From Spirochaetota bacterium (GTDB taxonomy: Bacteria; Spirochaetota; UBA4802; UBA5550): DNA of 32,486 bases. Location of the stretch: assembly GCA_025457915.1 (NCBI GenBank), contig JALOTL010000030.1, positions 1-32,486 on the forward strand, given 5' to 3'. Every line of letters begins with the position of its first letter. The first letter of the stretch is position 1. The notes under the pieces were generated by a model. The model worked only from the letters and a program-made list of their open reading frames with translations, was not told the DNA's origin and made no database searches. Below are positions 1 through 32,486 of this stretch, piece by piece. The position numbers and the translations under genes were made by a program.

Positions 1-2028
1 CATTTCAATGCCGGAAAGCCTGTCAAATTTTCCGGGATACTCCTTGGATCTCATCAGGGTGGATGAAAGGGCCCTGTACAGAATGTCGATCACGAGGGTG
101 GATTTGCCCGAGCCGGAAACGCCCGTAACCGCGGTCAGGACGCCCAGGGGGAACTTGACGTTTATGCCCTTGAGGTTGTTTTCCCTCGCCCCGAACACCT
201 CGAGCTCGCCCGCGGACTTCTTTCTTTTTCCGGGCACATGGATGAACTCCGATCCGGAAAGGTATTTGCCGGTCAGGGATTCGGGGTTTGCCGCAATTTC
301 CTGCGGTGTGCCGGTGGCGATCACGTACCCTCCGTCAAGGCCGGCGCCAGGCCCCAGGTCCACAACGTAATCAGCCTGCCTTATCGTGTCCTCGTCGTGC
401 TCGACGACTATGACGGTGTTGCCCAGATCGCGCAGCCTCTTGAGGGTGTCGATCAGGCGCTGGTTGTCCCTCTGGTGCAGGCCGATGCTCGGCTCGTCCA
501 GAATGTAAAGGACCCCCGTGAGGCTAGAGCCTATCTGCGTGGCGAGCCGGATCCTCTGGGATTCGCCGCCGGAAAGGGTCCCTGCCGGCCTGTCGAGGGT
601 CAGGTAATCGATTCCCACGTCGTTGAGGAACCGCAGCCTTGTCCTGATCTCCTTGAGGATCTGCTCGGAAATCTTCTCCTCCGTGCTGCCGAGCTTTATC
701 CCTTCGAAAAAACCGTGGGATTCCTTGATGGACAGGGCCGTGATCTGGTCTATGCTTTTATCGGCCACCTTCACGGATAGGCTCTCCTTCTTGAGCCTTT
801 TTCCTCCGCATTCGTCGCAGACCTTGTTGGTCATGTAGCTTTCCATCCAGATGCGCATGTCCTCGGACTTGGTCTCCATGTACCGCCTCTGGAGGTTCGG
901 GATAACCCCCTCAAACCTCCTGGAATACCTGAACTCGAGGTCGTCCCTCTTGACCTCGAAATCGAGCTTCTCGTTTCCCGATCCGTACAGCACGATTTTC
1001 TTTATCCTTGCGGGAAGCTTCTTCCATGGAAGGCCGGCATCGAACTTGAAGTTTTTTTCAAGGGACTTTATCTGCTCGATGTACCAGTAGCTTGTGCTTT
1101 TTCCCCAGACCTCGAGTACGCCCTCGTAAAGCGATTTTTCCGGATCGGAGATGATCATCTCCTGATCGAACTGCATGATGTACCCGAGGCCGCTGCATTT
1201 CTGGCATGCCCCGTAAGGACTGTTGAAGGAAAACATCCTCGGCGAAAGTTCCGGTATCGACAGCCCGCAGTCCGGACAGGAAAGCTTCGAAGAATAGATC
1301 CTCTCCCCGCCGTCCATGATAATGGTGACAAGCCCATCGGCCATCTCCATCGCCGTTTCGACCGAATCCGCCAATCGTCCCCTTATCCCATCTTTTATGA
1401 CAATCCTGTCGACCACGATCTCGATCGTGTGCTTCCTGTTCTTGTCGAGCTTAACGGTTTCATCCGGTTCGATGATCCTCCCGTCCACCCTGAACCTTGT
1501 AAATCCGTTCTTTCTGGCGTGATCGAATTTTTCATCGTGCTCGCCCTTTCTCCCCCTCACCAGCGGGGAAAGTATCATCATTTTAGTGCCGCTTCCCGCC
1601 GTCAGCAGCGACTCCACTATCTGGTCGATGGACTGCGAGGTTATCCTCTTACCGCAATTTGGACAGTACGGCACCCCGATCCTGGCGAAAAGAAGCCTGA
1701 AATAATCGTAAATCTCGGTAACGGTTCCTACAGTGGATCTCGGGTTCCTGTGGGTGGTTTTCTGTTCGATTGATATGGCCGGCGACAGCCCGTCGATGTA
1801 ATCGACGTCGGGTTTTTCCATGAGGCCCAGGAACTGCCTCGCGTATGAGGAAAGGGACTCCACGTATCTCCTTTGCCCCTCGGCGTATATTGTGTCGAAG
1901 GCAAGGGAAGACTTCCCGGAGCCGGAAAGCCCGGTTATAACGATAATCCTGTCTCTCGGGATTTCCAGGGAAATATTTTTCAGGTTGTGTTCCCTGGCTC
2001 CCTTGATGACGATGTGGCGGTTGCTCAT
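1..2028 (-). CDS. uvrA: UvrABC excinuclease subunit A (3' end outside window)
   Basis: Damage-recognition ATPase of nucleotide excision repair; UvrA dimers load UvrB at lesions. The 676 codons present are the N-terminal ~70% of a protein usually about 940 residues long. Seen: first Walker [10 protein letters not shown] near residue 31; [20 protein letters not shown] after it; a first zinc module (CPDCG, then PYGACQKC); a second cysteine pair ([10 protein letters not shown]) near residue 405; the ABC signature [13 protein letters not shown] near residue 485; [11 protein letters not shown] near residue 515; and a second Walker [10 protein letters not shown] near residue 632. The ATG overlaps the TGA of the upstream gene (ATGA), so translation is probably coupled. 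Everything downstream of the second P-loop region is cut off by the window edge. Identification is secure. Confidence 0.97.
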
Positions 2029-2393
2029 ATCTGCGTTATGTTCATGGAACCGCACATGGGGCAGATGACGTCGATCTCCTCGGTCTCCTCCTCCAGTTCA
2101 CCGTCTTTTTTAACTATGAGATCGTCCCATCTGTAATCGCAGTCTTCACAGGCGAAGCTTACGGCTATTTTCTTTTCGCTTTCCCAGTCGGAGGATTCTT
2201 CTTCATCTATTAAATCATCTTCAAACTCTTCTTCCACGGCTTCTTCTTCCTCTTGATCGTTGACGAATTCCCTGGCCTCATCCTCGATCAGATCGTGCTC
2301 TTCGCCCAGTTCCTCTTCGTCGTAATTTTTATCGTAATAATCGTCTTCGTACACCTCGTCGTCGTAGTCTTTTTCGTAATGATCTTTCGCCAT
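2025..2393 (-). CDS. Acidic protein with C-terminal zinc ribbon, overlapping uvrA
   Basis: Function unknown. About 122 residues. The first two thirds are extremely acidic and Tyr-rich (runs such as [13 protein letters not shown] and [13 protein letters not shown]). The last third is a four-cysteine zinc ribbon: CEDC, then CPMC, 30-odd residues apart. The stop overlaps the uvrA start by 4 nt, so the two are probably one transcriptional unit. I chose the ATG at 2393 because AGGGTG lies a good distance upstream. An in-frame ATG at 2441 would add 16 residues, but its AGGG is too close. The layout (acidic tail plus metal-binding knuckle) recalls small acidic nucleic-acid-associated or chaperone-like proteins. 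I do not recognise the family and assign no function. The uvrA linkage hints only weakly at a repair role. Confidence 0.8.
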
Positions 2394-2612
2394 ATTCACA
2401 CCCTGAATTTTTATTATGGGTCTCCCGCGGAGGTGATTCATGTCCCTGCCGTGATTTCGATGAAAAGCTTATTGAATTAAATATAATATAATTTTAAAAT
2501 CTTTTTACGGGTTTACAAAAAATTACAGGTTTTTTTTTGTCAAAAAATTTTCGTTAAAAATGAAAAATAAAAGCGTTTTATTGGCGGTTTAAACGGCGGA
2601 ACAGCTGTAATT

Positions 2613-3266
2613 TTATTCGACAATTTTTTCTTTTATGCCCATATTTCCACTCTGGTCTTCGACCAGGCGTCTTTCAGGAATTTCATCTCCATCGCTGATA
2701 ATGACGTCCCAGACTCCCCAGATGCCTCTTTCCGCTGAATATTCCCTGAATATAATATCAAAAGAGCCGTCCCGGCTGTAAGTGTGCGGTATATCTATCT
2801 TTTCAGGGGAACCGGTCAAATCATCAATGATAAAATCCCCGAGCTGCTTGATCCCGTTTTTTTTATTGAAAATTCCGATCTCGAGCCTGGCACCCGGATA
2901 TATCCTGGATGTATTCCTGAAAAGCACGAAATCTATCCACATCCTGTAGCGCCTGTCCCTTTCAAGTCCGGAAACGAATATCCTGGATCCGTATTTTGAG
3001 ATTATAAGCGCTTTTCTGCCGATTATCGGTTTCTGGTCCTCCAGCAGTTTCAGGCCATTGGAAATCGCCCAGTTGTACAGGTCCTTCTCGGACACAAAAG
3101 GCTTCCAGTTGATAAAATGTTCCCCGAAGTTTTTCATACCGGCATGAAAAACGTGAATTTCAGGCTGGATATCCTTTGAAACCAGGCCGGTTTGAAGGAA
3201 TAAAATAAAGCCGCAGATCATTATCAGCGGCTTTTTCGGCACCCGTAATTTGTTGTCAGTCATCAT
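2613..3266 (-). CDS. Hypothetical exported protein (217 aa)
   Basis: Unrecognised protein. The N-terminus has a basic stretch (KLRVPKK), then a hydrophobic segment (PLIMICGFILFLQTGLV) at residues 13-29, which reads as an uncleaved anchor or a signal peptide. The rest is a soluble domain rich in aromatic residues and beta-strand-like patterns (YRMWIDFVLF, RLEIGIFNKKNG, GVWDVIISDGD). No lipobox and no catalytic motif were seen. It begins 16 nt after the stop of the coiled-coil gene upstream and lacks a clear Shine-Dalgarno sequence, so it is probably translated by coupling. Two adjacent ATGs (3266, 3263) could serve as start. Downstream lies an AT-rich gap of about 220 nt with no clear terminator. 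Confidence 0.75.
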   Translation of the reverse strand: MMTDNKLRVPKKPLIMICGFILFLQTGLVSKDIQPEIHVFHAGMKNFGEHFINWKPFVSEKDLYNWAISNGLKLLEDQKPIIGRKALIISKYGSRIFVSGLERDRRYRMWIDFVLFRNTSRIYPGARLEIGIFNKKNGIKQLGDFIIDDLTGSPEKIDIPHTYSRDGSFDIIFREYSAERGIWGVWDVIISDGDEIPERRLVEDQSGNMGIKEKIVE

Positions 3267-3282
3267 GATATGAAGCGGCTGA

Positions 3283-3846
3283 TTATTTTATCAGCCTCAT
3301 GACCGTATCAGGCCTAAGCTTCGATATCGATTCAATACCGGGCTGGCCGATGCTGGAAATCAGGGACTCAATCCCGCTGGCAATCCCGGCAGTCCTGTCA
3401 GGGCCGGCCAGATTGGAAGCGGCAATGTTGTCGAGCTCCACATTGAGCTTTTTCAGTCTCTCAATGTCCGTGTCTACAAGGCCCGCGCTTTTGCCCAGGA
3501 GCTTCTTCAGGCCGTCTCCTGAAGACTCGCTGCCGACGAATTCCTGAAGCACGGGTTTTCCTTCGAACCTGGCATTATCGAGAATCTTCTGCCTGTCGTT
3601 CGAACTCGCGGAGGAATCCAACAGTTGTTCGATGCCGCTTTTAATGATCTGATTTTTTGTAAGGGACGATTGAATTTCCCTGAATTCCCTGTCGATGGAA
3701 TCAAGGCGGGAATTGATTCTGCCGCCGAGAGTCAGTGAGTCACCCTTGATCTCTTCTTTTTTTTTGTCGGTGACGTCATCATCAACCTGCTTCTGGCCGC
3801 TCAACCTCCTTGCAGATCCCAAAATTCCGTCAATGGAAACCTTCAT
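3283..3846 (-). CDS. Hypothetical helical/coiled-coil protein (187 aa)
   Basis: Unrecognised protein. It has no signal peptide or membrane segment, so it is probably cytoplasmic. The sequence is highly charged and mostly helical. One heptad-like region covers about residues 40-80 (RLDSIDREFREIQSSL), another about 120-150 (DIERLKKLNVELDNI), and a Gly/Ser-rich C-terminal tail ends in RLIK. The start is well supported: GGAGGGTG lies 5 nt upstream of the ATG. It has its own consensus promoter just after the smc stop (3923-3951), and its leader can form two stem-loops. It is followed after 16 nt by the exported hypothetical protein, forming a two-gene unit. No function is assigned. Confidence 0.8.
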   Translation of the reverse strand: MKVSIDGILGSARRLSGQKQVDDDVTDKKKEEIKGDSLTLGGRINSRLDSIDREFREIQSSLTKNQIIKSGIEQLLDSSASSNDRQKILDNARFEGKPVLQEFVGSESSGDGLKKLLGKSAGLVDTDIERLKKLNVELDNIAASNLAGPDRTAGIASGIESLISSIGQPGIESISKLRPDTVMRLIK

Positions 3847-3869
3847 TTTACACCCTCCATTGTGTATTT

Positions 3870-3951
3870 CCGGTTAAGTAACCGGTTGGGCAGTCGTTGC
3901 GCAAATATAGCGCAACATAAGAAATATAACCGGCACCTGTCAATTTGTCAA
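3870..3951 (-). promoter_or_regulatory. Consensus sigma70-type promoter with two leader stem-loops
   Basis: On the minus strand, a -35 TTGACA (3951-3946) and a -10 TATATT (3928-3923) are separated by exactly 17 nt. The predicted transcript start near 3916 coincides with the first base of a perfect 7-bp stem, GTTGCGC/GCGCAAC (3916-3896, 7-nt loop). A second inverted repeat, CCGGTTA/TAACCGG, lies at 3885-3870, just before the GGAGGGTG ribosome site. A stem at the extreme 5' end is known to protect some bacterial mRNAs from RNase E-type decay. That role here is inferred. Confidence 0.75.
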
Positions 3952-3962
3952 GTTTTTTTAGA

Positions 3963-6722
3963 TTATATGACAGCAGCACCCCTTGCGTCTCTTCTCTCCA
4001 GCTTGAGGGATACGACCTTTGATATGCCCGGCTCCTCCATGGTTACCCCGTATATGGATTCGCAGATGCTCATGGTTTTCTTGTTGTGCGTTACTATGAC
4101 AAACTGGGTGCCCCTCGCGAATTCTTTGAGCATTTTGACGAACCTGCCGATGTTTTGCTCGTCGAGCGGCGCGTCGATTTCATCTAGAAAACAAAAAGGC
4201 GACGACTTTGTCATATAGGTCGCGAAGAGGAGGGCTATTGCCGTAAGCGCCCTCTCGCCGCCGGAGAGAAGGTTGATGTTTTTAGGCTTTTTCCCCGGAG
4301 GCCTTACCATTATCTCTATGCCGGATTCAAGGACATTTTCCTCGTCAGCCAGTTCAATGGCCGCATCGCCTCCCTCGAAAAGGCGCCTGAATATTTCCGA
4401 AAAATTCTTCTGTATGTCCTTAAAGGTGTCGGTGAACATCTCCACCGATGTCCTGTTTATGTCCTCTATAACGGACAGGATGTCCGTCCTGGCTTTTTCT
4501 ATGTCCTTTTTCTGACCGATGTAGTATTCGAACCTTTTCTTTAAATCCTTGTATTCCTCAATGGCGAGATTGTTTATGGGGCCGAGATCCTGTATCTCCT
4601 TCTTGATCTTCTGGATCCCCTCCTGTATCTCGGCCTGCTGGGCGTCGTTCACATGGATGTCCGAAAAATCGGAGGCTTTTTTCTCGTATTCCAGCCAGAG
4701 ATACTCCTCTATGCTGTTCTTCTTGAAAATCAGCTCAACCTGGCTTTTGTCCAGGGTCCCTATTCTTTCCACCAGCTTTCCGAGCTCATCCTCGTCCTTT
4801 CTGCTCATGCTCTTCCTGCTGACTATGCACTCATCTATTTCGCGCCTTTTCTCCGTGAACTCGGATATGCTTTTCATCAGCGACTGGCTTTTCTCGCTGA
4901 ACTCTACGAGTTTGTGCTCCCATTCGTCTATTTCCCTCGAAAGATTGCCGATGATCTCCTCGGAGCGCCTGGTGTCCTCAAGGTGGTTCTCGATCTGCTT
5001 TTCAACGTCCTTGATCTGGACGAAAAGCGACTGGATGTGCTTTTCAATCCAGTTGCTTTCATTTTCGTTCCTGGAGAGGTCCTTCTCGACCCTCGTGATC
5101 ATTTCGTTGATGTCCTCCAGCCCCTTCTGTTCGTTCTGGATATGCTCCTCGGTGGCCGCAATGTCGGACCTGAGTTCTTCAACGGACCTGACTTCGGCCC
5201 CTATCTTGTTATCCAGCCCCTCCTTCTCCGCGTATATGCCGGTCTTGTCGAAAAGGATGGCCCTGAAGCCGTCCTCGAATTGTTCGAATTTATTTATGTC
5301 CTCCCTCAGGCCCTGGAGGTCCATGGACCCAAGCGAAGCCGATGCCTCTTCCGCGAGTCCCGATTCAATCTGGGAAACCGTTCTGGATAGAAGGGATTCC
5401 ATGGAGATTATCCTTTCATTTATTCTCTCCCTGACCTCCAGCCTTTCGGACTCGGACCCGGCCAGCTCGGCCTTCTTTCTTTCTATGGCGTCTATCAGTT
5501 TCCTTATGACATCCTCGAGTTCGTCCCTGTACTTTTTGAGTTTGCCCTCAGAGTCCTTGATCCTGCCCTTGTTGTCTTCTATCCTGTCTCTCGATTTATG
5601 TATGGAATCGATCTTCCTTTTCCTGGACTCAAAAAAGCCCTTCAGCTTTTCCCTGTCGTCTTCGATTTTCCTGCCTATATCCACCCTTGAGACTTCCGCC
5701 TTTTCCTTTTCCGAGATTAGACGCGTCCTGGTCTCCGACCTTTCTTTGATCTTTTTTTCGGTTGCGTTGACACGGGACTGCTGTTCCTTGATGAAGTCCC
5801 TGTTTTTGTCCGTTTTATCGTCTATGTCGTCCACCCTGATCTTGTAACCGTGGAGCTTTTTCTCAAGATCGAAGAGCTGGTGCTGTATGTCGTTCTTTCT
5901 CTTTTCATCCTTTTCGTTCTCCGAGGAAATGGATGAGACCCTGGCGGATATGGATTCCCTTTCCTTCCTGAGCCTTTCAATATCGGTCTGTATTTTGTCG
6001 CGCCTTTTCAGGATTTCCCTGTATTTGATGATATTGATTTTTACGTCAAGCTCCATGAGCCTGGACTTGAACGAAAGGTATTCCCTGGTTTTCTCCGCCT
6101 GCCTGGACTTGAGGTCCTTTTCCCTCTCGATCTCCCTGATGACGTCGTTGATCCGCTCGATATTCGCGCCGGTTTCAGTGAGCTTTTTTAGCGACTCCCT
6201 TTTCTGGAGCTTGTACCTGGATATTCCAGCGGCCTCTTCAAAAATATATCTCCTGTCCTCCGCGCTGGAGGACAGTATCAGGTCCATCCTGCCCTGTTCT
6301 AGCACGGAGTAGGCGGATTTCCCTATGCCGGTATCCATGAACAGCTTTTCAATGTCCTTGAGCCTGACCGGGGATTTGTTGATAAGGTACTCCGACTCGC
6401 CGTCACGGAAGACCCTCCTGGTCACGGTGATGGAATCGGAATCGATTTCGAGGACCCTGTCCGAATTGTCGATGGTCAATGAAACCTCGGAAAGGGACAG
6501 CTGCTTCCGCTGTTCGGTGCCGGAGAAGATGATGTCCTCCATCCTTTCACCGCGTATGTTTTTCGCCTGCTTTTCGCCGAGGACCCACTTGACGGCGTCG
6601 ACTATATTGGATTTTCCGCATCCGTTCGGACCGACTATCGCGGTTATGCCCGGCTCGTATTCCAGCTGGATACGGTCGGCAAAAGACTTGAACCCGAAGA
6701 TTTCCATTGATTTCAGGAACAT
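3963..6722 (-). CDS. smc: Chromosome segregation SMC ATPase, short form without a recognisable hinge
   Basis: Condensin ATPase that organises and segregates the chromosome. Both head halves are standard: LKSMEIFGFKSFADR at the N-terminus, Walker A GPNGCGKSN (31-39), the segment YSVLEQGRMDLIL (138-150) with IFEEAAGISRYK, then LSGGERALTAIAL (819-831), Walker B FCFLDEIDAPLDEQN (843-857) and the H-loop VTHNKK. The arms are long coiled coils of about 285 residues each (170-455 and 505-790). The protein is 919 residues against about 1,150-1,200 for usual bacterial SMC. The gap falls in the middle: only ~50 residues (455-505, including FRAILFDKTGIYAEKEGLD) stand where a ~150-residue hinge is expected. 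The ATG at 6722 fits the family N-terminus. No ScpA or ScpB gene is in the window. Confidence 0.93.
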   Translation of the reverse strand: MFLKSMEIFGFKSFADRIQLEYEPGITAIVGPNGCGKSNIVDAVKWVLGEKQAKNIRGERMEDIIFSGTEQRKQLSLSEVSLTIDNSDRVLEIDSDSITVTRRVFRDGESEYLINKSPVRLKDIEKLFMDTGIGKSAYSVLEQGRMDLILSSSAEDRRYIFEEAAGISRYKLQKRESLKKLTETGANIERINDVIREIEREKDLKSRQAEKTREYLSFKSRLMELDVKINIIKYREILKRRDKIQTDIERLRKERESISARVSSISSENEKDEKRKNDIQHQLFDLEKKLHGYKIRVDDIDDKTDKNRDFIKEQQSRVNATEKKIKERSETRTRLISEKEKAEVSRVDIGRKIEDDREKLKGFFESRKRKIDSIHKSRDRIEDNKGRIKDSEGKLKKYRDELEDVIRKLIDAIERKKAELAGSESERLEVRERINERIISMESLLSRTVSQIESGLAEEASASLGSMDLQGLREDINKFEQFEDGFRAILFDKTGIYAEKEGLDNKIGAEVRSVEELRSDIAATEEHIQNEQKGLEDINEMITRVEKDLSRNENESNWIEKHIQSLFVQIKDVEKQIENHLEDTRRSEEIIGNLSREIDEWEHKLVEFSEKSQSLMKSISEFTEKRREIDECIVSRKSMSRKDEDELGKLVERIGTLDKSQVELIFKKNSIEEYLWLEYEKKASDFSDIHVNDAQQAEIQEGIQKIKKEIQDLGPINNLAIEEYKDLKKRFEYYIGQKKDIEKARTDILSVIEDINRTSVEMFTDTFKDIQKNFSEIFRRLFEGGDAAIELADEENVLESGIEIMVRPPGKKPKNINLLSGGERALTAIALLFATYMTKSSPFCFLDEIDAPLDEQNIGRFVKMLKEFARGTQFVIVTHNKKTMSICESIYGVTMEEPGISKVVSLKLERRDARGAAVI

Positions 6723-7038
6723 CCGGACCCCGGGTTGAATATTTGATCAATGTAACAGCAGTATTTATTTATCATCGCGTTATATTCCGGGCGTCATGTT
6801 ATTCCTGCCGGTTTTCCGGAGACTCTCCGCGATCGACCAGCAGGACCCGTTATTATTAAAAAAACCGTTCGATAAGCCGGACCGGATATGTTTGATTCTT
6901 TAAAAAATGGAGTCAAAACAAATAATATGGATTGTAAATAAATCGATTAAACAATATCGTGGCAAGAAGATTTTTATTTTTTTATAAAAATATTAATCCA
7001 TGCCCTGCCGGCTGGAAACAGCAATATTAAAAAATTAA
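6723..7038. other. AT-rich divergent intergenic region
   Basis: This 316-nt gap separates smc (leftward) from a lipoprotein gene (rightward) and must hold both starts of transcription. It is AT-rich, especially 6950-7035. I could not find a -35/-10 pair with good spacing on either strand, nor a convincing hairpin or reading frame. The lipoprotein ATG is preceded by an A/T-only leader without a Shine-Dalgarno sequence. Confidence 0.5.
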
Positions 7039-7542
7039 ATGAAAAGCACGGTTTTTATCATCATCATCGCAATAATCGTCTCTTGCTCTTCCCCGAAGAA
7101 ATCAAGGGTTTACAAAAACACGGCCGTAAAAAACGGGACAAGCGCCGGCCAGCAAAAATCAGCGGAACGGATCGACAGGGGCGATACGGCGGAAGCATTC
7201 TTCAAACTTGACGGGAAGGCGGACTGCATAAGGATCGAGGTGTTTTCAAGAACTCCGGACGCCTCCCCCGATAAAATGAGGACGCTGAAATCATATTTCA
7301 TCGTGGAAAAGATGCTGGAAATTTCCAGGAATAAAAGGGCCTTCTCGGAAATCGGCAGGAACTACAACGCCGACTGGCAGGTAAAAAGACGGCTGACGAT
7401 CTGCTCATCCGAAACGGATCCCATAAAAAAGCTTGATCCGGCGGTCTACAGGATAAGGTTCACGACATTCACGCCGGACCGGTACGATTATTCGATAAAG
7501 GCAAGCGCCGACTGCGGGATCGCGTTCAGGGACAGGCCCTGA
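7039..7542 (+). CDS. Small hypothetical lipoprotein (167 aa)
   Basis: Probably a membrane-anchored lipoprotein of unknown function. The N-terminus is a short signal, MKSTVFIIIIAIIVSC, whose IVSC is a good lipobox, with Cys16 the lipidated residue. A Lys/Ser/Gly-rich linker follows to about residue 45, then a compact domain with three further cysteines (for example ADCIRIEV and TICSSE). The C-terminal half (YRIRFTTFTPDRYDYSIKA) looks beta-rich. The upstream leader has no Shine-Dalgarno sequence. The gene ends 6 nt from the convergent lipoprotein gene at 7549, leaving no room for a terminator between them. No homologous family is recognised. Confidence 0.75.
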   Translation: MKSTVFIIIIAIIVSCSSPKKSRVYKNTAVKNGTSAGQQKSAERIDRGDTAEAFFKLDGKADCIRIEVFSRTPDASPDKMRTLKSYFIVEKMLEISRNKRAFSEIGRNYNADWQVKRRLTICSSETDPIKKLDPAVYRIRFTTFTPDRYDYSIKASADCGIAFRDRP

Positions 7543-7548
7543 GCGTCA

Positions 7549-8016
7549 TCAGTCCGAGATGGCGAATCCGTCAATCGACTTGCGGATATCCGCCCTCCTT
7601 TTTTTAAATTCAGCCTCGATGCCCGCCGCCTCTATTATGAATATCTCCTTTTTCGTCACGAAAAGCGCCAGGGAATAAACGTAGTTTTCACCGTTAAACC
7701 TGTATGCGTATTCACGCAGCTCGCCCTTCTGACCGCTGGCGGCAGACAGTCCCGACCTGGAAATTTCGTGGTACCCGAGCCCCTTCAGGTGAAGCTCCAC
7801 CGAGCGCGACCACATATCGGCGTCACCGTAGGGGTCGTTTTTGACCCTGCAGGCCTTCATCCGTATGCCAGACGAGGATATCGCCCTGAATACGGCCGTG
7901 TCTTTTTTGTATCTTGCAAAGCCCTTGGGCTCTGAAATGCTGAAGTTCATTGAACCGCAGCCGGCCAGGAGGGCCGCGATGACAGACAGTGAAAAAATTA
8001 TTCCCGGTTTTACCAT
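7549..8016 (-). CDS. Lipoprotein resembling the C-terminal domain of the DUF4349 protein at 8594-9814
   Basis: Probably a lipoprotein (155 aa): MVKPGIIFSLSVIAALLAGC, with lipobox LAGC. The mature part aligns by eye with the last ~125 residues of the 406-aa protein two genes upstream. Shared positions include PKGF versus PEGF near the start, GIRMKACRVKNDPYGD versus GIRAGVVENYPPGD, the following Trp, and a final FVTKKEIFIIEAAGIEAEF versus FAVSGENIIVVEARLKAGD. So the domain occurs both free and fused in one locus. The ATG at 8016 overlaps the end of the preceding gene by 7 nt, showing translational coupling. A longer in-frame start at 8061 would spoil the signal peptide. Function unknown. Confidence 0.8.
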   Translation of the reverse strand: MVKPGIIFSLSVIAALLAGCGSMNFSISEPKGFARYKKDTAVFRAISSSGIRMKACRVKNDPYGDADMWSRSVELHLKGLGYHEISRSGLSAASGQKGELREYAYRFNGENYVYSLALFVTKKEIFIIEAAGIEAEFKKRRADIRKSIDGFAISD

Positions 8017-8603
8017 GATCTCATCATCCCCTCGATGCCGAGCCCGTTTATCCATTGCCATTTCGAAGGCCCGCCGGATGTCCTGGCTTCGCCCGGCTTA
8101 ACATTCATGTGCACATTGACCTCGTACAGCGACGTCTTATCGGAATAATAGGCAAGCTCTCCCTTGATCTTCTCTATTTCCATGACAACCTTGCCGATCT
8201 CCTCCTCGATCTCTATGGTCTGGTGCAGTTTGGACTCGTTGAACAGCCTGTACAGGTCGGACATGAGCTTCTCCTTGACGGCAAGCCTGGTCCTGAGATC
8301 GTTCACCGTCTCGGCGACATCGCTCCTGAAAAGCTGTTCGTCGAAGATATAACCCAGCCTTCCTATGCCTTCCTTCAGGGCCTGGAAGGATTTGTCCGGC
8401 ACCCTCACAGAAATCCTCGACGAAGAAAAATATTTCACGTATCCGCCCATGCCGGCAACCGATTTCCTCAGGCTTTCGACCGCCCTGTCCGGGCTTTCGG
8501 TGAGGAGAAAGTACTCGTACCTGAAAATCCTCGTATCCTCGGCCGAAACCTGCGCCGCGGAGAGAGCTGAAAGCATAAAGACAACCGCTAGCTTCAATCG
8601 CAT
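8010..8603 (-). CDS. DUF4349-like secreted protein, single domain
   Basis: Exported protein (197 aa) with a cleavable signal peptide (MRLKLAVVFMLSALSAAQVSA). The mature part resembles the N-terminal domain of the 406-aa DUF4349 lipoprotein just upstream. It has a beta-alpha-beta start with GGYVKYFSSSRISVRVPDKSF (compare DGFIESAATSDSYRYARIIIRVP), then a coiled-coil hairpin (DLRTRLAVKEKLMSDLYRL, then EIEEEIGKVVMEIEKIKGEL), then a returning strand. Known DUF4349 proteins carry this ferredoxin-like domain split by a coiled coil. Unlike many of them, there is no C-terminal membrane helix. It overlaps both neighbours (10 nt and 7 nt), so the three genes are clearly one operon. Biological role unknown. 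Confidence 0.82.
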   Translation of the reverse strand: MRLKLAVVFMLSALSAAQVSAEDTRIFRYEYFLLTESPDRAVESLRKSVAGMGGYVKYFSSSRISVRVPDKSFQALKEGIGRLGYIFDEQLFRSDVAETVNDLRTRLAVKEKLMSDLYRLFNESKLHQTIEIEEEIGKVVMEIEKIKGELAYYSDKTSLYEVNVHMNVKPGEARTSGGPSKWQWINGLGIEGMMRSW

Positions 8604-9814
8604 ATTACGCTCCTGATAAACTCGTCGAGCCTCGAGCTGTTTTTTTCATAATCATCGCCCGCCTTAAGCCTCGCCTCCACGACGATTATGTTTTCCCCGC
8701 TGACGGCGAAAGCTATGGAATAAACGGTACCGGCGTAAGGTTCGAAATCATGCCTTATGAAGCGGAGCGGTCCGGATCCGATCTCCTTTCTTGAAACGGT
8801 TTTGAATCTCCTGTTGTCGAATTCAATCTTAAAGGATTCCTCCCAGAACTCCAGGTCGCCCGGTGGATAATTTTCCACGACTCCGGCACGGATGCCGGCC
8901 GTTTCGCCGGGCGTGGCGAAAAGGAACTCCTGGGTGCGGGCCCTGTATTCCTTCTCGAGGTGGTAGAACCCCTCGGGTTTCCCGTGTTCAATGGAACGGC
9001 TGTTTTTAAATATCGATCTCCTGTCCGGATTGAGCGAGGCTATCCACATGAAAGGCGAAGGAAGGTACGTGCTGGAAACCTCCCTGACCCTGGCCCTGAG
9101 CTCGACGACAATCGTGGAATAATCCGCCCTGTTTTTCATGAACTGGATCCTTGAAGAGAGCGAATCTATTATCGACGTAAGCCTCTCGATCTCCCTCAGT
9201 ATCTTGACCCTCTCCTTGACGTCCTTAGACCTTTTAAGGAGCTCGTACATTCTGTCCCTGACTTTTTTCGCGGTCTCCATCCTCATGCGGACGTCGTTGT
9301 ATTCCATGGTCACGTCCGATGCGGAAACCTCTTTTGATATGACAGTCCCCATGGATTCCAGGTCCTTCAGCGCCGTCTCGAAGGATCTCACCGGCACCCT
9401 GATTATTATCCTGGCGTATCTGTATGAATCCGAGGTCGCCGCCGATTCGATGAAACCGTCGTATCTCGCGGCCAGAGAGCCCGCGTCCTTCACGGACCTT
9501 GAAACGCTTTCGACATCGATGATGTAATTTGCCTGGTATATTATTATCCTGCCCGTGTCAGGCCTGGATTCATCCTTCTTGCCGGCCTTGTCCATGGAAA
9601 AGGATTCCTTTTTTTCAGCAGCCGCGGACTTTCTCTTCATATATGGCGCAGGCGAGGGTTTTCCGTCCGCCCTGCTGCCTCCGATCGCTTCCTCGTCACT
9701 TTCCGCGTTCTTTTCGTATAATGCGGACTGTTTCTGCGCGGTGCCGCAGGAAAAAAGAATGACGGACAAAAAAACGGCCGCCATCAGTTTTATTATTTCC
9801 CCTGATTGCTTCAT
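8594..9814 (-). CDS. DUF4349 lipoprotein with an extra C-terminal domain
   Basis: Envelope lipoprotein (406 aa). Signal and lipobox: residues 1-23, ending LFSC. A low-complexity Lys/Ser/Ala linker (about 24-88) precedes a DUF4349 domain (about 90-245) with strands IIIYQANYIIDVESV and YARIIIRVPV, a coiled-coil hairpin (ERVKILREIERLTSIIDSLSSRI) and the returning strand YSTIVVELRARV. After a short linker with PFMWIASLNP, where a membrane helix might be expected, a second domain (about 280-400) follows. That domain also occurs as a separate lipoprotein at 7549-8016. The gene starts 3 nt after the pyrE stop and overlaps the next gene. Role unknown; the family is usually found in cell envelopes. 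Confidence 0.85.
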   Translation of the reverse strand: MKQSGEIIKLMAAVFLSVILFSCGTAQKQSALYEKNAESDEEAIGGSRADGKPSPAPYMKRKSAAAEKKESFSMDKAGKKDESRPDTGRIIIYQANYIIDVESVSRSVKDAGSLAARYDGFIESAATSDSYRYARIIIRVPVRSFETALKDLESMGTVISKEVSASDVTMEYNDVRMRMETAKKVRDRMYELLKRSKDVKERVKILREIERLTSIIDSLSSRIQFMKNRADYSTIVVELRARVREVSSTYLPSPFMWIASLNPDRRSIFKNSRSIEHGKPEGFYHLEKEYRARTQEFLFATPGETAGIRAGVVENYPPGDLEFWEESFKIEFDNRRFKTVSRKEIGSGPLRFIRHDFEPYAGTVYSIAFAVSGENIIVVEARLKAGDDYEKNSSRLDEFIRSVICD

Positions 9815-9817
9815 GGA

Positions 9818-10396
9818 TTATCTGCCCAGCCTTCTTTTGTCGAAATCGGACCTGGTGAACAGGGAAATCACGCTGATGCCTTCTTTTTCAATATTTTCCC
9901 TGCCTCCCTCCTCCCTGTCTATTATTACCGCCGCCCTGACGACTTCCAGTCCTGATTCCCGCATTCTCTCTATTGCCGTGATGGTGGACCCGCCGGTGGT
10001 GATAACGTCGTCGATCACTATGACCTTTTTCACTCCGTCAAGGTCCCCCTCTATCCATTTCTGGGTGCCGTGTTTTTTAGGTTCCTTCCTCACAATCAGC
10101 GGTGAAAGCCTTGTCCCGTTTCCCAGGGCGGCAATCGATGTCGATATGGATATAGGGTCGGCGCCGAGGGTAAGACCCCCAACGGCCCTTACATCACCGG
10201 ACTTTATCGACTCGGCGAGTGCCTCGAACATTACCCTCCCGACAAGGGAGACGCCCACGGGGTGAAGCGTGGTTGATTTGCAATCGAAATAATAGAAGCT
10301 CTCCCTGCCGGAAACAAGCTTAAAGGGGGGGTCCTCCCTGTACATGAAAGACCTGGCGTAAAGAATATCGAAAAGTTCCTTTTTATTACCTTCCAT
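9818..10396 (-). CDS. pyrE: Orotate phosphoribosyltransferase
   Basis: Transfers the phosphoribosyl group of PRPP to orotate, giving OMP in pyrimidine synthesis; cytoplasmic. About 192 aa, normal for the family. Seen: FKLVSGRESFYYFDCKSTTLHP near the N-terminus (the substrate region of bacterial PyrE), VGGLTLGADPIS, and the PRPP loop VIVIDDVITTGGST near residues 130-143. The ATG at 10396 is chosen; a GTG at 10429 would add 11 residues with no family support. It heads an apparent operon with the three DUF4349-type envelope genes (3-nt gap to the next), an odd partnership with no obvious metabolic link. The divergent gap to 10605 is about 200 nt; I saw no clear pyrE promoter in it. Confidence 0.93.
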   Translation of the reverse strand: MEGNKKELFDILYARSFMYREDPPFKLVSGRESFYYFDCKSTTLHPVGVSLVGRVMFEALAESIKSGDVRAVGGLTLGADPISISTSIAALGNGTRLSPLIVRKEPKKHGTQKWIEGDLDGVKKVIVIDDVITTGGSTITAIERMRESGLEVVRAAVIIDREEGGRENIEKEGISVISLFTRSDFDKRRLGR

Positions 10397-10560
10397 AAAT
10401 TGACTCTCGTTATCTAATAATGGCTTCACACGGTTTGTTCATCAGAAGCTCCGGATGGTTACATTCAGCATGATTCCGATCATTTTTTCAACAATAAAAA
10501 GTGAATCGGTGCTTTTTTAACACCGGAGACCGAAATTTATCGCCTTCTGATAATTTTTTA

Positions 10561-10588
10561 TTGATTTTTTTTTTAATAGTTCTATTAT
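10561..10588 (+). promoter_or_regulatory. Probable promoter of the STAS gene pair
   Basis: TTGATT (10561-10566) and TATTAT (10583-10588) are 16 nt apart in a T-rich stretch. The predicted transcript start (about 10595) leaves only about 10 nt before the ATG at 10605, and there is no Shine-Dalgarno sequence, so the first STAS message may be nearly leaderless. Confidence 0.5.
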
Positions 10589-10604
10589 TTTAGCTGTGCG
10601 TTCA

Positions 10605-10940
10605 ATGAAAATAGAAATTGATGAAACAGCCGACCAGAAAATCATCCGTCTGGAGGGAGAGTTTTTTCTGGACAACCTGAAGTTCGTCGAAGAGACCTGG
10701 GACAGATTGAAGTTAATCGGCCCCAGGGTGGTAGCGATAGATTTCAGTGGGGTAACTTCAATAGATTCGTCCGCCCTCGGACTTCTTGTAAAAATCTTCA
10801 ATAATTCCATAAATCTCAAAATAGAACTGATCTTCATCGATCTGAGCGAATACGCGCTGAAACTCTTCAAGGCGGCCAGGCTCATGAACTTCTTCAAAAT
10901 CATGGAAAAAAAGCAGTATCAGAGAAAATATATGTCTTAA
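10605..10940 (+). CDS. STAS-domain protein (anti-sigma factor antagonist-like) 1
   Basis: Single-domain STAS protein (111 aa), as in SpoIIAA/RsbV partner-switch proteins, which bind an anti-sigma or related kinase in a way controlled by serine phosphorylation. Seen: the first strands (IRLEGEFFLDNL), the central strand VVAIDFSGVTSIDSSALGLL, in which the serine after Asp54 occupies the phosphorylation position, and the late strand IELIFIDLS followed by a Phe-rich helix. Start: ATG at 10605; a GTG at 10596 would add three residues. It is followed after 52 nt by a second STAS gene of the same size. No kinase or phosphatase of the partner-switch type is nearby, so the partners are unknown. Confidence 0.85.
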   Translation: MKIEIDETADQKIIRLEGEFFLDNLKFVEETWDRLKLIGPRVVAIDFSGVTSIDSSALGLLVKIFNNSINLKIELIFIDLSEYALKLFKAARLMNFFKIMEKKQYQRKYMS

Positions 10941-10992
10941 TACTAATCCGCCATCAACCATGCGGTTTAACCCCAAAAAACGGCAGGAAACA

Positions 10993-11331
10993 ATGCTTAA
11001 AATCGGCTCGCAACAGACAGGGGATACCATTACCATAACGATCGAAGGCGGCCTTACAATTGAAAACGTGAAGATTCTCGAAAGGGATTTCCACGGGCAG
11101 GCCATGAAAAAGCCCGGGGCCATTGGGTTGAACTGCAAAAACCTGACATACATCGATTCATCCGGGATCGGACTGTTTGTAAAGCTGGTCAACACATCCA
11201 AGAGCCTTGACTTTGAACTTGTGTTCGTCGAACCCTCACAGATGGTGATGTCGCTTTTCATTAACGCAAAGCTTGACAGGTTCTTCAAGATACTGAGCGA
11301 GAGCCAGTACGACAAGATTTACCTTGCATGA
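10993..11331 (+). CDS. STAS-domain protein (anti-sigma factor antagonist-like) 2
   Basis: Second STAS protein of the pair (112 aa). Pattern: TITITIEGGLTIENV, then IGLNCKNLTYIDSSGIGLFV with IDSSGIG, the classic serine context of phosphorylatable antagonists, then FELVFVEPSQMV and a C-terminal helix. It resembles its neighbour along its whole length (both have a late LVK segment and an ending like RFFKILSESQYDKIYLA versus NFFKIMEKKQYQRKYMS), so the pair comes from a tandem duplication. The ATG at 10993 has AGGA 4 nt upstream; the ATG at 10960 has no ribosome site and would add 11 residues. Probably co-transcribed with STAS 1. Confidence 0.85.
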   Translation: MLKIGSQQTGDTITITIEGGLTIENVKILERDFHGQAMKKPGAIGLNCKNLTYIDSSGIGLFVKLVNTSKSLDFELVFVEPSQMVMSLFINAKLDRFFKILSESQYDKIYLA

Positions 11332-11351
11332 AGGCATGTGACCAATCCGGT

Positions 11352-11379
11352 CCGCCGGGAACCCGCGGTTATTTATATC
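11352..11379 (+). terminator. Possible terminator after the STAS pair
   Basis: CCGC-C-GG and CCGCGG (11352-11368) form a short GC-rich stem with one bulge and a GAAC loop, followed by an A/T tract rich in T (11369-11379). It lies in the 37-nt convergent gap with rarA. The bulge and the imperfect T-run keep the confidence low. Confidence 0.35.
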
Positions 11380-12649
11380 TGTCCGGCCATAATCGCACCA
11401 GTCTTTCATATATCGCCTTTTCCGTGCCCTGGAGGGTCGGCCTGTAAAAGACCCGGGTTTTGATCTCCTCCGGCAGATACGTCTCGGATACAAAATGCTC
11501 TTCATGATCATGCGGGTACCTGTAGTCCTTCCCGTATCCCATTTTCTTCATCAGCCCGGTGGGTGCGTTCCTGAGATGCAGGGGCACGGGGTAATCCTTT
11601 TCGGATGCCGCGGATTCGGCGCCCCTTATCGCGAGAAGAGACGAATTGCTTTTCGGCGACGATGCCAGGAAGGTTGCGCACTGGGAGAGTATGATGTCGG
11701 ATTCAGGCATTCCGATGTTCTTGACCGCCGTGAGAGTCGATACGGCCAGCGTAAGCGCCGTGGGGGAAGCGTTACCGATGTCCTCGGAGGCGAAAATCAC
11801 CATCCTTCTCGCGATGAATTCAGGGTCCTCGCCGGAAACGATCATCCTGGCGAGATAATAAACCGCGGCATCCGGATCGGATCCGCGCAGCGATTTTATG
11901 AAGGCGGATATCGTATCATAATGCCTGTCCCCGGCCCTGTCGTAATAAAGCATCGAGTTTCTTACCGCCTCGCCAAGCACGGCCTCGGTGATCTGGCCGT
12001 TTTCGGAAATCGAAAAAGCCGTCTCGACGATGTTCAGCATTCTCCTCGCGTCGCCGTTGGATATGGCGACGAGCCTGTCCTTCACGGCGTCGGCAATACC
12101 AATGCCGCCTTCCCTGAGAATCCCGTCCTTTTCGAGGGCGTTGTCGAGTATTCTTCTCAGGTCGGGATCCCCGAGGGCGTTCAGCTTGACCACCCTGGTC
12201 CTCGAAAGCAAAGGCGATATGACGCTGAACGAAGGGTTTTCCGTCGTCGCGCCGATCAATACGATGATCCCGGACTCGACCGCGCTGAGGACGGAATCCT
12301 GCTGCGCCTTGTTGAAGCGGTGGATCTCGTCAAGGAAAAGAAGGGTCTGGACGCCGTTTCTTTCATTATCTACCGCTTTTTCTATGACCTTCCTGACATC
12401 CGCGACCCCGGCCGATACGGCGCTCAGGAAATGAGCGGCCATTTTACAGTATGAGGCTATGAGCCTGGCAATGGTTGTCTTCCCGGTTCCGGGCTCTCCC
12501 CAGAGGATCAGGGAAAAGGCCTTGCCGCCGTCAATGATGGTCCTGAGGATTTTTTTCTCCGACATGAGGTGTTCCTGCCCTACGAAGTCCCCAAGTACGA
12601 GCGGTCTGCACCTTTCAGCAAGCGGTATGTGGTTATCGGCGAGGGGCAT
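11369..12649 (-). CDS. rarA: Replication-associated recombination protein A (AAA+ ATPase)
   Basis: RarA (MgsA/WRIP1 family) is a clamp-loader-like AAA+ ATPase that acts at stalled forks. 426 aa, a normal length. N-terminus PLAERCRPLVLGDFVGQEHL; Walker A LWGEPGTGKTT (about 50-60); Walker B LLFLDEIHRFNKAQQD (about 103-118), where the DEIHRFNK form is typical of RarA; sensor 1 GATTENPSF; and sensor 2 SNGDARRMLN. The C-terminal part carries LRGSDPDAAVYYLARM and the ending region YPHDHEEHFVSETYLP, both family-typical. Start: ATG at 12649 with AGGGA upstream. Convergent with the STAS pair. No promoter could be picked out confidently upstream. Confidence 0.95.
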   Translation of the reverse strand: MPLADNHIPLAERCRPLVLGDFVGQEHLMSEKKILRTIIDGGKAFSLILWGEPGTGKTTIARLIASYCKMAAHFLSAVSAGVADVRKVIEKAVDNERNGVQTLLFLDEIHRFNKAQQDSVLSAVESGIIVLIGATTENPSFSVISPLLSRTRVVKLNALGDPDLRRILDNALEKDGILREGGIGIADAVKDRLVAISNGDARRMLNIVETAFSISENGQITEAVLGEAVRNSMLYYDRAGDRHYDTISAFIKSLRGSDPDAAVYYLARMIVSGEDPEFIARRMVIFASEDIGNASPTALTLAVSTLTAVKNIGMPESDIILSQCATFLASSPKSNSSLLAIRGAESAASEKDYPVPLHLRNAPTGLMKKMGYGKDYRYPHDHEEHFVSETYLPEEIKTRVFYRPTLQGTEKAIYERLVRLWPDRYK

Positions 12650-13005
12650 GATGATTCCCTGTCATTTTCCGGAGGCGTATCCGGCAGTGTTTGATTTATT
12701 AAACTCGGTGTTAAACATATGTTCTGTATAAGGGAACCGCTAATATTCAAATCAGGATGTTCCCTTGTGGCACTTTCAATGTTTAAATCAGGGAAGTCAG
12801 AAAAACCAGCCTTTTCATTTTAAAGCAAACAAAAAACCGGTTTTTTCAATACTGGCGCCCTATGGCAGGCACAAAAACGGTAGTTTTTGTGATCACCCAT
12901 TAAATTTTTTCAGCGGTTTTACAATTAAAAATCTAATTTTTGAGGTGCCAATAATTAATTGAACCGGTTCCCCGGCAGCGACAGCAATATTATTGCATGA
13001 AAATG
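12650..13005. other. Palindrome-rich intergenic region between rarA and rpsU
   Basis: No convincing gene here. It is AT-rich and contains several exact symmetries: AAGGGAAC/GTTCCCTT (12730-12737 and 12759-12766), the 16-bp palindrome AAAAAACCGGTTTTTT (12831-12846), a 9-bp hairpin (12870-12891), GAACCGGTTC (12961-12970) and GCAATATTATTGC (12985-12997). The rarA promoter must lie at its left end. Whether the rest is a structured RNA, protein-binding sites or decayed sequence cannot be decided by reading. Confidence 0.5.
12870..12891. repeat. Perfect 9-bp inverted repeat
   Basis: CACAAAAAC and GTTTTTGTG flank a GGTA loop with no mismatch. It sits in the middle of the rarA-rpsU gap, away from any start or stop codon. 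The A/T-rich stem and missing T-run on either side argue against an ordinary terminator. Confidence 0.6.
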
Positions 13006-13032
13006 AAAAAATCCGGTCATGCCGGATTTTTT
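13006..13032. terminator. Bidirectional intrinsic terminator downstream of rpsU
   Basis: AAAAAATCCGG and CCGGATTTTTT form a perfect 11-bp stem around TCATG, so there is a T-run on both strands. It lies 26 nt beyond the rpsU stop on the minus strand and is a textbook rho-independent terminator for that gene. Confidence 0.9.
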
Positions 13033-13057
13033 CAACGATGCGTCTGATTTTATAATA

Positions 13058-13333
13058 TCATTCAACCGCTTTTTCACCGGACTGAAAACCCCTGCCAGGG
13101 GCCTCTTTCCCGGTTTTTTTCGTCCTTATCTGCGGGGAGGACATTCTTCTTATTTTTTTAAGCCTTCTTCGTTCGGCCTCTTCCCTTTTTCTCTTTTTCT
13201 CCTCGCTGGGCTTTTCATAATATCTTCTTCGTTTGAGTTCCTTGAAGATCCCCTCGAAGGCCATCTTTTTCTTCAAATTTTTGAAAGCTTTTTCAATATC
13301 TCCGTTTACTTCCACTTCCAAAGGTACGGTCAT
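13058..13333 (-). CDS. rpsU: 30S ribosomal protein bS21
   Basis: Small-subunit protein near the anti-Shine-Dalgarno end of 16S rRNA, helping translation initiation. 91 aa. The start MTVPLEVEVNGDIEKAFKNL and the core FKELKRRRYYEKPSEEKKRK match bS21, whose hallmark is a basic helix with RRxYYEKP-like sequence. The family is often about 55-75 aa, so the tail after residue 60 (including RTKKTGKEAPGRG) is an extension. The ATG at 13333 is chosen: AAGGA stands 10 nt upstream, while the GTG at 13342 would lie almost on top of it. It is a single-gene unit with its own consensus promoter and a strong terminator. Confidence 0.9.
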   Translation of the reverse strand: MTVPLEVEVNGDIEKAFKNLKKKMAFEGIFKELKRRRYYEKPSEEKKRKREEAERRRLKKIRRMSSPQIRTKKTGKEAPGRGFQSGEKAVE

Positions 13334-13362
13334 ACAAATCACATCCTTAAAAATTTTCAGTC

Positions 13363-13391
13363 ATCCTATGTACTGTGGTAATATTTGTCAA
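13363..13391 (-). promoter_or_regulatory. rpsU promoter
   Basis: On the minus strand, TTGACA (13391-13386) and TAGGAT (13368-13363) are spaced by exactly 17 nt, giving a start near 13356 and a leader of about 22 nt that carries AAGGA before the rpsU ATG. Confidence 0.85.
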
Positions 13392-13459
13392 TGTAAAATT
13401 TTCAATATAAAACAGGCCGGCAGCGCGATTAAACGGCGGAAGTGCATATAAAAATTTGA

Positions 13460-13488
13460 TTGACCGTCCCCCTTCCCGATAGTATAAA
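13460..13488 (+). promoter_or_regulatory. Promoter of the retropepsin-YihY operon
   Basis: TTGACC (13460-13465) and TATAAA (13483-13488) are spaced by exactly 17 nt, with a start expected near 13495, about 42 nt before the first gene at 13537. It is divergent from the rpsU promoter with about 70 nt between the two -35 elements. Confidence 0.8.
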
Positions 13489-13536
13489 ACAGGAATCCGT
13501 TAAACGCATGGAAAAAGTCCTTTTTCGGAAACATTA

Positions 13537-14754
13537 ATGATGTACCGGCACGCCTTCATAACGCTTTTAGTCCTTTCGTCCGTATCCTGCACCAGCATAA
13601 GAGCGGCACGACTTGCGGGAAGCGGCGAAGCCGATCCGACAGTGAACGCGGTAAGGGTCAGCTTCGAGAGGGCCCTGCACCTGATGATGGTGAAGGCCCG
13701 TGTAAACGGCGGGAAAAGGCAGTATAATTTCATCGTCGATACTGCCGCTATGACGGCCCTGGACAGCTCGGTAGCGGGCGAACTCGGCATTACGCCTGAA
13801 ATCGAAGTCGACGCCATGGACTCCACAGGCGCCAGACGCAAGATCGGCATGGCCCGCCTTGAAAAAATCGAACTGGGGGGCGCCTCCGTCAGGAAAGTTT
13901 CCGCCGCCGTCTTCGACTTTTCAAATATCAGGCTCGTAAAAAGAAACATAGACGGTATAATAGGATCGAACTTTCTCAGGTTTTTCACCGTTATAATTGA
14001 ATACGATAAAAGGACGATAACACTGGTTAAAGCCCCGTTGAAAACCGCAGACTGCATGGACTGCATCAGGATGGAATTTGAATCCGGCCTCTCCCATGCC
14101 TTCGCGCCGGAAATCGAATGCCTTCTTAACGGAAGGAAAACCCTCCTTGTGCTGGACACGGGATTCGGCGGCAATATCATGATGCCGATGTCACTTTACC
14201 GGGACATAAAGGGTCCCGGGGAAGACGCCCTGCGTAAATGCACAGGGTCCTCGGGAGGCGGGGCCTTTGAAATGACCGCGGCCCACCACGAGGCGGTGCT
14301 TCCGGTTTTTAAGATCGGCACCAGGGAATGGAAAAATATGCCCGTGCTTGTGGCTGAACCGGCCATAGAGACGCCGCTCCTGGGATACGGCTTCCTATCG
14401 GGATTCACGGTCTCGATCGATTACCCCAATTACACGATCCACCTGCGCCCGCGGGACGGAGTAATGACGCTGAACCAAAACGCGATATCCACCGGCCTGA
14501 AGATCTCAAGAAAAAACAACGGTGAGACCGTCATATGCGGGTTTATGGAAAATTCCCCGGCCCACAAAAGCGGAATCGCAATCGGCGACCTGGTGATGGA
14601 AATTAACGGAAGGCAGGCGGCAGTGCTGGACTTTACGGTATTGAAAACCATGATGGACGACGGTTCGGCCGCCGTCCTTGATATAAAGGTAAAAAGGGCC
14701 GGTAGAATCCGCCGGTTCACGATCAAAAAAGAAAAGATCTTCAACAACAACTAA
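13537..14754 (+). CDS. Tandem retropepsin-like aspartyl protease with PDZ domain
   Basis: Predicted envelope protease (405 aa). The N-terminus MMYRHAFITLLVLSSVSC is a signal peptide with a possible, weak lipobox at Cys18. Two retropepsin-like repeats follow: the first has FIVDTAAMTALD (Asp68) with its partner segment DGIIGSNFLRFFTVIIEYDKR, the second has LLVLDTGFGGNIM (Asp207) with ETPLLGYGFLSGFTVSIDY. Each resembles half of an aspartic protease site, so one chain may supply both aspartates. A C-terminal PDZ domain (about 315-400: FMENSPAHKSGIAIGDLVMEINGR) probably binds peptide ends. In the first motif DTG reads DTA, which may weaken catalysis. It has its own promoter and is followed after 19 nt by the YihY gene, suggesting a joint envelope function. 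Confidence 0.85.
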   Translation: MMYRHAFITLLVLSSVSCTSIRAARLAGSGEADPTVNAVRVSFERALHLMMVKARVNGGKRQYNFIVDTAAMTALDSSVAGELGITPEIEVDAMDSTGARRKIGMARLEKIELGGASVRKVSAAVFDFSNIRLVKRNIDGIIGSNFLRFFTVIIEYDKRTITLVKAPLKTADCMDCIRMEFESGLSHAFAPEIECLLNGRKTLLVLDTGFGGNIMMPMSLYRDIKGPGEDALRKCTGSSGGGAFEMTAAHHEAVLPVFKIGTREWKNMPVLVAEPAIETPLLGYGFLSGFTVSIDYPNYTIHLRPRDGVMTLNQNAISTGLKISRKNNGETVICGFMENSPAHKSGIAIGDLVMEINGRQAAVLDFTVLKTMMDDGSAAVLDIKVKRAGRIRRFTIKKEKIFNNN

Positions 14755-14773
14755 TCAACAGAGGAGACTCGAT

Positions 14774-17062
14774 ATGCCAGTAAAACCTTCAGTTTCAGGT
14801 AAAGGCTCCGGATTAAAAATCTGGATGAAAGAGAGGGCCGGGATCATCAGGGAGCACCTGCTTGGAATATATCACGGCCACAGGGTATACGGAAAGACCG
14901 TTGATAAAATAGTAAACGCATTGAAAATAATCGCGGTCTCCACGCGCAAATTCATGGGTGACGACTGCCTTACCAAGGCTTCGTCAATAGCCTATACGGT
15001 CATAGTTTCACTAATCCCGACGCTGACGGTCATCCTCACCTTTTACTCCATTTTCACCGGCGCCGAAGGAAAAAAGGACGAGCTGTTCGCGGTGATATCG
15101 CAATTCATGATCGACCACAACATCAAGATCAACATAGATCCGATATTCGCGGCGATATCCGGACTGATAGACAACGCGGCCTCCATAGGAGGGATCGGCG
15201 CGGCGGTCATGGTTTTTTCGGCCACCGCCATGCTTAGATCCATGGAAAAGTCCTTCAACGACATCTGGAAGGTTTTCAAAAGCAGGCCTATCCTGATGAA
15301 GATAATTTATTACTGGGCGGCCCTGACCCTCGGCCCGCTGATGCTTATAGCCGGAATGACAGTCGCCACGACCATGACTGAATTTTTTTCCGCACCGAAC
15401 TACAACTCGGTGTCCGCCACGGATAAAATCTGGGTGGTCGGAAGCAAATCGAGGATCATGTACTGGGATAAAAACGACAACAGGTTCAGGAAACTTCCTT
15501 CAGAAAGGATAGACCTCGATAACCAGCGCGTGTTTTCATACGACCCCGCCAGGAAAAAATACGAGGAGCAGGATTCCCGGATAGACAAGATTGAATTCAA
15601 GAAAAAGAAATTCTACGGGGTCCAGTTCATGGGGGAAAAGGGATGGATCGTGGGAGAAGACGGATTAATACTCTCCACCGGCGACGGGGGCAACAGCTGG
15701 GAAATCTCGAAATACGGATCAATGAACCTGAACGACATACACATGGTGAGCGCAAACAGGGGATTCATAGCCTCAAACAGCGGCCTGATCCTTGAAACCC
15801 AGAACGGGGGCCGAACGTGGAACCCCAGGGAATTCCATGGAATAAATTCAAACTTCAACCATATAGCCTTCAGGGGGGAAAAGGGAATAATCACGGGAAG
15901 CAGGGGCGTTGCGCTTGTTACTTACAATTCCGGAAAAACATGGGACGCGCGGACCATACCGGAAGCAAAAAGGCTGGACAAATACGTCAACCTGAACAGC
16001 TCCTTCTTCATCGATGAAAACAACGTTTGGATAGCGTGCGACGACGGCCTGCTCCTGAAGAGCGTGGACGGGGGAACGACCTGGCAGCCGAACAAATACC
16101 AGGACGCAAGCTATTACACTCTTTTCTTCAAGGACGCGAAAAACGGCTTCGCCGCCGGCGGCAGGGGAATGCTTATATCGACAGCCAACGGGGGAAAAAA
16201 CTGGCGTGAAAATGAATTTCCGACCTACAGGATAAACAGGCTTGCCGCCGAGGGGGACAGGATCATAGCTGCGGGCGACAACGGTTTGATAATGACATCC
16301 AGGGACGGCGGGGAAACCTGGCAGGGACGCGAGGGAGGAAGCATAATTGCGATTCTCCTGAACTTTATAGCGCCCTTCGCGATAATCTGGCTCCTGTTCC
16401 TGCTGTCGTACATTTCACTGCCCAACACCAGGGTGCCCTTCAAGAACGCGGCCATAGGCGCGGCCTTCACCGGCACGGTATGGGTCATATTCATACTCCT
16501 TTTCATAGTATACATAAGATCATTCGCAAGGGGGACGTTCGCGGTTTACGGAGCGCTGGCCGCGATACCCCTCTTCCTGCTCATGCTTTACGCGTCATCG
16601 GTGATAATCCTTTACGGCGCCGAGGTCGCATATACGACCATGCACCCTGAAACGTACAGGAGCCTGAAAAAAGCCTTCGAGGAAAGAAAGGACATCTACA
16701 TATACAACGGTGTGGCGCTTCTGCATCATGTTTATGCCAAATTCCAGGCAGGTAAAGGAGCCTCGGGCATGAAGGAACTGTCAGGCATCGTGTCGATGCC
16801 TGATGAAAACAGGATCTATATCGATCTGTTTATTAAAAAAGGCCTCATAGTCCAGAAGGAGAATGATGAATACATGCCTGCAACGGTGCCGGAAAAAGTA
16901 AGCATATCTGAAGTGATAAGCAGCATCCAGAGGATCAGCTATGACATCCCGGACTCGGCGAAAAAAACAGAGCTCAGGTCGTCGATGTCCAAACTTCTGG
17001 CATCCATCGAGAAAAGCGGGACCAGGGTGATCGGCACCATGACGCTCAGGGACCTGATGTAG
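14774..17062 (+). CDS. YihY/BrkB-family membrane protein with inserted Ycf48-like beta-propeller
   Basis: 762 aa, against about 280-430 for ordinary YihY/BrkB proteins (inner-membrane proteins of uncertain function, once misnamed RNase BN). Membrane segments lie near 72-94, 136-155, 178-200, 523-548, 560-582 and 590-618. The family-typical stretch YGALAAIPLFLLMLYASSV and YGAEVAY are at 592-620. Between helices 3 and 4, residues ~215-520 form an insert with at least six copies of a blade motif like GxxxGxxGxxxxTxxGGxxW (GWIVGEDGLILSTGDGGNSW; GFIASNSGLILETQNGGRTW; also at 371, 418, 458 and 497). Those are Ycf48/BNR-type propeller blades. With a cytoplasmic N-terminus the insert would be periplasmic. 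The C-terminus (~640-762) looks like a winged-helix domain. GAGGAG ribosome site; operon with the protease gene upstream. Confidence 0.92.
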   Translation: MPVKPSVSGKGSGLKIWMKERAGIIREHLLGIYHGHRVYGKTVDKIVNALKIIAVSTRKFMGDDCLTKASSIAYTVIVSLIPTLTVILTFYSIFTGAEGKKDELFAVISQFMIDHNIKINIDPIFAAISGLIDNAASIGGIGAAVMVFSATAMLRSMEKSFNDIWKVFKSRPILMKIIYYWAALTLGPLMLIAGMTVATTMTEFFSAPNYNSVSATDKIWVVGSKSRIMYWDKNDNRFRKLPSERIDLDNQRVFSYDPARKKYEEQDSRIDKIEFKKKKFYGVQFMGEKGWIVGEDGLILSTGDGGNSWEISKYGSMNLNDIHMVSANRGFIASNSGLILETQNGGRTWNPREFHGINSNFNHIAFRGEKGIITGSRGVALVTYNSGKTWDARTIPEAKRLDKYVNLNSSFFIDENNVWIACDDGLLLKSVDGGTTWQPNKYQDASYYTLFFKDAKNGFAAGGRGMLISTANGGKNWRENEFPTYRINRLAAEGDRIIAAGDNGLIMTSRDGGETWQGREGGSIIAILLNFIAPFAIIWLLFLLSYISLPNTRVPFKNAAIGAAFTGTVWVIFILLFIVYIRSFARGTFAVYGALAAIPLFLLMLYASSVIILYGAEVAYTTMHPETYRSLKKAFEERKDIYIYNGVALLHHVYAKFQAGKGASGMKELSGIVSMPDENRIYIDLFIKKGLIVQKENDEYMPATVPEKVSISEVISSIQRISYDIPDSAKKTELRSSMSKLLASIEKSGTRVIGTMTLRDLM

Positions 17063-17069
17063 CGGAGGT

Positions 17070-17981
17070 TCAGTCGACGTAATACCCGAAGATAAACGGT
17101 ATGAGGACGAACTCTCCCTTGATGTCCTCCGGGATTTTCCCGAACGACCTGGAGAGACGTATCGAGTCCAGGCACGAGGCGTCGAGCGGCGTGTTGCCGA
17201 GGGAATCCAGTATCTTGACCTCGACCACGTCGCCGTTCCTGTTCATTATGAAATAGAGCTTTACCTCCTGGCTCGGGATCGCCATGATCCTGGTCCGGCC
17301 GGGCGCATACCCGCCGCTGACCGGGTTATAACTGCTGTATGCGGCGTTTGCCATGATGGGCGGATACCAGTTGGAGGCAATTTTATCCTTCATCTTCTTG
17401 AAGTAGAGAAAATTCTTGAACCTGGCCGTGTTGAAAGAAAACATCCCGGTGTTTGAATAGAATATGGCGTTATACTTCGTGACGCCTTTCTTGTCGGGAA
17501 TGAGGACCCTGTCGTGAAATCCCCCGGACCCGGTTGATCCGGTCATCCTCGAGGATTTGGAAAACATTATCGCCACTTCGGAATTGTCGCCGAGAAGGAT
17601 CTTTTCCTTCGATCCGCTGACCGGTATGCCGCCGGACTGCCCTGCCATCCTGCCGCCGGTCAGGAGCTGGAAATCGCGGGAATTATTCAGCCACCTGTCT
17701 CCCTTTTCCTTCGTTAAAAAACCCTTCGCGCTTGAATCGCGGTCGGAGAGCAGCGTCTTGTCGTTTATCACCCTTTTATCGTCCTGGTTTATGTTGACGA
17801 TGATGTCCCTTCCCGATATCCGGTTTTCCTTTCCAAATGAAAGCCTCTCCGGGTCTAGAACATACTGTATGTTTGGGATTATGATAGCGATGAAAACAAC
17901 AACATGGAAAAAAAATGAAATCAGGAGGGAAAGGGATATCTTCAGGTCCTCGTTGGTTTTTATCTTGTCTATGGCATGCAT
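17070..17981 (-). CDS. TonB-like energy transducer
   Basis: TonB/TolA-type protein (303 aa) anchored in the inner membrane and spanning the periplasm. A single N-terminal helix (LKISLSLLISFFFHVVVFIA, about 13-32) contains Ser and His seven residues apart, recalling the Ser-His pair of the TonB anchor. The middle (about 50-200) is Gly/Ser/Lys-rich and not Pro-rich as in classic TonB. The C-terminal domain (about 225-303) has the TonB fold pattern: EVKLYFIMNRNGDVVEVKIL, then DASCLDSIRLSRSFGKIP and a final strand. No ExbB/ExbD and no receptor gene is in the window. It lies 36 nt after the GlmU-like gene and ends 7 nt from the convergent YihY gene. Confidence 0.8.
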   Translation of the reverse strand: MHAIDKIKTNEDLKISLSLLISFFFHVVVFIAIIIPNIQYVLDPERLSFGKENRISGRDIIVNINQDDKRVINDKTLLSDRDSSAKGFLTKEKGDRWLNNSRDFQLLTGGRMAGQSGGIPVSGSKEKILLGDNSEVAIMFSKSSRMTGSTGSGGFHDRVLIPDKKGVTKYNAIFYSNTGMFSFNTARFKNFLYFKKMKDKIASNWYPPIMANAAYSSYNPVSGGYAPGRTRIMAIPSQEVKLYFIMNRNGDVVEVKILDSLGNTPLDASCLDSIRLSRSFGKIPEDIKGEFVLIPFIFGYYVD

Positions 17982-18017
17982 GGCTTGCTACCGTTTGCCC
18001 GTTCCAGCATTAATAAT

Positions 18018-19232
18018 TTATTGATTCCTGTAAAGATAATCAAGCACTGCCCCGAGAGAGTCGGAAAATTCCATCCCCCTTCTTGACATCATTTCCGCTG
18101 CCGTTTTGATGAATCCCTGAAACCAGTCCCTGTTCTCAACAGACGACCCGATGAACCACCTGAAAGGCGGTACGTGCGCCGGGGTAAGAGCGCCGGAATG
18201 CACCAGCATCGCGCCGGTACCGAGCACCGATCCGGTGTTGATGAGGGTGCCTATGCTCGCTTTAACGAAATCACCCACGAAACAGCCGACTTTTTTCTGG
18301 CCGGTATCCACTCTGCCGCCGGGCAAATGCACGCTGACGTTCGAATAGTTGTTTTTAAGATCGCTGTTCGAGGTCATGGCGCCCAGGTTTACCCACTCGC
18401 CAACGTAGGAATGTCCGATAAATCCGTCGTGATACTTGTTGGAAAAGCCGTGAAATATCGAATCCTCGACCTCCCCGCCGATTCTACAACAATCGCCGAT
18501 GCTCACGCCCTCCCTCACCCTTGCGCCGGACAGGACGCAATTTCTTCCAACGTAGCACGGACCCTGCAGGTATGTAAAAGGGTATATTTTCGTCCCGCCC
18601 CTGATGATCACCGGACCGCCACGAAGATCGATGACGACCTGCTGGTCTACGATGGCTCCTTCCTCGATATATAGATGACCACGCTCCCCGAGAATAGTTA
18701 CATTATCCGGGATGAAGGAGGTCCTGTTTCCAAAAAAATCAAAGTCGCCTGAAATCCTCAGGCTGTTTCCTCCGACAAGGTCCCATATGAATCCGACGAT
18801 CGACGAGGGGCTTCCGGTTTCACCGGGCCCCATCCTCCTTACGGATCCGTCGTTTATGATTTTACCGAAGTCAGAAGATATCATCCCGGGGGGCACGTTC
18901 ACAGCCACCGTCCTGCCGCCGATCCGGATCGATGAACCGGGCTCGAGTCCGGCGATGTCGGTCCCGGGATAAACCGTTGATGAAACGAGCAGGGTCTCCC
19001 CGTCTGCTGGATACTCGTTTATTTTCAGCCCGGGATATTTTTCCCTGAAGTACGGTGCGAGGTAATCCCTCGTATGGAGGTATATTTTTGATCCTGGAAA
19101 ATTCGACGACGCAAAATTTTCCATCCTCTCCCTGAAAGAAAAGGCCCCCGACCTTATTTCCCAGAGCGGCCTGGTAAGCGAGACAGGATAGAAACCGTCC
19201 GCCGAACCGTCTTCAAATATGATGATATTCAT
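18018..19232 (-). CDS. GlmU-like sugar-phosphate nucleotidyltransferase/acyltransferase, alternative type
   Basis: 404 aa. It resembles the alternative GlmU-type proteins known best from Bacteroidota, thought to make UDP-N-acetylglucosamine for cell wall and lipid A. N-terminus: MNIIIFEDGSADGFYPVSLTRPLWEIRSG, where the usual GlmU GxGTRM loop is missing and FYPLxLTRP-like sequence marks this subfamily. C-terminal half (about 190-380): left-handed beta-helix hexapeptide repeats (VTILGERGHLYIEEGAIVD; IGDCCRIGGEVEDSIFHGFS) and the acyltransferase-type GHSYVGEWVNLGAMTSNSDL. Lies 28 nt after EF-G2 and before the TonB-like gene, probably co-transcribed. Substrates are inferred only; no activity can be read from the sequence. 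Confidence 0.82.
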   Translation of the reverse strand: MNIIIFEDGSADGFYPVSLTRPLWEIRSGAFSFRERMENFASSNFPGSKIYLHTRDYLAPYFREKYPGLKINEYPADGETLLVSSTVYPGTDIAGLEPGSSIRIGGRTVAVNVPPGMISSDFGKIINDGSVRRMGPGETGSPSSIVGFIWDLVGGNSLRISGDFDFFGNRTSFIPDNVTILGERGHLYIEEGAIVDQQVVIDLRGGPVIIRGGTKIYPFTYLQGPCYVGRNCVLSGARVREGVSIGDCCRIGGEVEDSIFHGFSNKYHDGFIGHSYVGEWVNLGAMTSNSDLKNNYSNVSVHLPGGRVDTGQKKVGCFVGDFVKASIGTLINTGSVLGTGAMLVHSGALTPAHVPPFRWFIGSSVENRDWFQGFIKTAAEMMSRRGMEFSDSLGAVLDYLYRNQ

Positions 19233-19260
19233 CCGGATGCTCCCGCGAAACCATCGGGAT

Positions 19261-21369
19261 CTATTTGTTCGCCTCTTCCTCGAGCTGCTTGTTTCTCTCG
19301 GAAATCACCTTCTCGGCCTCCTTGCCGGAAATGGGATCATAATGGGAAAATTTCATTTCGAAAGTCGCCTTTCCGCTTGTCATGGCCCTGAGATCGATCG
19401 TATATCTAAGCATCTCGGCCAGGGGAACGTTCGCCTTGACGACGGTTATGTTGCTTCCGCCGCCCTCGGTGTTGTCCATTCCAAGTACCCTTCCCCTCCT
19501 GCTTGTTATATCATTCAGTATGTCGCCGACGAAATCCTTTTCCACGTAGATGCTGACCTCCATGATCGGCTCAAGCAGCTGCGGCCCCGCGGTCTCCATG
19601 CCCTTTTTAAGAGCGGACCTTGCCGCGATCTTGAATGACATCTCGGATGAGTCAACGTCGTGATACGAACCGTAATAGAGCTCGACCCAGAGGTCCACGA
19701 CCGGGAATTTGGCAAGAACGCCTTCCTCCATGCCCTCAACAACTCCCTTCTGCACCCCGGGGATATACTGCTTCGGCACGACCCCGCCGACTATGCTGTC
19801 CTTGAATTCGTACCCGCCTCCCCTGGCGAGGGGAGCGACCCTCAGGAAAACCTCGCCGTACTGTCCGTGTCCCCCTGACTGTTTCTTGTGCTTGTACTGG
19901 GCCTCGGCCTTTTTCGTAATGGTCTCCCTGTAGGCCACCCTCGGCACCTTCGTGTTTACGTCTATCTTATTCTTTTCCTTCAATGTCTTGAGTATTACTC
20001 CGAGCTGGAGCTCTCCCATGCCGGACAGCACGGACTCCCTCGTTTCGGAATTGAATGAATATGTTATGGTCGGGTTCTCATCGGTTATCCTGGAGAAGTA
20101 CTGGCCCACCTTGTCCTCGTCGGCCTTGTTTACGGCAGAGATCGCATACGAGAAAACCGGCTGCGGAAAATTGATTACCGGCAGCAGCACCGGGTTCTTC
20201 GAATCGCAAAGCGTTTCGCCGGTGCAGGTCCTGTCGAGCTTCACGACAACGCCTATATCGCCGCAGTTGAGTCTGGGTACTTCCTCCTGCTTGTTTCCTA
20301 TCATGGTGTAAAGCTTGGTTATCCTTTCCTTCGCGTTTTCAGAGGAGTTCAGGACCTCGGTGTCTGGCCCCAGGCATCCGGAAGTGATTTTCAGGTAATT
20401 GGATCTTCCGGCGAACTGGTCGATATAGGTCTTCCAGACTACGGCCGAAAAGGGCTCGCCTGAAGAGGCCTTGACTGAAATTTCTTTTTTATCATTGGGG
20501 TTTGTACCCCTGTATTCCTTTTTCATGGCAGGCGACGGGCAGTAATTTTTTATCAAGTTCAGAAGGTTCTTTATGCCGATGAGCCTGGACGACGATCCGC
20601 AGACGACCGGATGCACCTTGGCCTTCTCGATCTGCGCCCTGAGCCCCTTCTTCATCTCCTCCTCTGTGAGTTTTTCGCCCTCAAGAAATTTTTCTATCAG
20701 GGCGTCGTCGCCCTCCGCGGCCAGCTCCTCGATCCTCGTCCTTTCCGAATCGGCGGCCTCCTTCATGTCCGCGGGTATATCGGCCAGGGTCACCTCCTTG
20801 CCGTTGCCTTTAGGCGTGGCCAGCTTCATGTCCATCGTGTCGATAACGCCGGAAATCTTGTCGCCCTCTCCCATGGGCAGGCAGACTGACGCGGTATTGG
20901 CCTTCAGCCCGGCCTGAAGGGACTCTATTATCTTTGAAAACCCCGCCCTCTCCTTGTCCATCTTGTTGACGAATATGATTCTGGGTATGTTATGCTCGGT
21001 CAGATACCTCCAGGCCTTTTCCGTCTCTATCTGCACGCCGTCGACGGAATCCACCACGAGTATGACGGCCTCCGACGCCTGGACCGCGGCCCTTGTCTCG
21101 CCGATAAAATCGGCCGTGCCCGGCGTATCGAGTATGTTGATTTTCACATCATCTATTTCAACGAAACCGAGCGAGCTCCTGATGGAAATTTTTCTCTCCT
21201 TTTCCTCCTCGTCGAAGTCTGAAGTCAGGGTGCCGCTGTCGGGGCTGCCGATCTTGTCGATTTTTCCGCCGACAAAGAGCATGGCGTCAAAAAGGGTGGA
21301 TTTGCCGGTACCTCCGTGTCCGATAATGGCCACATTTCTTATCTGCTCGGTTTTGTATTCCTTTACCAT
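19261..21369 (-). CDS. Elongation factor G-like GTPase (EF-G2 type)
   Basis: Second-type EF-G (702 aa) with all five EF-G domains. Domain I: P-loop GHGGTGKST (17-25), the EF-G2 form in place of AHIDAGKT; switch II DTPGTADF (81-88); NKMD (135-138). Domain IV: GGHGQYGEVFLRV and GVVPKQYIPGVQKGV; C-terminal domain with EPIMEVSIYV and RRGRVLGMD. In translational EF-G, switch II reads DTPGHVDF and the His triggers GTP hydrolysis. Here that position is Thr85, as non-His residues are also found in other EF-G2 proteins. So this is probably a paralog of the main EF-G with an auxiliary or unknown role. GGAGG ribosome site, own promoter; heads a minus-strand unit with the GlmU-like and TonB-like genes. 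Confidence 0.92.
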   Translation of the reverse strand: MVKEYKTEQIRNVAIIGHGGTGKSTLFDAMLFVGGKIDKIGSPDSGTLTSDFDEEEKERKISIRSSLGFVEIDDVKINILDTPGTADFIGETRAAVQASEAVILVVDSVDGVQIETEKAWRYLTEHNIPRIIFVNKMDKERAGFSKIIESLQAGLKANTASVCLPMGEGDKISGVIDTMDMKLATPKGNGKEVTLADIPADMKEAADSERTRIEELAAEGDDALIEKFLEGEKLTEEEMKKGLRAQIEKAKVHPVVCGSSSRLIGIKNLLNLIKNYCPSPAMKKEYRGTNPNDKKEISVKASSGEPFSAVVWKTYIDQFAGRSNYLKITSGCLGPDTEVLNSSENAKERITKLYTMIGNKQEEVPRLNCGDIGVVVKLDRTCTGETLCDSKNPVLLPVINFPQPVFSYAISAVNKADEDKVGQYFSRITDENPTITYSFNSETRESVLSGMGELQLGVILKTLKEKNKIDVNTKVPRVAYRETITKKAEAQYKHKKQSGGHGQYGEVFLRVAPLARGGGYEFKDSIVGGVVPKQYIPGVQKGVVEGMEEGVLAKFPVVDLWVELYYGSYHDVDSSEMSFKIAARSALKKGMETAGPQLLEPIMEVSIYVEKDFVGDILNDITSRRGRVLGMDNTEGGGSNITVVKANVPLAEMLRYTIDLRAMTSGKATFEMKFSHYDPISGKEAEKVISERNKQLEEEANK

Positions 21370-21429
21370 AGAAAACCTCCAAAAACGACTTATATGATGA
21401 CAGAGCCCCCGGAAACCAAATCAGGATGG

Positions 21430-21457
21430 ATTATCAGGAAGTGTTTCGCCCGGTCAA
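21430..21457 (-). promoter_or_regulatory. Probable promoter of EF-G2 gene
   Basis: Minus strand: TTGACC (21457-21452) and GATAAT (21435-21430) with a 16-nt spacer. The leader to the ATG at 21369 is about 55 nt and ends with GGAGG. Confidence 0.55.
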
Positions 21458-21588
21458 TTGTTTGCAAAAAATAATAATACTGCGGGATTTTGTAAAGAAT
21501 TTTATTGTTGGCAATAATTAAACTTATGTCCATTTATGATTAAAAAAACAAAGGCCTGCCGTTTTTTTAACAAATTAAAAATTTTTTT

Positions 21589-21618
21589 TTGCACTTTTTT
21601 AAAAATTTTTCGTAATAA
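21589..21618 (+). promoter_or_regulatory. Possible promoter of PilZ gene
   Basis: TTGCAC (21589-21594) and TAATAA (21613-21618) with an 18-nt spacer; other A/T-rich hexamers nearby (about 21627) could serve as the -10 instead. Confidence 0.35.
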
Positions 21619-21675
21619 AGTATTAGTATATAACGCTTATTAATTGAATATAAACAGCATCAGGGGGAGATTATT

Positions 21676-22029
21676 ATGTTCGGGTTTAAAAAAGACGGTT
21701 CCAAGGATTCCAACAAGAGACAGCACAAGCGCGTCGACTTCTTCCAGTCGTCTTATTATCTGGTCATGGCCGAAAACAGGGCGCCGGCAAGCAGCGAATG
21801 CTGGTTTACCAATATCTCAGCAGGCGGGCTTTCTTTTGATACAAAAAAAACGGACATTACCGAGGGCGATGAGGTCAAGGTCCTGTACAAAATCGGCACA
21901 AAATTCAGAAATGACAGATTAAACGTACGTTTTATAAGGAAAAGCCTTGATAGCTTCAAGTGCGGCTGTGAATTCATCGAGCCGGATACTGAAAGAAGCG
22001 ATCTTATTAAAAACATGATCACCCATTAA
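21676..22029 (+). CDS. PilZ-domain protein (c-di-GMP receptor-like)
   Basis: Single-domain PilZ protein (117 aa). It has both nucleotide-binding motifs: RQHKR (RxxxR) near residue 15, and NISAGGLSF (the [DN]xSxxG motif) near residue 50, so c-di-GMP binding is likely. Strands such as DEVKVLYKIG and LNVRFIRKS, then CGCEFIEPD, complete the barrel. There is no signal peptide or membrane helix; it is cytoplasmic. GGGGGAGA lies just before the ATG. It stands alone between the divergent EF-G2 gene and the convergent aminotransferase, so its target cannot be guessed from context. Confidence 0.9.
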   Translation: MFGFKKDGSKDSNKRQHKRVDFFQSSYYLVMAENRAPASSECWFTNISAGGLSFDTKKTDITEGDEVKVLYKIGTKFRNDRLNVRFIRKSLDSFKCGCEFIEPDTERSDLIKNMITH

Positions 22030-22199
22030 GCTTGATAACGGCCTTGAAAAGTACCCGGGTTTTCATGATTTTTTAATAAACCGGGGAATTGTTAAAGGGA
22101 TTTGATTAAAAAAATATTCCGAGGATCAGATGATCAGGATTTGATCTTTCTCAGGTCATTATTAATGAGGAAAGCCATACAGGTTATAAACTCACTTTT

Positions 22200-23357
22200 T
22201 TAATCCTTCTTCCCGGATGACTCCCTGATATAGGCATCTATCCTAGAAAGGCCTTCCCTGATATTGTCCATCGAGTTCGCATAGGAAAAACGCAGGAATC
22301 CTTCGCCACCTGAACCGAAATCTATGCCCGGCGTCACTCCCACCTTGACCTTTTCCAGTATATTGAAAGCCTCCTGGTAGGAATTCCTGCAAAAATCCCT
22401 TGCGTCCGCGAAAACGTAAAAAGCCCCTGTGGGTTCCAGGTGGATCCTGAACCCGATTTCCCTGAGCCTTTTAATCATGAATATTCTTCTCTCGTTATAG
22501 ATTGCCTTCATCTTTTCGACCTCGTCCCCGGCGCTTTTCAGGGCCGCTATTCCAGCGGCCTGTACGAAGCTGTTCGCGGAGATCATGAAATTCTGGTGCA
22601 GCCTTTCCATGATGGAAGAAAATTCCGAAGGGAATATCAGGTATCCGAGCCTCCACCCGGTCATCGCGTAAAGCTTTGAAAATCCGTTCACGACGAATGC
22701 CCTTTCAGTAAACTCGAGTATGGACCTCGCCCTGCCCCCGTAAACCAGCCCGTGATATATCTCGTCGGAGAGTATCATCTGCCTGTCAAAGGAGGCGATC
22801 TCCTCCATGTTCTTTTCGCTCATAACCATGCCTGTCGGGTTTGAAGGGGAGTTGATCATGATGGCCCTGCTTTTATGGGTCAGGGCTTTTTTTATTTCCT
22901 CCGGCCTGTACTGGAAGCCGTCCTCCGGAAGGGTCCTTACCTGGACTGATTTTCCCCCGGCGGCCTGGATGAAATTCGTGTAGCAGGCGTAATGCGGGTC
23001 GGATATGATCACCTCGTCACCGTTCTCCAGTATGGCCAGCATCATGAAAAGCATGACGGGTGAAGTGCCGGATGATACCAGGACCCTGTCGGGCGTTATG
23101 GAAACGCCGTACTCATTGTGATAGTGCTCGCATATGGCCTCCCTGAGGCCCAGCATGCCCATCGCATGGGTATAATGGGTATTGCCCGACCTGATGGCCT
23201 CAACGGCAGCCTCCCTTACAACCTCAGGGGTCTGGAAATCAGGTTCGCCGACCTCGAGGTGGATCACCTTTTCCCCGGCCTTTTCCATCTCCTCTGCCCT
23301 GGCCATCACGTCCATGACGAGAAACGATTTAACGTCCGCGACCCTGTTGGAAATCAT
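22200..23357 (-). CDS. Class I/II PLP-dependent aminotransferase
   Basis: Fold-type I aminotransferase (385 aa) of the aspartate/alanine aminotransferase group; cytoplasmic. Seen: IHLEVGEPDFQTP near the N-terminus; the Tyr/aromatic motif HYACY; SPSNPTGMV (cofactor/substrate Asn); SDEIYHGLVYGG; the Schiff-base lysine in GFSKLYAMTGWRLGY; and the C-terminal carboxylate-binding Arg in FLRFSYAN. Substrate specificity cannot be read from the sequence. It lies 57 nt downstream of the broken dienoyl-CoA reductase-like gene and may be read from the same transcript. Ends 170 nt from the convergent PilZ gene. Confidence 0.92.
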   Translation of the reverse strand: MISNRVADVKSFLVMDVMARAEEMEKAGEKVIHLEVGEPDFQTPEVVREAAVEAIRSGNTHYTHAMGMLGLREAICEHYHNEYGVSITPDRVLVSSGTSPVMLFMMLAILENGDEVIISDPHYACYTNFIQAAGGKSVQVRTLPEDGFQYRPEEIKKALTHKSRAIMINSPSNPTGMVMSEKNMEEIASFDRQMILSDEIYHGLVYGGRARSILEFTERAFVVNGFSKLYAMTGWRLGYLIFPSEFSSIMERLHQNFMISANSFVQAAGIAALKSAGDEVEKMKAIYNERRIFMIKRLREIGFRIHLEPTGAFYVFADARDFCRNSYQEAFNILEKVKVGVTPGIDFGSGGEGFLRFSYANSMDNIREGLSRIDAYIRESSGKKD

Positions 23358-23414
23358 CAGCGCCTCTGCTGTTTTTTTCTTGAATGTTTACCGCCGCCGC
23401 CGGCCGTGTCAAGA

Positions 23415-24083
23415 TTAAAATTCAACCGCCTGTATCCTCCTCGCGGCAATCTCAGCATCATAGAGGGCCGCGGCTATGCTGCCCGGTCTGCCGGCGTCAC
23501 CGATCACGAACACGTTTTTGACGGACCCTTCAGCAAGATCAGCCGCAGACCGGTCGGGCTCGATTCCCAGGGACGACACGATGATATCGGCAGTGATTTT
23601 TTCCGCGTCGCCAGATTTGTTCTTAAACCGGATTTCGTACCCCTCCGCGCCGGATATCACCGCGCCGGTGTATATTTTAACCCCGGCCTTGCGGAGTGAA
23701 AGGACAAGGGACATCCTGTTCAATATTTCCATTCCGGCGGCAAGATCCTCCGCAACCTCGAGAAGGTGGACCTCGTTGCCGAGCTTTGCCAGGTATGCGG
23801 CGGCCTCGCATCCGGTGCTCCCGCCGCCGATTACAACGGCCGTCCTCCCGGTGACGGTCTCCCCGTCCATGAGAAGGTCCGCGGAGTCTATCACGCGCGA
23901 CGCGCCGCTGAGTACCGGCAGGGTCCTGGGTCTTCCGCCTGTCGCGATTACGGCCGCGTGCGGCGACAGTTCTTTTATGAGCTTCCCGTCAAGCACGGTA
24001 TCAAGCAGGACCCGTGTGCCGGATTCCCTCAACCGCCCGACCAGGTATTCCCTGAACTCCCCTATACGCTCCTTGTGGGGCGG
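23415..24083 (-). pseudogene. C-terminal NAD(P)/FAD part of a broken 2,4-dienoyl-CoA reductase-like gene
   Basis: Out-of-frame remainder of the gene at 24001-25269. This frame resumes the family at PPHKERIGEFREYL, the segment that follows the FAD-binding fold in FadH-type enzymes. It then carries VIATGGRPRTLP, the second dinucleotide fold VVIGGGSTGCEAA, DIIVSSLGIEPD and the FAD-site end NVFVIGDAGRPGSIAAAL. About 30-35 residues (the rest of the first nucleotide fold) are absent between GGGPGG and PPHKE, and the frame differs. This fits a deletion of 2 mod 3 nucleotides, around 95-101 nt. A TTG at 24032 could start a free fragment, but without the deleted part it would not make a full FAD site. 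A sequencing or assembly collapse at the hairpin is an equal possibility. Confidence 0.75.
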
Positions 24084-25269
24084 CCCCGCCCGGGCCGCCC
24101 CCGACCACCAGTATCCTCCCGGGATAATCCGCCCTGAGCAGCTTCCCGAGCCTCAGCTCCCTTCCGGCATGGGGATTGACCGCGCAGCCGATATGCAGCG
24201 ACTTTGTCGTCCTGTCCAGGCAGTGATTGCATGAAAGGCACGGCCTGATTTTATCCGCCTGTCCCTTTCGGGCCTTTTCAGCCCATTTTTCGTCGGCTAT
24301 CTGGTTCCTGCCGACGAACAGGAAATCCGCCTTTCCGCCGGCGATCGCCTTTTCCGCGAAATCAGGGTGCCTGATCACTCCGCCCCCGAACACCGGTATC
24401 CCGGCTGATTTCTTGACCCTCTCAGCCAGTCCGAGCCTCCAGCCCTCGCCGAAGGACTGCGGCTCGATCGACACGTGTCCGGATTCGTACATGCCCGATG
24501 AAACGCTGAGGTAGTCGGCGCCGGCCTTTTCAAGGATCCCCGCTATCGCCTCGCCCTCGTCCTCCTCAATTCCTCCCGTCAGAAAATCCTTCATATTGAA
24601 CCTTATCCCGATGACCAGTCCGCCCCCGCACCACGACCTGATCCCGCCGATGATCTCAACGACTATCCTGGCCCTGTTCCCGGTGCTTCCCCCGTAACCG
24701 TCGGTCCTCCTGTTGGTAAAAGGCGAAAGGAACCCGCTCAGGAGGTAGCCGTGGGCGGCATGGATCTCAACGCCGTCGAAGCCCGCCTGTTTTGCGAATA
24801 CGCCCGCCATTATGAATTTCTTCTTAATATCCTCTATGTCCTCGGCTGTTGCTTCCCTGGGTTTTGACCCGGAGACCCTGCAGGGCAGCGCCGAAGGGGC
24901 GACAGGCTGAATGCCGTCCGTTATTAGCGTGTTCGTCTGCCTGCCGGCATGATGGAGCTGTATGAAGGCCCGCGAACCGCCGCTCTTTAAGGCTTCGGCA
25001 AGCCTTGACAGCCCGGAGAGATACCTCTGGTGGTCTATCCTTATCTGGTTGAGCAGCGCCCTGCCTGCAGGCGCGTCCACGCACGCGACCTCGACTACTA
25101 TAATGCCCGGTCCGGACATCGCCCTGGCCCTGTAGTACTCTATCATGTCGTCAGTGACCCTGCCGTCGAACCCTCCCAGCGCTGTTCCCATGGCCGGCAT
25201 CACGATCCTGTTTTGAATTTCAAGACCGCCTATTGCCCCCCGCGAAAAAAGTCCCCTGTATTCTTCCAT
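24001..25269 (-). CDS. NADH:flavin oxidoreductase/2,4-dienoyl-CoA reductase-like, truncated by frameshift
   Basis: N-terminal two thirds of a FadH/Old-Yellow-Enzyme protein, which reduces enoyl or dienoyl substrates with FMN, a 4Fe-4S cluster and FAD. The FMN barrel is intact: GLEIQNRIVMPAM (15-27), FIQLHHAGRQ (102-111), VEIHAAHGYLLSGFLSP (167-183), RTDGYGGSTGNR (188-199). The cluster ligands are Cys344, Cys347, Cys350 and Cys362 (CLSCNHC, then IGC). The dinucleotide fold begins ILVVGGGPGG (386-395), then the frame is lost; about 27 unrelated residues precede the stop at 24001. Full family members run to about 640-670 aa. The barrel could still fold, but electron input from the FAD domain would be lost. 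It follows etfA after 108 nt. Confidence 0.85.
   Translation of the reverse strand: MEEYRGLFSRGAIGGLEIQNRIVMPAMGTALGGFDGRVTDDMIEYYRARAMSGPGIIVVEVACVDAPAGRALLNQIRIDHQRYLSGLSRLAEALKSGGSRAFIQLHHAGRQTNTLITDGIQPVAPSALPCRVSGSKPREATAEDIEDIKKKFIMAGVFAKQAGFDGVEIHAAHGYLLSGFLSPFTNRRTDGYGGSTGNRARIVVEIIGGIRSWCGGGLVIGIRFNMKDFLTGGIEEDEGEAIAGILEKAGADYLSVSSGMYESGHVSIEPQSFGEGWRLGLAERVKKSAGIPVFGGGVIRHPDFAEKAIAGGKADFLFVGRNQIADEKWAEKARKGQADKIRPCLSCNHCLDRTTKSLHIGCAVNPHAGRELRLGKLLRADYPGRILVVGGGPGGAAPQGAYRGVQGIPGRAVEGIRHTGPA
24077..24101. repeat. GC-only inverted repeat at the reductase lesion
   Basis: GGGGCGGCCC (24077-24086) and GGGCCGCCCC (24092-24101) are perfect 10-bp inverted repeats with a 5-nt loop. All 25 bases are G or C. 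The repeat sits exactly where the two reading frames of the dienoyl-CoA reductase-like gene fail to join. Confidence 0.9.
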
Positions 25270-25334
25270 GATAATAACCCTCTTGTACTGGAAATTGTAT
25301 TGCGATTGATAAAATCTTGCTCATGAAAACAGAC

Positions 25335-25387
25335 GGCCGGATGAAAACCGCATTTCAAGGCCGCTTTGAATAATGGTTCATCCGGCC
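25335..25387. repeat. 11-bp inverted repeat between etfA and reductase gene
   Basis: GGCCGGATGAA (25335-25345) and TTCATCCGGCC (25377-25387) are perfect inverted repeats 31 nt apart, with a smaller TTCAA/TTGAA repeat in the loop. The right arm includes the etfA stop codon. On the minus strand this places a stem-loop at the end of etfA, possibly a processing, stability or partial termination element. Confidence 0.6.
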
Positions 25388-26361
25388 CTTCTTTTCCGGA
25401 TTTCCTCGATGAATTCCGGCAGAAACCCGTTCAGGTCCTCCACCACGCATACGTCAGAATGTTTGAAGATCGGCGCCTCCGGGTCCCTGTTAACGGCCAC
25501 GATGAAACCAGACCCGGACATTCCTGCAAGGTGCTGGACCGCACCTGATATCCCGCAGGCGATGTACAGTTTCGGACTCACCGTTTTCCCGGTAATCCCG
25601 ATCTGCCGCCCGTATTCCATCCATCCCCTGTCGCAGACTATCCTCGAGCACCCGACGGCCGACCTGTCGAAAAGCCCGGCAAGGCCGGTGATGAGCCCGA
25701 TATTTTCAACGCCCCCGATTCCCCTTCCGGCGGACACGATGACGTCCGCATTTTCTATCCCGGAGTCTTCGGCGCCGGATTTCTTCACGCCGAGATACCT
25801 TGTAGCCTTAAGTTCGATGTCAGAACTGACGGCAGCGACGCTCCCGGGACCGCTGGAACAGAACTCGGGTTTTGCCGCCCCGGGCATGACGGTAATTACC
25901 GCGAAATCCGCCGCCGGTCGAAATTGCATCTCCAGTTTTCCATTGAAGGCCTGCCTGGTAAAAACCATACCGTTGCCGGACTTCATACCGTTCACTCCGG
26001 TTATGCACGCCGCGCCCAGCCTGACGGCAAGCCCTGGGGCATATTCAGAACCCCGCTGGGTATGGGGGACCATGACGATGCCGGATACGTATTCCATCAG
26101 GAATTCATGCAGAGCGGCCTTGTATCCCTCGCTGGTGTAGTTTTCCAGGTGCGGGCTTTCAAGAAGGACCACGTCCGCGCCGCTTTCCTCCGAAATCAAG
26201 CGGCCTGCTTCCGTCATGCCGTTTCCCGGTATGATAACGACGGTCCGCATCCCTGACGACGCGCCAGCCATCAGGGCGAACGCCGTCACCTCCAGCGTGT
26301 GCCTGTTTATTTTTCCATCCTCGTGTTCGGCCACGACGGCGATTATTCCTCCGGTTTTCAT
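25378..26361 (-). CDS. etfA: Electron transfer flavoprotein alpha subunit
   Basis: FAD-carrying subunit of ETF, which takes electrons from acyl-CoA dehydrogenases and passes them to the quinone pool through ETF-quinone oxidoreductase. 327 aa. The C-terminal FAD domain is clear: SAGRGIGGVEN, then CDRGWMEYGRQIGITGKTV, LYIACGISGAVQHLAGM and FIVAVNRDPEAPIF. The ATG overlaps the etfB stop by 4 nt (ATGA). It belongs with the oppositely transcribed acyl-CoA dehydrogenase at 28017, its likely electron donor. Its last codons lie in an inverted repeat. Confidence 0.95.
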   Translation of the reverse strand: MKTGGIIAVVAEHEDGKINRHTLEVTAFALMAGASSGMRTVVIIPGNGMTEAGRLISEESGADVVLLESPHLENYTSEGYKAALHEFLMEYVSGIVMVPHTQRGSEYAPGLAVRLGAACITGVNGMKSGNGMVFTRQAFNGKLEMQFRPAADFAVITVMPGAAKPEFCSSGPGSVAAVSSDIELKATRYLGVKKSGAEDSGIENADVIVSAGRGIGGVENIGLITGLAGLFDRSAVGCSRIVCDRGWMEYGRQIGITGKTVSPKLYIACGISGAVQHLAGMSGSGFIVAVNRDPEAPIFKHSDVCVVEDLNGFLPEFIEEIRKRRAG

Positions 26362-27170
26362 ATCAGCGACCTCTCATGGAGGATATCCCACAGCCTTGCC
26401 GCCTTCTCCCGGGTCCGGCCATCGAGAAAAACCGGGTCCCTGGTCGATCCGGGCCGGTTCATTCCAACCAGGATTTCGCGCGCGGGAATGATCCCGAACT
26501 CTTCCGGGTCCGCCGTGTTTATCTTTTCCTTCCCGGCCCGGAGCACGTTTGAAAGAGACGGGTACCTGGGCCTGTTTATGCCTGACTGGACCGCGATCAA
26601 TGCCGGCAGTGCGAGCTCGAGGCATTCCCTCCTTCCGGACTCTATCTCCCTCTCCACGTACAAGGTGCCTTTGCCGGGATCCAGTTCCGCAAGGACCACC
26701 GATGCAGCGCAGGGTATGCCGAGGATTTCAGCGGTCATCTGCCCGACCGCACCCTGCATATCGTCCTCGGATATGACGCCGGTCAGGATGAGGTCGTACG
26801 AACCCTTCCGCGCGAAACCGGCAAGGAGCCCGGAGACGGGCCAGGGACCGGATGAAAAGTCTCCGGGAAAGTCAATCCTCGTACCGGAGTCCGCGCCCAT
26901 CTCCATCGCTCGTCTTATGGCCTGCCCGCTTCTTTCTGGTCCTACCGTGACGGCATGTACGCACTCCGCAAGGCCGGCGTCCTTCATTCCCAGGGCCTCC
27001 TCGATGGCGAATTCGTCGAACCTGTTCATGAAGCGGGACGCCCCCGATTCAAGGTCGACGGACCCGTCTTCCCTTAAAACCAGGGGAGCTTCGGGGTCCC
27101 TCACCTGTTTTATGCAGACAAGCACCTTTATTCTGCCGGCCGCCCGGCCCTGCGGTTTTTTTCCGTCCAT
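26358..27170 (-). CDS. etfB: Electron transfer flavoprotein beta subunit
   Basis: AMP-binding subunit of ETF (270 aa); pairs with EtfA. Seen: VLVCIKQVRDPEAPL near the start, NRFDEFAIEEALGMKDAG, VTVGPERSGQAIRRAMEMGAD and the ETF-beta signature region VEREIESGRRECLELALPAL. The first ~13 residues (MDGKKPQGRAAGR) extend beyond the usual start, MKxLVCIKQV. The ATG at 27170 is the only reasonable start. Its position 6 nt after a good -10 box means the message would begin at or within a base of the start codon, so etfB is probably leaderless. Overlaps etfA by 4 nt. Confidence 0.93.
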   Translation of the reverse strand: MDGKKPQGRAAGRIKVLVCIKQVRDPEAPLVLREDGSVDLESGASRFMNRFDEFAIEEALGMKDAGLAECVHAVTVGPERSGQAIRRAMEMGADSGTRIDFPGDFSSGPWPVSGLLAGFARKGSYDLILTGVISEDDMQGAVGQMTAEILGIPCAASVVLAELDPGKGTLYVEREIESGRRECLELALPALIAVQSGINRPRYPSLSNVLRAGKEKINTADPEEFGIIPAREILVGMNRPGSTRDPVFLDGRTREKAARLWDILHERSLI

Positions 27171-27176
27171 GTATCA

Positions 27177-27205
27177 ATAATAACAGCGGCAGCCGAAAGT
27201 TGCAA
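27177..27205 (-). promoter_or_regulatory. etfBA promoter (predicted leaderless)
   Basis: Minus strand: TTGCAA (27205-27200) and TATTAT (27182-27177) separated by exactly 17 nt. Only 6 nt separate the -10 from the etfB ATG at 27170, so the predicted +1 is the A of the start codon. Confidence 0.7.
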
Positions 27206-27218
27206 CAAAAAAATATAA

Positions 27219-27228
27219 CGAACGTTCG
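27219..27228. promoter_or_regulatory. Putative TetR-type operator between divergent promoters
   Basis: CGAACGTTCG is a perfect 10-bp palindrome inside AACGAACGTTCGAT. It lies between the two -35 boxes (13 nt from the leftward, 10 nt from the rightward). TetR regulators of acyl-CoA metabolism often bind such short palindromes, and a TetR gene sits in the rightward operon. Binding is inferred. Confidence 0.65.
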
Positions 27229-27238
27229 ATTTTTTTTA

Positions 27239-27267
27239 TTGACAGCCTGATATGCCGCGGCTATATT
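27239..27267 (+). promoter_or_regulatory. Promoter of the ACAD10/11-like operon
   Basis: TTGACA (27239-27244) and TATATT (27262-27267) with exactly 17 nt between them; start expected near 27274. This decides the first gene's start: the ATG at 27252 lies inside the promoter, so the ATG at 27285 is used. Confidence 0.85.
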
Positions 27268-27284
27268 GCATACGGATAAACGAT

Positions 27285-27992
27285 ATGAGCGAAATATACC
27301 TCATAAGACACGGCCAGGCGTCCTTCGGGGAAGGCGATTATGACGTCCTGTCGGAGACCGGAATCAGGCAATCCGATATCCTCGGCTCGCACCTCGCGGA
27401 CTCGGGGATATCCTTCGATTCAGCATACACGGGGACGCTCGAGCGCCAGAAAAAAACCGCCGCGATAATACTCACGCGGCTGAACGAAGCCGGACTGGGC
27501 TCCCCTGAACCCGTAATCGATCCCGGTTTCAACGAATACGATACAAAGGAGATCATCCGATCCATGATGGGTGAAATCGTAAGGGACGACCCGACTTTCG
27601 AAGAAGATTTTAAAAAAATATTCAGCGAGAGAAGGTCCTTCCAGAGGATCCTCGAGGAATCGATGAAGCGTTGGATAGGGAAAAGGCACCCCGAAGGCAT
27701 CGAAACCTGGGAAGGCTTCCTGGGCAGGGTCATGAACGCGGTAAAAAGGGTCGTCAGTGAAAACGGGCGCGGTAAAAAAATCGCCGTCTTCGCATCCGGG
27801 GGATCCATCGGCGCGGCCGCCGGGCTCGCGGCCGGGATGTCGGGCGAGGAGACGATGAACCTGGTGTGGCAGATGCCAAACACGTCCGTGACAAGACTCA
27901 GGTTCGGCGGCGGAAGGCTCACCCTGGGCTCCTTCAACTGCTATTCTCATCTCGAGCGTAAAGACCGCCGGGATTTTATAACATACAGGTAG
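27285..27992 (+). CDS. Histidine-phosphatase-fold protein lacking the second catalytic His
   Basis: Member of the phosphoglycerate mutase/histidine phosphatase superfamily (235 aa). The N-terminal motif LIRHGQA (His9 the phospho-acceptor) and SAYTGTLERQKKTA (Arg54) are present, as is an acidic site near GFNEYD. The usual second histidine, in a C-terminal HGG motif, is replaced: the segment reads AVFASGGSIGAA (Ser171). Activity may therefore be altered or lost; I recall the SGG form from similar genes near acyl-CoA dehydrogenases, though I cannot check this. First gene of the operon with a very short leader. Its neighbours suggest a phosphorylated acyl-CoA or related metabolite as substrate, but this is inference. 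Confidence 0.88.
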   Translation: MSEIYLIRHGQASFGEGDYDVLSETGIRQSDILGSHLADSGISFDSAYTGTLERQKKTAAIILTRLNEAGLGSPEPVIDPGFNEYDTKEIIRSMMGEIVRDDPTFEEDFKKIFSERRSFQRILEESMKRWIGKRHPEGIETWEGFLGRVMNAVKRVVSENGRGKKIAVFASGGSIGAAAGLAAGMSGEETMNLVWQMPNTSVTRLRFGGGRLTLGSFNCYSHLERKDRRDFITYR

Positions 27993-28016
27993 AAACGTAA
28001 AATAAGGAGGAAAAAT

Positions 28017-29225
28017 ATGGATTTCGAAATATCCGACAAAATGAAGGCCATTACCGGAATGATAAACGAGTTCGTTGACAGGGAACTCATACCGCTTGAG
28101 CCCGAATTTCTCACCAGGGAATTCAGGGAGCTCCTGCCGGTGCTTGAAGAAAAAAGAAAAATGGTGAAAAAGATGGAGCTCTGGGCCCCGAACCATCCGA
28201 AGGAATACGGCGGCATGGGACTGAACCTGCTCGAGCACGGCCTGGTATCCGAATCGCTCGGCAGATCGCCCCTGGGCCACTACGTCTTCAACTGCCAGGC
28301 CCCGGACGCGGGCAACATAGAGATCCTGCACAAGTACGGCACGCCGGAACAGAAGGAAAAATATCTCCGCCCGCTCGTGGAGGGCAAAATCAGGAGCTGC
28401 TTCTCCATGACCGAGGTCGAGCTGCCCGGGTCAAACCCGGTAATGATGAACGCCACAGCGGTAAAGGACGGCGGGGATTACGTCATAAACGGCCAGAAAT
28501 GGTATTCCACCGCGGCTGACGGCGCGGAATTCTCGATAGCCATGGCGATCACCAATCCCGAGGCGCCGCCCCACCTGAGGGCCAGCATGATAATAGTCCC
28601 GACCAGCAACCCTGGATTCAACCTGGTGAGGAACATTTCCGTGATGGGCCATTCCGGAAGCGACTACTTCAGCCACGGCGAAGTACTGTTCCAGTCGTGC
28701 AGGGTCCCGCAGGAAAACCTACTCGGGCCGGAAGGCCAGGGATTCATCATAGCGCAGGAGCGCCTCGGACCGGGAAGGATACACCACTGCATGAGGTGGA
28801 TCGGCATATGCAACAGGGCGTTCGACCTCCTCTGCTCCAGGTCGCTCGCGAGGCCGATAAGCCCGGACGGGAAGACCCTGTCCACGAAGCAGATAGTGCA
28901 GGCATGGATAGCCGAAAGCGCGGCCGAGATCCAGGCGGCCAGGCTCATGACGCTCCACGCTGCATGGAGGATAGACAATCTCGGTGCGAAGGAGGCGCGG
29001 ATAGATATATCCCTCATCAAGTTCTTCGTGGCCGGGGTGATGCAGAGCGTGATCGACAGGGCGCTGCAGGCGCACGGCGGTCTAGGCATGACGGACGACA
29101 CGATCCTGGCCTTCTTCTTCAGGCACGAAAGGGCCGCCAGGATATACGACGGCGCAGACGAGGTGCACAAGGTGAACGTCGCCAGGACAATACTCAAGGG
29201 ATACGAGGGCAGGAAGGTCAGGTAG
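28017..29225 (+). CDS. Acyl-CoA dehydrogenase, ACAD10/ACAD11 type
   Basis: FAD-dependent acyl-CoA dehydrogenase (402 aa) feeding electrons to ETF. FAD region: SCFSMTEVELPGSN, then GDYVINGQKWYSTAADGA. Family features shared with mammalian ACAD10/ACAD11: LGPGRIHHCMRWIG near 253, AWIAESAAEIQAARL near 303, and RIYDGADEVHKVNVA at 375, where ordinary ACADs have YEGT with the catalytic Glu. The Asp-Gly form is the ACAD10/11 hallmark. In animals this domain is fused to an APH-type kinase, whose match is encoded two genes downstream. Strong GGAGG ribosome site. Gap to the next gene is 6 nt. Confidence 0.93.
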   Translation: MDFEISDKMKAITGMINEFVDRELIPLEPEFLTREFRELLPVLEEKRKMVKKMELWAPNHPKEYGGMGLNLLEHGLVSESLGRSPLGHYVFNCQAPDAGNIEILHKYGTPEQKEKYLRPLVEGKIRSCFSMTEVELPGSNPVMMNATAVKDGGDYVINGQKWYSTAADGAEFSIAMAITNPEAPPHLRASMIIVPTSNPGFNLVRNISVMGHSGSDYFSHGEVLFQSCRVPQENLLGPEGQGFIIAQERLGPGRIHHCMRWIGICNRAFDLLCSRSLARPISPDGKTLSTKQIVQAWIAESAAEIQAARLMTLHAAWRIDNLGAKEARIDISLIKFFVAGVMQSVIDRALQAHGGLGMTDDTILAFFFRHERAARIYDGADEVHKVNVARTILKGYEGRKVR

Positions 29226-29231
29226 AGCGCC

Positions 29232-29909
29232 ATGAATTACGCCGAGTTCTGCAAGGAGATCGAAATGGAAAAGGCCGCGGCATTCAGGAACGCGGTTGAA
29301 TCCAACAAGGGGAGCATCAAGATCAAGAAGGAAAAGAAGCTGTCCGAGAATCTTTCCAGGATCTTCGACGCGACCATAGAGCTCGCGAACGAAAAGGGGT
29401 TCCAGGCCATGAGCATGAGGGACCTCAGCAGCAAGGCGTCGCTCAGCCTGGGCGCACTGTATTCATATTTTTCCAGCAAGGACGAGCTCCTTGAAATGAT
29501 CCAGGGATATTCCCTGGCAATGGTGTCAGTGATACTCACGGATTCGATCAAGAAGGAGACCGATAGCTCCAAAAAGCTCGAGAGGGCCATAAGGACCCAT
29601 GTGTACATCACTGAATACATGCAGCCCTGGTTTTATTTCTCATACATGGAGGCCAAGAACATGGACAGGCCGGCCCAGAAAAGGGCGATAGAGGGCGAGC
29701 TTTTCACGGAAAAGATCTTCTCGGACATAATCGAGTCGGCCGTGTCTGGAAAAAAACCCGGGGACCACGACCCGGTAATGACGGCCTCCCTCATAAAGGC
29801 AATGCTCCAGGACTGGTACCTGAAAAGGTGGAAATACAGGAAAAGAAAAATCGGTCCGGACCAGTTCGCCGATTTTCTGATATCCTTCATAAGATCTTCA
29901 ATCATGTAA
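29232..29909 (+). CDS. TetR-family transcriptional regulator
   Basis: TetR/AcrR repressor-like protein (225 aa). An N-terminal ~40-residue charged extension precedes the helix-turn-helix: RIFDATIELANEKGFQAMSMRDLSSKASLSLGALYSYFSSKDEL in outline, with the recognition helix around LSLGALYSYF (residues 70-80). The C-terminal ligand domain (~95-225) is helical and unassigned; acyl-CoAs are the likely type of ligand given its neighbours. It lies 6 nt after the dehydrogenase gene. The palindrome at 27219-27228 is the natural candidate operator, giving autoregulation of this operon and possibly of etfBA. Confidence 0.92.
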   Translation: MNYAEFCKEIEMEKAAAFRNAVESNKGSIKIKKEKKLSENLSRIFDATIELANEKGFQAMSMRDLSSKASLSLGALYSYFSSKDELLEMIQGYSLAMVSVILTDSIKKETDSSKKLERAIRTHVYITEYMQPWFYFSYMEAKNMDRPAQKRAIEGELFTEKIFSDIIESAVSGKKPGDHDPVMTASLIKAMLQDWYLKRWKYRKRKIGPDQFADFLISFIRSSIM

Positions 29910-29918
29910 GGTGGTACA

Positions 29919-30989
29919 ATGAAAGACTACATCGACAAACCGGCAAGCACAAGGGAGGGGGAGGAAATCGACCAGCCGAGGATAAGGGAATACCTGGCGG
30001 ACTCGATCCCCGGCCTCGAGGGGGAGCTCGAGATCAAGCAGTTCCCGAGCGGATTTTCCAACCTGACGTACCTGGTAAAATTCGGAAAGTCCGAGATGAT
30101 ACTGCGGCGGCCTCCGGCGGGAAAAAAGGCCAAAACGGCCCATGACATGGGAAGGGAATACAGGATGCTTTCCGCCCTTTACCCGGTCTTTCCCTATTGC
30201 CCGAAGCCTCTCGCCTATTCAGAGGACGAATCAGTCATCGGCTCGACATTTTACGTAATGGAGAGGATAAAGGGGATAATCCTCAGGAAGAACCTGCCGG
30301 AGGGGATGAACCTCGCGCCGGGTGACGCGGGGAAGCTCTGCGGAAACCTGCTGGACCTGCTGTGCGCCCTCCATTCGGTGGACTATAAAAAAATCGGGCT
30401 CGAAAGCTTCGGCCGGCCGGAGGGATACACCGGACGCCAGGTTACCGGGTGGAGCGGAAGATACAGGGACGCGAGAACGCCGGACGCGCCGGATTTCGAA
30501 ACCGTGATGGCCTGGCTCGCCGATAAAAAGCCGGCAGATTCCGACAGGCCCTGCCTGATACACAACGACTACAAATTCGACAATGTAGTCCTCGACCCGG
30601 ACAACCCCCTGAAAATCGTGGGCATACTCGACTGGGAGATGGCCACGATCGGCGATCCCCTGATGGACCTTGGCAATTCCATGGCATACTGGGTCGAAAA
30701 AAACGACCCGGAACAGATGCAGCTCATAAGGATGCTCCCGACAAACATAGACGGGGCGCTCACGAGGGACGAGCTGGTGGAAAGGTATTCCGATAAGACG
30801 GGCATCGACATTAAAGGCTTCGATTATTATTACTGCTTCGGTCTTTTCAGGCTCGCGGTCATAGCACAGCAGATATACTACAGGTATTTTCACGGCCAGA
30901 CAAAGGACCAGCGCTTCAAGACGCTTGTATTCGCGGTCAAAATACTGGAAGACACAGCGAAAAAAGTCATAGAAAAATCAAAAATGTGA
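29919..30989 (+). CDS. APH-type kinase, ACAD10/ACAD11 kinase-domain homolog
   Basis: Aminoglycoside-phosphotransferase-fold kinase (356 aa) resembling the N-terminal domain of animal ACAD11: FSNLTYLVKFG, MILRRPPAGK (the ATP-site lysine region), ESVIGSTFYVMERIKG, LHSVDYKKIGLESFG, the catalytic loop IHNDYKFDNVVLDP (Asp217, Asn222) and the metal motif GILDWEMATIGDP (Asp238). His-Gly-Asp of the usual loop is His-Asn-Asp here. In mammalian ACAD10/11, and in LvaA of the levulinate pathway, this kinase phosphorylates the 4-hydroxyl of 4-hydroxyacyl-CoAs so that an ACAD can remove it. An antibiotic substrate is unlikely given the operon. Starts 9 nt after the TetR gene with AGGTGG before the ATG. Confidence 0.9.
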   Translation: MKDYIDKPASTREGEEIDQPRIREYLADSIPGLEGELEIKQFPSGFSNLTYLVKFGKSEMILRRPPAGKKAKTAHDMGREYRMLSALYPVFPYCPKPLAYSEDESVIGSTFYVMERIKGIILRKNLPEGMNLAPGDAGKLCGNLLDLLCALHSVDYKKIGLESFGRPEGYTGRQVTGWSGRYRDARTPDAPDFETVMAWLADKKPADSDRPCLIHNDYKFDNVVLDPDNPLKIVGILDWEMATIGDPLMDLGNSMAYWVEKNDPEQMQLIRMLPTNIDGALTRDELVERYSDKTGIDIKGFDYYYCFGLFRLAVIAQQIYYRYFHGQTKDQRFKTLVFAVKILEDTAKKVIEKSKM

Positions 30990-30997
30990 GGTTCCAT

Positions 30998-31888
30998 ATG
31001 AATATTGAAGACATCAAAAAGGTTCTGATAATAGGTTCCGGAACGATGGGACAGCAGATCGGGGCCGTATGCGCGGTGCACGGGCTCGACGTCGTCCTTT
31101 ACGATGTCTCCGCGGACGCGCTCAAGAACGGCGCCGCGCGGACGGAAAAGCTGGTGCCCAAGCTGGCGCAGATTTACGGCAGGGACCCGAAATCCGCCGG
31201 CAGGATCATCCCGACGACCGATCCGAACGAAGCCTCGGACGTCGATTTCGTCAGCGAGTCCGTCCCGGAAGACCCGTCACTCAAGGAAAAAATCTTTACG
31301 CAGTTCAACGGTATCTGCCCCGGACGCGCGATCTTCACGACGAACACATCATCGCTCCTTCCATCGATGATCGCCGACAAAACCGGACGCCCGGACAGGT
31401 TCGCCGCCCTGCACTTTCACGACGTGAGGGTTACAAGGATAGTCGACGTGATGCCGCACAAGGGCACGTCACCTGAAATAACCGAGACAGTAAGCGGCTT
31501 CGCCAGGAGGATAGGCCAGATACCGGTCCGCCTCAACAAGGAAAACCACGGGTACATCTTCAACGCAATGTTCATGAACCTCCTCGCCTCGGCGCTGACC
31601 CTCTGGACAAGGGACGTCGCGAGCATACAGGACATAGACAGGTCATGGATGGGCGTCATGCACACCCCGATTGGTCCTTTCGGTCTCATGGACCAGATCG
31701 GTATAGATACCGTCCATAAGCTCACTGAATACTGGGCGAAAAAAACCGACAACAGGCAGGGCATGGCCAACGCGGAAAAACTCAAGCCTTATGTGACCGG
31801 CGGGAAGCTGGGCGCTAAAACAGGCGAGGGATTTTATAAATATCCCGGCCCCGAATACTCGGCAAAAAGCTTCGTCGAGGGAAGCTGA
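30998..31888 (+). CDS. 3-hydroxyacyl-CoA dehydrogenase family protein
   Basis: NAD-dependent 3-hydroxyacyl-CoA dehydrogenase-like enzyme (296 aa), a single N-domain/C-domain protein without a hydratase part. Rossmann motif VLIIGSGTMGQQIGAVCA at 9-26; TTNTSSLLPSMIADKTGRPDRF; FNAMFMNLLASAL; and a C-terminal GKLGAKTGEGFYKYP. The catalytic region differs from the textbook HFFNP...VEV: it reads ALHFHDVRVTRIVDVMPHKGT, so His is kept but the partner Glu appears as Asp. The ATG at 30998 is chosen with GAGG 7 nt upstream; a GTG at 30986 would overlap the kinase stop. Role: oxidising the 3-hydroxyacyl-CoA formed after dehydration and rehydration of the ACAD product, inferred. Confidence 0.9.
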   Translation: MNIEDIKKVLIIGSGTMGQQIGAVCAVHGLDVVLYDVSADALKNGAARTEKLVPKLAQIYGRDPKSAGRIIPTTDPNEASDVDFVSESVPEDPSLKEKIFTQFNGICPGRAIFTTNTSSLLPSMIADKTGRPDRFAALHFHDVRVTRIVDVMPHKGTSPEITETVSGFARRIGQIPVRLNKENHGYIFNAMFMNLLASALTLWTRDVASIQDIDRSWMGVMHTPIGPFGLMDQIGIDTVHKLTEYWAKKTDNRQGMANAEKLKPYVTGGKLGAKTGEGFYKYPGPEYSAKSFVEGS

Positions 31889-31953
31889 AAGACGGAACAT
31901 GTAATTAAATTGCGGGATCGTAACCGCGCCTACTACAAACAGGGGAGGAAAAC

Positions 31954-32486
31954 ATGAGCAGGATAGATTTCAATTTTGAAGGAAAAATCGCGCTGGTCAC
32001 GGGCGCAAGCAGGGGGATAGGGGAATCGGTGGCTTTGTCGCTCGCTTCGCACGGCGCCACTGTCATACTGGCGAGCAGAAAAATTGACGCCCTTAAACAA
32101 GTCGAGGAAGAAATAATAAAAAACGGCGGGAAGGCCGCATCGATAGCCTGCCATACCGGCGAGATATCCCAGATAGACGCGATGTTCGCTGAAATCAATA
32201 AACGCTTCGGGAAACTCGATTTCCTGGTAAACAACGCGGCCACCAATCCGTTCTTCGGAGAGGTGCTCGACGTGGACGATGCCGCGTGGGAAAAAACCGT
32301 GTCGGTAAACCTGAAGGGATACTTTTTTACCGCGCAGAAGGCCGCGAAAATGATGAAGGAAAAGGGGGGCGCCATCGTCAACGTGGCCTCCGTGAACGGA
32401 ATCAAGCCCGCGCCTTTCCAGGGGGTATATTCTGTGACCAAGGCCGGAGTAATCGCAATGACGAAATCATTCGCGAAGGAGCTTGC
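31954..32486 (+). CDS. Short-chain dehydrogenase/reductase (3' end outside window)
   Basis: Classical SDR with NAD(P) cofactor; 177 codons are present of about 250. Seen: the nucleotide-binding motif VTGASRGIG (18-26), structural NNAA (91-94), the catalytic Ser in INVASVNG-type sequence (IVNVASVNG, about 145), and YSVTK with catalytic Tyr and Lys (about 158-162). GGGGAGGAA lies just before the ATG. It is 65 nt behind the hydroxyacyl-CoA dehydrogenase and probably the sixth gene of the operon. The substrate cannot be read; the LvaD protein of the levulinate pathway is also an SDR, so a keto- or hydroxyacyl-CoA is possible. Confidence 0.93.
   Translation, partial: MSRIDFNFEGKIALVTGASRGIGESVALSLASHGATVILASRKIDALKQVEEEIIKNGGKAASIACHTGEISQIDAMFAEINKRFGKLDFLVNNAATNPFFGEVLDVDDAAWEKTVSVNLKGYFFTAQKAAKMMKEKGGAIVNVASVNGIKPAPFQGVYSVTKAGVIAMTKSFAKEL

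Follow-up and report, generated by a model that had tools for sequence, protein, structure and literature searches.

Gene and domain architecture

The DNA analyzed here (the window, 32,486 nucleotides) comes from a Spirochaetota genome and contains, at positions 14774-17062 of the plus strand, a single continuous open reading frame with an ATG start and no internal stop codons that encodes a protein of 762 amino acids (aa). The Pfam family PF03631 (Virul_fac_BrkB) matches this protein in two pieces (148 bits for the whole protein, E-value 5e-43, cut-off 33.7), and PSII_BNR (PF14870) matches between these pieces in four stretches (105 bits, E-value 4.5e-30, cut-off 27). The same arrangement was recovered in a profile search of the genome, with positions 2-141 of the BrkB profile at 14957-15385, positions 155-254 at 16328-16636, and the PSII_BNR pieces at 15566-16324, ordered and in frame between the two BrkB pieces. 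The first half of the BrkB domain ends around aa 201-212 (Pfam and NCBIfam), and the PF03631 match resumes at aa 520. The genome encodes one further, ordinary unfused BrkB protein, and its PSII_BNR matches are confined to the 14774-17062 gene. The features of the gene are as follows.

14774..17062, plus strand: complete gene for the 762-aa YihY/BrkB protein that contains the propeller (open reading frame, Pfam, same-frame orthologues)
14978..15052, plus strand: transmembrane (TM) helix 1, aa ~69-93 (hydropathy averaged over 30 orthologues)
15182..15244, plus strand: TM helix 2, aa ~137-157 (averaged hydropathy, as above)
15299..15373, plus strand: TM helix 3, aa ~176-200, closing the first BrkB half (hydropathy; Pfam/NCBIfam half boundary)
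15392..16330, plus strand: inserted, predicted seven-bladed propeller, aa ~207-519 (PF14870, Ycf48 structures in PDB, AF2 model and fold matches)
15422..15469, plus strand: putative degenerate blade 1, aa ~217-232, without an Asp box (read from the sequence; model confidence is low here)
15509..15526, plus strand: IDLDNQ motif, aa 246-251 (family consensus IDFDNQ), in additional sequence separating blade 1 from blade 2
15677..15700, plus strand: Asp box of blade 2, TGDGGNSW
15797..15820, plus strand: Asp box of blade 3, TQNGGRTW
15920..15943, plus strand: Asp box of blade 4, TYNSGKTW
15959..15985, plus strand: conserved basic segment PEAKRLDKY, aa 396-404 (alignment of 30 sequences)
16061..16084, plus strand: Asp box of blade 5, SVDGGTTW
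16181..16204, plus strand: Asp box of blade 6, TANGGKNW
16298..16321, plus strand: Asp box of blade 7, SRDGGETW
16343..16414, plus strand: TM helix 4, aa ~524-547, opening the second BrkB half (hydropathy; PF03631 from aa 520)
16448..16516, plus strand: TM helix 5, aa ~559-581 (averaged hydropathy)
16547..16627, plus strand: TM helix 6, aa ~592-618 (averaged hydropathy)
16694..17059, plus strand: C-terminal cytoplasmic tail, putative divergent Rrf2-like winged helix, aa 641-762 (profile A4 against PDB)

An assembly error, or two adjacent genes joined into one frame, can be dismissed with near certainty because the frame is equally continuous in about 30 orthologues from other genomes, and nothing was found in favor of such an artefact; only one genome (G004, L127:3689-5840) carries a broken version of the gene, split over three frames (166, 346 and 245 aa), which is either a decaying pseudogene or a sequencing error.

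The first-pass annotation had described a YihY domain in two halves within a continuous frame, separated between helices 3 and 4 by about 300 residues that comprise at least six blades. The open reading frame, the split Pfam match and the orthologues bear out the first of these statements, and both the YihY and the PSII_BNR models that had been proposed for a domain search match above their curated cut-offs. The size (~313 aa) and the blade count (six Asp-box blades plus one degenerate blade) were accurate, and the position of the insert agrees with the six averaged hydrophobic peaks described below.

Structure of the inserted domain

The six Asp boxes are located at aa 302, 342, 383, 430, 470 and 509, with a spacing of about 40 aa. 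When the insert was compared to PDB, the solved structures of Ycf48 and HCF136 were the best matches both for the profile (E-value 3e-27) and for the single sequence (E-value 2e-18). The AF2 model of the insert, built from a 12-sequence alignment, has a pLDDT of 74.5 and a pTM of 0.69, with poor confidence for the first ~28 residues (blade 1) and two loops; single-sequence AlphaFold2 prediction for the whole 762-aa protein yields a pLDDT of 38. Hits from a pattern scan of viral contigs served solely to deepen the propeller alignment. The best twelve Foldseek matches of the insert model are all Ycf48 entries (E-values from 2e-12 to 4e-10). In VIA-align, the model matches the structure of Ycf48 with the D1 peptide with a Z-score of 20.6 (245 residues, rmsd 3.3) and the Ycf48 entries in general with Z-scores of about 20 (243-251 residues, rmsd 3.3-3.6), scores that are tied with those of other propellers; the list of matching folds also includes carbohydrate-active GH74 enzymes. 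The fold class of the insert is firmly predicted from the model to be a seven-bladed beta-propeller. Given the tie among the VIA-align scores, the assignment to the Ycf48 type leans on the sequence matches and Foldseek together. The earlier proposal of a Ycf48-like propeller, for which structure prediction had been suggested as a check, is thus borne out by the PF14870 and PDB sequence matches as well as by the modelled fold, to which Ycf48 structures are the closest.

Membrane topology

Hydropathy averaged over 30 orthologues reveals six hydrophobic peaks, centered at aa 85, 145 and 183 before the insert and at aa 540, 570 and 604 after it. The insert lies between the third and the fourth peak and therefore corresponds to the TM3-TM4 loop. 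Across 30 sequences, the counts of basic (K+R) and acidic (D+E) residues are 8.9 and 4.7 in the N-terminal tail, 4.1 and 6.4 in loop 1-2, 3.8 and 1.9 in loop 2-3, and 2.0 and 0.1 in loop 4-5, and basic residues dominate the start of the C-terminal tail in the 30 orthologues; the short loop 5-6 (1.5 basic, 0 acidic) is uninformative on topology. The predicted layout is a six-helix domain with both termini inside and loop 3-4, together with the propeller, outside. The prediction that the insert is extracytoplasmic follows from the positive-inside pattern together with a layout of six helices whose N-terminus is inside, and is in line with the placement originally proposed. Separate homologues, which start with signal-like sequences, fit this placement as well.

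The C-terminal tail

A profile built from 18 tails (A4) matches the Rrf2 winged helix over its full length in a search of PDB (4cic, E-value 2.5e-6; CymR, 2y75, E-value 0.008). The Pfam Rrf2 family (PF02082) does not match the tail of the window protein, and the best sub-threshold score in a relative is 19.4 against a cut-off of 30. The tail is probably a divergent Rrf2-like winged helix. The tail is acidic where it aligns with the recognition helix (net charge of -1.4 on average) and lacks the RGxxGGY-like wing seen in 4cic, so that DNA binding by this domain appears unlikely. Unfused YihY domains from Pseudomonadota and from other spirochaetes are followed by the same tail, which hence should be older than the insertion rather than recruited along with the propeller.

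Relationship to known families

The protein shares both halves of the six-helix domain with the YihY/BrkB family (PF03631) and scores 108 bits with the subfamily model TIGR00765 of NCBIfam, above the cut-off of 73.15 bits. This model bears the title yihY_not_rbn, and an identity as RNase BN was accordingly rejected. The best NCBIfam match is PRK04214, 'ribonuclease BN/unknown domain fusion protein', which combines a YihY domain with a similar C-terminal tail but, unlike the window protein, has no space for a propeller within its 412 model positions; the score with this equivalog (NF003256) is 150 bits against a cut-off of 500. Judging from the profile matches of the tail, the 'unknown domain' of PRK04214-type proteins resembles an acidic and divergent winged helix of the Rrf2 type. 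E. coli YhjD (TIGR00766) is covered by a related model that represents a different subfamily without a propeller (19 bits against a cut-off of 213.65).

Ycf48/HCF136 is the best match of the insert in both fold and sequence, the likeness being a seven-bladed Asp-box propeller that is extracytoplasmic (in the window protein, by prediction). In phototrophs, however, Ycf48 exists as a protein of its own, either soluble or lipidated, whereas the propeller of the window protein is embedded within a spirochaete membrane protein. The analogy with Ycf48 drawn in the first-pass annotation holds for this likeness but not for the role in photosystem assembly, which is not transferable because the insert scores far below the cut-off of the Ycf48 equivalog NF010237 (102 against 326 bits).

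Distribution and origin of the fusion

FlaA (PF04620), a flagellar protein of spirochaetes, was detected in 99 of 100 genomes from the phylum of the window and in none of 14 controls, in agreement with the assignment to Spirochaetota. Within the order to which the window belongs, the profile of the fused protein is matched in 39 of the 46 sampled genomes, and 38 of these matches include propeller sequence; two genomes of the same genus lack any match. Beyond this order, an insert is present at the same point in families f11, f22, f34, f38 and f41, although in f34 it has diverged, with the remaining BNR/PSII_BNR matches partly below the cut-off. The survey of lineages that had been suggested earlier thus places the fusion throughout the order and, beyond it, in five or more families. 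Unfused YihY proteins are found in families f9, f17, f19, f27, f36, f44, f49, f56 and f58. The TM3-TM4 spacer comprises 4-16 aa in the unfused relatives, as opposed to 320-399 aa in the fused proteins (~313 aa of propeller in the case of the window protein).

In a tree constructed from the membrane halves alone, 25 insert-bearing proteins lie on one side of a branch with 100/99 support. Because all insert-bearing proteins form one group in this tree, the simplest reading is a single ancient insertion in the ancestor of a large Spirochaetota lineage, a parsimony argument made on a tree whose root is not fixed. The fused proteins of f11 (L081 versus L084-L086) occupy two separate regions of the tree, which suggests duplication or transfer.

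Searches centered on four reference genomes from other phyla (345, 349, 80 and 40 genomes) revealed no fusion among the matches listed, in which propellers and YihY domains belong to separate proteins; in the two larger of these searches, the matches come from the best three candidates scored per genome. In a scan of named genomes, the loci examined encode separate propellers only. Scans of viral contigs detected no relatives, and among plasmids there was no record in which a single place covered 80% of the query. The combination of YihY and propeller appears from these comparisons to be an ancient, conserved architecture that joins two known families; no description of it was found in the literature searched, in which coverage of subscription journals was incomplete.

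Natural variants and gene neighborhood

One genome from the family of the window (G017, L126:7785-9188) encodes a syntenic orthologue of 468 aa in which TM3 and TM4 are joined by a short loop. The neighborhood is the same as in the window, with the MgsA side, a TonB-like gene, a GlmU-like gene and EF-G. This state is best read as a clean loss of the propeller alone because its congeners G002, G015 and G019 have the fused form. Brachyspira and its relatives (L096-L099, e.g., L096:3751-4218) carry a different insert of ~150 aa without a Pfam match in the TM5-TM6 loop of YihY, an insertion that is independent of the propeller but likewise affects an external loop.

The most regular neighbor of the fused gene is the convergent TonB-like gene. 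At a distance of 20 bp upstream lies a same-strand gene (13537-14754) for a protein with a PDZ domain and two domains resembling aspartyl proteases; its position next to the fused gene is not conserved in relatives. The gene neighborhoods of the fused gene and its relatives provided no functional clue. Elsewhere in the window, an SMC protein of only 919 aa is encoded at 3963-6722 and matches the SMC profile in two parts. LipL32-family proteins above the Pfam cut-off are present in genomes G003, G010, G055, G070, G079, G170 and G208, two of which belong to the family of the window.

Selection and conserved surface

For the six closest usable pairs, with the saturated distant pairs left out, dN/dS is 0.06-0.23 in the propeller, 0.01-0.06 in the transmembrane domain and 0.02-0.16 in the tail. 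The propeller is under purifying selection and evolves faster than the membrane domain. D247 and N250 of the IDFDNQ motif are invariant in 30 sequences, and the basic segment at aa 396-404 contains at least two K/R residues in 30 of 30 sequences. In the alignment, this segment adjoins the Arg-rich stretch RTTSRRL of Ycf48 and is a candidate counterpart of the arginine patch of that protein. The invariant residues and the basic segment belong to none of the Asp boxes and probably mark a working surface of the propeller.

Proposed function

We favor, with a probability of roughly 0.5, a function of the propeller as an extracytoplasmic docking platform on the YihY membrane unit. Under this scenario, a YihY/BrkB unit of the inner membrane with six helices and both termini inside would have gained, once, a complete Ycf48-type propeller in the loop that joins TM3 to TM4 on the external side. 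Since the two terminal strands of a closed propeller are adjacent, the domain could be nested on two short linkers above the membrane with the helices undisturbed. Much like free Ycf48 with its membrane-protein client, the propeller would then keep a periplasmic partner, for example a segment of an envelope protein or a factor that handles glycolipids, in place at the mouth of the membrane unit, while the winged-helix tail might make contacts at the opposite, cytoplasmic side. Ycf48 is reported to bind integral membrane proteins through its conserved Arg patch (PMC9145668). Against this reading stand the dispensability of the propeller in at least one relative (G017), the two genomes of the same genus that lack any match, and gene neighborhoods that carry no functional message.

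Three other functional explanations were considered, all of them less probable than docking. The foremost, albeit an unlikely one, is that the propeller serves as the gate or receptor of a transporter, binding a substrate (lipid, glycan or metabolite) and exchanging it with the YihY helices. The GH74 enzymes among the related propellers in the fold list are compatible with this possibility, as is the report that YhjD binds core-lipid A (LPS) and co-purifies with LptB (PMC3219608), but there is no established transport activity for YihY, and both G017 and the unfused relatives retain the membrane domain in the absence of a propeller.

Less probable again is a sensor, in which the propeller would bind a periplasmic ligand and signal through the helices to the winged helix, making the protein a membrane-bound one-component regulator. 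The combination of a ligand-type propeller at one end with an Rrf2-type winged helix at the cytoplasmic end is what prompts this idea. It is opposed by the fact that unfused YihY proteins, both in other spirochaetes and in Pseudomonadota, have the tail too, as well as by the features of the tail that make DNA binding doubtful.

The least probable of the three is passive insertion, whereby a loop-tolerant membrane protein acquired a propeller that merely folds and persists, a view with which the clean loss in G017, the several times faster evolution of the propeller compared to the membrane domain and the unrelated insert in another external loop of the Brachyspira protein are consistent. Against this stand the retention of the propeller across the order and at least five other families, the purifying selection, and the invariant residues beyond the Asp boxes.

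By analogy with E. coli YhjD, we infer for the docking platform a possible link to envelope lipid or LPS handling, although the LPS role of YhjD may not transfer because YhjD belongs to a different subfamily. A bolder version of the docking proposal, which we put forward tentatively and consider rather unlikely, is that the fused protein is a built-in machine of spirochaetes for envelope assembly or hand-over, with a Ycf48-like, client-binding propeller lastingly joined to a YihY unit that would help to fold, insert or export envelope components. If true, this would imply a general role of YihY/BrkB proteins in envelope biogenesis.

A conserved fusion with a propeller of a protein-binding type, predicted to be on the outer face of the membrane, provides a handle on the function of the widespread YihY/BrkB proteins. 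The isolated propeller could be used as a soluble bait for the missing partner, and the relatives with and without the propeller, including one clean natural loss, offer ready-made comparisons. More generally, the architecture described here indicates that a whole propeller can nest in a membrane domain and endure over deep bacterial divergence.
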